NCBI RefSeq assembly: GCF_001718415.1
Contig: NZ_CP013378.1
Coordinates: 3,906,001 to 3,970,000 of the forward strand
Direction of reading: 5' to 3'
Source: Burkholderia pseudomultivorans
Lineage (GTDB): Bacteria; Pseudomonadota; Gammaproteobacteria; Burkholderiales; Burkholderiaceae
Length of the DNA: 64,000 nt
The notes below the pieces were generated by a model that searched no databases, had not been told where the DNA came from, and worked only from the letters and a program-made list of their open reading frames with translations. Shown here piece after piece: positions 1 to 64,000 of the stretch; the first letter of the stretch is position 1, and every line of letters begins with the position of its first letter. The position numbers and the translations under genes are program-made.

Positions 1-178
1 GCGCGCGGTTCGCCTGCCGCATCACCTTCGCACGCGTGCCCGCGGACGCGGCGCCTCCCACGCCGGCCGGCGCGCTCGCCGCCATGCCCGCCGACGCCCC
101 CGACTGCGCCCCTGCGCCGATCGACACCGCCGCGACAGCGACGCCGAGCGCTGCTCGAATGCCATGCCCCATCTTCAT
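1..178 (-). CDS. Exported protein, N-terminal part only (possibly BON-domain)
   Basis: Only the first 59 codons lie in the window; the gene continues past base 1. The start is an ATG at 178 with a GGAG ribosome site about 10 bases upstream. The first ~24 residues form a signal peptide (charged MKMGHGIR, then an Ala/Val-rich core ending in GAQS). A Gly/Ala/Ser-rich stretch follows, then a basic segment (RAKVMRQANRA). Burkholderia periplasmic BON-domain proteins have a similar leader and then an ANRAL-like segment, so that family is a guess; the diagnostic part is outside the window. It starts 31 bases after the porin and is probably cotranscribed with it. Confidence 0.6.
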   Translation of the reverse strand, partial: MKMGHGIRAALGVAVAAVSIGAGAQSGASAGMAASAPAGVGGAASAGTRAKVMRQANRA

Positions 179-209
179 CGTCGTTGTTCTCCGTTTCGCT
201 TTCACATCG

Positions 210-1331
210 TCAGAAGGTGTGTCGCATGCCGATCATCGCGGCGGTCGTCGACACGCCCGGCGCGACGGGCTGACCGTATGTGATTGTCTGGTTCATCGTG
301 CCGTGGTTCGCGACGTAGCCGACCTGCGCATAGACCATCGTGCGCTTCGACAGGCTGTATTCGGCGCCCGCCGCGTATTCGCTCGAATGGTTCGCGCCGT
401 TGTTGCGATCCTTCAGGTAGTAGTAGCCCGACGTGATCCGGAAGAACGGGCTGAACTGGTAGCCGAGGCCGCCGGAAATCATTTCGTAGTTCGTGCGGCT
501 CGTGTTCGACGGATTCTTGCCGATCGCGTACGACGCCGACACCGACAATCCGCTGAACGTGTACTTCGCACCGACGTAGTAGAAGCGATTGTTGGCCAGA
601 CCGGTCGGCGTCGCCGCCGCGGTGTTGGTGTCGTGTGCGTTGTAGTAAACCGCCGCGAGATTGAGCCCGTAGTTCGAATACCTGAGCACCGCCGACTCGC
701 GCGCGCCGCCCTGGATCTGCCCCGGCACGCCGCCCGGCGCGTATTCGAGCCCGATCGACGCGCCGTAGAACTTCGGCGACTGGTAGACGAGCGCATTGCT
801 GTCGTACAGCGCGCCGATCGGCACGTTCGTGTTCGTGCCGGACCAGCCGGCCACCTGGTTCAGTCCGAGCCACGCGCTCAGGATGCTGCCGAAATACTGC
901 GCATTGCGGACGTCGGTGTCGGCCATCGCGTAGATCATCGGCGTGAACTGGCGGCCGACATCCAACGTGCCGAACGGCCCCGAGATACCGATGGTCGCCT
1001 GCTGATTGAACACCGCGGTGCCGCCCGTCGTGTCCGCGAGCCCGAGCTTGCCGTTGCCGCTGTTGAACACCCCCTGCAACCGGAAGTTCACCTTGTAGCC
1101 GCCGCCGATGTCCTCGCTGCCCTTCAAGCCCCAGAAACTCGAATAGATGCCGGCATCCTTGAAGCCGAACATGTGCCCGTTGTTCTTCGCGGTCGGGGCG
1201 AACGACGACGCCGACGTACTCTGATAAACGAGGCCCGAATCGATCGCACCGTACAGCGTGACCGACGATTGCGCATGCGCCACGCACGCGAACATCGCGA
1301 GTGCAGCCCCACCGCTCCATTTCAGTTTCAC
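210..1331 (-). CDS. Outer-membrane porin, Gram-negative 16-strand type
   Basis: A trimeric general-diffusion porin of the Burkholderia/Neisseria OmpC-like family, 373 residues, for passage of small solutes across the outer membrane. The start is taken as the GTG at 1331, five codons inside the longest frame, because the strong GGAGGAGA ribosome site overlaps the upstream ATG. The signal peptide ends at AHAQ, followed by the typical first strand SSVTLYGAIDSGLVY. Alternating amphipathic strands continue to a terminal GMRHTF; the C-terminal Phe is the outer-membrane assembly signal. It follows an MFS importer by 144 bases, so the pair probably takes up the substrate of the upstream catabolic genes. 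That link rests on gene order only. Confidence 0.93.
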   Translation of the reverse strand: MKLKWSGGAALAMFACVAHAQSSVTLYGAIDSGLVYQSTSASSFAPTAKNNGHMFGFKDAGIYSSFWGLKGSEDIGGGYKVNFRLQGVFNSGNGKLGLADTTGGTAVFNQQATIGISGPFGTLDVGRQFTPMIYAMADTDVRNAQYFGSILSAWLGLNQVAGWSGTNTNVPIGALYDSNALVYQSPKFYGASIGLEYAPGGVPGQIQGGARESAVLRYSNYGLNLAAVYYNAHDTNTAAATPTGLANNRFYYVGAKYTFSGLSVSASYAIGKNPSNTSRTNYEMISGGLGYQFSPFFRITSGYYYLKDRNNGANHSSEYAAGAEYSLSKRTMVYAQVGYVANHGTMNQTITYGQPVAPGVSTTAAMIGMRHTF

Positions 1332-1411
1332 TGACGTCTCCTCCATTCCCTGTGCCGGCCGGACCGATCCGGCCGGATGCCCTGCTTGTTGTCGTTTGTT
1401 ATCGTGACGCG

Positions 1412-1436
1412 CGGAATCGCCGATCCGGCGATTCCG
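1412..1436. other. Perfect hairpin between MFS gene and porin
   Basis: Eleven paired bases (1412-1422 with 1426-1436) enclose a three-base loop. There is no T tract on either strand, so this is not a classical terminator. It could be an attenuating or RNA-stabilising stem that sets porin output relative to the upstream genes, or a protein-binding palindrome. Confidence 0.5.
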
Positions 1437-1475
1437 GTCTTGATCGGGTACTGCGTGTGGGTGTGGCGTGTGCCG

Positions 1476-2777
1476 CTACGCGGCAACCCGCCGCCGGTCG
1501 TCCGGGTAGTGGCGCTTGCCGGTCAGGAACAGTGCGGTCGATGCGATGGCCGCGAGTGGAATCAGCTGCAGCGCCGCATGCAGCCCGATCCGGTCCGCGA
1601 TCATGCCGGTCAGTACCGGGCCCGCCGCCAGGCCGAGCAGATTGTTCGCGAGCGACCACACCGCCATCGCGGTCGCGTGAATCGATGGCGGCGTCAGATC
1701 GGCCACCATCGCGCCGGACGGCCCGACGCTGCCCGCCGCGAGGAACATGCCGATGCCGATCAGCACGAGCTGCGTCATTCCCGGATGCAGCAGGAACGCG
1801 CCGCCGAGCGCCGCGAACGAGCCCATGCAGTAAGCGGCCGCGACCGTCCACTTGCGCGGCGCATGGCGCCGGCTGATGCGGTCGGTCACGATGCCGCAAA
1901 CGATCATCCCGACGCCCGTCGTCAGCACGAACACCGCGGCGAGCGCGCTCGCGCGGTCGACGTGCAGCCCGTAGTAGCGGCCGAGGAAGCTCGGCAGCCA
2001 TGCGTAGAGCGCGCCCGGCACGATCAGTTGCAGACCGCAGCCGACGTACGCATAGACGATCGACTTCGACGCGAACAGCGCCGGCACGAGGCCTTGCAGC
2101 GTGACCTTCGGTCGTGCACGGCGCAGCGCCGCGAGTACGGCGGCATCGCCGCCGGGTGCGAGACGCTTCTCGGTCACGACGATCCGGTAGACACCGGCGA
2201 GCGCGAGCCCGAAGATCGCCATCGTCGCGAACGACCAGCGCCAGCCGAAGTGCGCGGCGACGACGCCGCTCAACGCCATCCCGAGCATCGAGCCGAACGC
2301 GCCGCCCGCCAGGAACGAGCCGGACAGCGTCGCACGCAGATGCGCGGGGAACACGCTCAGCACGACCGCGAGCCCGACACTGCCGTACGCGGCCTCGCCG
2401 ACGCCGACGACGAACCGCGCGGCGAACATCTGGCCGTAGTTCGCGGACACCGCACAGCCGAGCGTCGCGACGCTCCAGATCACGGCCATCAGGATCAGGC
2501 TGCGCACCCGCCCCCAGCGGTCCGCGAGCAGCGACAGCGGGAACGTCAGCAGCCCGACCATCAGCGACACGATGCTGCTCAGCGAGCCGAGCCGCGTATC
2601 GCTCAGCAGCCACTGTGCCTTCAGCAACGGGAAAACCGCGTTGAGCACCTGCCGCGACATGTAGTCGGCGAGCAGCAGGCCGAACGTCAACGCGAAAACG
2701 CTCCACGCGTATGCCCGGGATACGGTCGGTGCGGGCGCAAGGGCGTCGCCCGGGGCCGTGATCGCATGCATTCCCAT
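1476..2777 (-). CDS. MFS transporter (organic-anion importer type)
   Basis: A 433-residue inner-membrane permease with about 12 membrane segments in two six-helix halves split by a basic loop near residues 200-225. The conserved cytoplasmic loop LADRWGRVRS (about 84-93) between helices 2 and 3 identifies the major facilitator superfamily. The general look is that of the anion:cation symporter and spinster-like groups, which import carboxylates. An AAGGAG site precedes the ATG. It lies 78 bases after the quinone oxidoreductase and before the porin, so it is the likely inner-membrane entry step of the cluster. Pro and Ser codon choice is Burkholderia-like, unlike the genes upstream of it. Confidence 0.9.
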   Translation of the reverse strand: MGMHAITAPGDALAPAPTVSRAYAWSVFALTFGLLLADYMSRQVLNAVFPLLKAQWLLSDTRLGSLSSIVSLMVGLLTFPLSLLADRWGRVRSLILMAVIWSVATLGCAVSANYGQMFAARFVVGVGEAAYGSVGLAVVLSVFPAHLRATLSGSFLAGGAFGSMLGMALSGVVAAHFGWRWSFATMAIFGLALAGVYRIVVTEKRLAPGGDAAVLAALRRARPKVTLQGLVPALFASKSIVYAYVGCGLQLIVPGALYAWLPSFLGRYYGLHVDRASALAAVFVLTTGVGMIVCGIVTDRISRRHAPRKWTVAAAYCMGSFAALGGAFLLHPGMTQLVLIGIGMFLAAGSVGPSGAMVADLTPPSIHATAMAVWSLANNLLGLAAGPVLTGMIADRIGLHAALQLIPLAAIASTALFLTGKRHYPDDRRRVAA

Positions 2778-2855
2778 CTTCGTCTCCTTGATTCGTTATC
2801 GCGGCGAGACTGCGCTCGCGTCGCGACGGCCTCCGTCACGCCCGCACCGACCGCC

Positions 2856-3827
2856 TCACGGCACGAGGATGGTCGACCCGACCGTCTTGCGCGCTTCGAG
2901 CGCGCGGTGCGCGTCGGCTGCGTCTTCGAGCGCGAACGCCTGCTGCGGCTCGCTCACGATGTTGCCGGCCAGCACGTGGTCGAACAATTCCCTCGCCATG
3001 TCGAGCATGTGCGGACGCGGGTGGATGTAGTGGATCATCGCAGGCCGTGTCATCCAGATCGAGCCCTTGGCTGCGAGCAGTTGCGAATCGACGACCACCG
3101 GCCCGGACGACGTGCCGTTGCTCACGAAATGGCCGCGCGGTTGCAGGCAGCTCAGGGAATCCATCAGCGTGTCCTTGCCCACCGAGTCGTAGACCACGCT
3201 CACGCCTTTGCCGTCCGTCAGTTCCTTCACGCGATCGACGATGTTTTCGCGCGAGGTGACGATGGTGTGCGCACAGCCGTTGGCCTTGGCGAGCGCGGCT
3301 TTCTCGTCGGTGCTCACGGTGCCGATCATCGTCACGCCGAGCGCGCGCGCCCACTGGCAGGCGATCAGGCCCACGCCGCCGGCGGCGGCGTGATACAGGA
3401 TGGTTTCACCGCCGCTCAACGGATAGACCTGGCGGAACAGGTACTGAGCCGTCATGCCTTTCATCATCAGCGTGGCGGCGGTGCGGTCGCTGATGCCGTC
3501 GGGCAGCGGGATCAACACGGCCGCGGGCATCACGCGCGCTTCGGCGTACGCGCCCTGCGGGCCGATCAGGTAGCCGACACGGTCGCCGGGCTTCAGATAA
3601 TCGACGCCGGGCCCCACGGCCTCGACCACGCCCACTGCATCGGAGCCCAGACCGTTGGGCAGGTCCAGCGGATAGCGTCCGGTGCGGAAATAGATGTCGA
3701 TGAAGTTCAGCGCAATGAAGCTGTGGCGCACGCGCGCCTCGCCGGGGCCGGGGTCGCCCACCTCGACGTGTTCGAGCTTCAGCACCTCGGGGCCGCCGGT
3801 TTCGTAAAAACGCACTGCCTTGACCAT
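2856..3827 (-). CDS. Quinone oxidoreductase-like zinc-free MDR enzyme
   Basis: A 323-residue NAD(P)H-dependent oxidoreductase of the medium-chain family, closest in pattern to NADPH:quinone reductase (Qor). The catalytic-domain segment LNFIDIYFRTG (40-50) is diagnostic of quinone reductases and the cysteine/histidine zinc ligands of alcohol dehydrogenases are absent. The nucleotide-binding AAAGGVG is at 147-153. The ATG at 3827 is chosen because GAGGAGA precedes it; a longer TTG start would overlap the upstream gene. It lies 17 bases after the serine hydrolase. In this cluster it probably reduces or oxidises an enone or quinone intermediate; the substrate is unknown. Frequent CCC and GCC codons set it apart from the core genes. 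Confidence 0.88.
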   Translation of the reverse strand: MVKAVRFYETGGPEVLKLEHVEVGDPGPGEARVRHSFIALNFIDIYFRTGRYPLDLPNGLGSDAVGVVEAVGPGVDYLKPGDRVGYLIGPQGAYAEARVMPAAVLIPLPDGISDRTAATLMMKGMTAQYLFRQVYPLSGGETILYHAAAGGVGLIACQWARALGVTMIGTVSTDEKAALAKANGCAHTIVTSRENIVDRVKELTDGKGVSVVYDSVGKDTLMDSLSCLQPRGHFVSNGTSSGPVVVDSQLLAAKGSIWMTRPAMIHYIHPRPHMLDMARELFDHVLAGNIVSEPQQAFALEDAADAHRALEARKTVGSTILVP

Positions 3828-3844
3828 GATCGTGTCTCCTCGGT

Positions 3845-4411
3845 TCAAGCCGACAGCTCGGTGATGAATTCATGCGCGCGCGGCCATTCGCCATAGCCGG
3901 ACGCGGGGTTGAGATGGCCCACGTTGCCGAGGTCCACCAGGCGGCTGCCCCAGCAGCGCGCCATGTGTTCCACCTGTTCATGGCGCGCGAGCGGGTCGTT
4001 GCGGCTGGCGGCCACGATGCTCGGAAACGGCAGCGGTTGCAGCGGCACGGGAAACCAGCCGCCGTCTCGCAGCTCATCGCGTGTCGGGTAGCCGTCGGGC
4101 ATCGGACGCTCGAATTCCGGCGGTGCGGCCAGCAGCGCGCCCTTCACGGCGCGGCGCGTGCGCTGCGCCCAGTGCGCGACCATCACGCAGCCGCCGCTGT
4201 GCGCGACGATCACGAGCGGGCCGTCGATGGCGCAGGCTTCGCGCTCGATGGCCTCCACGCGCGCCGCGCAGTCCAGCCCTTCACGGCTGCGCCCCATCGG
4301 CGGCACGGTGCGTACGCGCGGCAATTGCGCGGCCAGCAGCGTCTGCCAGTGGGTATCCACGTGATCGCGCAGACCGGGGACGACGAGGATGGTGGGCGTA
4401 ACGGCGGGCAT
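3845..4411 (-). CDS. RBBP9/YdeN-family alpha/beta serine hydrolase
   Basis: A compact 188-residue hydrolase. It opens with strand ILVVPGLRDHVDTHW, the usual RBBP9/YdeN start. The nucleophile elbow is AHSGG with Ser72, and the SRNDPLA and GHLN segments supply the likely Asp and His of the triad. Members are small intracellular esterases or peptidases of largely unknown substrate. The ATG is two bases beyond the stop of the BKACE gene, so translation is probably coupled. The position next to a beta-keto acid cleavage enzyme suggests ester or thioester hydrolysis in the same pathway, which is inference. Confidence 0.85.
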   Translation of the reverse strand: MPAVTPTILVVPGLRDHVDTHWQTLLAAQLPRVRTVPPMGRSREGLDCAARVEAIEREACAIDGPLVIVAHSGGCVMVAHWAQRTRRAVKGALLAAPPEFERPMPDGYPTRDELRDGGWFPVPLQPLPFPSIVAASRNDPLARHEQVEHMARCWGSRLVDLGNVGHLNPASGYGEWPRAHEFITELSA

Positions 4412-4413
4412 GT

Positions 4414-5472
4414 TCAGGCGACCTTGCGCAGGAAGCCCTGCTGGCGGCCGGGGGCGTTCGGCGCGAAGCCGTTGGCGGCCAGCGTTTCGTCGACCGTGTC
4501 GTAGAACACGCCGATCCTGCAGATCTCGCGCGCCTGTTTCGCGGTGGCGACCGGGCGGCCGAACTCGCGCGAGATCCGCACCAGCTGCTCGATCTGTTCG
4601 ACCGTGCCGATCTTCCTGGTACGCGACTGGTTCCACAGGTTGTCCTCGATGCCGGTGCGCACGTGCAGGCCCATCGCGATGCCCATCATGTTGACGGGCA
4701 GCACGTTGAGCACCGAGCTTTCGACCGTCAGCATCGCGCCGTCGGGCACGCCACGCACGAAGTTGGCCAGCGTGTAGACGTTGGGCGAATCCATGCCGCC
4801 GCCGATCGCCACCCAGTTCAGCACGAGCGGGCCTTTGTAGATGCCGCGGCGAATGAGTCGCTCGACCGATTCGAAGCTGTTCTGGTTGTAACACTGGAAC
4901 GCGCTCTGGATGCCCGCGGCCGTCAGGCGACGAATGTGCTCCTCGGCCCAGCCGGGTTGCGCCGGCACGGTCATTTCCCTGTAGGCGCCGTGAACCGCCG
5001 GGTCTTCCAGCGAACTGCCCTGCCAGTCGCGATAGTCGAACTGCTCCAGGAAGTTCATCTGCGACGTGTTGATCGTCACGGTCACCTGGTCGGGCTTCGG
5101 GTCCAGCTCGGCCAGCATGTGGCGCGTGTCGTCCGACAGCCACTTGGCCGCCGCGCCCTCGGTTTCCGGCGCGAAGCTGATCGAGCCGCCGACCTGGATG
5201 ATCATGTCCGGCACGCGCGCACGCACGCCGGCGATCAGCTCGTTGAACCTGGACAGCCGCTTGCTGCCCTTGCCGTCCAGCTCGCGCACGTGCAGGTGCA
5301 GCACGGTTGCGCCGGCGTTGTAGCAATCGACGGCCTTCTGGATCTGCGCCTCCATCGTGACCGGGATGTCCTCGGGGAAATCCGACGGCACATACGACGG
5401 CGCATAGGGCGCGGCAGTAATGATCAGCGGCGGCTGGTTTTCCGGGAACAGATGGCCGTCGAGGAAGTTCAT
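4414..5472 (-). CDS. BKACE-family beta-keto acid cleavage enzyme (DUF849)
   Basis: A 352-residue TIM-barrel enzyme. The BKACE family condenses a beta-keto acid with acetyl-CoA and cleaves it to acetoacetate and a new CoA thioester. Family marks seen are the opening LIITAAPYAPSYVP, the metal-binding LHLHVRE (His59, His61), VES with Glu251, and GLHVRTGIEDN at 268-278. Family members act on 3-keto-5-aminohexanoate, dehydrocarnitine and many other keto acids; specificity cannot be read here. A CAGGAG site precedes the ATG. The gene follows the dioxygenase by 33 bases and is coupled to the next hydrolase. Confidence 0.92.
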   Translation of the reverse strand: MNFLDGHLFPENQPPLIITAAPYAPSYVPSDFPEDIPVTMEAQIQKAVDCYNAGATVLHLHVRELDGKGSKRLSRFNELIAGVRARVPDMIIQVGGSISFAPETEGAAAKWLSDDTRHMLAELDPKPDQVTVTINTSQMNFLEQFDYRDWQGSSLEDPAVHGAYREMTVPAQPGWAEEHIRRLTAAGIQSAFQCYNQNSFESVERLIRRGIYKGPLVLNWVAIGGGMDSPNVYTLANFVRGVPDGAMLTVESSVLNVLPVNMMGIAMGLHVRTGIEDNLWNQSRTRKIGTVEQIEQLVRISREFGRPVATAKQAREICRIGVFYDTVDETLAANGFAPNAPGRQQGFLRKVA

Positions 5473-5505
5473 GGTGGTATCTCCTGAGTATGCGGATGGT
5501 GAGAT

Positions 5506-6354
5506 TCAGTAAGGCCGGGTGCCGATGATTCCGGCGCGCTCCATCTTCCGGTGGCAGGGCGGGTAGTCCATCACCGCGTAGTGCTGGGTGGCGCGGTTGT
5601 CCCAGATGGCGATGTCGCCCTGCCTCCAGCGCCAACGCACCTGGTATTCGGGGATGGCGGCCTGGCTGATCAGGTACTGCAGCAGGTCGGAGGCGCCGCG
5701 CGTGAAGTCCTGCCCGACGCGCACGTTGCCGGGGTTGTGGTAGTTGGTGAAGTGCGTGGTGAAGCCGCACACGAACAGCACCTTCTCGCCCGTCTCCGGG
5801 TGGGTGCGGACCACCGGGTGCTCGGCGTCGGGGAACCGGGCCTTGAGCGCCAGGCGCTTGTCGATCGGCATGACCGCGCCGAAGGTCGCTTCGATGCTGT
5901 GGCGCGCCCGCAGCGGCGCGATCAGGTCCTTGACGTGCCGGGGCAGCTTTTCATAGGCCAGCACCATGTTGGCCCACATGGTGTCGCCGCCGACAGGCGG
6001 GCACTCGACACAGCGCAGCACGGCGCCCATTTGCGGGATTTCGCGCCACGTGGCGTCCGCGTGCCAGCCGTTTTCGTAGTGATCGTTGGGTGCGTCGGGC
6101 GACTTGTAGATGCGCACCAGGCCCGGGTTCTCCGGATCGCTGCCCACCACCGGGTGGTCTTCGAGTTCGCCGAAGCGGCGCGCGAACGCCACGTGGTCGG
6201 CGCGGGCGATGTCCTGGTTGCGCAGAAACACGACCTTGTGCTTCAGCAAGGCGTCCCGGATGTCGGCAAACAGCGCGTCGTCGCGGGCGGCGTCGGCCAG
6301 GTTCACTCCGGTGATTTCAGCACCAATGGCGCAGGTCAATGGTTCGATACGCAT
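5506..6354 (-). CDS. TauD/TfdA-family Fe(II)/2-oxoglutarate dioxygenase
   Basis: A 282-residue cytoplasmic oxygenase that couples 2-oxoglutarate decarboxylation to substrate hydroxylation. The iron triad is visible as His98-x-Asp100 (in GWHADATW) and His258 (TQHYAV), and Arg269/Arg273 fit the 2-oxoglutarate carboxylate anchor of TauD. Length matches TauD (283). Members attack sulfonates, phenoxyacetates, sulfate esters, carnitine-like and other carboxylates, so the substrate is open. It is first in the leftward operon and lies opposite the AraC gene. No ssu/tau transporter is nearby, which argues against taurine. Confidence 0.92.
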   Translation of the reverse strand: MRIEPLTCAIGAEITGVNLADAARDDALFADIRDALLKHKVVFLRNQDIARADHVAFARRFGELEDHPVVGSDPENPGLVRIYKSPDAPNDHYENGWHADATWREIPQMGAVLRCVECPPVGGDTMWANMVLAYEKLPRHVKDLIAPLRARHSIEATFGAVMPIDKRLALKARFPDAEHPVVRTHPETGEKVLFVCGFTTHFTNYHNPGNVRVGQDFTRGASDLLQYLISQAAIPEYQVRWRWRQGDIAIWDNRATQHYAVMDYPPCHRKMERAGIIGTRPY

Positions 6355-6430
6355 CGCTTGTCTCCTTCACGGTGCCGTGTGGATCGTTCGTCCAACAGGT
6401 GCAATCTTAGGAATACGGGTGTTTCCCCGC

Positions 6431-6457
6431 TTTGCATTTCGTGCCACTGGCTATACT
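6431..6457 (+). promoter_or_regulatory. Likely sigma-70 promoter of the AraC gene
   Basis: TTTGCA at 6431-6436 and TATACT at 6452-6457 are separated by 15 bases. A start of transcription near 6464 would place the ATG at 6495 in a short leader, and rules out the longer frame starting at 6432. The divergent operon promoter and any AraC sites must share the 140 bases between the two genes. Confidence 0.5.
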
Positions 6458-6494
6458 CTTCATGCCAGCCTGGGTTTTCCCCGAGGGGGCGGAA

Positions 6495-7493
6495 ATGGTG
6501 ACTTTGGTGCGCGCGGCGGCATTGACCGGCTTTGCCGAAGTCATGCGCGCCCTCGGCGGTGACGCGGACAAGGCGCTGCGGGTCGCGGGGCTGCGCCATG
6601 CGCTCGTTCGCGAACCCGATCAACTCATCGACGCCGCCCTGGCTGTGCAAGTGATCGAAGACGCGGCCGAAGCGGTTCAGTGCGACACGCTGGGCCTGCG
6701 CATGGCCGAGTCGCGCCAGCTTTCCCACTTTGGCGTGGTGAGCCTGCTGCTGCTGCACCAGCCTACGCTGCGCGATGCGCTGGCCACGCTGATTGCTTAC
6801 GCGCATGTACTGAACGAATCGCTCGCCATTCAGATGGAAGACGTGGACGGCGTGGTCATCCTGCGCGAAGACATCGTGGCCGGGCGGCCCATGCGGCAGT
6901 CCGTCGATCTCGCCATCGGCGTGCTCTACCGCATGTGTGCGGCGCTGCTGCACGAGCGCTGGCGGCCGCAATGCGTGTGCTTTTCCCATTCGGCCCCGCG
7001 CGATCTGTCCGTACACAAGCGGCTGTTCGCCTGCCGCCTGGCGTTCGACGCGGAATTCAACGGCATCGTCTGCAAGGCGGCCGACCTGGACGAGCCCAAC
7101 CCCTTGGCCGACCCCACGCTCGCCCGCTACGCGCAGACGCTGGTGGACGCCCAGATCAGCGCCCGCGATGCCAGCATCGGCCAGCAGGTGCGCCGCGCCA
7201 TCTATCTGCTGCTGCCTTCGGGCCGGGCCACCTGCGCGGGCGTGGCGCAAGGGCTGGGGCGCAGCATGCGCACGCTGCAGCGCGCACTGGATGCCGAGGG
7301 ACTGTCGTTCACCACACTGCTCGACGAAGTGCGGCACGACCTCGCCCGGCGTTACCTCGCCAACCCGCACTACGGGATGGGGCAGATCGCGACCATGCTC
7401 GGCTATGCGAGCCACAGCGCCTTCACGCGCTGGTTCGGCGCGCAGTTTGGCTGTCCGCCGCAAGCGTGGCGCAACCGCAGGCATAGAGGATGA
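6495..7493 (+). CDS. AraC-family regulator (OruR/ArgR-like)
   Basis: A 332-residue transcription factor. The N-terminal two thirds match the arabinose-binding-like domain of OruR-type regulators (LSHFGVVSLLLLHQPTLRDAL and the following helices). The C-terminal ~100 residues carry two helix-turn-helix units, the second being MGQIATMLGYASHSAFTRWF and ending in PPQAWR, as in AraC proteins. The ATG at 6495 has GAGGGGGCGG in front of it. It diverges from the TauD operon and probably activates it in response to the substrate. Pro CCC and Ala GCC codons are unusually frequent, unlike yggL and the genes after it, suggesting acquisition with the operon. Confidence 0.9.
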   Translation: MVTLVRAAALTGFAEVMRALGGDADKALRVAGLRHALVREPDQLIDAALAVQVIEDAAEAVQCDTLGLRMAESRQLSHFGVVSLLLLHQPTLRDALATLIAYAHVLNESLAIQMEDVDGVVILREDIVAGRPMRQSVDLAIGVLYRMCAALLHERWRPQCVCFSHSAPRDLSVHKRLFACRLAFDAEFNGIVCKAADLDEPNPLADPTLARYAQTLVDAQISARDASIGQQVRRAIYLLLPSGRATCAGVAQGLGRSMRTLQRALDAEGLSFTTLLDEVRHDLARRYLANPHYGMGQIATMLGYASHSAFTRWFGAQFGCPPQAWRNRRHRG

Positions 7494-7588
7494 TGAAAAA
7501 TCCGGGTCGTCTCGTCCGCCGTGCCGGCCTGCCGCGAATGCCGCACCGATCGTTTGACTCGCCGCAACATTCGACGTACACTTCGCGC

Positions 7589-7665
7589 CGCGGGGTGGAG
7601 CAGTCTGGCAGCTCGTCGGGCTCATAACCCGAAGGTCACAGGTTCAAATCCTGTCCCCGCAACCA
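7589..7665 (+). tRNA. Initiator tRNA-fMet (anticodon CAT)
   Basis: A complete 77-base cloverleaf with encoded CCA. The anticodon CAT is at 7623-7625. Initiator features are present: a C1 x A72 mismatch at the top of the acceptor stem and three G-C pairs (GGG/CCC) next to the anticodon loop. The T loop GGTTCAAATCC is canonical. It nearly matches the E. coli initiator in the D and anticodon arms. Confidence 0.97.
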
Positions 7666-7670
7666 ATATC

Positions 7671-7701
7671 GAAGCCCGCTCTGCGACAGCAAGCGGGCTT
7701 C
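7671..7701 (+). terminator. Hairpin terminator after tRNA-fMet
   Basis: Ten perfect pairs (7671-7680 with 7692-7701) and an 11-base loop begin 5 bases after the CCA end. The T tract is weak (TTGCATT). Most likely it ends the tRNA transcript. Confidence 0.7.
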
Positions 7702-7899
7702 TTGCATTGCGCGGGCCGATCCGCACGACAGCGGCCGACCCGACCTGTATCATGCTGTCCCATCCCCCACGGGCAGCCGGCGCAAACGTGCCGGCATCGC
7801 CGTGCGGCATCTCGATGCCGCGCCGGGTCGATCGCGCATCGCGACGCGCAATCGACCGTCGCGGCCCTTCCGTTACCCTTTTCGCATTCATCGAGCACC

Positions 7900-8235
7900 A
7901 TGAGCCAACGCCATAACCGCCGCCAGCGCAAGAAACTGCACATCGGCGAATTCCAGGAACTCGCCTTCAACGCGACCGCGCAGTACCGCAACGAGCTCAG
8001 CGATCTCGAACGCGGCCAGCTGATCGACGCGTTCATCGATTTCGTCGAAGCGAACGGCCTGCTGACCGTCGCATCCGCCGACGAAGGCATCGGCGCATAC
8101 GTGATCTCCGGCGCACCGCGCGGCACGACGACCGACGCCGACCGCGAGGCCGTGCGCGCATGGCTGGCCGCGCGGCCGGAACTGACCGACGTCGAGGTCA
8201 GCGAATTCACCGACGCGTGGTATCCGGCCGCCTGA
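7900..8235 (+). CDS. yggL: YggL-family 50S ribosome-binding protein
   Basis: A 111-residue protein with the basic N-terminus SQRHNRRQRKKLHIGEFQE and the rest matching the YggL (DUF469) family, which binds the 50S subunit in E. coli. The length is normal. The ATG at 7900 gives the conserved start; the ribosome site is weak (GAGCACC). It stands alone between the tRNA terminator and a long non-coding stretch. Confidence 0.9.
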   Translation: MSQRHNRRQRKKLHIGEFQELAFNATAQYRNELSDLERGQLIDAFIDFVEANGLLTVASADEGIGAYVISGAPRGTTTDADREAVRAWLAARPELTDVEVSEFTDAWYPAA

Positions 8236-8699
8236 GCTTCGGTCGATCCGACGTGCGAGTCCGCCATGCGGGCGGACCGCACGTCGCTGCATGCAGCGCC
8301 TCCACCTGACGTCTCCGCGCCTCCTCCTCCTCTCCCTCTGTTCGCCCGGCAGTCGATCCACACCATTCGCATTGCGTCGACCGTGACTACCCCGATTTCA
8401 GCAGTGAATCGGACGCTTACTTCAATTTAACGATGATTAAAGGAAGTCTTGCGGCGACAGACCTACTCTGATCGCAAAGAATCCCGCGGTATCCGGCACG
8501 ATCGGCAAGCGATACGAAAGAATGCGATCCGCTCGTCCGGCCATCATCCGGGATTCCGACACGGGCGAAAACACGACACGGCGACAGGTCAATCAGGGAG
8601 ACACCACTCGACACGCCAGCCGTCTTGCCTGCGCAGCGACGACACGCCGCCGCACGCGCAGGCCGCCTGACCCATTGCTTCAATCGATACGAGGAAGAC
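8236..8699. other. Non-coding stretch, leader of the Gly-rich lipoprotein gene
   Basis: 464 bases with no credible gene on either strand. The middle part (8400-8530) is clearly more AT-rich than its surroundings, including TTCAATTTAACGATGATTAAAG near 8421-8442, as expected for a promoter region. No clean pair of promoter boxes could be fixed. The long leader before 8700 could hold regulation, but no riboswitch-like fold was recognised. Confidence 0.5.
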
Positions 8700-9944
8700 A
8701 TGAACACGCCGACCATCCATCAAGCAGGATTCCGAACGATCTTGATTGCAGCGGGCGCCGCGGCGCTGATGTCGCTGTCCGCGTGCGGCGGCTCGGGCAC
8801 GCTGAGCCAGGGCACCGGCGGCTCGGGCTCCGGATCGGGTTCGGGCGATACCACCGCCACGACGGGCGGCGCAGGCAGCGGTTCGGGTGGCACGTCGAGC
8901 AGCGGATCGACCGTCGGCAGCACGGGCGGCACGAGTGGAAACTCGGGCACCGGCACCGCTGCCGGCGGCGCCTCTGCCAATGCACTCGGCCAGACGATCG
9001 ATGCATCGGGCAATATCGTGACGGCCGCCGGCGGCGCCGTCTCGGGTGTCGGCGCCGCGCTCGGCGGCCAGTCGCTGCCGGGCACGAACGCGGCGACCAC
9101 GCAGGGCCTCGGCGCCGTCGTGCAGGATGCCGGCGCGGCCGTCACCACGCTTGGCAACGGCATCGGCTCCGGTCTCGGCCAGCTCGGCGCATCGTCGAAC
9201 CCGGTCGGCACGACGGTCGCGAGCACCGGCGGCGTGGTCACCGACGTCGGCCACGCCGTCGCGGCGACGGGCGGCGTCGTATCGAGCCTCGGCGGCAGCG
9301 GGTCGGCGCTGGCGCCGCTCGCGCCTGTCACGTCGCCGGTCGGCGGTGCGGTCACGATGCTCGGCAACACGATCGCCGGCGGCGGCACGACGCTCGGCAC
9401 GCAACTGTCGAGCGGCCCGGTCGCGCAGGTGACGGGCGCCGCGAGTTCGGCGATCACGCCGATCACGTCGACGGTCGGCTCGGTCACGCAGACCGTCGCG
9501 TCGAGCACGCCGCTCGGCGCGCCGCTGACGAACCTCGTGACGACCGTCGGCAACGGTGTCGCGGGCGCCGGCACGATGCTCGCGAAGAGTGGTGGCAATC
9601 CTGTCACGACCGGCGTCGGCAACGTCGTGACGGCGACCGGCAACACCGTATCGACGGCGGGCACGACGCTGCTCGGCGGCGGCGCGGCGACGACGAATCC
9701 GCTCGCGCCGGTGACGGGGCTCGTGTCGACCGCGGCCGGCGCGCTCGGCGGCGCGACGGGCGGCGGCAATCCGGCGGGCGCGCTCACGTCGGCGGTCGGC
9801 GCCGCGACGGGCGCGGTGTCGGGTGCGGCCGGCAGTTCGCCGGTCGCGGGCCTCGCGGGCGGCAGCACCGGCGGCGCGCTGTCGAAGACGGGCGGCGGGC
9901 TGCTCGCGCCCGTGACGACGACGCTCGGCGCGCTGGTCAAGTAG
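8700..9944 (+). CDS. Low-complexity Gly/Ala/Thr/Val-rich lipoprotein (collagen-like annotation class)
   Basis: A 414-residue predicted lipoprotein. The signal peptide ends in the lipobox LSAC, so Cys at about residue 29 would be lipidated. A flexible Gly-Ser linker (to ~85) follows. The remainder is a degenerate series of short units built from G, A, T, V, S, L with motifs such as TLGNGI, TGGVVT, TMLGNT, VGNVVTATGNTV. It is not a true Gly-X-Y collagen, although Burkholderia relatives are often labelled collagen-like. There are almost no charged or aromatic residues, suggesting a surface fibre or amyloid/beta-solenoid-like structure. GAGGAAGAC precedes the ATG. Function unknown. Confidence 0.8.
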   Translation: MNTPTIHQAGFRTILIAAGAAALMSLSACGGSGTLSQGTGGSGSGSGSGDTTATTGGAGSGSGGTSSSGSTVGSTGGTSGNSGTGTAAGGASANALGQTIDASGNIVTAAGGAVSGVGAALGGQSLPGTNAATTQGLGAVVQDAGAAVTTLGNGIGSGLGQLGASSNPVGTTVASTGGVVTDVGHAVAATGGVVSSLGGSGSALAPLAPVTSPVGGAVTMLGNTIAGGGTTLGTQLSSGPVAQVTGAASSAITPITSTVGSVTQTVASSTPLGAPLTNLVTTVGNGVAGAGTMLAKSGGNPVTTGVGNVVTATGNTVSTAGTTLLGGGAATTNPLAPVTGLVSTAAGALGGATGGGNPAGALTSAVGAATGAVSGAAGSSPVAGLAGGSTGGALSKTGGGLLAPVTTTLGALVK

Positions 9945-10321
9945 GCCGGCGGCACGCGCAGCGCCCGGTCGTCGTCGCCACGACCGGGCGCTGAGGCTGA
10001 ATCGGAATCGATGTCGATGCGCATGCGGACGCGGATGCCGCACATCACGCATGCTCCCTCACCCGCGCATACGTCGGCCTGACGCCGCGCCGCTCATCCC
10101 GAGTCCCCGGGCGCGGCATGCCGATACCCGCTTGCCGGACTCCGGCAAACGCGGCCGGACCGCTCCTTCCGCCCCACCGCCACCCGCTATCCGCCGACGA
10201 ATTCGGGACTGAAAGCTAGACACGTTAAACTCTCACCTCGCGTGGTGCGCCGCCCGCACCCGCCATCCATCGCCAGCCGCGTGCCTCCGGGCCCGCCCCC
10301 CGACCCATGGAGTGAGTGTCA
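9945..10321. other. Intergenic stretch with hairpin near its start
   Basis: 377 bases. Apart from the hairpin at 9960-9992 it holds no credible gene. The region just before the PRC-barrel gene is slightly more AT-rich (10201-10235, with ACGTTAAACTC) and presumably holds that operon's promoter. Confidence 0.45.
9960..9992 (+). terminator. Hairpin after the Gly-rich lipoprotein gene
   Basis: Thirteen perfect pairs (9960-9972 with 9980-9992) around a 7-base loop, 15 bases after the stop codon. There is no T tract, so it may act as a barrier or RNA end stabiliser rather than an intrinsic terminator. Confidence 0.6.
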
Positions 10322-11284
10322 ATGAGCGGCGGACTCCCGTTTCCCGCATCCCGCAAGTCGTTCCCGTCCTCGACGGTCTTCCTGATTCTCGCTGCCGCCG
10401 CGCTGCTGTCCGGCTGCGGGCTGCTGCCGGTCCAGAACCCGCCCGCACCGATCAGCGAGGCGCTGGTCGAGCCGGTCGAGGAAACGGCCGGCGAGCCGCT
10501 GACGATGCCGCCCGTGCCCGCGCCGACGCGCCCGGAAGAGCCGGAAGCGCCGAAGAAGCCGCACCGCGAAGTCGCGCGGCCGAAACCCGTGCAGCGCCCC
10601 GAATCGCCGACACCACCGCCGCCTCCGCCCCCGCCGATCGTCGGGACGCGCCCGCTCGACCGCACCCAGATCCACGCGCTGCTCGACAGCGAAGTCGCGC
10701 GACGCAACGGCAAGGTGATCGGCCGCGCGGTCGACATGGTGACCGACCCGAGCGGCAAGCCGCGCGAGATGATCGTCAACCTGCAGGGCTTCATGGGCGT
10801 CGGCGACCGCAAGGTCAGCTTCCCGTGGAACGTGTTCCGCTTCACGCCGGGCGGCAAGCAGGAGCCGATCGTGCTCGACGTGCCGTCGGGCGACCTGCCG
10901 CCGGCCGCACGGCCCAAGGCCGTGCCGCTGTCGGGTTCGGCAGCCGCCTCGCCGGCGACGCGGCTGCCGCTGCTCGACAGCGACGTCGAGCGCCCGAACG
11001 GCACGAAGATCGGCCGCGTCGTCGACGTGCTGATCGACCGCGCCGCCGAGCCGCAGGCCGTCGTGCTCGACCTCGGCGGCCTCGTCAATACCGACCGCCG
11101 TTCGATCGCCGCGAGCTGGGGCGCGCTGCGCTTCGTCATGCGCGACAAGGCACTGCGCCCGCAGCTCGACCTGAACGACGCACAGATCAAGGCAGCGCCG
11201 CCCTACGCGGCCGACAAGCCGATCGTCGCGGTCTACCCGCCGGTCGCACCGGCACCGGCTTCGACTGCGAGTACGACCCGATGA
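10322..11284 (+). CDS. PRC-barrel domain lipoprotein
   Basis: A 320-residue predicted lipoprotein: lipobox LLSGC near residue 35, then a Pro/Glu-rich linker with a run of prolines (about 45-108). Two similar modules follow (roughly 115-180 and 212-272) with the PRC-barrel pattern G-x-x-I-G-R-x-V-D-x-x-x-D (NGKVIGRAVDMVTD and NGTKIGRVVDVLID). PRC barrels are protein- or RNA-binding beta-barrels; here they would sit on the periplasmic face. The ATG at 10322 has GGAGTGAG at a good distance. Its stop overlaps the start of the next gene (ATGA), so the two are translationally coupled. Confidence 0.82.
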   Translation: MSGGLPFPASRKSFPSSTVFLILAAAALLSGCGLLPVQNPPAPISEALVEPVEETAGEPLTMPPVPAPTRPEEPEAPKKPHREVARPKPVQRPESPTPPPPPPPPIVGTRPLDRTQIHALLDSEVARRNGKVIGRAVDMVTDPSGKPREMIVNLQGFMGVGDRKVSFPWNVFRFTPGGKQEPIVLDVPSGDLPPAARPKAVPLSGSAAASPATRLPLLDSDVERPNGTKIGRVVDVLIDRAAEPQAVVLDLGGLVNTDRRSIAASWGALRFVMRDKALRPQLDLNDAQIKAAPPYAADKPIVAVYPPVAPAPASTASTTR

Positions 11285-12543
11285 CGATCAAGCATTCCGT
11301 CAGCGTTCGCAGTCTGCGGGCCCTCGACTGGCTCAACTTCTTCGTTGCAAACGTTCAAACCGGCTTCGGTCCGTTCATCGCGTCCTACCTCGCGTCGCAC
11401 AAGTGGACGCAGGGCGAGATCGGCATGGTGCTGTCGATCGGCACGATCAGCGCGATGGTCAGCCAGGTGCCGGGCGGCGCCGCCGTCGATGCGCTGAAGA
11501 ACAAGAAAGGCGCGGCCGCGTGGGCGATCGCCGCGATCATCCTGTCCGCGGTGCTGCTCGCGTCGAGCCCGACGATCGTGCCGGTGATCGCCGCCGAAGT
11601 GTTCCACGGCTTCGCGAGCTGCATGCTCGTGCCGGCGATGGCCGCGATCTCGTTCTCGCTCGTCGGCCGCGCGGATCTCGGCGACCGGCTCGGCCGTAAC
11701 GCGCGCTGGGCGTCGATCGGCAGCGCGGTCGCAGCCGGCCTGATGGGCCTCACCGGCGAATACTTCTCCGCGCGCGCGGTGTTCTGGCTGACCGCCGTGC
11801 TCGCGCTGCCCGCGCTGTTCGCGCTCGCGATGATCCAGCCGACCCACGAGGTGATCCCGCAATCGTCGTCGAAACACGACGACGGCGATGAAAGCGGCGA
11901 GCGCGAAACGCTGCTCGAACTGCTGCGCGACCGCCGGATGCTGATCTTCGCGGCGTGCGTCGTGCTGTTCCACCTGTCGAATGCGGCGATGCTGAACCTC
12001 GCGGCCGGCGAAGTGACGGCCGGGATGGGCGAGAACGTGCAGCTCGTGATTGCCGCGTGCATCATCGTGCCGCAGGCGATCGTCGCGATGCTGTCGCCGT
12101 GGGTCGGCCGCTCCGCGCAGCGCTGGGGCCGGCGGCCGATCCTGCTGCTCGGCTTCTCCGCGCTGCCGGTGCGCGCCCTGCTGTTCGCCGGCGTGAGCAG
12201 CCCGTACCTGCTCGTGCCGGTGCAAATGCTCGACGGCATCAGCGCGGCCGTGTTCGGCGTGATGCTGCCGCTGATCGCGGCCGACGTCGCCGGCGGTAAG
12301 GGCCGCTACAACTTGTGCATCGGGCTGTTCGGCCTCGCAGCCGGGATCGGCGCGACGCTCAGCACGGCCGCGGCCGGCTACGTCGCCGATCACTTCGGCA
12401 ATGCGGTGAGCTTCTTCGGACTCGCGGCCGCGGGCGCGCTCGCGGTGCTGCTGGTCTGGCTCGGGATGCCCGAAACGCGCGTCGAGAACGGCGACGCGCC
12501 CGCCGCCGAGCCGGCCGCCACCTCGCCCGAACAGGCGCACTGA
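11281..12543 (+). CDS. MFS transporter
   Basis: A 420-residue permease with 11-12 hydrophobic segments and a charged central loop (KHDDGDESGERE, about 198-210). The opening RSLRALDWLNFFVANVQTGFGPFIASYLA matches a Burkholderia-wide MFS group of unknown substrate; WVGRSAQRWGRRPIL carries the second-half loop motif. The start overlaps the stop of the PRC-barrel gene by four bases, implying a stoichiometric pair: a membrane pump plus a periplasmic lipoprotein. The gene ends 26 bases before the FUSC gene. Confidence 0.87.
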   Translation: MTIKHSVSVRSLRALDWLNFFVANVQTGFGPFIASYLASHKWTQGEIGMVLSIGTISAMVSQVPGGAAVDALKNKKGAAAWAIAAIILSAVLLASSPTIVPVIAAEVFHGFASCMLVPAMAAISFSLVGRADLGDRLGRNARWASIGSAVAAGLMGLTGEYFSARAVFWLTAVLALPALFALAMIQPTHEVIPQSSSKHDDGDESGERETLLELLRDRRMLIFAACVVLFHLSNAAMLNLAAGEVTAGMGENVQLVIAACIIVPQAIVAMLSPWVGRSAQRWGRRPILLLGFSALPVRALLFAGVSSPYLLVPVQMLDGISAAVFGVMLPLIAADVAGGKGRYNLCIGLFGLAAGIGATLSTAAAGYVADHFGNAVSFFGLAAAGALAVLLVWLGMPETRVENGDAPAAEPAATSPEQAH

Positions 12544-12569
12544 CGCACCCCGCTTCTTGGCGACACACG

Positions 12570-13136
12570 ATGGATACGATCAGGACACTCAACGAAGCGC
12601 GCCAGCAGATCCAGCAGTCGATCTTCGATCTGTTCAAGGGACTGACGTTCGGCGAGCGGCTCGCGCAAGGCGCGCTGATGGCGTTCCAGGCCGTGTGCGG
12701 CGCCTGCCTCGCGTATGCGATCGGCCGCGCGCTGCACACCGAGCAAGCCGTGTGGGCGGCGATCACCGCGATCGCCGTCACGCAGCACAACTACTCGGAC
12801 ACGATGTCGCTGTCGCGCGACCAGTTCGTCGGCGCGATGGTCGGCGGCGTGCTCGGCTTCGCGGGCGCGGCGCTCGGCGGCGACCGGCTGGTCGCGTACG
12901 CGCTCACGGTCGCGGTCGTGATCGTCTGCTGCTGGTGCCTGAACGTCGGCAGCGCGGCACGGCTCGGCGGCGTCACCGCGACGATCGTGCTGCTGTTTCC
13001 GGGCAACGGCCCGCTATGGGACATTCCGCTGATGCGACTCGCCGAAGTCACGCTCGGCACCGTATGCGCGCTGGCCGTGTGCTGGGGGATGTCGCAGATC
13101 GAGCGGCGCTGGTTTCGCCGGTCGGCGACGAAGTGA
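12570..13136 (+). CDS. FUSC-family / aromatic-acid-exporter-like membrane protein
   Basis: A 188-residue protein containing only the membrane domain of the fusaric acid resistance (FUSC) superfamily: an amphipathic N-terminus and about five membrane helices between residues 37 and 172. QAVWAAITAIAVTQ is the typical FUSC helix motif. Full-length exporters have a second membrane domain and soluble parts, absent here. It follows the MFS gene by 26 bases and may be in one operon. Substrate unknown. Confidence 0.8.
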   Translation: MDTIRTLNEARQQIQQSIFDLFKGLTFGERLAQGALMAFQAVCGACLAYAIGRALHTEQAVWAAITAIAVTQHNYSDTMSLSRDQFVGAMVGGVLGFAGAALGGDRLVAYALTVAVVIVCCWCLNVGSAARLGGVTATIVLLFPGNGPLWDIPLMRLAEVTLGTVCALAVCWGMSQIERRWFRRSATK

Positions 13137-13195
13137 CGCGGCTGCCGGGCCGTTGCCCGACAGCCGGATGATGGACGACTGACTGCCGGCGTTCG

Positions 13196-13567
13196 TTACG
13201 GACCGACGCGCAGCACGACGCCCGAGCCGATCTGCACGAGCAGGTAGTCGCCGCCGACGCCGACCCAGTGATAGCCGCGCGGCGGCGGGCTCAGGTGGTA
13301 GCCGCGCCAGTCGTCGACCACATACTGGCGGTCGCGGAATTCGCTGGGGAGGCGGTCGCCCTTGTGCCACTCGCGGCGCGGCTGGTCGGCCCAGCGCGGC
13401 GGCACGTCGTCCTCATGACGCATCTGGCCGGGCGGCATATGCTGCCCGCGGCCATGCTGCATCTCGGGTCTGCCATGATCGTCGTGATGATCCTGCGCCA
13501 TCGCGGCCGGCGCGGCGAAACCCGCCGCGATCAGCGCCGCCAGCATCATGCCGTGCGTCTTTTTCAT
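13196..13567 (-). CDS. RcnB-family periplasmic protein
   Basis: A 123-residue exported protein. The ATG at 13567 is chosen for its GGAGGGAAGG site and signal peptide ending AAMAQ. The mature part is His/Asp-rich at first (DHHDDHGRPEMQHGRGQHM) and then carries WHKGDRLPSEFR and the terminal YHWVGVGGDYLLVQI.G.V pattern of RcnB proteins. E. coli RcnB affects nickel/cobalt homeostasis; the histidines here suit metal binding. Its gene converges on the FUSC gene. Confidence 0.85.
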   Translation of the reverse strand: MKKTHGMMLAALIAAGFAAPAAMAQDHHDDHGRPEMQHGRGQHMPPGQMRHEDDVPPRWADQPRREWHKGDRLPSEFRDRQYVVDDWRGYHLSPPPRGYHWVGVGGDYLLVQIGSGVVLRVGP

Positions 13568-13657
13568 TCTGCCTTCCCTCCGTGTTGTCACATCAAACGA
13601 GGCAACTACGCAGTGAAGACTAGCACACGGCCATGAAACCACGGCGCGGGCGTCCGG

Positions 13658-15439
13658 TCAGGCCGCCTGCTGCTGGTACTGGATCCGGTGCAGATGCGCA
13701 TAGAGGCCGCCGTGGCGCAGCAGCTCGTCGTGGCTGCCCGACTCGACGATCTTGCCGGCCTCGAGCACGAGGATGCGATCCGCGCGCTCGATCGTCGACA
13801 GCCGGTGCGCGATCACGAGCGTCGTGCGCCCTTCCATCAGCCGTTCGAGCGCGGCCTGCACATGGCGCTCCGATTCCGAATCGAGCGCCGAGGTCGCCTC
13901 GTCGAGGATCAGGATCGGCGCGTCCTTGTAGATCGCGCGCGCGATCGCGAGCCGCTGGCGCTGACCGCCGGACAGCCGCATCCCGTTGCCGCCGACCAGC
14001 GTGTCGAGCCCGTCGGGCATCGCGGCCACCGCGTCGGCCAGGTTCGCGGCCTCGAGCGCCGCCTGCACGCGTGCGCGGTCGGGTGTCTGCCCGTATGCGA
14101 CGTTCGCGGCGATCGTGTCGTTGAACAGCACGACGTCCTGGCTCACCATCGCCATCTGGCTGCGCAGCGCGTGGATGTCGAAGTCCGCGACCGGCACGCC
14201 GTCGAGCAGGATCGCCCCGCCGGTCGGATCGAAGAAGCGCGGCAGCAGGTTTACGAGCGTCGTCTTGCCGCTGCCCGACGGGCCCGCGAGCGCGATCATC
14301 TCGCCCGGCGCGACCTTGAACGAGATGCGGTCGAGCGTCGGCCGCTCGGCCGCGCCGTAGTCGAACGACACGTCGCGGAACTCGATTTCGCCGCGCGCAT
14401 GCGGCAGCGGCCGGCCGCCGCCCTGCGGCTCGGCCGGCTCGTCGATCAGCCCGAAGATCAGTTCGGCGGCCGTCATCCCGCGCTGCAGCGGCTGGTTCAC
14501 GTCGATCAGGTGCTTCAGCGGCGAAATCACCAGCAGCATCGACGTGACGAACGCGACGAAGCCGCCGACCGTCGTCTGGTCGTTCGACGACTGCACGACC
14601 GCGATCGTGATCACCACTGCGAGCGCGATCGACGCGAGGAACTGCGTGAGCGGCTGCGCGAGGCCGCCGGAAATCGTCATGCGCATCGCGTAGCCGCGCA
14701 GGCGCTTGCTCATCGCGGTGAAGCGGTCGACCTCGTACGGCTCGCCGTTGTGCACCTTGACGACCTTGTAGCCGCCGACCGTCTCCTCGACGATGTACGA
14801 CAGCTCGTTGGTCAGCGTCTGGTGCTCGCGGTTCAGGCGCCGCAGGCGCCGGTTGATCTTGCTGACGAGCCAGCCGATGCCCGGCAGGATCACCGCGACG
14901 ATCAGCGTGAGGCGCCAGTTCAGGTAGAACAGGTAGCCGAGCAGGAACACCACCGTCAGCGAATCGCGCACCAGCGTGACCATCACGCCGGTCAGCACCG
15001 ACAGGATCTGGTTGACCTCGAACACGATCGCGTTGATCACCGTGCTGGCGGTCTCGCGCTGGAAGAACGACGCGCCGGTGTGGATCATCCGCTGGAACAT
15101 CTCGAGCCGAAGCTGCAGCAGGATGCGGTTCGATACGTAGTTGAGCAGGTAATTCGACGCGTACTGCGACACGCCGCGCACGAGCGCGAGGCCGATCACC
15201 GCGATCGGCACGTACCACTTCGCACGGTCGCTGCCGTGCGACCCGAAGCCATGGTCGAGCAGCGGCTTGAGCAGCGCGGGAATCCCGGCTTCCGTCGCCG
15301 CGACGACGCCCATCGTCATCACGGCGAGCACCACGATGCCGATCAGCGGCCGGATATACGGCCACAGGCGCTTGAGGACGGTGAGCGGCGACGTGCCGGT
15401 GCCGTCCATCGGTTTGCGAAGAGTGTTCTGGGTTTCCAA
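13658..15439 (-). CDS. msbA: Lipid A ABC flippase MsbA
   Basis: A 593-residue half-transporter that dimerises to flip lipid A-core across the inner membrane. Six membrane helices occupy residues ~25-320. The ATPase domain shows Walker [10 protein letters not shown] (~385), the [14 protein letters not shown] signature (~489) and Walker [13 protein letters not shown] (~508). Length fits MsbA (about 580-600). The start is a TTG at 15439 with AAGGAT at good spacing; no in-frame ATG gives a better N-terminus. A TATAAT box lies at 15529-15534 on this strand. It diverges from the LPS-core glycosyltransferase genes, which agrees with its role. Confidence 0.94.
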
Positions 15440-15625
15440 GGCGATCCTTCTTGAGCCGCGACGCGGCGCCCGGCGCGTGGTCCGCCCGGGGTCCTGCCCC
15501 GTCGGGCGGGTGCCGAAAATGGCCCAACATTATAGCCGCACCGCCTGCCGCCGCACGGCCGCTGCCGGCACGCGGGCCGCGGGTATACTGCCGCTCACCG
15601 TTTCTCCGCCCTTTCGACGATTTTC

Positions 15626-16378
15626 ATGGCTGAACCCACCCTCGGCGTCGCCCTCATCGCCCTCAACGCGTCCGCGCGGCTCGCGCAGTGCCTCGATGCG
15701 CTGACGTTCGCCGACGACATCGTCGTGATCGACGGCGGCAGCACCGACGACACCGTCGCGATCGCGCAGGCGCACGGCGCGCGCGTGATCGTCGAGCGCG
15801 ACTGGCCGGGCTTCGGCCCGCAGAAGAACCGCGCGCTCGACGCGCTCGACACCGACTGGATCCTGTCGCTCGACACCGACGAAGTCGTCAGCCCGGAACT
15901 CGCGCAGTCGATCCGCGACGCGATTCGCGCGCCGGCCGCGCAGGTGTACGCACTCGACCGGCTGTCGAGCTTCTGCGGCCAGTGGATCCACCACAGCGGC
16001 TGGTATCCGGACTGGGTGCCGCGCCTGTTCCGGCGCGGCGCCGCGCGCTTCTCGGACGATCTCGTGCACGAACGCCTCGTGTTCGACAGCGCCGCGCAGC
16101 GCCTGCCCGGCAAGCTGATGCATTATTCATATGAAGATTTCGAAACCGTGGTGCGCAAGCTCGACGCATATTCGACGGCCGGCGCGCGCCAGCGCCGCGC
16201 GGCCGGCCAGCGCGGCGGCTTCGGCAAGGCGCTCGCGCGCGGCGCGTGGGCGTTCGTGCGCACCTACCTGTTGCGGCGCGGCTTCCTCGACGGCCGCGCC
16301 GGCTTCATGATCGCGGTGTTCAACGCGGAGACGGTCTACTACCGCTTCCTGAAGCTCGGCCACGAAGCGGCCCGCTGA
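15626..16378 (+). CDS. GT2 glycosyltransferase, WaaE/KdtX-like LPS core type
   Basis: A 250-residue cytoplasmic-face glycosyltransferase of family 2. It opens LGVALIALNAS, has GGSTDDT (about 39-45) and the metal-binding LDTDE (about 80-84), and the C-terminal part RAWAFVRTYLLRRGFLDGRAGF matches WaaE/KdtX beta-1,4-glucosyltransferases that add glucose to the inner-core heptose. A TATACT box at 15584-15589 may be its promoter. It diverges from msbA and heads a rightward LPS-core set. Confidence 0.88.
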   Translation: MAEPTLGVALIALNASARLAQCLDALTFADDIVVIDGGSTDDTVAIAQAHGARVIVERDWPGFGPQKNRALDALDTDWILSLDTDEVVSPELAQSIRDAIRAPAAQVYALDRLSSFCGQWIHHSGWYPDWVPRLFRRGAARFSDDLVHERLVFDSAAQRLPGKLMHYSYEDFETVVRKLDAYSTAGARQRRAAGQRGGFGKALARGAWAFVRTYLLRRGFLDGRAGFMIAVFNAETVYYRFLKLGHEAAR

Positions 16379-16500
16379 TCTTCCCCCGAGGCCCGGCCGG
16401 CGCGCGCCGGCAGCAGCGTTACAATGCCGGCCTGCCCGTGCACCGCACGCCTGCGGAGCGGCCGCGCCGCCCGACACGACGAACACCCAATCCGACCGCC

Positions 16501-17343
16501 ATGTTCTCCATCATCATCCCGACCTGGAACAACCTGCCGTACCTCAGGCTCGTCGTCGACAGCCTGCGCCGCCATTCCGCGTACGACCACCAGATCATCG
16601 TGCACGTGAACGACGGCTCGGACGGCACGCTCGACTGGGTGCGCAGCGAAGGCATCGAGCACACGGCGTCGCCGGCCAACATCGGCATCTGTCATGCGGT
16701 GAACCTGGCCGCCGCGCGCGCGACGCGCGACTACGTCGTCTACATGAACGACGACATGTTCTGCTGCCCCGGCTGGGACACGGCGCTGGTGCGGCGCATC
16801 GAGCAGATGCCGACCGACCTGTTCATGCTGTCCGGCACGATGGTCGAGCCGGTCGATACGGGCAACCCGTGCGTCGTGGTCGCCGACTTCGGCCGCGACG
16901 CCGGACAGTTCGACGCAGCGGGCCTCGTCGCCGCCGCACCGCGCCTCGCACGCGCGGACTGGCTCGGCTCGACCTGGCCGCCGACGCTCGTGCATCGCGA
17001 CTGGTGGAACCGCATCGGCGGCTACAGCAGCGAGCTGTCGCCGGGGATGAGCAGCGACAACGACTTCTCGATGAAATGCTGGGACGCCGGCTGCCGGATC
17101 TTCATCGGCGTCGGCGACAGCCTGGTCTACCACTTCCAGCAGAAGAGCACGGGCAAGATCGTCAAGAACGACGGCCGCCGCCAGTTCCTCAACAAATGGG
17201 GCATGACGCAGGCGACGTTCGACCGCTATTACCTGCATCGCGGCGAGCCGGTCGGCACGCGTCTCGTGCTCGACACGCCGGTGGTCGAGGGTCGGCTGAA
17301 GCGCGCGCTGCTGCGTTCGCGGATCAAGCGCGCCCTTGGCTGA
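16501..17343 (+). CDS. GT2-family glycosyltransferase
   Basis: A 280-residue enzyme with the GT-A fold start FSIIIPTWNNLPYLRLVVDSL, nucleotide-binding VNDGSDGT and acceptor/metal segment YMNDDMFCCPGWD. The segment SPGMSSDNDFSMKCWDAGCRIF provides the ED/DND catalytic-base region of GT2 proteins. A TACAAT box near 16421 may drive it. Position between the WaaE-like gene and the O-antigen ligase gene places it in LPS core or O-antigen assembly; donor and acceptor are not readable. Confidence 0.87.
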   Translation: MFSIIIPTWNNLPYLRLVVDSLRRHSAYDHQIIVHVNDGSDGTLDWVRSEGIEHTASPANIGICHAVNLAAARATRDYVVYMNDDMFCCPGWDTALVRRIEQMPTDLFMLSGTMVEPVDTGNPCVVVADFGRDAGQFDAAGLVAAAPRLARADWLGSTWPPTLVHRDWWNRIGGYSSELSPGMSSDNDFSMKCWDAGCRIFIGVGDSLVYHFQQKSTGKIVKNDGRRQFLNKWGMTQATFDRYYLHRGEPVGTRLVLDTPVVEGRLKRALLRSRIKRALG

Positions 17344-17478
17344 TCCAGCCCCGAAAACGACACGGAAACGTACCTCGGTTCGCGTATACTGCGCGGTTCG
17401 TCCCGCCGCGTGCCGCCCGGGACGCGCGGCGCGCAGCACGGTGCCCGCATGCCGCATTCGTCCATTCGACAGGTTCCG

Positions 17479-18759
17479 ATGCTTTCGTTTTCCGCTTCCG
17501 CCACGCGGCGCCTGACCGCCGCCCGCGCCTTCGCCGTCATCGCACTCTGCATGGTGCCCGTCTCGACCGCGCTGACCAACGTGTTCTGCGGGCTGTTCGC
17601 GGCCGCGCTCGTGATCTCGCCCGAATTCTGGCGCGACCTGCGCACCTTCGTCACCGAACCCGCGTCGCTCGCGGCGCTGCTGATCCTGGCCGCGCTGACC
17701 GTCAGCGTCACCTATACGGTCGCGCCGCACGACAAGGCGTGGAACTGGGTCGCCAAGTACGACAAGCTGCTGCTGCTGCCCTTCGCCGCGCTCGCGTTCC
17801 GCCAGTCGAACTGGGCGCCGATCGTGCGGCGCTGCTGGTTCGGCACGCTGTGCGCGATCCTGCTGCTGTCGACGACCAACTATCTCGGGCTGACCGCGAT
17901 CGGGCCCGCCCATGCGACCGAACTGCCGCTGTCGCGCGCGTGGGTGTTCAAGAACCATATCGCGGCCGGCATGTTCGGCGCGCTGCTGTTCTACCAGGCG
18001 GCCGACCTTGCGCTGGCGGCCCGCACCGCGCTGTCGCGCGCAGCGTACGCCGGCGTCGCCGCGTGGGCGCTCGTCAACGTGTTCGTGATGCTGCAGGGGC
18101 GCACCGGCCAGGTCGTCGCGCTGCTGCTGATCCTCGTCGTCGCCGTGCGTTTCGTGCTGCTGCTGCGCAAGCAGTCGGCGCTGCGCGCGGGGCTCGCCGC
18201 GGGCGCGCTGGTGCTGGCCGGCGCGGCGCTGGTGGTGGCCGCCTGCACGGTGCACGGCGGCCGGCTCGTGAAGGTCGCGTCGGAAGTGCAGCAGTACCGT
18301 CAGAGCGACGCGGCGACGTCGACCGGGCTGCGCCTCGAGTGGTACAAGAAGGGACTCGAGCTGTACCGGATGCGACCGGCGATCGGCTATGGCGCGGGCG
18401 GCCTCGAGTTCGAGTTCCAGAAGCTCGCGGCCGGCAAGACGGCAGCCGAAGGCCAGCTCACGTCGAATCCGCATAACGAATACATGCTGATGGCCGTGCA
18501 GCTTGGCTCGCTCGGCGTGCTGCTGTTCATCAACCTGATCGTGCAGATCGCGCGCGGCAGCCGCACGCTCGATCCGCGCTCGCGGCAGCTGCTGCTCGGG
18601 TGGCTCGCGATCTTCACGGTCGGCAGCCTCGCGAATTCGCTGCTGCTCGATTTCGCCGAAGGGCACCTGCTGGTGCTGCTCGCGGGCATCCTGCTCGGCT
18701 GCGGCGGCCGCGACGAAGCGCTGCCGCGCGAAACCTCGGCGATCCGGCGCAGCGCGTAA
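17479..18759 (+). CDS. waaL: O-antigen ligase, WaaL type
   Basis: A 426-residue inner-membrane protein with about 11-12 helices and a periplasmic loop (~250-330). The WaaL motif H[NSQ]-x9-G-x2-[GTY] is exactly met by His332-Asn333 followed by nine residues, Gly, two residues and Gly. The Wzy_C-type RTGQV segment lies near residue 215. It joins undecaprenyl-linked O-antigen to lipid A-core on the periplasmic face. The start is uncertain: ATG 17479 has a weak AGG, ATG 17449 and 17410 are alternatives. It ends the rightward LPS set. Confidence 0.88.
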   Translation: MLSFSASATRRLTAARAFAVIALCMVPVSTALTNVFCGLFAAALVISPEFWRDLRTFVTEPASLAALLILAALTVSVTYTVAPHDKAWNWVAKYDKLLLLPFAALAFRQSNWAPIVRRCWFGTLCAILLLSTTNYLGLTAIGPAHATELPLSRAWVFKNHIAAGMFGALLFYQAADLALAARTALSRAAYAGVAAWALVNVFVMLQGRTGQVVALLLILVVAVRFVLLLRKQSALRAGLAAGALVLAGAALVVAACTVHGGRLVKVASEVQQYRQSDAATSTGLRLEWYKKGLELYRMRPAIGYGAGGLEFEFQKLAAGKTAAEGQLTSNPHNEYMLMAVQLGSLGVLLFINLIVQIARGSRTLDPRSRQLLLGWLAIFTVGSLANSLLLDFAEGHLLVLLAGILLGCGGRDEALPRETSAIRRSA

Positions 18760-18790
18760 TACCGGGTGCCGGGCGGGGCTATGTCGGCCC

Positions 18791-18813
18791 CGGCCCGTGC
18801 CCGCACGGGGCCG
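18791..18813. terminator. GC-rich hairpin between convergent waaL and GT9 genes
   Basis: The ten bases at 18791-18800 pair with 18803-18813 with one bulged G and a two-base loop. No T tract follows on either strand. Its place between two convergent genes suits a shared transcription barrier. Confidence 0.4.
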
Positions 18814-18887
18814 CTTCGACGTGGCTCCGGCTTCCCCCCTCCACCGCGGGCTCGTTCCCGCGACGCGATGACGCGCCCGGCGGTGCG

Positions 18888-20063
18888 TCAGTCCGATCCG
18901 CTGCGATGCAGTCGCGACGTGTCGACGACGGCTTCCGCGCCCGGCGGCTTGAGTCCGAGCATCTCGGCGGCCGCGGCCTTGACGCGCTGCGCGCCGAGAT
19001 TGACGAGGCAATCGCTGCGGCTGTCGACGTGACGCTCGCAGCCCTCGTGCCGGCACGGCACGCAGTCGCCCTCGCCCTGGATCAGCCACACGTTGCCGTG
19101 CCGCCCCGAGCCGCGCAGCGGCCACGGATTCTCGGTCGCCGGCCAGTGCTGCGGCCACGGCCCCCAGCGCACCGGATCGGACGGCCCAAACAGCGCGATC
19201 GTGTCGGTGCCCGTCGCCGCCGCGACGTGCGTCGCTCCCGTGTCGGGCCCGATGAACAGCCGCGCGCGCCGCACGAGTTCCGCGCTCTCGCCGAAGCTCA
19301 ACCGGCCGACCAGGTTCAGCACGTCGCCGCCGGCCTGCGCCGCGACCTGCTCGCCATACTCGCGCTCGCGATCGGCCGGACCGCCCGACAGCGCGACCGC
19401 GAAGCCGTGCCCGCGCAGCCAGTCGATCATCTCGACCCAGCCGTCGAGCCGCCATTGCTTGTAGCGGAACATCGGGTACGGATGCAGGACGACGAGCGGC
19501 CTGCCCTCGCGAAGCGCCGGCGACTCCGCGAGCCGCGCGTCGAAGCGCGCACGCCGCGCGGGATCGTCGCCGATGCCGGGCGCGACGACCTCGGATACCG
19601 GCTCGATGCCGATCACGGGCGCCAGCGCGAGCGTGCTGACGACCGTATGCGCGGACTCGTGGTGATTGATCGCGATCCCGTGCAGCATCATCCGCGTGAG
19701 CCAGGTGACGCGGTCCGGATCGACGAGGCCGACGCGCTTGCGGCCGGCGAACCAGCTGTAGAAGCGCGGCCGGTCGGAACTCAGCGCCGCGCACGCGAGG
19801 TCGTAGCGACGCCACATCGACAATGCATCGCGCAGGCGCTCGCGGAATCCCGCGCGCTGCGCGACGACGATCACGCGCCGCACGTCCGGGTTGTGCTCGA
19901 GCACGCCTTCGGTGCCGCGAAACACCAGCATGTCGATCTGCGCGTCGGGCCAGCGGGCCTTCAGCGAGCGCACGAGCGGCGTCGTCAGCAGCACGTCGCC
20001 GATACGGCGCGGCGCCGCGACGAGGATGGTTCTGGGCGGGCGGGCGGAGGAAAACAGGGCCAC
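18888..20063 (-). CDS. GT9 heptosyltransferase-family glycosyltransferase (downstream copy)
   Basis: A GT-B fold enzyme of family 9 (WaaC/WaaF/RfaQ type), 391 residues from the GTG at 20063. It shows the N-terminal TILVAAPRRIGDVLLTTPLVRSLKARWP and the C-terminal donor-site segment FIGPDTGATHVAAATGTDTIALFGPSDPVRWGPW. Family members transfer ADP-heptose to LPS inner core. The start is uncertain: the frame stays open upstream through the octanucleotide array, there is no good ribosome site, and no ATG close by; the GTG best matches the family N-terminus. A Cys-rich C-terminal stretch (VPCRHEGCERH) is seen in some members. Confidence 0.85.
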   Translation of the reverse strand: MALFSSARPPRTILVAAPRRIGDVLLTTPLVRSLKARWPDAQIDMLVFRGTEGVLEHNPDVRRVIVVAQRAGFRERLRDALSMWRRYDLACAALSSDRPRFYSWFAGRKRVGLVDPDRVTWLTRMMLHGIAINHHESAHTVVSTLALAPVIGIEPVSEVVAPGIGDDPARRARFDARLAESPALREGRPLVVLHPYPMFRYKQWRLDGWVEMIDWLRGHGFAVALSGGPADREREYGEQVAAQAGGDVLNLVGRLSFGESAELVRRARLFIGPDTGATHVAAATGTDTIALFGPSDPVRWGPWPQHWPATENPWPLRGSGRHGNVWLIQGEGDCVPCRHEGCERHVDSRSDCLVNLGAQRVKAAAAEMLGLKPPGAEAVVDTSRLHRSGSD

Positions 20064-20153
20064 GGCAGTCGGTCCGTCTAGCTGGCTGAACAAGGCTGGC
20101 AATGTACAGGATTTTGCAGCAGCCGGCGCGGCACGGCGAACGCGGCGAACGCG

Positions 20154-20385
20154 GTGGCGCGGTGGCGCGGTGGCGCGGGGGCGCGGGGGCGCGGTGGCGC
20201 GGTGGCGCGGTGGCGCAGTGGCGCGGTGGCGCAGTGGCGCAGTGGCGCAGTGGCGCAGTGGCGCAGTGGCGCAGTGGCGCAGTGGCGCAGTGGCGCAGTG
20301 GCGCAGTGGCGCAGTGGCGCAGTGGCGCAGTGGCGCAGTGGCGCAGTGGCGCAGTGGCGCAGTGGCGCAGTGGCGCAGTGGCGCA
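20154..20385. repeat. Tandem octanucleotide array, 29 copies of GTGGCGCR
   Basis: 232 bases made of 29 head-to-tail 8-base units with no indels. Units 1-3, 6, 7 and 9 are GTGGCGCG, units 4-5 are GGGGCGCG, and unit 8 plus units 10-29 are GTGGCGCA, the last 20 being identical (20226-20385). On the gene strand the unit reads TGCGCCAC. It lies between two leftward GT9 genes, 90 bases upstream of the GTG of the downstream one. The unit has no stop codon in any frame, so reading frames pass through it. Identical copies at one end and variant copies at the other are typical of a slippage-prone VNTR. Confidence 0.97.
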
Positions 20386-20430
20386 GCGGATCGTACGCCG
20401 GTATGCGGCGGCGCGGTCGCGATGCCGGGC

Positions 20431-20456
20431 GAGCCGGGCTTGGCTTGGCTCGGCTC
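20431..20456. other. Short hairpin beside the octanucleotide array
   Basis: Nine pairs including one G-T (20431-20439 with 20448-20456) around an 8-base loop, between the stop of the upstream GT9 gene (20480) and the array. On the gene strand it could slow or end transcription before the array. No T tract. Confidence 0.4.
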
Positions 20457-20479
20457 GTCCGCTGCGTCGCGCCCGCGTG

Positions 20480-21553
20480 CTACACGGCGAGCGCCTCGAT
20501 CGCCACCGTCTCCGTCGCGTCGGTCTCCGGCACGGCGCATTCCACGGACTGCGCCAGCAGATCGCGCACCGCACGCTCGACCGCGTCGACGCCGATCGCA
20601 TCGACGCTCGCGCCCGCCCGCAGGATCGCGTGCGGCACGCCGAGCGGATGCCAGCGCAGATACTTTTCCGGCCGGTCCTCGAACAGTGCGGCGACGGGCA
20701 CGCGCAGCGCCGACGCGAGATGCACGGGTGCGCTGTCCGCCGACACGATCGCGTCGAGCAGGCTGGCGAGCGCCATCAACTCGCCGACCGACGACGGCAC
20801 GACATGCCGCGCTTCCACGCCCTGCCATGCGTCGCACGCGCCCCCGTCCGCCGACGCGAGCGCGGGATCGCGAAACACGATCACGTCGACGAGCGGCGCG
20901 AGCCGCCGGCCGAGCTCGCGCCACCGGTCGGCGGGCCAGCGCCGTTCGGCGGCCTTGTTCGACACGAACAGGCCGACGCGCGGCTTCGTGCGCGGCCCGA
21001 GCCGATCGCGCCACGCCTGTTGCAGCGTGCGGTCGGGATGCACCGTCAGCACGAGCTCGTCGATCCCGACACCGCCGAGCTCGGGAACGAGCCGGAACCC
21101 CGACAGCGCCTCGTGCCAGATCGGCCGCGTCGTGACATGGTCGGGCTTGCGATCGTCGAATTCGGTATCGGCATCGTGCCAGCGGCAGTCCTTTGCGCCG
21201 AGCTGCCGCGCGAACTGCACGCTGCTGCGGTGCATGCCGCCGTTCGGCACGACCACGAGGTCGAACCGCAGGCGACGCAGGCGCCGGACCAGCCGCATGC
21301 GGTCGAGGAAGGCGCGCAGCCGGCCCGGCCGATCGTTGCGCTCGCACTGACGGCTGTACACGTACGTGTGAACCGCATCCACGTCCGGGTTGCCGGCCAG
21401 CACGGCCGCGTTGTAGCGGTTCGCGACCACATGCAGTTCCGAACCGGGCCAGCGCCGCTTCAACGCGCCGAGCAATGCCGTCGTGCACAGCATGTCGCCC
21501 AGAAAATCAATCCGGATCACGAGGATCCGTCCCGCCGAGTTCCCGTAGGCCAT
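20480..21553 (-). CDS. GT9 heptosyltransferase-family glycosyltransferase (upstream copy)
   Basis: A 357-residue GT-B enzyme of family 9. The ATG at 21553 gives the family start AGRILVIRIDFLGDMLCTTALLGALKRRWP. The C-terminal donor region is DAIVSADSAPVHLASALRVPVAALFEDRPEKYLRWHP. It is clearly related in domain plan to the GT9 gene downstream but divergent in sequence, so the two probably add different residues to the LPS core. The ribosome site is weak. It is separated from dnaE by that gene's terminator, so it has its own promoter. Confidence 0.87.
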   Translation of the reverse strand: MAYGNSAGRILVIRIDFLGDMLCTTALLGALKRRWPGSELHVVANRYNAAVLAGNPDVDAVHTYVYSRQCERNDRPGRLRAFLDRMRLVRRLRRLRFDLVVVPNGGMHRSSVQFARQLGAKDCRWHDADTEFDDRKPDHVTTRPIWHEALSGFRLVPELGGVGIDELVLTVHPDRTLQQAWRDRLGPRTKPRVGLFVSNKAAERRWPADRWRELGRRLAPLVDVIVFRDPALASADGGACDAWQGVEARHVVPSSVGELMALASLLDAIVSADSAPVHLASALRVPVAALFEDRPEKYLRWHPLGVPHAILRAGASVDAIGVDAVERAVRDLLAQSVECAVPETDATETVAIEALAV

Positions 21554-21734
21554 TGTTGTAATAGTGGCTGTCAGTTTTTTATCGTCGTGCGCCGCCTGCG
21601 GCACGCGCCTGTTGCGCGATGCCGGCGTCGCCGCGTGTGGTGGCGCGCGACCTCCGGTCTTTCCCCGCCGGATCGTCGCGCGCGCGACGGATTGTATAGC
21701 GTCAGGTTGACGCACCCAAGCACCGGATCACATG

Positions 21735-21777
21735 AAAAACGGCCCGCCGCATCGCACGATGGCGATGCGGCGGGCCG
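21735..21777 (-). terminator. Intrinsic terminator of dnaE
   Basis: A perfect 16-base-pair stem (21740-21755 with 21762-21777) with a 6-base loop, followed on the minus strand by TTTTT. It starts about 30 bases after the dnaE stop. Confidence 0.93.
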
Positions 21778-21808
21778 CTTGTCGCGACGCGTCAGGAACG
21801 GTACGCGA

Positions 21809-24800
21809 TCAGTAGGTGATTTCGACCGTGCTGCCGTCGAAGGCTGCGCGCAGCTCCGCGAGCAGCGTGTCGCTCGGCTTCACGCGCCACGCATCGCCAA
21901 GCCGCATCTCGCCCTGCGCGCGCGCATTGCTGTAGTGGATCTGGACCGCGAGCCCGTTGGGCAGCGGCGGCTGCGGACGCCGGCCGCCGTCGCGTCCGCC
22001 GCCGCGCGGCGCGGGCGCCTCGACCGCGTTCGCCGCCGCCGGATCGTCCTTCGACACATGCGGCTCGAGCACGCGGCGCAATGCCGTCGCATCGGCATTG
22101 CCGTTCATCGTCAGCCGCACGGCCTGCGCGTAGCGGCTGCGCGCGCGTTCGAGGTCCATCACCGTATCGGCCGTGAAGCGAATGCCGCCGGTAAACGCAT
22201 CGTTGCGCGCCTGCCCTTGTACGATCAGCAGTTCGTCTTCCTTGAACAGCGCCTTGTTCGCCTCGAACTGCTCGTTGAAGATCGTGATTTCGCACTGGCC
22301 GGTGCCGTCGTCGAGCAGCGCGATCAGCATCTTGCCGCGCTGGGTCATCTGCGTGCGCAGCGACGCGATGATGCCGGCGACGAGCTTGTCGCGCCCTTCC
22401 TTCAGCTCGCCGACCTTCTGCCGCACGAAGCGGCGCACCTCGTCGCGATACGCGTCGAACAGGTGGCCCGACAGGTAGAAGCCGAGCGCACCCTTTTCTT
22501 CCTGCAGGCGCCGCTTGTCGTCCCACGCGGGCTCGTCGACGAGCGCATGCGCGTGCGGCGACTCGGCGCCCATGTCGAACAGGCCGGCCTGCAATGCGTT
22601 TGCCTCGGCCTGGTCGGCCGCCTCCATCGCGAGCGGCACCGACGCGAGCAGCTGCGCGCGGTTCGTATTCAGCGAGTCGAATGCGCCGGCGCGGATCAGC
22701 GCCTCGATGGTGCGGCGGTTCACGATGCGGCGGTCGATGCGCTCGCAGAAATCGAACAGATCCGTGAACGGCTTTTCCTCGCGGGCGCGCAGGATTTCCT
22801 CGATCGCGTTCTGGCCGCTGCCCTTCACCGCGCCGAGCCCGTAGCGGATCGTGCGCGAGCGCTTGCCGTCGGCTTCGGCGACCGGCTCGAACCGGTAGTG
22901 CGACTGGTTGATGTCGGGCGGCAGCACGACGAGGTTGTTCACGATGCAGTCGTCGAACAGGATCTTCACCTTGTCGGTGTCGTCCATCGCGAGCGTCATG
23001 TTGGCCGCCATGAATTCGGCCGGATGGTGCGCCTTCAGCCACGCGGTGTAATACGCGAGCAGCGCGTACGCGGCCGCGTGCGACTTGTTGAAGCCGTAGC
23101 CCGCGAACTTCTCCATCAGGTCGAAGATCTCGTCCGACTTCTCGCGCGACAGCCCGTTCTTCGCCGCACCCTCGGCGAAGATCTCGCGGTGCTTGACCAT
23201 CTCCTCGGGCTTTTTCTTGCCCATCGCACGACGCAGCAAGTCGGCGCCGCCGAGCGAGTAGCCGCCGATGATCTGCGCCATCTGCATCACCTGCTCCTGA
23301 TAGACCATGATGCCGTAGGTCTCTTTCAGGACGGGTTCGACGCGCGGATCCGGATACTCGACCTTCTCGCGGCCGTGCTTGCGTGCGCAGAAGCTCGGGA
23401 TCAGGTCCATCGGGCCCGGACGGTACAACGACACGAGCGCGATGATGTCCTCGAAGCGGTCGGGCTGCGCGTCCTTCAGCATGCCCTGCATGCCGCGGCT
23501 TTCCAGCTGGAACACGGCGACCGTGTTGGCCTTCTTGAGGATCTGGAACGACGCCGGATCGTCGAGCGGCACCTGCGACAGCGACCAGTCGGCCTTCGAC
23601 GGATCGAGACGGCGGATGTAGCGCTCGGCCCAGTCGAGGATCGTCAGCGTGGTCAGGCCCAGAAAGTCGAACTTCACGAGGCCGACGGCTTCGACGTCGT
23701 CCTTGTCGTACTGGCTCACGACGCCGCCGTCGTCGCCCTGCGTGTACAGCGGGCAGAAATCGGTCAGCTTGCCGGGCGCGATCAGCACGCCGCCCGCGTG
23801 CATCCCGACGTTGCGCGTCAGGCCCTCGACGCGCTGCGCGAGGTCGAGCAGCTGGTGCACCTCGTCCTCGTTGTCGTAGCGCTCCTGCAGCTGCGGCTCT
23901 TCCTTCATCGCGTCGGCAATCGTCACGTGCTTGCCGGGCTTGAACGGGATCAGCTTCGCGACGCCGTCGGTGAACATGTAGCCGAGGTCGAGCACGCGGC
24001 CGATGTCGCGCACGGCCGCCTTCGCGGCCATCGTGCCGAACGTGGCGATCTGCGACACCGCGTCCGCGCCGTACTTCTCCTTCACGTACTGGATCACGCG
24101 GTCGCGGCCGTGCTGGCAGAAGTCGATGTCGAAGTCGGGCATCGACACGCGTTCCGGGTTCAGGAAGCGCTCGAACAGCAGGTTGTAGCGCAGCGGGTCG
24201 AGGTCGGTAATGCCGAGCGCGTACGCGACCAGCGAACCGGCGCCCGAGCCGCGGCCCGGCCCGACCGGCACGCCGTTGTTCTTCGCCCAGTTGATGAAGT
24301 CCGCGACGATCAGGAAGTAGCCCGGGAAGCCCATCTTCGTGATGGTCCCGCATTCGAACTCGAGCCGCTTGTAGTACGTGTCGCGCTGCGCGTCGCGTTC
24401 GGCTTCGTCCGGATACAGCTGCGCGAGGCGCTTTTCGAGCCCCTCCTTCGACAGCTGGACCAGGTAGTCGTCGAGCGACATGCCGTCGGGCGTCGGGAAC
24501 AGCGGCAGCTTCGGCTTGCCGAGCTCGAGCTTCAGGTTGCAGCGCTTGGCGATCTCGACGGTGTTCGCGATCGCCGACGGCAGATCGGCGAACAGCGCGA
24601 CCATCTCGTCCTGCGTGCGGAAATACTGGTCGGTCGTGAAGCGCTTCTGGCGCCGCGGGTTCGCGAGGATGTCGCCTTCGGAGATGCACACGCGCGCCTC
24701 GTGCGCGGTGAAATCGTCGTCGGTCATGAACTGCGTCGGATGCGTCGCGACGACCGGCAGCTTCAGCGACGCGGCGAGCGTCGCGGCCTGCTGGATGTAC

Positions 24801-25342
24801 GCTTCCGCGCCGGGCTGCCCGTAGCGCTGCAGCTCGATGTAGAAGCCGCCCGGAAACACCTTCGCCCAGCGCTGCGCATGGCGGCGCGCGGCTTCCTCGT
24901 TGCCGGCCGCGAGCGCGAGGCCGATATCGCCCTGCTGCGCACCCGACAGCGCGAGCAGGCCCTCCGACAGTTCGCCGTCGAGCCAGCCCGGGTCGAGCTC
25001 CGCGCGGCCGCGATACTGGTTCGTGAGCCATGCCTTCGACAGCAGCTCGCACAGATTCAGGTAGCCGCGCTTGTCCTTCACGAGCAGCAGCAGACGCGAC
25101 GGCTTGTCGCGATCGTCCGGATTGGTGATCCAGACGTCGCAGCCGGCGATCGGCTTGATGCCCTTGCCGCGGGCTTCCTGGTAGAAACGGACGAGGCCGA
25201 ATGCGTTGCCGAGATCGGTCAGGGCGAGCGCGCCCTGGCCGTCCGCGGCCGCCGCCTTGACGATGTCGTCGAGACGCACGATGCCGTCGGCAATCGAGAA
25301 TTCGGAGTGAACGCGAAGATGGACGAAGCGAGGATCTGACAT
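21809..25342 (-). CDS. dnaE: DNA polymerase III alpha subunit
   Basis: The replicative polymerase, 1177 residues. An N-terminal PHP domain (HLRVHSEFSIADG at 8-20), palm with catalytic PDFDID (402-407), the finger/thumb, helix-hairpin-helix and OB fold (GIIASLRTQMTQRGKMLIALLDDGTG) are in the usual order; length fits DnaE1. The ATG at 25342 is the conserved MSDPRFVHLRVHSEFS start; the frame extends further but without support. No ribosome site is seen. A TACAAT box at 25350-25355 lies only 7 bases from the ATG. The gene stands alone and diverges from trhO. Confidence 0.97.
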   Translation of the reverse strand: MSDPRFVHLRVHSEFSIADGIVRLDDIVKAAAADGQGALALTDLGNAFGLVRFYQEARGKGIKPIAGCDVWITNPDDRDKPSRLLLLVKDKRGYLNLCELLSKAWLTNQYRGRAELDPGWLDGELSEGLLALSGAQQGDIGLALAAGNEEAARRHAQRWAKVFPGGFYIELQRYGQPGAEAYIQQAATLAASLKLPVVATHPTQFMTDDDFTAHEARVCISEGDILANPRRQKRFTTDQYFRTQDEMVALFADLPSAIANTVEIAKRCNLKLELGKPKLPLFPTPDGMSLDDYLVQLSKEGLEKRLAQLYPDEAERDAQRDTYYKRLEFECGTITKMGFPGYFLIVADFINWAKNNGVPVGPGRGSGAGSLVAYALGITDLDPLRYNLLFERFLNPERVSMPDFDIDFCQHGRDRVIQYVKEKYGADAVSQIATFGTMAAKAAVRDIGRVLDLGYMFTDGVAKLIPFKPGKHVTIADAMKEEPQLQERYDNEDEVHQLLDLAQRVEGLTRNVGMHAGGVLIAPGKLTDFCPLYTQGDDGGVVSQYDKDDVEAVGLVKFDFLGLTTLTILDWAERYIRRLDPSKADWSLSQVPLDDPASFQILKKANTVAVFQLESRGMQGMLKDAQPDRFEDIIALVSLYRPGPMDLIPSFCARKHGREKVEYPDPRVEPVLKETYGIMVYQEQVMQMAQIIGGYSLGGADLLRRAMGKKKPEEMVKHREIFAEGAAKNGLSREKSDEIFDLMEKFAGYGFNKSHAAAYALLAYYTAWLKAHHPAEFMAANMTLAMDDTDKVKILFDDCIVNNLVVLPPDINQSHYRFEPVAEADGKRSRTIRYGLGAVKGSGQNAIEEILRAREEKPFTDLFDFCERIDRRIVNRRTIEALIRAGAFDSLNTNRAQLLASVPLAMEAADQAEANALQAGLFDMGAESPHAHALVDEPAWDDKRRLQEEKGALGFYLSGHLFDAYRDEVRRFVRQKVGELKEGRDKLVAGIIASLRTQMTQRGKMLIALLDDGTGQCEITIFNEQFEANKALFKEDELLIVQGQARNDAFTGGIRFTADTVMDLERARSRYAQAVRLTMNGNADATALRRVLEPHVSKDDPAAANAVEAPAPRGGGRDGGRRPQPPLPNGLAVQIHYSNARAQGEMRLGDAWRVKPSDTLLAELRAAFDGSTVEITY

Positions 25343-25578
25343 GGGCGCTATTGTAGCCGCGTCGCCGCATCGGCTGCCCAAAAAATCCCCGCGCCGGCCG
25401 TTCGGCCAATGCACGCGACGCCGCGTCGCGGACCCGGCCGAACGGCAGAGTGCCGGCGCGTGCGCAGTTTGCGGGATAATACGGGTTTTCGAATCATCGC
25501 CCTGGCTTCGCACCCTTTTTTGCTGCGAGCCGCCGTGCGTCCGCCGCACGGCCGCGGCCGTTTTTGCGTCCGATCATC

Positions 25579-26433
25579 ATGACCATCGTCAACCTCGCCG
25601 CCTATCATTTCGTGTCGCTCGACGCGAACGAGCAATGGCGCCCGCTCGTCACCGCCCGCTGCAACGAACTCGGCCTGCGCGGCACGATCCTGCTCGCCCC
25701 GGAAGGCATCAACCTGTTCGTCGCCGGCCCGCGCGAAGCGACCGACGCCTTCATCGACTACATCCGCCACGATCCGCTGTTCGAAGGCAAGTTCGCGACG
25801 CTGCAGTTCAAGGAAAGCCTGTCCGACTCGCAGCCGTTCCGCCGCATGCTGGTGCGCATGAAGCGCGAGATCATCACGATGAAGAAGCCCGCGATCAGGC
25901 CCGAGCTCGGCCGCGCGCCGTCGGTCGACGCGCGCACGCTGAAAACGTGGCTCGACCGCGGCCACGACGATGCCGGCCGCCCGGTCGTGATGCTCGACAC
26001 GCGCAACGCGTTCGAAGTCGACGTCGGCACGTTCGACGACGCACTCGACTACCGGATCGACAAGTTCAGCGAATTCCCGGAAGTGATCGACGCAAACCGC
26101 GCCGATCTCGAAGGCAAGACGGTCGTGTCGTTCTGCACGGGCGGCATCCGCTGCGAGAAGGCCGCGATCCACATGAAGGAAATCGGCATCGAGAACGTGT
26201 ACCAGCTCGAAGGCGGGATCCTGAAGTATTTCGAGGAAGTCGGCGGTGCGCACTATCACGGCGACTGCTTCGTGTTCGACTACCGCACCGCGCTGAACCC
26301 GCAGCTGCAGCCGACCGAGAACGTCACCTGCTTCGCGTGCCGCGCGGTCGTCACGCCGCAGGCGCAGCAATCGCCGAGCTACGTGCCCGGCAAGTCGTGC
26401 CCGGCCTGCGCGCAGGCGGCCAGCGCCGCGTAA
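25579..26433 (+). CDS. trhO: tRNA uridine-34 hydroxylase TrhO (rhodanese family)
   Basis: A 284-residue rhodanese-domain protein of the YceA/TrhO family, which makes 5-hydroxyuridine at tRNA position 34. The N-terminal acylphosphatase-like part is residues 1-95, the rhodanese domain ~110-240 with active-site loop [10 protein letters not shown] and Cys186. The C-terminal CFACR...CPAC pairs may bind a metal. A GATAAT box at 25475-25480 could be its -10. It is followed after 22 bases by gluQ, another tRNA-34 modification gene, giving a sensible two-gene operon. Confidence 0.92.
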
Positions 26434-26455
26434 TCGCGCGCCGTCCCGCGCCCCG

Positions 26456-27349
26456 ATGAACGGCTATCGCGGCCGCTTCGCGCCGTCGCCCACCGGCCCG
26501 CTGCATTTCGGCTCGCTGGTCGGTGCGCTGGCGAGCTGGCTCGACGCGCGCGCGCACGGCGGCGCCTGGCTCGTGCGCATCGAGGACATCGACGCGCCGC
26601 GCACGGTGCCCGGCGCGGCCGAGGACATCCTCGCGACGCTCGCGCATTTCGGCATGACGCCGGACGAGCCGCCCGTCTGGCAGAGCACGCGCGACGCCGC
26701 CTATGCGGCCGCGCTCGAACGGCTCGTCGCCGCCGGGCGCGTGTATCCGTGCGGCTGCACGCGCAAGGAAATCGCGGATTCGCTGCGCGCCGCACACGAG
26801 CGCCACACCACGCTCGCGTATCCGGGCACCTGCCGCACGGGCCTGCACGGCAAGCCCGCGCGCGCATGGCGGCTGCGCGTGCCGGACGGCGACGACGCGG
26901 TCATCGCGTTCGACGACCGCTGGCAGCACCGGCAGTCGCAGGATCTGGCGACCGAAGTCGGCGACTTCGTGCTGAAGCGCGCGGACGGACAGTGGGCGTA
27001 CCAGCTCGCGGTCGTCGTCGACGATGCCGACGCGGGCATCACGCACGTGGTGCGCGGCGCCGACCTGCTCGACTCCACCGCGCGGCAGATCTATCTGCAG
27101 CGCTGCCTCGGCGTGCCGACGCCCGCCTATCTGCACGTTCCGGTCGTGGTCGACGCGAACGGCGAAAAACTCAGCAAGCAGACGGGCGCGACCGCGCTCG
27201 AACGCGACGATCCGCTGCCGGCACTGCAGGCCGCCGCCGCGCATCTGGGCCTGACGGCCGACGGCGCGCTGCCCGGCACCACGCTGGATGCGTTCCATGC
27301 GGCGGCCACGCAGGCATGGGCGCGGCGCTTCGGGCCGCAGGCCGGCTGA
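26456..27349 (+). CDS. gluQ: Glutamyl-Q tRNA(Asp) synthetase
   Basis: A 297-residue shortened glutamyl-tRNA synthetase that attaches glutamate to queuosine-34 of tRNA-Asp. It keeps the class I catalytic domain with [12 protein letters not shown] (HIGH-like) and KLSKQTGA (KMSKS-like) but lacks the anticodon-binding domain. The zinc site Cys99, Cys101, Tyr122, Cys126 matches YadB. The ATG at 26456 follows trhO closely; the ribosome site is poor and coupling is likely. Confidence 0.95.
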
Positions 27350-27400
27350 ATCGGGCGCGATCGCGCCCAGCGTCCCCGCCTCATCCTCCGCCGCGCCAAT

Positions 27401-27432
27401 AAAAAACGGGCACATGCCCACGCATGCACCCG
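27401..27432 (-). terminator. Probable terminator of rhlE
   Basis: An imperfect stem (27407-27417 with 27422-27432, two internal mismatches) is followed on the minus strand by TTTTTT. It lies about 45 bases after the rhlE stop. It could also serve gluQ from the other side as a convergent barrier. Confidence 0.55.
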
Positions 27433-27477
27433 CTTCTCCGGCGGCGCCTGCGCACCGCCCGTCCCGCTTCCGACGCC

Positions 27478-28929
27478 TCAGGCCGACGGCTTGCGCGGCA
27501 TGCCGAACCCGCCGAGCAGCGCGGCGACCTGACGCTTCGGCCCCTTCTTTTCGGGCTGCGCGGCCTTCGTCTCCTCGGGCTGCTTCGTCGACGCCGACGG
27601 CTCGTACGGCTTCAGGAAGAAATCGTCGACCGGCGCCTCGTGGCGGCGATGATGGCCGCGTTCCGTCCCCGACGAGCGGCGTGCCGACGCGCCGCGATGC
27701 TCGTCGCGATCGCGTCGTCCACCGCGTTCGCCGCCGCGCTCGTCGTGACGATGACGCGCCGGCTTGTCGAGCGCGAGCGTCTGCACCTCGAGCGGACGCT
27801 TGATCAGCTTTTCGATATCCGCGAGCTGCTTGCGCTCGTTCGGGCTGCACAGCGACAGCGCATCGCCGGTCGCGCCCGCACGACCCGTGCGGCCGATCCG
27901 GTGCACGTAGTCTTCCGCGTTGAACGGCAGGTCGAAGTTGATCACGGCCGGTAGTTCGGCGATGTCGAGGCCGCGCGCGGCCACGTCGGTCGCGACCAGC
28001 GCCTCGATCTCGCCGCGCTTGAACGCGTCGAGCGCCTGCATCCGCTCGATCTGCGACTTGTCGCCGTGGATCGCCGATGCCACCACGCCGTCGCGCTCGA
28101 GATTGCGCGCGAGCCGGCTCGCGCCGATCTTGCTGTTGCAGAACACGATCACCTGCTTCAGGCCGCGATCGCGCAGCAACTGCACGACGGCTGCCTGCTT
28201 GTCGCCCTCCGCGACGTCGTAGACGATCTGCGTGACGTTCGCGTTGGTCGAGTTGCTGCGTGCGACCTCGATCGTCTGCGGATTGCGCAGGTAGGTCGAC
28301 GCGAGCTTCTTGATTTCCGGCGAGAAGGTCGCCGAGAACAGCAGCGTCTGGCGCTCCTTCGGCAGCAGGTTCAGGATGCGCTGCAGATCGGGCAGGAAGC
28401 CCATGTCGAGCATCCGGTCGGCTTCGTCCAGCACGAGGATCTGCACCTGGCCGAGATTCGCCGTCTTCTGCTGCACGTGGTCGAGCAGGCGGCCCGGCGT
28501 CGCGATCAGGATCTCGACGCCGCGGCGCAGCTCGGCCATCTGCGGATTCATGTCGACGCCGCCGAACACGACCGCGCTGCGCAGCGAAGTGTGCTTCGCA
28601 TACGCGTGCACGTTCGCGGCGACCTGGTCGGCCAGTTCGCGCGTCGGCGTGAGGATCAGCGCGCGCACCGGATGGCGCGCGGGCGAGGCGCTGGTGTTGG
28701 CCTGCGGCAGCAGGCGCTGGATGATCGGCAGCGAGAAGCTCGCGGTCTTGCCGGTGCCCGTTTGCGCGGCGCCCATGACGTCGCGGCCGGCGAGCACGAC
28801 CGGAATGGCCTGCGCCTGGATCGGCGTCGGCGTCGTATAACCCTGCTCCGCAATGGCTTTCAGGATGTCGGCGGCAAGGCCGAATTGATCGAAGGTTGCG
28901 TCGACAGGCTTGGCGACAGAATCGGACAT
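27478..28929 (-). CDS. rhlE: DEAD-box RNA helicase, RhlE type
   Basis: A 483-residue ATP-dependent RNA helicase for ribosome assembly or RNA decay. Motif I AQTGTGKT is at 55-62, DEAD at 168-171, SAT at 199-201, and HRIGRTGRAGATG near 350. The C-terminal tail (~385-483) is basic and low-complexity (RHRHDERGGERGGRRDRDEHRG), as in RhlE proteins, and ends in KKGPKRQVAALLGGFGMPRKPSA. The ATG at 28929 has only a weak ribosome site. The upstream gap to a TACAAT box at 29129-29134 leaves room for a leader of nearly 200 bases. Confidence 0.93.
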   Translation of the reverse strand: MSDSVAKPVDATFDQFGLAADILKAIAEQGYTTPTPIQAQAIPVVLAGRDVMGAAQTGTGKTASFSLPIIQRLLPQANTSASPARHPVRALILTPTRELADQVAANVHAYAKHTSLRSAVVFGGVDMNPQMAELRRGVEILIATPGRLLDHVQQKTANLGQVQILVLDEADRMLDMGFLPDLQRILNLLPKERQTLLFSATFSPEIKKLASTYLRNPQTIEVARSNSTNANVTQIVYDVAEGDKQAAVVQLLRDRGLKQVIVFCNSKIGASRLARNLERDGVVASAIHGDKSQIERMQALDAFKRGEIEALVATDVAARGLDIAELPAVINFDLPFNAEDYVHRIGRTGRAGATGDALSLCSPNERKQLADIEKLIKRPLEVQTLALDKPARHRHDERGGERGGRRDRDEHRGASARRSSGTERGHHRRHEAPVDDFFLKPYEPSASTKQPEETKAAQPEKKGPKRQVAALLGGFGMPRKPSA

Positions 28930-29313
28930 GGTGGCGTTTCGCTCAAAAGGCGCGGCGGGGACATCGTGCGTCAGGCCGGCCGGGCCTGCGCTCATCACAT
29001 TTCGGAAGTAGACGGAGCCGCGGCGCGCCGCGCGGCGCCGCTCTGGCGCTTGGGACCGGTTCGATTCGAACGCCGGGCACCAGGCCGTGCGGACTCCGTT
29101 CGGCGCGAATGCCGGCGGAAAGGGCCGTATTGTAGCACTGCGCAGCAATCTGTCCGTGACAACGCCGCGAACGGCCGATGCGGCGGCCCGCCCGGCCGGC
29201 GGGCGCGTCCGTGCGCGATCGCGCGTTCGCCGCTGCACCGGCGACGACGGCCGGCGGAAGGAAACGGCCCGCAGTGTTCCAACCCTGTTTCTCGGGCCGC
29301 TGCGCGCGGTCGA
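28930..29313. other. Non-coding upstream region of rhlE
   Basis: 384 bases with no credible gene. The minus strand carries a TACAAT box (29129-29134) without a convincing -35. Transcripts starting there would carry a long GC-rich leader into rhlE; cold-inducible DEAD-box genes often have long leaders, so this is worth noting, but no fold was established. Confidence 0.45.
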
Positions 29314-29694
29314 TCAGCCCTTCTTCTTTTTCTTCTCGACCTGCACGCAGTCGCTGAGCAGCGGCGGCGACTTCTGGTCGGCGATTTCGTCGCGCAGCGT
29401 CGCTTCCTTGCCCTTCGTCCACCATGTATAGCGGCCGGCCTGATAGCGCACGCCCGATGCCGACACGGTATCGACGAACAGCAGCCGCTGCCCGTTGACC
29501 GGCACCAGCGCGAAGCTCTGGCCGTTGCCCGCGAGCCAGTACGACACGCGCACCGGCTGCGTCTGGTTCGCGCACTGGTAGACGGCGTTCTGGCGCGAAT
29601 CGGCGTCGATCTCCTCGACGGTCAGTTGCGCGGCGTGCGCGACGGAAACGGCGGTGCCGGCCAGCGCGAGCGCGGCAAGGGTCTGGCGAATCAT
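29314..29694 (-). CDS. MliC-family periplasmic lysozyme inhibitor-like protein
   Basis: A 126-residue exported protein. Signal peptide MIRQTLAALALAGTAVSVAHA, then a small beta-barrel pattern YQCANQTQPVRVSYW...GQRLLFVDTVSASGVRYQAGRYTWWTKGKEATL, matching the MliC (C-type lysozyme inhibitor) family. It has no lipobox, so it is the periplasmic (PliC-like) version. Two cysteines (about residues 41 and 118) can form the family disulfide. The tail is a Lys run (VEKKKKKG). GAGAGGACC precedes the ATG. It shares the leftward direction with the next small lipoprotein and purT. Confidence 0.85.
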   Translation of the reverse strand: MIRQTLAALALAGTAVSVAHAAQLTVEEIDADSRQNAVYQCANQTQPVRVSYWLAGNGQSFALVPVNGQRLLFVDTVSASGVRYQAGRYTWWTKGKEATLRDEIADQKSPPLLSDCVQVEKKKKKG

Positions 29695-29770
29695 GCAGGT
29701 CCTCTCACGAGACGGGTGTGGATGCGCACCGCTCGCGGCGCGCGGTTGTTCTTGGTCGGGTTCGACGGGA

Positions 29771-29956
29771 TCAGGGATCGATGACGTCCGCGCAGGCATC
29801 GGTCGGCGCGGCGGCGACATGGCCGACGAGCGGCACGATCTTGAGCCCCGCCGACGCGACCCGGCACGGCGCGGCCGCCAGGCCGCAGCCGGCAAGCCCG
29901 GCGAAGAGCGCCAGCGCGGCGCCCAGCTTCCCGATTCGCAACAGCATCGACGTCAT
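29771..29956 (-). CDS. Very small lipoprotein (DUF6726-like)
   Basis: A 61-residue predicted lipoprotein. GAGAGGACGAG precedes the ATG at 29956. The signal peptide ends in LAGC (lipobox), and the mature ~38 residues AAPCRVASAGLKIVPLVGHVAAAPTDACADVIDP contain two Cys that may form a disulfide. The sequence is conserved in Burkholderia as a short lipoprotein of unknown role; the DUF6726 assignment is from memory of the family pattern. Its ribosome site and spacing resemble those of the MliC-like gene 76 bases downstream. Confidence 0.75.
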   Translation of the reverse strand: MTSMLLRIGKLGAALALFAGLAGCGLAAAPCRVASAGLKIVPLVGHVAAAPTDACADVIDP

Positions 29957-29975
29957 CTCGTCCTCTCCCGGTTGC

Positions 29976-31190
29976 TCAGCGGCCCGACACGGGTCGGACG
30001 GCCGCGGCGGCGCGCTTCGCGCGTTCACGGGCTTCGTCGACGGTCGCGCCGGTCGCGAGCGCGACGCCCATGCGCCGCTTTGCAAAACTTTCCGGCTTGC
30101 CGAACAGCCGCAGGTCGGCGCCCGGCACCGCAAGCGCGTCGCGCACGCCTTCGAACGCGATGCCGCGCTCGTCGAGCCCGCCATAGATCACGGCCGACGC
30201 GGCCGGCGAGCCGAGCGTCGGATCGACCGGCAGCCCGAGGATCGCGCGCGCGTGCAGCTCGAACTCCGACTGGCGCTGCGACGCGAGCGTGACGAGCCCC
30301 GTGTCGTGCGGGCGCGGGCTCACCTCGGAGAACCACACGTCGTCGCCGCGCACGAACAGTTCGACGCCGAACAGCCCGCGGCCGCCGAGCGCCTCGGTCA
30401 CCTTGTGCGCGATCTCGCGCGATTTCGCGAGCGCCGCCGCGCTCATCGGCTGAGGCTGCCACGACTCGACGTAGTCGCCCGCCACCTGCACGTGGCCGAC
30501 CGGCTCGCAGAACCAGGTGCGCGTGTCGAGCGTCGCGGGGTCGATCGCGCGCACCGTCAGCTGCGTGATCTCGTATTCGAAATCGATGAAGCCCTCGACG
30601 ATCACGCGGCCGTGGTTCACGCGGCCGCCGGCCATCGCGTAATCCCAGGCGGGCTTGATGTCGGCGTCGGTGCGCACGACCGACTGCCCCTTGCCCGACG
30701 ACGACATCACCGGCTTCACGACGCACGGCATGCCGATCTTCGCGACGGCCGCCGCGAATGCGTCGAACGATTCGGCGAACGCGTACGGCGACGTCGGCAG
30801 CCCGAGCTCCTCGGCCGCGAGGCGGCGGATGCCTTCGCGGTTCATCGTGAGCTGCGTCGCGCGCGCGGTCGGAATCACTTCGGCGAGGCCGGCCGCCTCG
30901 ATCGCGGCCAGCGCGTCGGTCGCGATCGCCTCGATTTCCGGCACGATCAGATGCGGCCGCTCGGCCTCGACGAGCGCGCGCAGCGCGGCGCCGTCCGTCA
31001 TGTCGATCACGTGCGCGCGGTGCGCGACCTGGTGGCCCGGCGCGTCCGGGTAGCGGTCGACCGCGACGACTTCGACGCCGAGCCGCTGCAACGCGATGAT
31101 GACTTCCTTGCCGAGTTCGCCGGCGCCGAGCAGCATGACGCGCGTGGCCGACGGAGAAAGCGGCGTCCCGAGCCGCTGACCGATCTGCAT
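29976..31190 (-). CDS. purT: Formate-dependent GAR transformylase PurT
   Basis: A 404-residue ATP-grasp ligase that makes formyl-GAR from GAR, formate and ATP in purine synthesis. Domains run in order: N-terminal [30 protein letters not shown], central ATP-grasp with [14 protein letters not shown] and [22 protein letters not shown], and the C-terminal [10 protein letters not shown]. Length (E. coli 392) fits. An inverted repeat lies just upstream. It ends 19 bases before the small lipoprotein start, so readthrough into the lipoprotein and MliC-like genes is likely. Confidence 0.96.
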
Positions 31191-31218
31191 GTGATTTCCC
31201 GCTTCTTTCTGTTGGAGG

Positions 31219-31235
31219 ATCGAAACGGCTTCGAT
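31219..31235. promoter_or_regulatory. Inverted repeat upstream of purT
   Basis: ATCGAA-N5-TTCGAT, perfect six-base arms, 29-45 bases upstream of the purT start. On the minus strand a TAACAT box (31236-31241) lies immediately upstream, so the repeat would overlap the transcription start, as operators do. It does not resemble the E. coli PurR box. Protein partner unknown. Confidence 0.45.
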
Positions 31236-31398
31236 GTTAACACGCGCGCACGGGCCGGTCCGACGCGTTTCGTCGCGCCGCCGCGCCCGGCGCGCAGGCG
31301 GGCTGCGAACGTTTTCATGCGCACGGTGTCGGCTCGCTCGCGCGGGGCGGGTGCGTTACTCTTACGCCTTGTTCAGAATCCGATGAGGAACGAGGCTC

Positions 31399-31944
31399 AT
31401 GTCCCACCTGTCCGCCACCGCCCGCGCATGCAACGGCCTGCTCCGCCCGCTGCGCGCGCCGCTTTGCGCGTTGACGCTTGCCACGCTTCTCGCCGCCTGC
31501 GCGATGCCGACCCACCCCGATTCCGCCGCCCCCGCACCCGACCCGTACAACCCCGCCGCCGTCCAGCTGCTCGACGACACGAGCTGGGAACTCACGAGCT
31601 GGCAGAACGCCGACGGCACGTCGCGCACGGTCCCTCACGGCGACAACGGCGAGCCGATCAAGCTCGAGCTGTCGACGCAGTCGGGCATCCGGCGCGCGAG
31701 CGGGTTCGCCGGCTGCAACCGCTACATGGGCGCCTACAACGTGAAGAACGGGCTGCTCAGCTTCGGCCCGCTCGCCGGCACGCGGATGGCGTGCCCGAAC
31801 ACGCTCGGCGGTCAGCTCGAACGCGCGTACCTCGACGCGCTCGCGCACATCGCGAAGACCGGCGTGCAGATGCGCGACCCGCAGCAGTTGCAGATCGTGA
31901 CCGAAGCCGGCGCGACGCTGACCTTCACGCGCCGCGGCCCCTGA
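31399..31944 (+). CDS. META-domain (HslJ-like) lipoprotein
   Basis: A 181-residue predicted lipoprotein. The signal peptide ends LLAAC (Cys at about 34). The mature part carries the META fold: DTSWELTSWQ..., RASGFAGCNRYMGAYNV, LSFGPLAGTRMACPN, and a C-terminal LQIVTEAGATLTFTRR. META/HslJ proteins are outer-membrane or surface lipoproteins linked to stress tolerance. GAGGAACGAGG precedes the ATG. It diverges from purT. Confidence 0.88.
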   Translation: MSHLSATARACNGLLRPLRAPLCALTLATLLAACAMPTHPDSAAPAPDPYNPAAVQLLDDTSWELTSWQNADGTSRTVPHGDNGEPIKLELSTQSGIRRASGFAGCNRYMGAYNVKNGLLSFGPLAGTRMACPNTLGGQLERAYLDALAHIAKTGVQMRDPQQLQIVTEAGATLTFTRRGP

Positions 31945-32120
31945 AGCGCCGAAACCGCGCGCGGCGCGAAGGCCGACCGGCCGCCTTCTCCCTGCGCGTC
32001 GCACGCATGGCGCGGCGTGAAACCGATATTTGCGCCGCCTTGTCTTAGAGTCTTGTTCGTCGGCCGGTTAAACTCGGCGGGTCGCGCGTCGCGCTCCCCG
32101 CCTCATTCCTGTTTCATAGC

Positions 32121-35100
32121 ATGCACACGGTTGTTTTCGGCTGGTTCGGCGTCTCCGCCGTCTGGTTCCTCCTTCTCTTCTGGCGTCTCGTGCAGGCCAT
32201 GCTGCCCGGCGGCGGCGGGCTCGCCGGCCGCGGGTCGATCCGTCTGTGGCTCGGCTTCGCGGCCGTCTTCGTCGCGAGCTGCACGCTGACGAGTGCACTC
32301 TCCGGCCCCGACACGAACGCGCTCGGTCATGCGTTCGCGGCCGGCTTCGCGCACGTGCTCGGCCCGGTCGGCACGCCGGTCGCGATGGTCGTGCTGCTGT
32401 TCGCGGGGCTGCCCTGGCTGACCGGCATCGGCTGGCGGCAGTTCGCCGCGTGGGTCGACACGTCGTTCGGCGTCAAGCTGTCGCGCGACCGCGGCGACGA
32501 CGATGCGCATGGCATCGCCGACCTGCCGCGCAGCGCGCTGCATCGCGACGACGACATCGTGCAGCCGACCACCGCGCACACCGTCAACTCGATGGCGCCG
32601 CGACAGAACGGCCGCTATGCGCGCCCGACGCTGTGGAAGCCCGATCCGCAGGCACGGCCGCAGCCGCGCCGCAAGACCGCGCCGCGTCCGCCGGTCGAGC
32701 CCGTCGCGCCTTCCGGCTGGCTGAAGCCGTCGGCACCGGCCGGTCGCACGCCGCCACCGCCGTCCGTCCCCGTCACGACCGGCGCGATGCCGCCGCCGAC
32801 GACCGGCAGCACCGCCAGCCTCGCGCGCGCCGCAGCGAACGCGCAGGTGCCGCGCCCCGATCCGGCCCCGCTGCCGGCCGGCTTCGAGCCGGTACGGCCT
32901 CGGCCGACCGCCGCGCGGCCGGTTGCCGCCGCTGCGCTCAACAAACAGCCGGCTGCGCCCCGCGCGGCCGTCACGCCCCGCCCCGCTCCCGCGACGCAGC
33001 CGCGCCCGCCGGTGCGGCCGGTCGGCGGAATCGTGCCGGCCGGCACGGCTTCTGATCCGTCGCGCCGTCGCACGGTGACGCCACCGCCGCCTAAGCGCGC
33101 GCCGCTCTACGCGTGGGCGGAAAAGCCGGCGACGCCGATCTCGCCGGCGCCAAGCGTCCATGAAACGCTCCGCTCGATCGAGGCGAGCACCGCGCAATGG
33201 GCCGCGATGGCCGGCGCGCAGCAGCCCGGCGACGCCGCCGGCGCGGCGGCGGCCGGCGTGGCCGGGATCGCTGCCGCAGGGAACGGCATGGCCGCGCCGT
33301 TTTCCGCCACCGGATCGGACGCGAGCGTTTCCGGCATTTCCGACCATGCCGCGCATCGTGGCGACCAAACGGTCGTGCGCGAGGCGGCGCCGACCGCGCA
33401 CGACGACGATGCACCGATCGTGCTGGATGCGTTCGCGCCGGTTGAACCGCACGGCCTCGCTTCGACGATCGGCGCAGGTACGGCGACGACGTTCGGGATG
33501 GCCGCGCAAGATGCACAGTCGGGCAGCGCCGTCGGTCCTCACGCATTTGCGTCGCACGCGGACAACGAGATGCACAACAGCGTTGCGGCGCCTGCCGTGC
33601 CGACGTTCGACGTCGCGCCGGCGTCCGCGCCCGATGCGGCGATCGCGCTTGCGCCGTGGGAAGACTTTGCCGGTCAGTCGGTCGCCGCGTTCGGCGGGTC
33701 GCGTGATGGTTCGTCTGATGCGCTGTCGCCGGCCGCGGCCGACGCTCGGCCCGCGACTGCGGCCGGGTCGCGACCCTCCGTCGAAATCGCGCAGCCGGAA
33801 GCTGACGCGAATCGACATGACGGTATCGCGCCGGCATCGGCTTCGTCGGTCGACACCGTCGAGCGTGCGGCGGAAACCGATAGCACGGCATCGGAAGACG
33901 GGAACGGGAAGTCGAATTCTCTCGGCGCGGAATCGAACGCGGGCGGCGTGCAGCCTGTCGCCGCACCGGCCGGGCCGGTCTCGCCCCTTCCCGCTTCGTC
34001 GATCGGTGAGACATCGGCGAAGGCGGTGCGCGGCGCCGCTTCGATCGCAGCAGTGGCGGTAGCAGCCGATCCCGCGGCGGAAACCGTCGAGCCTGCGGCA
34101 GCAGGAAGCGTCGTGACGAAGCCCGTCGCCGATGCCGGATCGTCGATGCAGGACAGCGTGCAGTCGGCTGCGAAGCCGGCGCCCGCTTCGGGCGTGACCG
34201 CGGTCGCATCGACGCCCAAATCCTCGGTGGCTCAACCATTCTCGGCCGCGACGATCGCCGCCACGCCGTCGCCTGCCGACGCCGCATCCGGTGGTTCGAC
34301 GCCTCTGGCTTCCGCAGCGAACGGCGCGCCCGTTGCTACGACCGGGTCTGCTTCCGGCCCCGCGACGCCGGCATCGACTGCGAGCACCGCCCCCATTGCG
34401 GCGATGCTGTCGCCCGGTGACTCGACAGCGTCTACTTCCGGCTCTGCGGCACTGACACCGGCCGCGAACAGCGCGCCCAGTGCTGCGACGCCTTCGTCCG
34501 GCGGCTCGACGGTGTCCGCTCCCGGCTCCGCAGCACCTGCACCGGCCGCGAACACCATATCCATTACGGCGACGTCCGATGAGGCGGCAACGTCCTCGAC
34601 CGGTTCTGCTGCGCCAGTACCGGCATCCGCCGCGTCGATAGCCGCGACGACCTCCCCTCTCGGCGCGGCGACGGCTGCATCCGGTTCGTTCGCGCAGGCG
34701 AGCGCATCGGCATCGAGCGCTGAATCGTCGCCGATCGGCGTCGCGCGTACGGCTGCCGATACGATCGCGCAGCCGTCGGCTTCCGCCGCGCAGACCGTTC
34801 GCGTGCCATCGTCCGGTGGCGCCGCGGGTTCGGCACCGGCTTCGGTCCAGCCGACAGCAGCTTCGTCGACGCTCGCCGGCACGTCCGCGGCCATTGGCGT
34901 CGCGCGCGCCGCGTCCGGCTTGGTTTCGCAATCGCCGGCGCCTGCGGCCTTCGCTCCCGCGTCAGCGAACGCGCTGCCCGGTTCGACAGCCCTGCAGCCT
35001 TCGGCAGCGCCGATCGCCGATACCGCGACGCACACACCGACTGCTGCGCCGACCGCGGCAAGCGGCACGACCATGTCCACGCATCAGCCGTCGGCCGTCG

Positions 35101-37493
35101 CGCCGACACGCTCCGCGACGATCGCCCCTCCGACGGCGCAATCGAGCGGCGCGGTATCCGCTCATCCCGCAGCGGCGACGCCGGCACCAGCCGTTCCGTC
35201 GAATCGCGTGGCCGACATCCCCGCTACCGCTACGCCGTCCGCCGCGACCGAAACGACGCGAACCGCAATCGATGCACCTGTCGTCGCGGCTCCCGCCGCG
35301 ATCGCTCCGATGACGACGGGAACGTCGGCTTCCGTTCACTCGGCGACCAGCTCACCCGTGACGACGACTGGCACGACCGCCGGCGCTCTCGCGCCGGCTG
35401 CCGCGCCCGTGTCGCCGGCAGCCCCCACGGCGACGCTTTCCGGCAGCCCTGCCGTGCCGACCGTACCCACCGGCACACCGGTCACGCCCGCGAGCGTCGA
35501 GACGACCGCTCCGGCTGCCGTACCGGCCGCATCGACAACGCCTGCCGCAGCAACCGCGCTCTCCGCGGCGCCCGCCACGTCGTTCACGACAGCGGCCAGC
35601 CCCGCCCTCGCGCCTGCAAACGGCACCGCGTCGAACACCGCCGCGGCAGCGACCTACGGATCCACGCCAGGCGCCCCGTCAGCCGCATCCAGCGGATCCG
35701 TGCCGCATGGCGTACCGGCCCCGTCCATCGCATCGCCAGCGCCACAGTCACCGCTCTCCCCCGCCACGGCCGTTGCGCCCGCATTCGTCGTGGCCGCGCC
35801 GGCTTCGACCGTTCCCGGCACCAACCCGCCCGCGCCGCCGGTCGTCGCACCGGTCGCCGCTGCCGCATCCGTCGACTCGACCGCGCCGGCAACGGCCGCC
35901 CCGAGCGCCGACACCGCAGCCGCCGCGCCATTGCCCGCTGCGCCCACCGCACCCGACACCCCGGCCCGCCAGCCGCGCCCGAATGCATTCGAATTCCACG
36001 CGCCCGCGTCGTTCGACGTCGAACTGCCGACGCTCGACCTGCTCGAGCCTGCGTCGGACGACATCGAGACGATCAGCGACGAACATCTCGCGCAGACCGG
36101 CCAGGTGATCGAGCAGCGCCTGCAGGAATTCAAGGTGCCGGTGACGGTCGTCGGCGCGTCGGCCGGCCCCGTGATCACGCGCTTCGAGATCGAGCCCGCG
36201 CTCGGCGTGCGCGGCAGCCAGATCGTCGGGCTGATGAAGGACCTGTCGCGCGGCCTCGGCCTCACGTCGATCCGCGTCGTCGAGACGATTCCCGGCAAGA
36301 CCTGCATGGGCCTCGAACTGCCGAACGCGAAACGCCAGATGATCCGGCTGTCGGAGATCCTCGAGTCGCGCCAGTACCAGCATTCGGCGTCGCAGCTGAC
36401 GATCGCGATGGGCAAGGACATCACCGGTCATCCGGTCGTCACCGATCTCGCGAAGGCGCCGCACATGCTCGTGGCCGGCACCACCGGTTCGGGCAAGTCG
36501 GTCGCGATCAACGCGATGATCCTGTCGCTGCTGTACAAGGCGACGCCCGACGACGTGCGCCTCATCATGATCGACCCGAAGATGCTGGAGCTGTCGGTCT
36601 ACGAGGGGATTCCGCACCTGCTCGCGCCGGTCGTCACCGACATGAAGCTCGCCGCGAATGCGCTGAACTGGTGCGTCGGCGAGATGGAGAAGCGCTACCG
36701 GCTGATGTCGGCCGTCGGCGTGCGCAACCTCGCGGGCTTCAACCAGAAGATCCGCGACGCCGAGGCGAAGGAAAAGAAGATCGGCAACCCGTTCTCGCTG
36801 ACGCCGGACGATCCGGAACCGCTGTCGACGCTGCCGCTGATCGTCGTCGTGATCGACGAGCTGGCCGACCTGATGATGGTCGCAGGCAAGAAGATCGAGG
36901 AGCTGATCGCCCGCCTCGCGCAGAAGGCGCGCGCGGCCGGCATCCACCTGATCCTAGCCACGCAGCGTCCGTCGGTCGACGTGATCACCGGCCTGATCAA
37001 GGCGAACATCCCGACGCGCGTCGCGTTCCAGGTGTCGTCGAAGATCGATTCGCGCACGATTCTCGACCAGATGGGCGCCGAATCGCTGCTCGGCCAGGGC
37101 GACATGCTGTTCCTGCCGCCCGGCACCGGCTATCCGCAGCGCGTGCACGGCGCGTTCGTCGCCGACGAGGAAGTGCACCGGATCGTCGAATACCTGAAGC
37201 AGTTCGGCGAGCCGCAGTACGAGGAAGGCATTCTCGACGGCCCCGCGGCCGACGGCGCGACGCAGGACCTGTTCGGCGACGCGCCCGACGCGGAAGCCGA
37301 TCCGCTGTACGACGAAGCCGTCGCCTTCGTCGTGCGCACGCGGCGTGCGTCGATCTCGTCGGTGCAGCGGCAGCTGCGCATCGGCTACAACCGCGCCGCG
37401 CGTCTCGTCGAGCAGATGGAAGCGGCCGGGCTGGTATCGTCGATGGGCATCAACGGCAGTCGCGAGGTGCTCGTGCCGGCCGCGGCGGACTGA
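32121..37493 (+). CDS. ftsK: DNA translocase FtsK with very long linker
   Basis: A 1790-residue divisome-linked DNA pump for chromosome segregation. The N-terminus has about three membrane helices (5-27, 41-61, 75-105). A Pro/Ala/Ser/Thr-rich linker spans roughly 130-1290. The motor domains follow: alpha from ~1290, RecA-like beta with Walker A GTTGSGKS (1453-1460) and Walker B VVIDE (Asp1579-Glu1580), and the C-terminal winged-helix gamma domain (~1726-1790, [24 protein letters not shown]), which reads KOPS sites and contacts XerD. E. coli FtsK is 1329 residues with four helices, so the linker here is about 500 residues longer. The ATG lacks a clear ribosome site. The usual trxB/lolA neighbours are absent. 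Confidence 0.94.
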
Positions 37494-37575
37494 GCGACCG
37501 ATCGGCCGATACTCTGCGATCGGCCGCAACCGGAACCCGCGAAACCGGCGCGCGTCGCCGGCCTCGCGAAACACG

Positions 37576-37611
37576 AAGGGCGCTGCGGTTCATCCGCCGC
37601 GCCCTTTTCAT
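37576..37611 (+). terminator. Terminator of ftsK
   Basis: A stem of eight plus four pairs (37576-37588 with 37594-37606, one mismatch) and a five-base loop, followed by TTTTCATTT on the plus strand. It lies between the convergent ftsK and lactonase genes. Confidence 0.8.
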
Positions 37612-38859
37612 TTACTGCGGCACCCCCACCAGCTTGAAATCGACCGGCTTGCCGACCGAGACCTTCTGCGGATTGGCGCCCAGCAGGCCGGTATCGACGT
37701 CGCGGCTGAACACGTAGAACGTATCGCTGTCCTGGTTGCCGACGATCAGCCACTTGCCGGTCGGGTCGATCAGGAACTCGCGCGGCGTCCGGCCGAGGCT
37801 CGACTGGCGGCCGACCGTCTTCAGCCGACCATCGGCCCGGTTCACCGCGTAGATCACGATGTCGTTCGCGTCGCCGCGGTTGCTCGCGTACAGGAACCGG
37901 CCGTCCGGCGACAGATGGATCGCGCCGCCGCCGACCTTGCCCTTGAAGCCCGGCGCCGTCATCGGCACCGTCTCGACCGGCGTCAGCTTGCCGTCGTGAT
38001 AGCCGAACACCTCCACCGACGCGTTCAGTTCGCTCGTCACGTACGCGAACCGGCCGTCGGCGCTGAATACCATGTGACGCGGCCCCGAGCCGGCCTTCAC
38101 GGGCGTGTAGCGCGTGTCGGTCGGGCTGACCAGGCCGCGGCTGCCGTCCACCGTGTAGCGGTAGCCGTAGATCTTGTCGGTGCCGAGATCCTGCACGAAC
38201 AGATAGCGGCCGTCCGGCGAGAACACCGTCGAATGCACGTGCGCGCCGTCCTGACGGCCCTTCACCGGCCCCGTGCCTTCATGGTGCACGGTCAGCACGG
38301 CCGGCCCGACCGCGCCGCCGCTGCCGATCGGGAACACCGCGAAGCTGCCGCCCGGATCCGCCGCGACCGAATAATTGGCCGTCACGAGGTATTTGCCGTC
38401 CGGCGACAGCGCGAGATAGCAAGGATCGTTCCCTTCTGAAGAAACGCGGTCGATGAACGTGAGCGCCCCCGTCCTCGCGTCGAAGCGGAATGCGCTGATG
38501 CCGCCGCGCTGGGTGGCCGGCCCGTTGTCGCCGGGCAGCTCGTTGACCGCGTAGACGGTCTGACCGTCGCGGCTAGGCAACAGGTACGACGGGTTCACCG
38601 TCTTCGCCGACGACACCGGCGCGACGCTGCCGGTTTTCGTATCGAAACGGTAAACATAGATCCCGTCGCTGCCGCCACCGGTATAGGTGCCGACCAGCAG
38701 GTTGTAGACGCCGTCGGCCGATGCCGGCGATTGCTGCGCAAATGCATGGGTCGCGGACAGCGAAAGCACGATCGCGAAACCTTTCATCCAGTGAGCGAAC
38801 CTAAGCGGGAACCCTCGTGTCGAAGCGCGGGCGTCATGCTCGCGTAAACGGTTGGGCAT
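37612..38859 (-). CDS. Exported lactonase-family seven-bladed beta-propeller (6-phosphogluconolactonase-like)
   Basis: A 415-residue protein of the PF10282 lactonase family. After a long signal peptide (charged first 25 residues, core FAIVLSLSATHAFAQ) come repeated propeller blades with YLVTANY, FSPDGRYLFVQD, FSADGRFAYVTSE, LSPDGRFLYASNR. Cytoplasmic relatives (Pgl) hydrolyse 6-phosphogluconolactone; the exported form here must act on another lactone or be a binding protein. The ATG at 38859 has an ideal AAGGAGG site. It diverges from the GH15 gene. Confidence 0.87.
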   Translation of the reverse strand: MPNRLREHDARASTRGFPLRFAHWMKGFAIVLSLSATHAFAQQSPASADGVYNLLVGTYTGGGSDGIYVYRFDTKTGSVAPVSSAKTVNPSYLLPSRDGQTVYAVNELPGDNGPATQRGGISAFRFDARTGALTFIDRVSSEGNDPCYLALSPDGKYLVTANYSVAADPGGSFAVFPIGSGGAVGPAVLTVHHEGTGPVKGRQDGAHVHSTVFSPDGRYLFVQDLGTDKIYGYRYTVDGSRGLVSPTDTRYTPVKAGSGPRHMVFSADGRFAYVTSELNASVEVFGYHDGKLTPVETVPMTAPGFKGKVGGGAIHLSPDGRFLYASNRGDANDIVIYAVNRADGRLKTVGRQSSLGRTPREFLIDPTGKWLIVGNQDSDTFYVFSRDVDTGLLGANPQKVSVGKPVDFKLVGVPQ

Positions 38860-39022
38860 TGAATCCTCCTTGCGTCGAGTCGCTTCAAGTGTTGAGATAG
38901 GACGAAACGCCGGCCGTTCATGCGCTCCGCCGCCCGGCCGAGTATACGGGCCGCGGCGCTCGGGCGTGAAGCCCGCTCGCCGTAGTCCGCATTGTGAACT
39001 CGATATCCAAGGACCGCCGCCC

Positions 39023-40852
39023 ATGCCCGCCCTGATCGAAGACTACGCCCTCGTCGGCGACGGCCACACGGCCGCGCTGATCGCAAAAGACGGCTCCGTC
39101 GACTGGCTGTGCTGGCCCCGCTTCGACTCGGGGGCCTGCTTCGCGGCACTCGTCGGCACGCCCGAGCACGGCCGCTGGCTGCTTGCGCCGGCCGCCGACG
39201 CCGCGATCACGCACACGACCCGCCGCTATCGCGGCGACACGCTGATTCTCGAAACCGACTATGAGAGCGCCGACGGCGCCGTGACCGTGGTCGACTTCAT
39301 GCCGCCCGGCAACGGCTGGTCCGAGCTGGTGCGGATCGTCGTCGGCCGGCGCGGCACGATGAAGATGCGCATGGAACTGGTGCTGCGCTTCGACTACGGC
39401 TTCTCGATCCCGTGGGTCACGCAGCTCGCGCGCGAGGACGGCATGAAGGCGATCGCAGGCCCCGACACGGTCGTGCTGCGCACGCCGGTGCCGCTCACCG
39501 GCAAGAACCTGCATACGCTCGCCGAATTCACGGTAAGCGCCGACGAACGCGTGCCGTTCTCGCTCGGCTACGCACCGTCGCACCTGCGTCTGCCGCCCGC
39601 GCGCGATCCGCTGTCGATGCTCGCGCGCACCGAGAACTACTGGCTCGAATGGTCGGGCCGCTGCCAGGTGCAGGGCCGCTACGCGGCCGCCGTGCGCCGT
39701 TCGCTGATCACGCTGAAGGCGCTCGCGTACGAGCCGACCGGCGGCATCGTCGCCGCGCCGACCACGTCGCTGCCGGAAAAGATCGGCGGCAACCGCAACT
39801 GGGACTACCGCTTCTGCTGGCTGCGCGACGCGACGATCACGCTGCTCGCGCTGATGCGCGGCGGCTACTACGACGAGGCGCGCGCGTGGCGCGCCTGGCT
39901 CGGCCGCGTGATGGCCGGCTCGCCCGAGCAGATCCAGATCATGTACGGGATCGCCGGCGAGCGCCGGCTGCCGGAGATGGAGCTCGACTGGCTGCCCGGC
40001 TACCAGGATTCGAAGCCGGTGCGGGTCGGCAATGGCGCGGCGAACCAGCTGCAGCTCGACGTGTTCGGCGAGGTGATGGCCGCGCTGCACCTCGCGCGCG
40101 TGGGCGGCCTGCAGGCCGACGATACGGTGTGGTCGGTGCAATGCGCGCTGCTCGATCATCTCGAGAAGATCTGGCAGGAGCCCGACGAAGGCATCTGGGA
40201 AACGCGCGGCGGCCGCCGCCATTTCACGTTCTCGAAGGTGATGGCGTGGGTCGCGTTCGACCGCGCGATCAAGTCGGCCGAGATGTTCCGCCTGTCCGGC
40301 CCGCTCGACCGCTGGCGCGCGATGCGCGAGCGGATTCACGCGGACGTGTGCGAGAAGGCCTGGCACGAGGAGAAGCAGGCGTTCGCGCAGAGCTACGGCA
40401 GCGACGAGCTCGACGCGAGCGTGCTGCTGCTGCCGCTGCTCGGCTTCCTGCCGCCGGAAGACCCGCGCATCGTCGGCACGGTCGAGGCGATCGAGCGCGA
40501 ATTGCTGCACGACGGGCTCGTGATGCGCTACCGCACGACCGAGTACAACGACGGCCTGCCGCCCGGCGAAGGCACGTTTCTCGCATGCAGCTTCTGGCTC
40601 GTCGACAATTACGCGCTGCTCGGCCGGATCGACGATGCGCACCGGCTGTTCGGCCGGCTGCTCGCGCTGTCGAACGACCTCGGACTGCTCGCGGAGGAGT
40701 ACGATCCGGTCGAGGGGCGCCTCGTCGGCAATTTCCCGCAGGCGTTCTCGCACGTCGCGCTCGTGCATACGGCCATGAACCTCATGCACCATGAAGATGC
40801 AATGGCGCGCGCGGCGGGCCAGCCGGCGCCGGCCGTGGCCACGGGACGCTGA
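39023..40852 (+). CDS. Glycoside hydrolase family 15 enzyme (trehalase/glucoamylase-like)
   Basis: A 609-residue cytoplasmic enzyme. It begins IEDYALVGDGHTAALIAKDGSVDWLCWPRFDS, the typical bacterial GH15 N-terminal beta domain. An (alpha/alpha)6 barrel follows with NRNWDYRFCWLRDATITL, WLPGYQDSKPVRVGNGAANQLQLDVFGE and TEYNDGLPPGEGTFLACSFWLVD, where the acidic catalytic residues are expected. Related proteins hydrolyse trehalose or short alpha-glucans; substrate not fixed. AAGGA precedes the ATG at 39023. Confidence 0.92.
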   Translation: MPALIEDYALVGDGHTAALIAKDGSVDWLCWPRFDSGACFAALVGTPEHGRWLLAPAADAAITHTTRRYRGDTLILETDYESADGAVTVVDFMPPGNGWSELVRIVVGRRGTMKMRMELVLRFDYGFSIPWVTQLAREDGMKAIAGPDTVVLRTPVPLTGKNLHTLAEFTVSADERVPFSLGYAPSHLRLPPARDPLSMLARTENYWLEWSGRCQVQGRYAAAVRRSLITLKALAYEPTGGIVAAPTTSLPEKIGGNRNWDYRFCWLRDATITLLALMRGGYYDEARAWRAWLGRVMAGSPEQIQIMYGIAGERRLPEMELDWLPGYQDSKPVRVGNGAANQLQLDVFGEVMAALHLARVGGLQADDTVWSVQCALLDHLEKIWQEPDEGIWETRGGRRHFTFSKVMAWVAFDRAIKSAEMFRLSGPLDRWRAMRERIHADVCEKAWHEEKQAFAQSYGSDELDASVLLLPLLGFLPPEDPRIVGTVEAIERELLHDGLVMRYRTTEYNDGLPPGEGTFLACSFWLVDNYALLGRIDDAHRLFGRLLALSNDLGLLAEEYDPVEGRLVGNFPQAFSHVALVHTAMNLMHHEDAMARAAGQPAPAVATGR

Positions 40853-40916
40853 AACCGGCCTGCGCAGCTTGGTCAGAGAACGTCAAATCGCAAAAATTTG
40901 ATGAAATATCGGGGAA

Positions 40917-40983
40917 ATGTTGCATTGCACCACCGATCGTTGTCCGATATGATCGACGCGATTGTCCGGCCGCACTGCAACAT
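40917..40983. promoter_or_regulatory. phaZ promoter flanked by an 8-base inverted repeat
   Basis: TTGCAC (40925-40930) and TATGAT (40948-40953) are 17 bases apart, a good sigma-70 promoter on the plus strand. ATGTTGCA at 40917-40924 directly abuts the -35 box, and its exact inverse TGCAACAT is at 40976-40983, downstream of the expected transcription start near 40960. The arrangement suggests a dimeric or looping repressor. PhaR, the PHA-responsive repressor, is a candidate by function only. Confidence 0.65.
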
Positions 40984-41063
40984 GGCCGGCCGCTGACCCA
41001 CACGGCACGCGGCGACGCCCCACGCCGCCATTGCGCACCGTCCCCCACGCGGGAGTAGCCTGC

Positions 41064-42533
41064 ATGCTTTACCAACTGCACGAATTCCAGCGAGCGATGC
41101 TGAGCCCGCTCACGGCCTGGGCCCAGGCTGCATCGAAATCGTTCGCCAACCCGTCCAGCCCGTTCTCGCTGATGCCCGGCGCGCCGCGCATGGCGGCCGC
41201 CTACGAGCTGCTGTACCGGCTCGGCAAGGATTACGAGAAGCCGGAATTCAACCTTCACCAGATCGTCAAGGACGGCCACAACATCCCGATCGTCGAGCAG
41301 ACGATCATCGAGAAGCCGTTCTGCCGGCTGCTGCGTTTCAAACGCTATTCGGACGATGCCGATGCCGTCACGCAGCTGAAGGACGAGCCGACCGTGCTGG
41401 TCTGCGCGCCGCTGTCGGGCCACCACTCGACGCTGCTGCGCGACACCGTGCGCACGCTGCTGCAGGATCACAAGGTCTACATCACCGACTGGATCGATGC
41501 GCGGATGGTGCCGGTCGAGACCGGTCCGTTCCATCTGCACGACTACATCGCGTACATCCAGGAATTCATCCGCCATATCGGCGCGCGCAACCTGCACGTG
41601 ATCTCGGTGTGTCAGCCCACGGTGCCGGTGCTCGCGGCGATCTCGCTGATGGCGAGCCGCGGCGAGGACACGCCGCTCACGATGACGATGATGGGTGGCC
41701 CGATCGACGCGCGCCGCAGCCCGACGTCGGTGAACTCGCTGGCGACGCAGCATTCGCTGTCGTGGTTCGAGAACAACGTGATCCACACGGTGCCGGCGAA
41801 CTATCCGGGCGAAGGCCGCCAGGTGTATCCGGGCTTCCTGCAGCACACGGGCTTCGTCGCGATGAACCCGGAACGCCATGCGCAATCGCACTGGGACTTC
41901 TACCAGAGCCTGCTGCGCGGCGACGAGGAAGACGCGGAAGCGCACCGCCGCTTCTACGACGAGTACAACGCGGTGCTCGACATGGCCGCCGAGTATTACC
42001 TCGAGACGATCCGCGTGGTGTTCCAGGAATTCCGGCTCGCCGAAGGCACGTGGGAAGTCGGCGGCGAACTCGTGCGTCCGCAGGACATCCGGCGCACCGC
42101 GCTGATGACGATCGAAGGCGAGCTCGACGACATCTCGGGCAGCGGCCAGACGCACGTCGCGCACGAACTGTGCACCGGCATCCCGCAGGACCACCGGCGC
42201 AGCCTGACCGCCGAGAAGTGCGGCCACTACGGGATCTTCTCGGGCCGCCGCTGGCGCACCATCATCTACCCGCAGTTGCGCGACTTCATCCGCGAGCATG
42301 CGCCGGAGCCGAAGCCCGGCGCAGCCAAGGACCGCCCCGACGCACCGGCGGCCAAGACGCTCGCGGCCGTGCCGGCCACCGACAAGGCGCAGGCCGAAAC
42401 CGCCCGCGCCACCGCCGCGAAGCGCACGCGCGTGAAAGCGCCGGCCGCGGCGCCCGCCAAGGCGGCCGCCCCCGCCGCGAAACGCGCGGCCGGCACGCGT
42501 GCGAAACCCGTGCGCGCCCGCAAGGCGGCCTGA
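41064..42533 (+). CDS. phaZ: Intracellular polyhydroxyalkanoate depolymerase PhaZ
   Basis: A 489-residue enzyme that mobilises stored PHB granules. The lipase-box-like segment is SVCQP with catalytic Cys183, matching the cysteine (position 183) of Ralstonia PhaZa1, and no signal peptide is present. Residues 1-410 are the alpha/beta-hydrolase. The last ~75 residues are an Ala/Lys/Pro-rich tail (KRTRVKAPAAAPAKAAAPAAK) resembling histone H1 or PhaM tails, possibly for DNA or granule contact. GGGAG precedes the ATG at 41064. A strong promoter and a bidirectional terminator bracket the gene, so it is monocistronic. Confidence 0.95.
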   Translation: MLYQLHEFQRAMLSPLTAWAQAASKSFANPSSPFSLMPGAPRMAAAYELLYRLGKDYEKPEFNLHQIVKDGHNIPIVEQTIIEKPFCRLLRFKRYSDDADAVTQLKDEPTVLVCAPLSGHHSTLLRDTVRTLLQDHKVYITDWIDARMVPVETGPFHLHDYIAYIQEFIRHIGARNLHVISVCQPTVPVLAAISLMASRGEDTPLTMTMMGGPIDARRSPTSVNSLATQHSLSWFENNVIHTVPANYPGEGRQVYPGFLQHTGFVAMNPERHAQSHWDFYQSLLRGDEEDAEAHRRFYDEYNAVLDMAAEYYLETIRVVFQEFRLAEGTWEVGGELVRPQDIRRTALMTIEGELDDISGSGQTHVAHELCTGIPQDHRRSLTAEKCGHYGIFSGRRWRTIIYPQLRDFIREHAPEPKPGAAKDRPDAPAAKTLAAVPATDKAQAETARATAAKRTRVKAPAAAPAKAAAPAAKRAAGTRAKPVRARKAA

Positions 42534-42552
42534 CGCGCCGCGTTCCGACGAA

Positions 42553-42587
42553 AAAACGCCGCCGTGCGCACAGCACGGCGGCGTTTT
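42553..42587. terminator. Bidirectional terminator between phaZ and tetR-type gene
   Basis: Fifteen perfect pairs (42553-42567 with 42573-42587) and a five-base loop, with A/T runs on both outer arms, giving TTTT on either strand. It serves both convergent genes. Confidence 0.92.
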
Positions 42588-42626
42588 CGTTTCTGCGCGA
42601 GCCGTGGCGCTTCGGGCTGCACCCGT

Positions 42627-43259
42627 TCAGCGCCGCAGCAGGTAGGCGAGCAGCACCTCGGTGTTCATCCTGACCATTTCCGCGCGCTCGTCGGCTTCAC
42701 TGAAGTCGCGGCCGAGCGTCGCGGCGAGCGTGAAGCGGTTCGACACGATGTAGTAGCCGAGCCCGGACAGCGTCACGTAGAAGCGCAGCGGATCGACGTC
42801 GCTGCGGAACAGCCCGGCCTTCTGGCCGCGCGTCAGCACGTTGGCGAGCATCGACACGATCGGCGACATCATCTCGCGGATGCGCGTCGACTTGTGCAGG
42901 TAGCGCGCTTCGTGCAGGTTCTCGTTGTTGATGAGCCGCAGCAGTTCGGGATGGTCGCGATAGTAGTCCCAAACGAAATGCGCAAGCCGCGTGATGGCTT
43001 CGACGGGCGCGACGCCATCGAGATCGAGCACGCGTTCGGCTTCGGTGAGCGCGGAGAACGCGTGTTCGAGCACGGCGGTAAACAGCTGCTCCTTGCTGCC
43101 GAAGTAGTAATAGAGCATGCGCTCGTTGGTCTCGGCCCGCCGCGCGATCTGGTCGACGCGCGCACCGAACAGCCCTCCACTCGCGAATTCTTCGGCTGCC
43201 GCCATCAGAATGCGACGGCGCGTACCTTCAGGATCTCTTTTGATTTTTGGCTGATTCAT
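42627..43259 (-). CDS. TetR-family regulator
   Basis: A 210-residue repressor. The N-terminal helix-turn-helix is TRRRILMAAAEEFASGGLFGARVDQIARRAETNERMLYYYFGSKEQLF (about 13-60). The ligand domain resembles the TetR_C_6 / NicS group, in which several members regulate aromatic or N-heterocycle breakdown. It converges on phaZ and diverges from rnfB; 252 bases separate it from the rnfB start. The regulated gene cannot be assigned: no operator was recognised. Confidence 0.88.
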   Translation of the reverse strand: MNQPKIKRDPEGTRRRILMAAAEEFASGGLFGARVDQIARRAETNERMLYYYFGSKEQLFTAVLEHAFSALTEAERVLDLDGVAPVEAITRLAHFVWDYYRDHPELLRLINNENLHEARYLHKSTRIREMMSPIVSMLANVLTRGQKAGLFRSDVDPLRFYVTLSGLGYYIVSNRFTLAATLGRDFSEADERAEMVRMNTEVLLAYLLRR

Positions 43260-43511
43260 GGTGGCGTTTTGCTATGTGAGCCGCGTGATCCGGACCGGCA
43301 CCCCCACCGCCTCGGCGCCGGCCGCCGTGGAACGGACGCGCCGCGTGCGGCCGCCCTCCTGCTGCGCTCCTGCAAAAAAGCGGTTTGATTATGCGCACAG
43401 ACGGCGTCCAGCGCAATGCGGGAAATCGGCGATAATCTGGGTTTGGCAAACCTTTCCGGCCGCACCCGCTGCGGCCGAGAGCCATTCGGCGCCGCAGCGC
43501 CCGTTGTCACC

Positions 43512-44405
43512 GTGACCGATTCCAAGACACTCGCAGATCGCATCGAAGATCTGCTTCCCCAGACCCAATGCACGAAGTGCGGCTATAACGGCTGCCGTCC
43601 GTACGCCGAGGCGATCGCCGCCGGCGACGCGAACTACAACCAGTGCCCGCCCGGCGGCGCCCAAGGCATCGCGCGGCTCGCGGGCCTGCTCGGCAAGCCG
43701 GTGATTCCGCTGAATCCCGTCAACGGCAGCGAACATCCGCGCGCGGTCGCCTTCATCGACGAAAGCCTCTGCATCGGCTGCACGCTGTGCATGCAGGCCT
43801 GCCCGGTCGACGCGATCGTCGGCGCGCCCAAGCAGATGCACACGATCGTCGAATCGCTGTGCACCGGCTGCGACCTGTGCGTGCCGCCCTGCCCGGTCGA
43901 CTGCATTGCGATGGTGCCCGTCACCGGCGAGCGCACCGGCTGGGACGCGTGGACGCAGGAGCAGGCCGATGCCGCGCGCGAACGCCACGACCGGCGTCTC
44001 GCCCGCCAGCGCCGCGAGCGCGAGGCGGCCGAGGCGCGCGCCGCCGCACGGCGCGCCGCCAGCGCAAGCGCCGCGAAGACGGGCGCGGAACAAGCCGCCG
44101 CACCGGCCGCCGAGGACGATGCCGCCGCGAAGAAACGCGCGATCATCGCCGCCGCACTCGAACGCGCGCGCAAGAAGAAGGAAGAACTCGCGTCGCAGGG
44201 CGCCGCGCCGAAGAACACCGAAGGCGTGAGCGCGGCCGTGCAGGCGCAGATCGACGCGGCCGAAGCGCGCCGCAAGCGGCTCGCCGAACAGCGGGCCGCG
44301 CGCGATGCGGAGGCGGCCGGCCCGGCATCCGGCGACGACGCCCCCGCCGCCAACGACCAGGACGACCCCGGCCCGTCTGCGCCGCCCGACAAGAACGCTC
44401 CATGA
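43512..44405 (+). CDS. rnfB: RnfB-like ferredoxin subunit (orphan)
   Basis: A 297-residue iron-sulfur protein. It has the RnfB [4Fe-4S] motif [16 protein letters not shown]...CPPGG followed by two ferredoxin clusters [12 protein letters not shown] and [12 protein letters not shown]. The C-terminal ~120 residues are a charged Ala/Arg/Glu/Lys coiled coil. The N-terminal membrane anchor of true RnfB is missing. The start is set at GTG 43512; an upstream ATG at 43416 would precede the likely promoter (GATAAT at 43431-43436). No other rnf gene is near. Its stop overlaps the nth start (ATGA), mirroring the rsx-nth linkage of E. coli. Confidence 0.9.
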
Positions 44406-45046
44406 ACGCCAGCAAACGACGCGCGATCTACGAAACGCTGCAGAGCCTCAATCCGCATCCGACCAGCGAGCTCGAATACTCGACGCCGTTCGAGCTGCTG
44501 ATCGCGGTCATGCTGTCCGCGCAGGCGACCGACGTGTCGGTCAACAAGGCGATGCGCAAGATGTTCCCGGTCGCGAACACCCCGCGACAAATCGTCGCGC
44601 TGGGCGAGGAAGGCGTCGCCGACTACATCAAGACGATCGGGCTCTACCGGACCAAGGCGAAGAACGTCGTCGCGGCCTGCCGGATCCTGCTCGACCGCTA
44701 CGACGGCGAGGTGCCGGCCGACCGCGAGGCGCTCGAAAGCCTGCCCGGCGTCGGCCGCAAGACCGCCAACGTCGTGCTGAACACCGCGTTCGGCCAGCCG
44801 ACCATCGCGGTCGACACGCATATCTTCCGCGTCGCGAACCGCACGGGGCTCGCGCCCGGCAAGGATGTGCGGGCCGTCGAGGCCGCCCTCGAGAAGTTCA
44901 CGCCGAAGGAATTCCTGCACGACGCGCACCACTGGCTGATCCTGCACGGCCGCTACGTGTGCAAGGCGCGCAAGCCCGAATGCTGGCACTGCGCGATCGA
45001 GCCGCTGTGCGAATTCCGGCCGAAGACGCCGCCGCCCAACGAATAA
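44402..45046 (+). CDS. nth: Endonuclease III
   Basis: A 214-residue base-excision repair glycosylase/AP lyase for oxidised pyrimidines. The helix-hairpin-helix [14 protein letters not shown] carries the catalytic Lys120-type residue, VDTH the conserved Asp, and the C-terminal [4Fe-4S] ligands follow C-x6-C-x2-C-x5-C. Length equals E. coli Nth (211). Start overlaps the rnfB stop, so synthesis is coupled to an iron-sulfur electron carrier. Confidence 0.97.
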
Positions 45047-45206
45047 GCCGGCAGCGCCGGTTGACGGGCTGTCGCGCGAACCCGATCGATCCCGGCGCCC
45101 GCAACGGGGCCCCGCGAACCGCCCCGCCTGGCGGGCGCCCGGGCAACGCATCCGCGCGCCGGGGAGGTCCGGTTCCCCGAACCGGCCCCGCGCCCTTCCC
45201 GACCGG

Positions 45207-46136
45207 CTATGCATTCGACGTCGCGGTCGCGTCGTCGGCCGCCGCACCGCCCGCGCGCACCAGCGCCAGCACGGCCGCGAGGATCGCGACGCCGCCTGCC
45301 CACTGCAGCGGCGACAGCGCCTCGCCGAACAGCAGCGCGGCCAGCGCGACCGTGACGACCGGCTCCAGCGTCGACAGCATCGACGTGCGCGCGGCCCCGA
45401 GCCGCTGCAGCCCCGCGAAGAACGCGAGCATCGCCGCGACCGTCGATACGAGCGCGATCGCGAGCATCGCGGCCCAGCCGCCCGCGTTCGCCGGCCAGCG
45501 CGGCGGCGCGCCGAACGCCGCGGTCCGCACGACGGCGATCGCGACGAGCGTCGCGGTCGCCGACAGGCAGATGATCGCGGTGGTCGCGAGCGGATCGATG
45601 CCGCGCGTCGCCTTCGTGCCGCCGACGATATACAGCGAATAGATCACCGCGGCGGCCAGCGCCAGCGCGATGCCGAGCGGCTCGCCGTGACCGCCGCCGA
45701 CCATCAGCGCCGAGCCGGCGACGCACAGCACGAGCGCGACGGCCTTCGCGCGCGTGAGCCGCTCGCCGAGCCACCACGCGGCAAGCAGCGTGACGAACGC
45801 CGGATACAGGTACAGCAGCAGCGCGACGAGACTCGCCTGCGCGTGCTGGAGCGCGCTGAAATAGCAGAACGACTGCCCGACGTAGCCGAGCGCGCCCATC
45901 GCGACGAGCGGCATCAGCGCCCGGCCGCGCGGCCAGGCGACGCCGCGGCGCCGCGCGATCGCGGCCAGGATCGCGCCGCCGATCGCGAAGCGCACGATCA
46001 GCAGGCCGAGCACGTCGACGCCAGCCGCATACGCATAGCGGCCGAAGATCGCCATCGCGCCGAACGCGGCGGCGGACAACGCGACGTAGAGTGCGCCCTG
46101 CAGCGCGGCGGAAGACGAGCGGGTGGCGACGGTCAT
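45207..46136 (-). CDS. EamA-family (DMT) transporter
   Basis: A 309-residue permease with ten predicted membrane helices in two EamA repeats; second repeat around GEPLGIALALAAAVIYSLYIVGG and ending TLEPVVTVALAALLFGEALSPLQWAGGVAILAAVLAL, the typical signature. Members export amino acids or other metabolites; substrate unknown. The ATG at 46136 precedes MTVATRSSSAALQGALYVALSAAAFG. It converges with nth. Confidence 0.9.
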   Translation of the reverse strand: MTVATRSSSAALQGALYVALSAAAFGAMAIFGRYAYAAGVDVLGLLIVRFAIGGAILAAIARRRGVAWPRGRALMPLVAMGALGYVGQSFCYFSALQHAQASLVALLLYLYPAFVTLLAAWWLGERLTRAKAVALVLCVAGSALMVGGGHGEPLGIALALAAAVIYSLYIVGGTKATRGIDPLATTAIICLSATATLVAIAVVRTAAFGAPPRWPANAGGWAAMLAIALVSTVAAMLAFFAGLQRLGAARTSMLSTLEPVVTVALAALLFGEALSPLQWAGGVAILAAVLALVRAGGAAADDATATSNA

Positions 46137-46350
46137 GGCGGTACGGGCACGCACGATGCGCGGCAACGGGAAAGACGGGACGATGGAGACCGTCGGAGTG
46201 TAGCGGGAGTCGGGCCGCGGGCCTAGGCCGTTGTTCACGCCGCAGCGCGCCGGGGCGCGGCCCCGCACGGCCGGCGCCAGCGCCGTGCGCCGACCCGGCG
46301 TACAATGCGCGACGCGGCATGACGCCGCGCGAATCACGACGTTCCCCACC

Positions 46351-46785
46351 ATGTTCAATCCGAGTCGCGACGAAGTCCGTCGCTTTTTCACCGAGACCTG
46401 GCGCAAGCAGCGCGCCGGCGAGATCCTGACGCCGCTGGAAGCGATGGCCGCCGACTGGATCGTCGAGCACCCCGAATACCACGCCGAACTCGCGGACGCG
46501 GACGGTGCGGCCGCGCGCAGCTACACGCCCGAGGAAGGCCGCACGAACCCGTTCCTGCACCTGTCGATGCACCTGGCGATCAGCGAGCAGCTGTCGATCG
46601 ACCAGCCGCCCGGGATCCGCGCCGCGCACGACAAGCTCGCGGCAAAGCTCGGCTCGACCCACGACGCGCAGCACGCGATCATGGAATGCCTCGGCGAAAC
46701 GATCTGGGAAGCGCAGCGCACCAACACGCCGCCCGATACCGACGCATACCTGCAGCGCATCCTGCGCCGCGCGTCGCGCGACTGA
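46351..46785 (+). CDS. DUF1841-family protein
   Basis: A 144-residue soluble acidic protein conserved in beta-proteobacteria. It starts MFNPSRDEVRRFFTETWRKQRAGEILTPLE and contains NPFLHLSMHLAISEQLSIDQPPGI and HDAQHAIMECLGETIWEAQR, the DUF1841 pattern. The clustered histidines could bind metal, but no activity is known. A TACAAT box near 46310 may be its -10. Confidence 0.88.
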   Translation: MFNPSRDEVRRFFTETWRKQRAGEILTPLEAMAADWIVEHPEYHAELADADGAAARSYTPEEGRTNPFLHLSMHLAISEQLSIDQPPGIRAAHDKLAAKLGSTHDAQHAIMECLGETIWEAQRTNTPPDTDAYLQRILRRASRD

Positions 46786-46837
46786 GCCGCAGCACGCACA
46801 CGGGCGCGGCGCCGCCGCGCCGCCACCGCGCGCGAGC

Positions 46838-46867
46838 AAAAAAATACCCCGCCTCGGCGGGGTATTT
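46838..46867 (-). terminator. Terminator of the cytochrome pair
   Basis: Twelve complementary bases on each arm (46842-46853 with 46856-46867), with an A run on the plus side giving TTTTTTT on the minus strand. It lies 31 bases after the stop of the leftward cytochrome gene and could also stop the DUF1841 transcript. Confidence 0.9.
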
Positions 46868-46897
46868 CCGCTGCACGGGCCCGCAGGCCCGGCGCGC

Positions 46898-47257
46898 TTA
46901 CTTCTTGAACACGAGGTCGCCCTTCAGCGACTCGATGTAGGCCGCGATGTCCTTCATGTCGCTGACCGACAGGTTCTGCACCTGCGCCTGCATGATCGCG
47001 TTGTTGCGACCGAGCAGCGGGTTCGTCAGGCCCATCTGGTACTGGCGCATCGCCCACACGAGATAGTCGGCGTGCTGGCCCGCGAGGCGCGGATACTCGG
47101 CGTTGATCGGCTGGTTCAGCTTGGCGCCGTGGCAGGCCGCGCAGTTGTGCGATTCGACCAGGTCCTTGCCCTTCGCCAGATCGGCCGCATGCGCGGTGCC
47201 GATCGCGAGGCCGGCCGCGACCGCAATCGCCGCCGCCGTCTTGAATGCGTTGTTCAT
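46898..47257 (-). CDS. Small c-type cytochrome (class I)
   Basis: A 119-residue periplasmic monoheme cytochrome. The signal peptide ends AHA at residue 24. Haem attaches at CAACH (Cys39, Cys42, His43). The sixth ligand Met is probably in the NNAIMQAQVQNLS region (near 88). The C-terminal helix MKDIAAYIESLKG is typical. It follows a second cytochrome gene by 39 bases; together they resemble the two halves of a cytochrome c4-like diheme protein split into separate genes. Electron partner unknown. Confidence 0.9.
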   Translation of the reverse strand: MNNAFKTAAAIAVAAGLAIGTAHAADLAKGKDLVESHNCAACHGAKLNQPINAEYPRLAGQHADYLVWAMRQYQMGLTNPLLGRNNAIMQAQVQNLSVSDMKDIAAYIESLKGDLVFKK

Positions 47258-47296
47258 GAATGCTCCTGTCCCGCTGCTGAGATCAGCGGCGCGCGC

Positions 47297-47656
47297 TTAC
47301 TTGTAGGGATTGTCCTTCGAGTCGACCTTCTGGGCGGCGTAGTAGGCCGCCAGATCGGCGATGTCCTGGTCCGTCAGCGAGCCGGCGATCGCGTTCATCG
47401 ACGGGAAGTGACGATCCTTCTTGCGGTAGGACTTCAGCGCGTTCTCGAGGTATTGCTGGTTCTGGCCGCCGAGCACGGGCACCCGGTAGACCTCCGGATA
47501 CGCCGCGCGGTAATCCTGGATGCCGTGGCAACCGATGCACATGGCGGCCTTGCTCGCCCCGTCCTTCGGGTTGCCGACCACACCGGCCGCCTGCGCGCTG
47601 CCCGCGAGCGCCACGAGCGCTGCGACAACGACGTGTTTGCCGACGAATTTGTTCAT
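47297..47656 (-). CDS. Small c-type cytochrome (class I), upstream partner
   Basis: A 119-residue periplasmic monoheme cytochrome. The signal peptide ends near AQA (23) and haem attaches at CIGCH (Cys40, Cys43, His44). FPSMNAIAGSLTDQDIADLAAYYAAQ supplies the probable Met ligand and C-terminal helix. It shares length and plan with the following gene, so the pair probably arose by duplication. A TACAAT box (47757-47762, minus strand) lies about 100 bases upstream. It diverges from moxR. Confidence 0.9.
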   Translation of the reverse strand: MNKFVGKHVVVAALVALAGSAQAAGVVGNPKDGASKAAMCIGCHGIQDYRAAYPEVYRVPVLGGQNQQYLENALKSYRKKDRHFPSMNAIAGSLTDQDIADLAAYYAAQKVDSKDNPYK

Positions 47657-47901
47657 AGCTCTTGTAACCTAGCTTGAGGGGAAACTGGCGCCGAAGCGGC
47701 AACGGCCCGCGCCGTTTTGCTTGTCGGTCGCCACGCAGGCCAAAAAAAACGGCCAGATTGTACCGCGCCGGCGGGGAACGCGTCCATATGGGCGCCCCGG
47801 TCCGCCCCGCCGCAGCCCCGCAACGATACGCGGGCCACGCCGAACCCGACAGCCCTTCTGACTTATACTGGGATTTTTTCCCGACAGAGAAGAGCGCCGC
47901 C

Positions 47902-48744
<843 letters not shown>

Positions 48745-48769
48745 TCCCCCCTTCCGCAAAGGCCCGGCC

Positions 48770-49945
48770 ATGCTGCTCAATTTCTTCTACGCGCTACGTG
48801 CGGCCAAGCTGCCCGTCTCGGTGAAGGAATACCTGACGCTGCTCGAATCGCTGAAGGCCGGGCTGATCGAGCCGTCGATCGACGCGTTCTACTTCCTCGC
48901 GCGCATGACGCTCGTCAAGGACGAGCAGTACTTCGACAAGTTCGACCAGGCCTTCGGCGCGTACTTCCACGGCGTGTCCGCGCTGCCGTCCGATGCGTTC
49001 GACGTGCCGCTCGACTGGCTCGAAAAGCGCCTCGAGCGCGAGCTGTCGCCCGAGGAAAAGGCGCAGATCGAAGCGCTCGGCGGCCTCGACAAGCTGATGG
49101 AGCGCCTGAAGGAACTGCTCGACGAACAGAAGGAGCGGCACGAAGGCGGCAACAAGTGGATCGGCACCGGCGGCACGTCGCCGTTCGGCCATGGCGGCTA
49201 CAACCCGGAAGGCATGCGCATCGGCGGCCCGTCGAACGGCAACCGCACCGCGGTGAAGGTGTGGGAAGCGCGCGCCTACCGCGACTACGACGATTCGGTC
49301 GAAATCGGCACGCGCAACATCAAGGTCGCGCTGCGGCGGCTGCGCCGCTTCGCGCGCGAAGGCGCGGCCGAGGAGCTCGACCTGCCCGGCACGATCCGCA
49401 GCACGGCCGCGAACGCGGGCTGGCTCGACCTGCGGATGGTGCCCGAGCGCCACAACAACGTGAAGGTGCTGATGCTGCTCGACGTCGGCGGCTCGATGGA
49501 CGACCACATCAAGCGCACCGAAGAGCTGTTCTCGGCCGCGAAGGCCGAATTCAAGCATCTGGAGTTCTTCTACTTCCACAACTGCGTGTACGACCACCTG
49601 TGGAAGAACAACCGGCGCCGCCACGCGGAGCGCACCGCGACCTGGGACGTGCTGCACAAGTTCACGCCCGACTACAAGCTGATCTTCGTCGGCGACGCGA
49701 CGATGAGCCCGTACGAGGTGCTGCAGCCGGGCGGCTCGGTCGAGTACAACAACGCGGAGGCCGGCGCCGTCTGGCTGCGCCGCCTCGCCGACCAGTTCCC
49801 CCATCATGCATGGCTGAATCCCGAGCCCGAGCGGCTATGGGAATACCGGCAGTCGGTCGCGATCATTCGCGACCTGCTGGGCCAGCGCATGTATCCGCTC
49901 ACGCTCGCGGGCCTCGAAACCGCGATGCGCGCCCTGAGCAAGTAA
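48770..49945 (+). CDS. CoxE-like VWA-domain protein, MoxR partner
   Basis: A 391-residue cytoplasmic protein. The N-terminal half (VSVKEYLTLLESLKAGL...) is helical with a charged segment. The C-terminal half is a von Willebrand A domain with MIDAS DVGGSMD beginning at Asp238 and further metal residues in GDATMSP. Length and the first half fit CoxE-type proteins. It forms an operon with the MoxR ATPase; the pair likely assembles a metalloprotein or respiratory component. The divergent cytochrome genes are possible clients (inference). Confidence 0.92.
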   Translation: MLLNFFYALRAAKLPVSVKEYLTLLESLKAGLIEPSIDAFYFLARMTLVKDEQYFDKFDQAFGAYFHGVSALPSDAFDVPLDWLEKRLERELSPEEKAQIEALGGLDKLMERLKELLDEQKERHEGGNKWIGTGGTSPFGHGGYNPEGMRIGGPSNGNRTAVKVWEARAYRDYDDSVEIGTRNIKVALRRLRRFAREGAAEELDLPGTIRSTAANAGWLDLRMVPERHNNVKVLMLLDVGGSMDDHIKRTEELFSAAKAEFKHLEFFYFHNCVYDHLWKNNRRRHAERTATWDVLHKFTPDYKLIFVGDATMSPYEVLQPGGSVEYNNAEAGAVWLRRLADQFPHHAWLNPEPERLWEYRQSVAIIRDLLGQRMYPLTLAGLETAMRALSK

Positions 49946-50002
49946 CGAATCCCCAACCAGCAGATACGAGGCCGCCGTCGAGCGGCCCGTCCCGGAGATA
50001 GC

Positions 50003-51211
50003 ATGAACCCTTCGCCCACCGCGAGCGCGGACCGCGCCGGCGGCCGCTTCTTTTCCGACACGTCCGTCTCGGCGCTCGTCGCCGGCTTCGTCGCGATGAT
50101 GACCGGCTATACGAGCTCGCTCGTGCTGATGTTCCAGGCCGGGCGCGCCGCCCACCTCACCGATGCGCAGATCTCGTCGTGGATCTGGGCGCTGTCGATC
50201 GGCATGGCGCTGACGACGATCGGCCTGTCGCTGCGCTTTCGCGCGCCCGTCGTGGTCGCGTGGTCGACGCCCGGCGCCGCGCTGCTGATCGCGTCGCTGC
50301 CCGGCGTGCCGTACGCGGAGGCGATCGGCGCGTTCGTCGTGTGCGCGGTGCTGCTGACGGCCGTCGGCGTCAGCGGCCTGTTCGACACGCTGATGCGCCG
50401 GATCCCGGCCGGCATCGCCGCCGCGCTGCTCGCGGGCATCCTGTTCGAGATCGGCATCGAGATCTTCCGCGCCGCGCAGTTCCAGACCGCGCTCGTGCTC
50501 GCGATGTTCTTCACGTACCTGATCGTCAAGCGGCTCGCGCCGCGCTATGCGATCGTCACGACGCTGATCGTCGGCACCGCGGTCGCGGGCGGCCTCGGCC
50601 TGCTCGACTTCAGCCGCTTCCATATCGCGCTCGCCCATCCCGTGTTCACGATGCCCGCCTTCTCGATCGCGTCGATCGTCAGCATCGGCATTCCGCTGTT
50701 CGTCGTCGCGATGGCGTCGCAGAACGTGCCGGGCATCGCGGTGCTGCGCGCGGACGGCTACCAGACGCCGTCGTCGCCGCTGATCGCGACGACCGGCCTC
50801 GCGTCGCTGCTGCTCGCGCCGTTCGGCTCGCACGGCGTGAACCTCGCGGCGATCACGGCCGCGATCTGCACCGGCCCCGAGGCGCACGAGGATCGCACGA
50901 AGCGCTACACGGCCGCCGTGTGGTGCGGCACGTTCTACCTGATCGCGGGGATCTTCGGCGCGACGATCGCCGCGCTGTTCGCGGCGCTGCCGAAGGCGCT
51001 CGTCGTGTCGGTCGCCGCGCTCGCGCTGTTCGGCTCGATCATGAGCGGGCTCGCGAATGCGATGCAGGACGTGAAGCAGCGCGAGGCCGCGCTCGTCACG
51101 TTCATGGTCACCGCATCGGGCCTCACGCTGCTGTCGATCGGCTCGGCGTTCTGGGGGCTCGTCGCCGGCATCGTCACGCAGGTGATCCTGAACGCGCGCC
51201 GCGCGCCGTGA
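50003..51211 (+). CDS. benE: BenE-family benzoate/H+ symporter-like transporter
   Basis: A 402-residue inner-membrane protein with 11-12 helices matching BenE of the NCS2-like fold: SVSALVAGFVAMMTGYTSSLVLMFQA at the start, VAWSTPGAALLIAS, MASQNVPGIAVLRADGY and APFGSHGVNLAAITAAICTG. BenE imports benzoate in Acinetobacter. No benzoate catabolic genes are nearby, so the true substrate is uncertain. GGAGATAGC precedes the ATG. Confidence 0.9.
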   Translation: MNPSPTASADRAGGRFFSDTSVSALVAGFVAMMTGYTSSLVLMFQAGRAAHLTDAQISSWIWALSIGMALTTIGLSLRFRAPVVVAWSTPGAALLIASLPGVPYAEAIGAFVVCAVLLTAVGVSGLFDTLMRRIPAGIAAALLAGILFEIGIEIFRAAQFQTALVLAMFFTYLIVKRLAPRYAIVTTLIVGTAVAGGLGLLDFSRFHIALAHPVFTMPAFSIASIVSIGIPLFVVAMASQNVPGIAVLRADGYQTPSSPLIATTGLASLLLAPFGSHGVNLAAITAAICTGPEAHEDRTKRYTAAVWCGTFYLIAGIFGATIAALFAALPKALVVSVAALALFGSIMSGLANAMQDVKQREAALVTFMVTASGLTLLSIGSAFWGLVAGIVTQVILNARRAP

Positions 51212-51368
51212 CGCGCCGCCGCGTAGGCGCGATGCGCGAAAAGGTGCTCGACACGAATCGGGCCTAAAATAGTGGATCGAAGGCGGCGCATGGCGTCGCC
51301 TCGCTTCGCCGCCGCGTTCGCGCGGCCCGTGAGAACCCGGCGCCTGTGCGCCCTCCTCCCGAATCGCC

Positions 51369-52322
51369 ATGACTACCGCACTCGACCAGCTCAAGCAGTA
51401 CACGACCGTCGTCGCCGACACGGGCGATTTCCAGCAGCTCGCGCAATACCAGCCGCAGGATGCGACCACGAACCCGTCGCTGATCCTGAAGGCCGTGCAG
51501 AAAGACGCGTACAAGCCGATCCTCGAGAAAACCGTCCGCGATCATCGCAACGAAAGCAACGACGTCATCATCGATCGCCTGCTGATTGCATTCGGCACCG
51601 AGATCCTGAAGCTGATCCCGGGCCGCGTGTCGACCGAAGTCGACGCGCGCCTGTCGTTCGACGCGAAACGCTCGATCGACAAGGGTCGCGAACTCATCAA
51701 GCTGTACGAAGCGGCCGGCATCGGCCGCGAACGGATCCTGATCAAGCTCGCGTCGACGTGGGAAGGCGTCCGCGCGGCCGAGGTGCTGCAGAAGGAAGGG
51801 ATCAAGTGCAACATGACCCTGCTTTTCTCGCTCGTGCAGGCCGCCGCGTGCGCCGAAGCCGGCGCGCAGCTGATCTCGCCGTTCGTCGGCCGCATCTACG
51901 ACTGGTACAAGAAGCAGGCCGGCGCCGACTGGGACGAAACGAAGAACGGCGGCGCGAACGATCCGGGCGTGCAGTCGGTGCGCCGCATCTACACGTACTA
52001 CAAGACCTTCGGCTACGCCACCGAAGTGATGGGCGCGAGCTTCCGCACGACCAGTCAGATCACCGAACTGGCGGGCTGCGACCTGCTGACGATCAGTCCC
52101 GATTTGCTGCAGAAGCTGCAGGACAGCAATGACGCGGTCGCGCGCAAGCTGTCGCCGGACGCGCTGCACGACAAGCCGACCGAGCGCGTCGCGATCGACG
52201 AGGCATCGTTCCGCTTCCAGCTGAACGACGATGCGATGGCGACGGAAAAGCTCGCCGAAGGCATTCGCGTATTCGCCGCCGATGCGGTGAAGCTCGAGAA
52301 GCTGATCGACGCGTTGCGCTGA
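51369..52322 (+). CDS. tal: Transaldolase
   Basis: A 317-residue TIM-barrel enzyme of the pentose phosphate pathway transferring a dihydroxyacetone unit from sedoheptulose-7-phosphate to glyceraldehyde-3-phosphate. The Schiff-base lysine is Lys126 in [11 protein letters not shown] (Lys132 in E. coli TalB). DATTNPSLI and [12 protein letters not shown] are also conserved. A TAAAAT box lies at 51265-51270. A strong terminator follows. Confidence 0.97.
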
Positions 52323-52384
52323 AGCGTGCATCGCCCCGGCTGATGTCGGCAACGCTGACAACAGCCGTCAGCAGCACCCTGTAG

Positions 52385-52420
52385 GCGGCCGCGAACCTTG
52401 CGTTCGCGGCCGCTTTAATT
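52385..52420 (+). terminator. Terminator of tal
   Basis: Twelve perfect pairs (52385-52396 with 52402-52413), loop of five, followed by TTTAATTTTT. It lies 62 bases after the tal stop. Confidence 0.93.
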
Positions 52421-52557
52421 TTTCATTCCGTCGTCAAGCGCGCGCACTACAATCCACGTCACGGATACGCAGGCCGCTCCCGGCGCGTCCCTTCCCCGTC
52501 AACCTTGCATGAACCGAGCCGGCGCCAGCATGCCGACCCGGACCACAGGAGACAGCA

Positions 52558-53013
52558 ATGCAAGTCCAACCGTACCTGACCTTCTACGGCCAGGCCGACG
52601 AAGCCCTTCGGTTCTATGAAAAGGCACTCGGCGCGAAGACGATGTTCAAGATGCACTTCAAGGATGCGCCGCCGAACGCGGAGCACCCGATCACGCCCGA
52701 GATGGCCGACAAGGTGATGCACGCGAGCTTCACGATCGGCGACTCGATGATCATGTGCTCGGACGGCGATTGCAGCCAGCCCGCGGGCGCCCGGCACGCC
52801 GGCTATTCGCTGTCGCTGAACCCGGCCACGGTCGAGGAAGGCAAGAAGCTGTTCGACGCGCTCGCCGACGGCGGCGAGGTGACGATGCCGTTCGGCAAGA
52901 CGTTCTGGGCGCTCGGTTTCGGGATGGCCAAGGATCGTTTCGGCGTGCACTGGATGGTCAACGTCGAGGACCTGTCGCAACGCGACGAACTGGTGCAGCG
53001 CGCACAGGGATGA
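52558..53013 (+). CDS. VOC-family protein, PhnB/YjdN-like
   Basis: A 151-residue protein of the vicinal oxygen chelate fold. It begins QVQPYLTFYGQADEALRFYEKALGA and ends FGKTFWALGFGMAKDRFGVHWMVNVE, the PhnB-like (3-demethylubiquinone methyltransferase-like glyoxalase) pattern. Such proteins usually form homodimers with a metal site; catalytic role unknown in most cases. ACAGGAGACAGCA precedes the ATG. It has its own terminator. Confidence 0.9.
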   Translation: MQVQPYLTFYGQADEALRFYEKALGAKTMFKMHFKDAPPNAEHPITPEMADKVMHASFTIGDSMIMCSDGDCSQPAGARHAGYSLSLNPATVEEGKKLFDALADGGEVTMPFGKTFWALGFGMAKDRFGVHWMVNVEDLSQRDELVQRAQG

Positions 53014-53025
53014 CGCGAAGAAACG

Positions 53026-53056
53026 AAGCCCACCACGTTGCCGTGGCGGGCTTTTT
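53026..53056 (+). terminator. Terminator of the PhnB-like gene
   Basis: Eleven pairs with one A-C mismatch (53026-53037 with 53042-53053), four-base loop, followed by a T run, 12 bases after the stop. Confidence 0.9.
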
Positions 53057-53080
53057 CATGGGCCGGCCGCGCGGCCTTCG

Positions 53081-54631
53081 TCAGCTTTCGACCACGTCGA
53101 GATAGTCTTCGGGCCGCGTGCGATCTTCCGCATGCGCGATGCCCATCACGCGCACCAGCACGCTCACCACCACCGACACCACGAGGTTCACGATCAGCGA
53201 CCACACGGCCGCATAGCCGGGAATCGCGAGACCGAACAGGTGGATCGTGAAGATCGAGCCGGCCAGTTTCAGCGAGATCGCCATCCACGTGCCGCACACG
53301 ATGCCGGCCGCCCAGCCGACCAGCAGGCCGCGATGGTCGAGCACGCGCGTATAGAGGCCGAGCACGATCGCCGGCAGCGTCTGGATGATCCAGATCCCGC
53401 CGAGCAGTTGAAGCTGGATCGCGTAGGTCAGCGGCAGGCCGAGGATGAACGCGACCGCGCCGACCTTGACGATCAGCGACACGAGCTTCGCGACATGCGT
53501 TTCCTGCTCGTGCGACATGTTGCGATTCACGAACTCGCGATGGATGTTGCGCGTGTACAGGTTCGCGGCCGCGATCGACATGATCGCCGCCGGCACCAGC
53601 GCGCCGATCCCGATCGCCGCGAATGCAACGCCGACGAACCACGACGGGAAGTAGTTCAGGAACAGCGCAGGCACCGCGAAGTTCGGACCGAACGCCTTGA
53701 AGTACGGCGCGTACTGCGGCATGTCCTTCACGCCGGACGCAAGCGCCATGTAGCCGAGCAGCGCGAGCAGGCCGAGCACGAACGAATACGCGGGCAGCAT
53801 CGCCATGTTGCGGCGAATGGTGTTGCCCGACGACGACGACAGGATCGCCGTGACCGAGTGCGGATACAGGAACAGCGCGAGCGCCGAGCCGAGCGCGAGC
53901 GTCGCGTAGGCGCTGTAGCCGTTCAGGTTCGCCGCGTCGGGCGCCTTCAGCAGCAGCTTCGCGGGCGGCACGCTCGCAAAGATGTGACCGAAGCCGCCGA
54001 GCTTCGCCGGAATCACGATGATGGCTGCCGCGATCGTGATGTAGATCAGGATGTCCTTGACGATCGCGATCATCGCCGGCGCGCGCAGCCCCGACGTGTA
54101 CGTGTACGCGGCGAGGATCGCGAACGCGATGATCAGCGGCAGGTCGCCGACGAAGCCCGTCGTGTCGAAGCCGAGCGCGCCGATCACGACCTCGATGCCG
54201 ACCAGCTGCAGCGCGATGTACGGCATCGTCGCGACGATGCCGGTCACCGCGATCGCGAGCGCGAGCATGCGGCTGCCGTAGCGCGCGTTGACGAAGTCGG
54301 CGGCCGTCACGTAGCCGTGCCGCTTCGCGATGCTCCACAGTTTCGGGAACACGACGAACGCGAACGGATAGATCAGGATCGTGTAAGGCAGTGCGAAGAA
54401 GCCCATCGCGCCGGCGCCGAACACGAGCGCGGGCACCGCGACGAAGGTGTACGCCGTGTAGAGGTCGCCGCCGAGCAGGAACCACGTGACGATCGTGCCG
54501 AAGCGGCGGCCGCCGAGGCCCCATTCGTCGAGATGGGCGAGATCGCCGCGCCGCCAGTTCGCGGCCAGGAAACCGAGGATCGTGACGCCGATGAACAGCA
54601 GCACGAAGACGAAGGTTGCGCCGAGATTCAT
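53081..54631 (-). CDS. Sodium:solute symporter (monocarboxylate-type)
   Basis: A 516-residue permease of the SSS family with about 13 membrane helices. GGRRFGTIVTWFLLGGDLYTAYTF and YVTAADFVNARYGSRMLALAIAVTGIVATMPYIALQLVG are typical; it resembles MctP/PanF-like carriers of short monocarboxylates. The ATG overlaps the stop of the DUF3311 gene (ATGA). Such pairs are common: the small protein is an accessory subunit. Substrate not determined. Confidence 0.92.
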   Translation of the reverse strand: MNLGATFVFVLLFIGVTILGFLAANWRRGDLAHLDEWGLGGRRFGTIVTWFLLGGDLYTAYTFVAVPALVFGAGAMGFFALPYTILIYPFAFVVFPKLWSIAKRHGYVTAADFVNARYGSRMLALAIAVTGIVATMPYIALQLVGIEVVIGALGFDTTGFVGDLPLIIAFAILAAYTYTSGLRAPAMIAIVKDILIYITIAAAIIVIPAKLGGFGHIFASVPPAKLLLKAPDAANLNGYSAYATLALGSALALFLYPHSVTAILSSSSGNTIRRNMAMLPAYSFVLGLLALLGYMALASGVKDMPQYAPYFKAFGPNFAVPALFLNYFPSWFVGVAFAAIGIGALVPAAIMSIAAANLYTRNIHREFVNRNMSHEQETHVAKLVSLIVKVGAVAFILGLPLTYAIQLQLLGGIWIIQTLPAIVLGLYTRVLDHRGLLVGWAAGIVCGTWMAISLKLAGSIFTIHLFGLAIPGYAAVWSLIVNLVVSVVVSVLVRVMGIAHAEDRTRPEDYLDVVES

Positions 54632-54870
54632 CGCGCACCTCCCTGCGGGCCGCTCGACTTCCACGCGTTCTTCGTCTTGTAATAGACGAAGGCGGTAATC
54701 ACCGCGCTAATGAAGACCCACAGCAGCTGGTACCAGTAGAAGAACGGAAACCCGAACCATTGCGGTTCGATCTTGCTGTACGACGGCACCCAGACCATCG
54801 CGATCAACGGCAGCACCAGCAGCCAGAGCCAGCGCTTGGCGGCCCGGTTGGCGTCGGCATCGTGAGCCAT
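54628..54870 (-). CDS. DUF3311 small membrane subunit of the symporter
   Basis: An 80-residue protein with two membrane helices (about 15-32 and 43-64) and PSYSKIEPQWFGFPFFYWYQLLW between them, the DUF3311 (YhdT-like) pattern. A GGAGACGTC site precedes the ATG. It overlaps the start of the sodium:solute symporter, so the two are made together. Confidence 0.9.
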   Translation of the reverse strand: MAHDADANRAAKRWLWLLVLPLIAMVWVPSYSKIEPQWFGFPFFYWYQLLWVFISAVITAFVYYKTKNAWKSSGPQGGAR

Positions 54871-55068
54871 GACGTCTCCTCATCTTTCCCGGTTATCGAT
54901 CTTGTTGAGCGGGTACGGCGGCGAGAGGAGCGGCGGAACGGGTAGCGGCAGCCCCCCTGGCTTCGCGCCAGTATAGGAGCCGCGCTCATGCGGTCAAGCG
55001 GGGGCGAACCCGAGGTGATCCGCCCCTTGTCGTGCGGTTGCACCGGCATGCGGCCGGTGCATGCAGCG

Positions 55069-55986
55069 TCAGATCGCGAACGACGCGCCGCGAGCGCCGG
55101 TCGTTTCTTTCAAAGCTTTCACCCATTTGCGCGCGGGCAGCTTCAGCGTGTCCTCGATCAGCTTCGCGCGCGCGTCGAGCTGTTCGAACGGCACGTCGAG
55201 CGCGGGGCCCGAGAACGCGATCGCGATCCGGTTGCCGTCGTGCACTTCGGGCAGTGCGATCACGCGGTGATCGAAGGCGGCGTTCAAGTGCTTCATGTTG
55301 CGCACGAAGCTCGGATGGTCGCCGAACAGGTTGATCGTCGCGATGCCTGCGTCGGCGAGACAGCCGCGCACCGCGCGGTAGAACGCGACGCTGTCGAGCA
55401 CGGGGCCGCGCGCGGTCGCGTCGTACAGGTCGATCTGCAGCGCGCCCGTCGTGCCGCGGTTGGCCGGATCGTTGACGAAGTCCCACGCGTCGGCTTCGTG
55501 CACGACCAGGCGCGCATCGTCGGGCGGCAGCGCGAACATCGTGCGCGCCGCGACGATCACGGCCGGGTTCAGCTCGACGGCCTCGACCTTCGCGCGCGGC
55601 AGGAAGCGGTGCGCGAACTTCGTCAGCGCGCCGGTGCCGAGGCCGAGCTGGACGATCCGCTCGGGGGTTTCGAGGAACAGCAGCCACGCCATCATCTGCT
55701 GCGCGTATTCGAGCTCGATATGCAGCGGCTTCGAGATCCGCATCGCGCCCTGCACCCATTCGGTGCCGAAATGCAGGAAGCGCACGCCGCGCTCTTCGGA
55801 GAACGTGACAGGCGCGAAGCGCGGCTTGCGCGGCGCTTCGAGCACGGGCACGTCGTCGTGCTCGTCGAGCTCGCTGCGGCGCTTCACGCGCGGCGGTTGC
55901 AGTTTCTCGGAGCCGTTGTATGCGGACGGCTGGTTGCGCTTGAACGCGCGCGCCTCGGCGGATGCGCGCTTGATCAGTCGGGTCAT
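55069..55986 (-). CDS. Spermidine synthase-family (SAM-fold) protein
   Basis: A 305-residue protein with the spermidine synthase Rossmann fold: ERIVQLGLGTGALTKFAHRFLP (binding loop), VEAVELNPAVIVAA, ARLVVHEADAWDF and IDLYDA. The basic N-terminal ~55 residues (MTRLIKRASAEARAFKRNQ) are not part of the fold. Active-site residues for polyamine transfer are not clearly preserved, so it may be a methyltransferase-like relative rather than a true SpeE. The ATG at 55986 has GAGCGAGA upstream. It is monocistronic. Confidence 0.85.
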   Translation of the reverse strand: MTRLIKRASAEARAFKRNQPSAYNGSEKLQPPRVKRRSELDEHDDVPVLEAPRKPRFAPVTFSEERGVRFLHFGTEWVQGAMRISKPLHIELEYAQQMMAWLLFLETPERIVQLGLGTGALTKFAHRFLPRAKVEAVELNPAVIVAARTMFALPPDDARLVVHEADAWDFVNDPANRGTTGALQIDLYDATARGPVLDSVAFYRAVRGCLADAGIATINLFGDHPSFVRNMKHLNAAFDHRVIALPEVHDGNRIAIAFSGPALDVPFEQLDARAKLIEDTLKLPARKWVKALKETTGARGASFAI

Positions 55987-56149
55987 GTATGAATCTCGCT
56001 CGATGAAGCTGGTTTTGGCGGACGAGAGGATAGCATTGGCGGCGCCCGTCGCCTGCGCCGGACGGATTGCGCGGCTCCGGTCGGCCGACTTGCGAGCGCA
56101 GGTATGGTGATCGACAATGCATCGCAATCGCGCTCGAACGAGGGCCATG

Positions 56150-56275
56150 ATGAAAACCGCCCTTTTCCGTCAGGGCAGATCGAACCCGAACTGGGCGGCG
56201 CCGCCGAAGGCGTCCTTCAGGAAGGCGAAACGCTGTCGAGCTTCGTCGAACGATCGGTACGCGAAGGGAGATCGC
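56150..56275 (+). pseudogene. Frameshifted remnant of a YlcI/YnfO-like antitoxin gene
   Basis: From ATG 56150 the reading is MKTALF; after one missing base (probably in the TTTT run near 56161) the next frame continues PSGQIEPELGGAAEGVLQEG then ETLSSFVERSVREG. That joined sequence matches the opening of small YlcI/YnfO ribbon-helix-helix antitoxins. The expected C-terminal half is replaced by the start of the next gene (ATG at 56276). So the gene is both frameshifted and truncated. Family assignment is from pattern memory. Confidence 0.45.
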
Positions 56276-56530
56276 ATGACCTCGACCAACAGGAAGATCT
56301 GGTTTCCGGCCAAACGCTACGGATGGGGATGGGGACTGCCGGTCGCATGGCAGGGCTGGGTGGTCCTGCTGCTCTTTGCGCTCGGCCTCGTCGCGAGTTC
56401 GCGGCGCTTTCCGCCGGCCCAGGCGCCGCTCGCATTCGCAGCATGCGTCGTGGGTCTGGTGGTCGCGCTCACGATCGTGTGTTGGGCGAAAGGCGAAAAG
56501 CCGAAATGGCGATGGGGGAAGGACGAGTAA
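56276..56530 (+). CDS. Small two-helix membrane protein
   Basis: An 84-residue protein: basic N-terminus (TSTNRKIWFPAKRYGWGWG), two membrane helices (about 25-42 and 50-68) and a short basic tail with KWRWGKDE. GAAGGGAG precedes the ATG at 56276. The WFPAKRYGWGWGLPVAWQGW opening is seen in hypothetical proteins of several proteobacteria. Function unknown. It starts inside the end of the antitoxin remnant, which points to an older rearrangement here. Confidence 0.72.
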   Translation: MTSTNRKIWFPAKRYGWGWGLPVAWQGWVVLLLFALGLVASSRRFPPAQAPLAFAACVVGLVVALTIVCWAKGEKPKWRWGKDE

Positions 56531-56869
56531 CGCGTCGTACGCCAACGCGTGCAATTCGGGCTGCAATCGGACACGCGGAGGCGGTCGCTCGGCCCCCTTT
56601 TGCCCCGCGCGCAGCAAGCCATTTCGACCTGCCTGTTCCGTTTCCGGCGCGCTGCGTCCCATCGTCCTCGAAACCTCAGGGACCGCTCAGTCGCTCCCGT
56701 ATCGATATCTCCCGAACGGCCGAATTGCCCCGGCTCTTGGCTGACGACAAAAATGCCCATGCCGATCTGTTCGGCATACGACGTGACCCACCGCAACGGT
56801 CCGCATGACCGAACTGCTTTTTCCGTGCGTCACGGTTGCAAATATACATAAATGGGTATAAATTCATCG
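56531..56869. other. Non-coding stretch before the toxin-antitoxin pair
   Basis: About 340 bases with lower GC and no credible gene; short frames on both strands lack start sites and family marks. Together with the antitoxin remnant upstream it looks like decayed mobile-type DNA. The last 35 bases hold the likely promoter of the toxin gene: TTGCAA at 56836-56841 and TATAAA at 56857-56862. Confidence 0.5.
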
Positions 56870-57229
56870 ATGGCTCCGTACACCAAACCGCTCTACTGGC
56901 TCGGCTCGGCACGCAAGGATTTGAAAGCGATGCCCGAAGCGGTGCAGGACACGTTCGGCTACGCGCTGTATCTGGCCCAGACGGGAAGAAAGCACGATCA
57001 GGCCAAACCGTTGAGGGGCTTTGGATCGGCCGGCGTGCTCGAGGTCGTGGAGTCGGAGGACAACGGCACGTATCGTGCCGTCTATACGGTGAAACTGGGT
57101 AGCGCCGTCTATGTGCTGCACTGCTTTCAGAAGAAATCGTCCAGCGGTATCGCTACGCCGAAGCCGGACGTCGATCTGGTTCGCGAGCGTCTGAAGGCAG
57201 CCGAAGCACACGCAATGGGAGAAAAGTGA
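56870..57229 (+). CDS. HigB/RelE-like toxin, phage Gp49-like (DUF891)
   Basis: A 119-residue toxin of the RelE/HigB superfamily that would cleave mRNA on the ribosome. It has YWLGSARKDLKAMPEAVQDTFGYAL, AKPLRGFGSAGVLEVVE and the core strand pair YRAVYTVKLGSAVYVLHCFQKKS.GIATP. The ATG at 56870 gives the usual family N-terminus; an in-frame ATG at 56852 is possible but also lacks a ribosome site. The stop overlaps the antitoxin start. Toxin-first order is typical of higBA. Confidence 0.88.
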   Translation: MAPYTKPLYWLGSARKDLKAMPEAVQDTFGYALYLAQTGRKHDQAKPLRGFGSAGVLEVVESEDNGTYRAVYTVKLGSAVYVLHCFQKKSSSGIATPKPDVDLVRERLKAAEAHAMGEK

Positions 57230-57552
57230 TGATCGAAATCGAACCGGGCAGCGGCAACGTCTACGCGGACCTCGGCATGCCCGATGCCGAAGAAATGCGC
57301 GTGAAGGCTCAACTCGCCGCCAAGATCGCGGAGATCATCAAGGCGCGGAAATGGACGCAGCAGCACGCGGCCCGGTTGCTGGGCATGACGCAACCCAAGC
57401 TGTCGAACATGCTGCGCGGGCAGTTTCGCGGCGTGAGCGAAGCAAAGATGCTGGACTGTCTCGCCAAGCTCGGGCGCGACGTACAGATCGTCGTGGGGCC
57501 GGACCGTCATCCGGAAGCCGAAGGACACATCGAAGTTGTCTTCGCTGCCTGA
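57229..57552 (+). CDS. HigA-like XRE-family antitoxin
   Basis: A 107-residue helix-turn-helix protein: KAQLAAKIAEIIKARKWTQQHAARLLGMTQPKLSNMLRGQFRGVSEAKMLDCLAKLGRDVQIVV, the HTH_37/XRE antitoxin type. It neutralises the upstream toxin and should repress their shared promoter. GGGAGAAAAGTG precedes the ATG; the toxin stop and this start overlap (TGATG). Confidence 0.9.
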   Translation: MIEIEPGSGNVYADLGMPDAEEMRVKAQLAAKIAEIIKARKWTQQHAARLLGMTQPKLSNMLRGQFRGVSEAKMLDCLAKLGRDVQIVVGPDRHPEAEGHIEVVFAA

Positions 57553-57574
57553 CGGCACGGCAGGCTTGGACGCA

Positions 57575-58066
57575 TCAATTCAACAGTCGTAGCTGCCGCC
57601 AGACGGCCAGTTTTTCCGCATACGAGATCGAAGCATAGGCGGGACTGCTCGACGGCAGACGGAGCAATCGATACCGGGAGCCGTCGTCACCGAGCGCCGT
57701 CATTCCGATTTTGGCTGCCGTGCCGCCGTTGAAGGCGATGGTGGTCAGATTCGGCAAGGTATCGATCAGCGCGACCAGATCGTTGCTGGCGTGATCGCGT
57801 ATGCGGCTATCGAGACTGCCGATACGACGCGCCTCGGCAACGACGTCCCACAAGCCGATCCGGTGTTCGAGCAACGTATCGAGACGCGCCGGATAGCTCA
57901 TGCCCACCAGATCGCGCTCGATCACTTCGCCGACCAGGGACCAGAACTTGTTTTGCGGATGTCCGTAGTATTGACGAAGGGCCAACGATCGCTCGCCCGG
58001 CAGGCTACCGAGAATCAATATCCGCGTGTTCGCATCGACGACCGGCGGAAAGCAACGCTTGTTCAT
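57575..58066 (-). CDS. Hypoxanthine-DNA glycosylase (UDG superfamily, family 6)
   Basis: A 163-residue UDG-fold enzyme that would remove deaminated adenine (hypoxanthine) from DNA. The N-terminal motif [24 protein letters not shown] contains Asn39, the key residue of family-6 enzymes, and the C-terminal [10 protein letters not shown] replaces the HPS loop. The ATG overlaps the stop of ubiC (ATGA), so it is the third gene of the htpG operon. DNA repair coupled to a heat-shock operon is noteworthy. Confidence 0.88.
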
Positions 58067-58677
58067 TGCGCGATCGCCGCTCCCGTTACGACGCCCGGCC
58101 CGCCCGAGCGCGGCCCGTCACCATGCGCGTCGAGATGCCGCCACAGCGCCGGCAGCATGCACTCGGTCACCATCAACGGCTCGCCATGACGCTGGAACAC
58201 CGAGCGCCGCGCGGCAAACGCATGCGGCGCCCGCGCGCCGCCGAGTGCATGGCTCGCAAGAGCATAAAGCGGATGCCCGGCGATCACGCGGCGGCTGACG
58301 AGCGCCGAGCGCTCGACCTGCGGATCGCTGTACAGCAGCTCGGCGAGCGGCCGCGTGCGCAGCCGCCGCATCGCCTGCCACACGCCCTTGCTCGCCGCGA
58401 GCGGCGCGATGCTGTGCGCGGCGACGTACGGCGTGCCGTCCACCGACAGGATCACCTCGCGCACCCACATCGGCGCGCGCGGCGAAGCGGCAACCGCCGC
58501 ATGCTCGTCGAACCACGGGCAGTCGACCGACTCGCGCGTCACGCGCACGCTCACGCGGCCGAGCCGCGCGAGATGCGCGGTCAGCGAACCGCCGCGCGTC
58601 AGCCAGTCGCGCTGATCGATCGTGCAGCCGGGCCGCGGCGTCTCGCGCCAGCCCGCCTGCCCGCCGTCGAATCGCAT
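58063..58677 (-). CDS. ubiC: Chorismate pyruvate-lyase
   Basis: A 204-residue enzyme converting chorismate to 4-hydroxybenzoate, the first committed step of ubiquinone synthesis. [16 protein letters not shown] carries the conserved Arg and LTRGGSLT loop; [22 protein letters not shown] and the C-terminal [10 protein letters not shown] are family marks. The start is ATG 58677 or GTG 58689, the latter overlapping the htpG stop; neither has a good ribosome site, so coupling to htpG is likely. Confidence 0.92.
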
Positions 58678-58685
58678 GCGTGCGT

Positions 58686-60584
58686 TCACGCCGCGCGCGA
58701 CAGCAGCAGCGCGTTGGTCCGCTTCACGAAGCTCGCCGGATCGTCGAGCATCCCGCCCTCGGCAAGCAGCGCCTGATCGAACAGCAGATGGCACCAGTCG
58801 CCGAAATCGGCGCTGTCGGCCTTCAGCTGCTTGACGAGCGCATGCTCGGGATTGATTTCGAGGATCGGCTGCATCGCCGGCGCATTCTGCCCGGCCGCCT
58901 TCAGCATCCGCTGCAGATAGCCGCTCATGTCGTTGTCGTCCGCGACGAGGCACGACGGCGAATCGGTCAGGCGGAACGTGACGCGCACGTCCTTCACCTT
59001 GTCGCCGAGCGCTTCCTTCATCTTCTCGACGACCGGCTTGATCGCCTCGCCCGCCGCTTCCTGCGCCTTCTTCTCGTCGTCGTTCAGCTCGCCGAGATCG
59101 AGGTCGCCGCGCGCGACGCTCGCCAGCGGCTTGCCGTCGAACTCGTGCAGGAACGACAGCATCCATTCGTCGACGCGATCGGTCAGCAGCAGCACCTCGA
59201 CGCCCTTCTTGCGGAACACTTCGAGATGCGGGCTGTTCTTCGCGGCCTGCCACGTGTCGGCCGTCACGTAGTAGATCTTCGTCTGCTCGGGCTTCATGTG
59301 CGCGACGTAGTCGGCCAGCGACACGTCCTGCGCGGCGGTGTCGCCATGCGTCGACGCGAAACGCAGCAGCTTCGCGATGCGCTCGCGGTTCGCGTGATCC
59401 TCGCCGAGGCCTTCCTTCAGCACCTGGCCGAACGCGCTCCAGAACGTCTTGTACTTCTCCTTGCCGGCATCGTCTTCCGCGTTCGCAAGCTCTTCGAGCA
59501 TCGACAGCGCGCGCTTGGTCACGCCTTCGCGGATCGCCTTCACGTCGCGGCTTTCCTGCAGGATTTCACGCGACACGTTCAGCGGCAGGTCGGCCGAATC
59601 GACGACGCCCTTCACGAAGCGCAGGTACTGCGGCAGCAGCTGCTCGGCGTCGTCCATGATGAACACGCGCTTCACGTACAGCTTCAGGCCACCGCGATAG
59701 TCGCGGTTCCACAGGTCGAACGGCGCATGCGACGGCACGTACAGCAGTTGCGTGTATTCGCTGCGGCCCTCGACGCGGTTGTGCGTCCAGGCGAGCGGAT
59801 CCTGGTGGTCGTGCGCGATGTGCTGGTAGAACTGCGTGTACTGCTCGTCGGTGATGTCGCTCTTCGCACGCGTCCACAGCGCGCTCGCCTGGTTGACGGT
59901 CTCGTCCTCGTCCTTCAGGACCATCTCGCCTTTTTCCTGATCCCACTCTTCCTTCTGCATCAGGATCGGCAGCGCGATATGGTCGGAATACTTCTGGATG
60001 ATCGACTTCAGCCGGTACGACGACAGCAGCTCGTCCTCGCCTTCGCGCAGGTGCAGCGTGATCGTCGTGCCGCGCTGCGCGCGCTCGATCGCGTCGATCG
60101 TGAAATCGCCCTCGCCCGCGCTTTCCCAGCGCACGCCTTCGCTCGCCGGCAGGCCCGCGCGGCGCGTCTCGACGGTGATCTTGTCGGCGACGATGAAGCC
60201 CGAGTAGAAGCCGACGCCGAACTGGCCGATCAGCGCCGCATCCTTCTGCTGGTCGCCGGACAGCTTCGTGAAGAATTCCTTGGTGCCCGAGCGCGCGATC
60301 GTGCCGAGGTTCGCGATCGCCTCGTCGCGGCTCATGCCGATGCCGTTGTCGTCGATCGTGATGGTGCGCGCGGCCTTGTCGTAGCCGATGCGGATGCGCA
60401 GGTTCGGATCGTTTTCATACAGCGCGTTGTCCGCGAGCGCCTCGAAACGCAGCTTGTCGGCCGCGTCGGACGCGTTCGACACCAGTTCGCGCAGGAAGAT
60501 TTCCTTGTTGCTGTAGAGCGAATGAATCATCAGGTGGAGGAGTTGCTTGACCTCTGCCTGAAAGCTCATCGTTTCGTGTGCCAT
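58686..60584 (-). CDS. htpG: Chaperone HtpG (Hsp90)
   Basis: A 632-residue cytoplasmic Hsp90. The N-terminal ATPase domain has [39 protein letters not shown] and [11 protein letters not shown]; middle domain with [10 protein letters not shown] and [15 protein letters not shown]-terminal dimerisation domain to residue 632. Length is normal. GAGGAAAC precedes the ATG. A strong RpoH promoter lies about 100 bases upstream. Followed by ubiC and a DNA glycosylase with overlapping ends. Confidence 0.97.
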
Positions 60585-60690
60585 GGATGCTGTTTCCTCT
60601 TACTTGAACTTGAATGGTGTGGCGCGGGCGCCCGGCGCGCGATGCCGGTGCCGGTCGAACCGCCGCGTGGCGCACGCGGCTTGCGCGGGT

Positions 60691-60718
60691 ATCTGGGGAT
60701 CGCGCCGGCGATTTCAAG
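60691..60718 (-). promoter_or_regulatory. RpoH (sigma-32) heat-shock promoter of htpG
   Basis: On the minus strand CTTGAAA (60718-60712), 13-base spacer, CCCCAGAT (60698-60691). This matches the sigma-32 consensus CTTGAAA-N11-16-CCCCATNT at all but one base. Transcription would begin near 60683, giving a leader of about 100 bases. Confidence 0.88.
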
Positions 60719-60734
60719 AGCCGCCGCAGCAGCG

Positions 60735-62195
60735 TCACGACGCGCGCCGCACGGCCGAGTCGATATAGCGCGCGAGAAACCCCGGCAGCGCCGGATCGCC
60801 GCAGTTCGCGACGTTGAAGCGCGTCCACGTCGACGGCGACTGCTGCGGCGAGAACAGGCTGCCCGGCGTCAGCAGGAAGCCTTCCTCGTGCGCGGCGGCC
60901 GCGAGCGCGTCCGAGTCGACGCCCGTGTCGGCCCACAGGAACATGCCGGCCGCCGGCATCGCGAACAGCTTCAGCCCGGTGCGCTCGAGCATCCGCGCGG
61001 TCTTGTCGCGCACGCCGTCGAGCCGCGCGCGCAGCCGCTCGACGTGCCGCCGGTAATGCCCCTCGGTCAGGATCTTGTACAGCACGCGCTCGTTGAGCTC
61101 GGGCGTCGTCATCCCGACCAGCATCTTCTGGTCGGTGATCGCCTTCGCGATCTCCGGCGCGCACGCGACGTAGCCGACCCGCAGGTTCGCCGCGAGCGTC
61201 TTCGAATAGCTGCCGAGATAGATCACGCGCTTCAGCTGGTCGAGGCTCGCGAGCCGCGTCGCCGGATAGCTCGGCGGGCACAGGTCGCCGTACACGTCGT
61301 CCTCGACGACGAGAAAGTCGTACTGCTCCGCGAGTTTCAGGATCCGGAACGCCTGCGCGGCCGACAGCGACGTGCCGGTCGGGTTCTGCAGCACCGAGTT
61401 GATCACGAGCATCTTCGGCCGCCACATCTGCACGAGCGTCTCGAGCGCGTCGAGATCGGGGCCGTCGGGCGTGTACGGCATCCCGACGAGCTGCGCGCCC
61501 TGCGAGGCGAAGCGGCCGAACATCTGGAACCACGCGGGATCGCCGACGATCACCGCGTCGCCCGGCTGCACGTAGATGCGCGCGATCAGGTCGATCGCCT
61601 GCGTGATCCCCGACACCAGCACGACCTGCTCGGGCGTCGTGCCGATCTCGACTTCCGCGAGCCGCGTCTGCAGCTGCTGGCGCAGCGGCAGGAAGCCCTG
61701 CGCGGTGCCGAAGCCGATCATCTGCGCGCCGGACTGGCGCCCGAGCGCGCGCAGCGCGCCGGTGATCAGCTCGCCGTCGAGCCAGCGGCCCGGCAGATAG
61801 CCCAGACCCGGCCCCTTTTCCGGGCTGGCGGTATGCAGCATGTTGCGCAGCAGCCAGACGACGTCGATCGTGTTGTGCACGGGCGCGGCCTCGGCCACGC
61901 GCACGACGCCGTCGGGCACCGGCTGCGGGCCGGCCGTGCGCTCGCGTACGTAGAAGCCCGAGCCGCGGCGCGAATCGAGGTAGCCCTGCGCGACGAGGCG
62001 CTCGTACGCCTCGACGACGGTGAAGCGCGAGACGCTCTTGTCGAGCGCGAGCTTGCGGATCGACGGCATCCGCATGCCGGGCCGGAACACGCGCTCGTCG
62101 ATGCGGCGGCGCGCCCACTGGACGAGCTGGTCGACCAGCGTCAGCGTGGCGGTGTCGTGCGGCGCGGGAATCTGGGCAAGAGGGACGGTGGACAT
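60735..62195 (-). CDS. MocR/GntR-type regulator with aminotransferase fold
   Basis: A 486-residue PLP-dependent regulator. An N-terminal GntR winged helix (LVDQLVQWARRRIDERVFRPGMRMPSIRKLALDKSVSRFTVVEAYERL) is joined by a linker to a class I aminotransferase domain (~110-486). YLGSYSKTLAANLRVGY contains the PLP-binding Lys near residue 327. The start ATG 62195 has GGAG at 9 bases. MocR proteins usually control divergent genes for vitamin B6, GABA or taurine; here the divergent genes are a glyoxalase-like protein and a permease. Confidence 0.93.
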   Translation of the reverse strand: MSTVPLAQIPAPHDTATLTLVDQLVQWARRRIDERVFRPGMRMPSIRKLALDKSVSRFTVVEAYERLVAQGYLDSRRGSGFYVRERTAGPQPVPDGVVRVAEAAPVHNTIDVVWLLRNMLHTASPEKGPGLGYLPGRWLDGELITGALRALGRQSGAQMIGFGTAQGFLPLRQQLQTRLAEVEIGTTPEQVVLVSGITQAIDLIARIYVQPGDAVIVGDPAWFQMFGRFASQGAQLVGMPYTPDGPDLDALETLVQMWRPKMLVINSVLQNPTGTSLSAAQAFRILKLAEQYDFLVVEDDVYGDLCPPSYPATRLASLDQLKRVIYLGSYSKTLAANLRVGYVACAPEIAKAITDQKMLVGMTTPELNERVLYKILTEGHYRRHVERLRARLDGVRDKTARMLERTGLKLFAMPAAGMFLWADTGVDSDALAAAAHEEGFLLTPGSLFSPQQSPSTWTRFNVANCGDPALPGFLARYIDSAVRRAS

Positions 62196-62208
62196 GGGCG
62201 GCGACTCC

Positions 62209-62279
62209 AACTGTACCGAAAGCTATCGAGGCGATTGTACCGTTACTGTGCCGGTGCGCACGATTACAGTTGACCGAAA
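62209..62279. promoter_or_regulatory. Probable MocR operator region
   Basis: AACTGTA (62209-62215) and its exact inverse TACAGTT (62265-62271) face each other 49 bases apart; each is followed by a related ACCGAAA (62215-62221 and 62273-62279), and a further TGTACCG lies at 62236-62242. Such spaced repeats are usual at MocR-regulated divergent promoters. Confidence 0.55.
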
Positions 62280-62373
62280 TGGCGGCCGTGCGGCGCGCGC
62301 CTGCGCGTCGCCGCGCCGCCACGGCGGCTGCGGCGCCCGCGCCCCGGCCGGTCCGGCAGACGGTCCGCCCGCC

Positions 62374-63096
62374 ATGACACTTTCGTTTTCTCGTCCGACG
62401 CTCATGCCAGCCCGTTCCCTGACACTCGACCATCTCGTGATTGCCGCGCGCACGCTCGACGAAGGCGTGCGCCACGTCGCCGACGCGCTCGGCATCGAAC
62501 CGGCCGGCGGCGGCCGCCATCCGCTGATGCGCACCCATAACGCGCTGTTCGGCGTGTGGGGCGGCCTGTACCTCGAAGTGATCGCGATCGATCCCGATGC
62601 GCGCGACGCGGACAATGCCGCCGCGCCGCCGCGTGCGCGGCTGTTCGCGCTCGACGATCCGACGATGCACGCACGGCTCGCGCAGGGCCCGTTCCTCGCG
62701 CACTGGGTCGCGCGCGTCGAGCGTCCGCGCCAGCTTGCGCTCTGGCAAAGCCAGTATCCGACGCGCATCCCGCGCGTGGTCGCGATGCGGCGCGGCGACC
62801 TGAGCTGGGGCCTGACGGTGCCGGACGACGGCGCGTTTCCGGCCTGGCAGGGCGCGGGCGACGGCCTGCTGCCGTCGCTGATCCAGTGGGACAGCGCTCG
62901 CCACCCGACCGAATCGCTGCCGCACGACGGCGTCGCGCTGAAGGCGCTCAAGGGCCGCCATCCGCGCGCCGACGCGATTCGCGATCAGCTCGACTGGCTC
63001 GGCGCCGCGCACCTGCTCGACCTCGAGGCCGGCGACGGCCCGCCCGCGCTGGTCGCCGAATTCGATACACCGCAAGGTCCGCGCACGCTGCGCTGA
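62374..63096 (+). CDS. Glyoxalase-like domain protein (VOC superfamily)
   Basis: A 240-residue protein of the glyoxalase-like PF13468 type. LTLDHLVIAARTLDEGVRHVADALGIEPAGGGRHPLMRTHNALFG and LYLEVIAIDPDA provide the first VOC unit with the usual metal His/Glu (DHLVIA, LEVIAI). Function unknown. The start may be ATG 62374 or 62404; the second is closer to the family start. It diverges from MocR and precedes a permease, so it is probably a MocR target. Confidence 0.82.
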   Translation: MTLSFSRPTLMPARSLTLDHLVIAARTLDEGVRHVADALGIEPAGGGRHPLMRTHNALFGVWGGLYLEVIAIDPDARDADNAAAPPRARLFALDDPTMHARLAQGPFLAHWVARVERPRQLALWQSQYPTRIPRVVAMRRGDLSWGLTVPDDGAFPAWQGAGDGLLPSLIQWDSARHPTESLPHDGVALKALKGRHPRADAIRDQLDWLGAAHLLDLEAGDGPPALVAEFDTPQGPRTLR

Positions 63097-63140
63097 ACGC
63101 CCCCGACTCACCTACCCGACGATACGGAGACACCCACGAC

Positions 63141-64000
63141 ATGAATTCGCGCGAAACCCGGGGCATGCTGCTCGGCCTGATCGGCGTGATGATCTTCAGC
63201 CTGACGCTGCCGATGACGCGGATCGTCGTGTCCGAACTCAATCCGCTGCTCAACGGGCTCGGCCGCGCGCTCGCCGCGTCGGTGCCGGCCGGCCTGCTGC
63301 TCTGGTGGCGTCGCGAAGCGCTGCCGACGCGCGCGCAGCTGAAGAGCCTCGCGGTCGTGTCGGCCGGCGTGATCGTCGCGTATCCGGTGTTCTCCGCGTG
63401 GGCGATGAAGACCGTGCCCGCCTCGCACGGCGCGGTCGTCAACGGGCTGCAGCCGCTGTTCGTCGCGCTGTATGCGGCCTGGCTGTCGCACGAACGGCCG
63501 TCGAAGGCGTTCTGGATCAGCGCGGTGACCGGCAGCGCGCTCGTGATCGCGTTCGCGCTGCGCGACGGCGGCGGCACGCTGCAGGCCGGCGACGCGCTGA
63601 TGCTCGTCGCGGTCGGCATCGGCGCGCTCGGCTATGCGGAAGGCGCGCGCCTCGCGCGCCAGATCGGCGGCTGGCAGGTGATCTGCTGGGCGCTCGTGGT
63701 GTCCGCGCCGGTCCTCGTGCTGCCGGTCGGCTGGCTCGCGTGGCTGCAGCATGCCGCGCACCCGGGCCCGCTCGCGCTGCGCACCTGGCTCGCGTTCGGC
63801 TACGTGACCCTCTTTTCGCAGTTCATCGGCTTCTTCGCGTGGTACGCGGGCCTCGCGATGGGCGGCACCGCGCGCGTCGGCCAGGTGCAGTTGCTGCAGA
63901 TCTTCTTCACGATCGCCTTTTCCGCGCTGCTGTTCGGCGAAACGGTGACGCCGTCGACATGGCTGTTCGCGGCCGCGGTGATCGCGACGGTGATGCTCGG
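63141..64000 (+). CDS. EamA-family (DMT) transporter, 3' end missing
   Basis: The first 286 codons of a ten-helix permease; the gene runs off the window. RGMLLGLIGVMIFSLTLPMTRIVVSELNPLLNGLGRALAASVPAGLLL starts the first EamA repeat, and GQVQLLQIFFTIAFSALLFGETVTPSTWLFAAAVIATVML is in the second. ACGGAGACACC precedes the ATG. It follows the glyoxalase-like gene by 44 bases and may export or import a compound sensed by the MocR regulator. Confidence 0.9.
   Translation, partial: MNSRETRGMLLGLIGVMIFSLTLPMTRIVVSELNPLLNGLGRALAASVPAGLLLWWRREALPTRAQLKSLAVVSAGVIVAYPVFSAWAMKTVPASHGAVVNGLQPLFVALYAAWLSHERPSKAFWISAVTGSALVIAFALRDGGGTLQAGDALMLVAVGIGALGYAEGARLARQIGGWQVICWALVVSAPVLVLPVGWLAWLQHAAHPGPLALRTWLAFGYVTLFSQFIGFFAWYAGLAMGGTARVGQVQLLQIFFTIAFSALLFGETVTPSTWLFAAAVIATVML

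Follow-up and report, generated by a model that had tools for sequence, protein, structure and literature searches.

An octanucleotide array next to a predicted glycosyltransferase promoter in a Burkholderia LPS-core locus is probably a young, lineage-restricted variable-number tandem repeat

Introduction

Does a long, pure run of octanucleotides between two glycosyltransferase genes of an LPS-core locus control the gene that follows it, or does it change in length by replication slippage with little effect on its neighbor? At the LPS contingency loci of Haemophilus and Neisseria, the repeats lie inside coding frames. The array described here resembles those loci in that a slippage-prone repeat is found near LPS glycosyltransferase genes, but it differs in that the repeat is intergenic and lies outside the conserved reading frame. 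The array falls within a 64-kb stretch of DNA (hereafter the window; G000:C2:3906001–3970000) from a genome of 7.96 Mb in 3 contigs. It is not named in the titles and abstract openings listed by literature searches on the point, which cover few subscription journals and are therefore weak evidence of absence. Here, we describe the structure of the array, its occurrence in other Burkholderia genomes, and its position relative to a conserved block that is predicted to contain the promoter of the downstream gene.

Results

The array occupies positions 20154–20385 of the window (232 nt) and consists of 29 whole octamer units with zero indels. Read in the sense of the downstream gene (minus strand), the unit is TGCGCCAC. 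From the end far from that gene to the end near it, the order is 20 TGCGCCAC, 1 CGCGCCAC, 1 TGCGCCAC, 2 CGCGCCAC, 2 CGCGCCCC, and 3 CGCGCCAC, such that the 20 identical units form the far end and eight of the nine remaining, gene-near units are CGCGCCAC or CGCGCCCC. Tandem Repeats Finder calls the array at 20150–20386, with a period of 8, 29.6 copies, 97% matches, and 0% indels. An initial reading made from the sequence alone had reported 29 octamers without indels, 20 of them identical and consecutive, and both the program and our unit-by-unit reading bear this out. The longest perfect period-8 run in the array is 20.1 copies, compared with at most 2.625 when the 64-kb window was simulated 40 times with a first-order Markov model. 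It is also the longest perfect run of any period from 4 to 12 among 121 stretches of the genome (2.464 of 7.957 Mb, or 31%, window included). The purity and length of the 29-unit array are far beyond chance.

Other octamer arrays are present in the same genome. The second-longest perfect run in the sampled 31% is at L171:11517–11818 (G000:C2:191517–191818), where CTGGCGAA is present in 37.9 copies overall and 14.9 perfect copies. The octamer TGCTGCCT is repeated 9.4 times at L207:13006–13080 (G000:C2:4633006–4633080), and a further octamer array, of 6.1 copies, is found in L223. That long octamer arrays occur beside genes with no evident surface role argues against inferring function from position alone. 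The CTGGCGAA array sits between an open reading frame (ORF) for a BadF-type kinase and one for a Cof-type phosphatase, and the TGCTGCCT array has an EAL/GGDEF ORF on one side and a LacI-type regulator ORF on the other; these names were read from the ORFs only.

The genes that flank the array in the window belong to glycosyltransferase family 9. Along the minus strand, dnaE, encoding DNA polymerase III alpha (21809–25339; NF004226, 1599.8 bits against a cut-off of 1002), is followed by GT9-A (20480–21553; PF01075, E = 1.1e-13), the array, and GT9-B (18888–20063; PF01075, E = 1.4e-29), which begins with GTG at 20063. An O-antigen-ligase-type gene on the plus strand (17410–18759; PF04932, E = 3e-16) is convergent with GT9-B and is preceded by two GT2 glycosyltransferase genes of the LPS-core locus, also on the plus strand (16486–17343 and 15626–16378, both PF00535), the second of which is the likely wabO counterpart by gene order. 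Beyond these lies msbA, which encodes the lipid A exporter (13658–15439, minus strand; TIGR02203, 803.6 bits against a cut-off of 602). Elsewhere in the window, an 84-bp repeat of 2.3 copies (34380–34574) lies inside a plus-strand ORF (32121–37493) that is FtsK-like, as read from the ORF only.

With PF01075 scores of 103.6 bits for GT9-B and 51.5 bits for GT9-A, against a gathering score of 22, both proteins are members of family 9. Both fall below the NCBIfam cut-offs for heptosyltransferases I, II, and III (best scores 151.4 and 74 bits, respectively, against 170.2 for III). The earlier description of the two genes as "heptosyltransferase-family" therefore stands as a family name, through PF01075, but not as an assignment to a named heptosyltransferase.

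B. dolosa LMG 18943 (L059) shares the gene order dnaE, GT9-A, GT9-B, ligase, GT2. In B. dolosa AU0158, normal LPS depends on a three-gene locus consisting of wabO, BDAG_01006 (glycosyltransferase), and BDAG_01005 (O-antigen ligase), as does sensitivity to contact-dependent inhibition, such that loss of its genes changes the LPS and confers resistance (PMC9487645). Judged by gene order alone, this locus likely corresponds to the GT2-GT2-ligase run of the window; counterparts of GT9-A and GT9-B are not named in the accessible text of that report on the B. dolosa locus.

How widespread is the array? A pattern of four units, with up to two mismatches allowed, matched 2 of 65 Burkholderia genomes and was not found in the other 63. 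All 26 placements were at the GT9-A/GT9-B locus, 20 of them in the window's genome and 6 in that of a sister species, B. pseudomultivorans LMG 26883 (G075). Among the genomes searched, the array is therefore lineage restricted, occurring in two sister genomes and at one locus. As a control, the array pattern read backwards matched two other genomes of the genus, 6 and 3 times, indicating that comparable arrays built from other units exist in Burkholderia. Two arrays at unrelated loci in other Burkholderia may be mentioned here: a near-variant octamer, GCCACCGC, is present in 12.9 copies at L100:1474–1579 (genome G063), and a 9-bp GCCCACCGC array of 15.4 copies lies inside open frames at L083:1499–1637 (genome G034).

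The sister species (L039) has an orthologous array of 14 units: 8 TGCGCCAC, 1 CGCGCCAC, 1 CTCGCACC, and 4 CGCGCACC. The two arrays, which in this one genome pair differ in length as 29 to 14 units, precede GT9-B sequences that are 98–99% identical; among the matches listed, GT9-B of LMG 26883 is 99% identical to that of the window, and the other named loci are at most 95% identical. On this basis, the genome of the window is taken to be that of a Burkholderia close to B. pseudomultivorans. GT9-A, at 92% identity between the two genomes, is more divergent than its neighbors GT9-B (98%) and the dnaE end (99%). In both arrays the variant units adjoin the gene, and in the sister species the pure run is of 8 units. 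Comparison of the unit lists indicates that both the length and the composition of the array have changed between the two genomes. Because the collections searched hold one genome per species, the length comparison is between species, and the difference between 29 and 14 units at an orthologous place supports slippage at that level.

These data also support the initial proposal that the array is subject to slippage, since a pure run of 20 units is now joined by 8 pure units within the 14-unit orthologous array. The features expected of a slippage-prone variable-number tandem repeat (VNTR) are present: pure, short, head-to-tail units beyond chance and a copy number that differs at the orthologous place, the latter in one genome pair. 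The array likely arose, and likely changes in length, by replication slippage. We infer that units are still gained and lost within species, and the polarity of the units suggests that growth has occurred mainly at the promoter-distal end.

To place the array relative to other elements upstream of GT9-B, we compared spacers at this locus across the genus. Only loci with GT9-B identity of at least 88% were used, and copies of one genome were merged if the 100 nt adjoining the gene were identical; the 80 loci kept gave 43 distinct sequences, of which 41 were full spacers and two were cut by contig ends. This set overlaps the 65-genome set in 37 genomes, with 28 lying outside the spacer survey. 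The distance from GT9-B to the next upstream gene ranges from 76 nt (L070) to 554 nt in the full spacers, and in 5 of the 41 that gene is dnaE, which replaces GT9-A. Perfect runs of at least 4 copies with a period of at least 5 were present in four full spacers: those of the window, L039, L031, and L033. The repeats in L031 (CGCCACC, 5.6 copies) and L033 (AGCCCCA, 4.7 copies) are heptamers unrelated to the window's octamer, and an array of the window's type is absent from 39 of the 41.

Alignment of the 43 distinct spacers, using up to 130 nt before the start codon, revealed a sharp boundary. Of the 28 positions from −54 to −27, 27 are common to at least 95% of the sequences, whereas agreement at every position between −130 and −82 stays below 90%. 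Outside the block, the spacer is hypervariable. The conserved block, at 20078–20120 on the minus strand (−57 to −15), lies between the array and the gene, as the edge of the array at 20154 is 90 nt before the GT9-B start codon. In B. cenocepacia J2315, a study of transcription start sites described a −10 consensus of TAnAAT and a weak, TTGCC-like −35 element (PMC4603805). The window contains a putative −10 element, CAAAAT, at 20111–20116 on the minus strand that matches four of the five specified bases of this consensus, and a putative weak −35 element, TTCGCC, at 20135–20140 on the same strand, 18 nt from the −10; a second TTCGCC is at 20144. A scan with the generic sigma-70 consensus found no site in the predicted promoter region.

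The putative −10 element can be followed in other loci. A close relative (L029) has TAAAAT at the position of the window's CAAAAT. Among 14 more distant loci, TAAAAT is present in four (L038, L064, L065, and L067; 67–71% identity), 40–61 nt before the matched coding sequence; three (L035, L036, and L062, the last two being identical in sequence) lack the A-rich motif but retain GTACATTG, and seven match neither. We also considered whether the block could be a genome-wide regulon motif, which was ruled out: a search of the whole genome with a 19-nt piece of the block, allowing up to three mismatches, returned its own site and one other, with three mismatches. We consider it quite likely that the conserved block is the promoter and leader of GT9-B, in which case some 50 nt would separate the edge of the array from the predicted transcription start downstream of it. 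As the predicted promoter is between the array and the start codon, a change in array length would leave the −35/−10 spacing, the length of the leader, and the reading frame unchanged.

Discussion

The reading that we favor, with a probability of about 0.64, is that the array is a lineage-restricted VNTR made by slippage that likely has little effect on GT9-B, as the array lies outside the interval from the predicted promoter to the start of the gene. The array would arise, and would gain and lose octamers, by replication slippage, and would serve as a spacer of variable length beyond the predicted GT9-B promoter rather than as a gene switch. Expression of GT9-B would be little changed, with the spacing of the core promoter and leader fixed and no conserved upstream site displaced. 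Array length could nonetheless influence what becomes of read-through RNA, or alter the geometry farther upstream than about −50, as numbered from the predicted start. A regulatory effect is therefore possible, given that the array is the longest run sampled, abuts a predicted promoter in an LPS-core locus, and has a gene-near end in which C exceeds G. We compared five readings in all, and the weights that we attach to them are judgements and not computed values.

Two of the alternatives tie the number of units to the reading frame of GT9-B or to its distance from an upstream element. If the array were translated as an N-terminal extension of the protein, gain or loss of octamers would switch the reading frame on and off. 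In the window's genome the GT9-B frame is indeed open for 872 amino acids through the array, and 37 of the 43 spacers lack an in-frame stop, as high G+C would allow. However, the other six spacers (two of the 43 being cut by contig ends) do contain an in-frame stop, and the conserved block lies 31–39 nt from the start codon, at a distance that is out of frame with that of the window in 12 of 42 sequences (L010, with a variant motif, is not counted). Moreover, a GTG (39) or TTG (2) start is found at the same place in all 41 full spacers. A protein search with the array-encoded peptide, in which the 7992 candidates sharing most words were scored, returned six matches and no extended GT9-B; none of the six is a GT9 protein by domain or name, and the five inspected are unrelated proteins with similar repeat-encoded peptide stretches. 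Conservation of frame and start, together with the protein search, led us to reject a coding extension through the array, and we give this reading hardly any weight. The sequence-only reading had instead envisioned that the array separates the GT9 start from a promoter or RNA structure farther upstream, such that gain or loss of units would change the spacing between them. Co-transcription is possible, and a search of the stretch from GT9-A to the array yielded no intrinsic terminator. Yet the conserved, likely promoter is on the other side of the array, toward the start codon, and no conserved upstream element was seen. An RNA element was also sought: Rfam gave four matches, all below threshold and none in the spacer, including the array and the conserved block, so this candidate was rejected. 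The repeat can form hairpins with GCGC stems, but folding is unexceptional relative to shuffled sequences (z = −1.55 for the spacer RNA and −1.38 for the array DNA), and we therefore claim no special structure. The proposal that array length changes the spacing to GT9-B is thus not supported, and we regard it as very unlikely.

The remaining alternatives place the effect in read-through RNA or in distal promoter geometry. One is that RNA reading through from dnaE and GT9-A enters the untranslated, C-rich array and undergoes Rho-dependent termination, with array length setting how much read-through reaches GT9-B. That no intrinsic terminator was detected would suit this scheme, as would base composition: C makes up 54% and G 25% of the array's sense strand (C minus G, 0.293), no 78-nt segments of the minus strand in the entire 64 kb have a greater excess of C over G than those at the gene-near end of the array, and the four most C-biased of 40 spacers are those of L034, the window, L039, and L031, three of which carry the longer arrays. 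(L070 was left out of this count, as 6 nt remain once the 70 nt adjoining the gene are removed.) Nevertheless, C exceeds G in only 21 of these 40 spacers, which rules out a genus-wide Rho site as a conserved feature; the repeat-bearing L033 spacer has no C bias, and Rho would likely have to compete with GCGC hairpins, into which the repeat RNA can fold. We consider Rho-linked control distinctly unlikely. Another possibility is a contingency locus of the nadA kind, in which changes in array length would move distal elements, or alter DNA shape, with respect to RNA polymerase, resulting in graded GT9-B expression and heterogeneity of the LPS core. At nadA of Neisseria meningitidis, a tetranucleotide tract, of 5 to 12 repeats in named strains, is flanked by NadR operators and an IHF site, and this tract modulates expression from a distal position upstream of the promoter (PMC2791445). 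The predicted layout of our locus matches that of nadA in that, if the conserved block is the promoter, the repeat is upstream of and not within the core promoter of a surface-related gene. Variation in such a gene could matter, as GT9-B is part of an LPS-core locus, loss of LPS genes in B. dolosa leads to resistance to contact-dependent inhibition (PMC9487645), and B. cenocepacia core mutants are not infected by phage JG068 (PMC3765740). However, our repeat is an octamer and not a tetranucleotide, and nadA acts through the paired NadR operators and IHF site that surround its tract, of which the flanks of our array give no sign: 43 of 200 shuffles reached the 8 nt of the longest direct motif shared between the flanks and 189 of 200 the 6 nt of the longest inverted one, such that neither is longer than expected, and the best match to the IHF consensus there has three mismatches. 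In addition, neither the array nor the upstream spacer is conserved across the genus (41–43 spacers; 65 genomes). Nor, if the promoter prediction holds, would the repeat alter the frame, the −10/−35 spacing, or the leader length in the manner of other contingency loci, although such a position is not required of the nadA type. Overall, we judge a nadA-like mechanism unlikely. Since the flanks lack nadA-type signs, the genus lacks a C bias, and the repeat can form GCGC hairpins, a neutral or near-neutral VNTR is the reading that leads.

How does such a VNTR compare with those already known in the genus? The two chromosomes of B. pseudomallei K96243 carry 285 and 324 arrays, most of them with 6- to 9-bp units and predominantly intergenic. 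The same work gives copy numbers of 4 to 21, also mentions regions of more than 20 copies, and finds 36.3% of arrays duplicated elsewhere in the genome (PMC1853098). Individual VNTR loci of that species mutated at rates of 5.3e-5 to 1.7e-4 (U'Ren et al., 2007; PMC1853098). Our array resembles these in being an intergenic array of short units, in the same genus, whose length differs between related genomes, but its exact unit is found at one locus only and the species group is different. On the published description of the B. pseudomallei arrays, it is another case of a known kind of Burkholderia VNTR, in a different lineage of the genus.

We conclude that the array is probably a young, lineage-restricted VNTR whose effect is small. 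Even a neutral array would likely offer a high-resolution length marker for the lineage, and it would exemplify a microsatellite-like locus of recent origin. Placing the likely promoter on the gene side of the array alters the choice of worthwhile experiments. A more speculative view, which we hold to be doubtful, is that the array is a recently born rheostat of the LPS core, in which the length of a C-rich tract sets GT9-B transcription through distal geometry or through Rho-blocked read-through. O-antigen switching in B. dolosa has been attributed to de novo mutations (PMC12287342). Should the array tune GT9-B, LPS-core variation in the Burkholderia cepacia group would have a source driven by a repeat, and, were the rheostat view correct, sister Burkholderia species would vary by slippage a surface sugar that is relevant to phage infection and contact-dependent inhibition.
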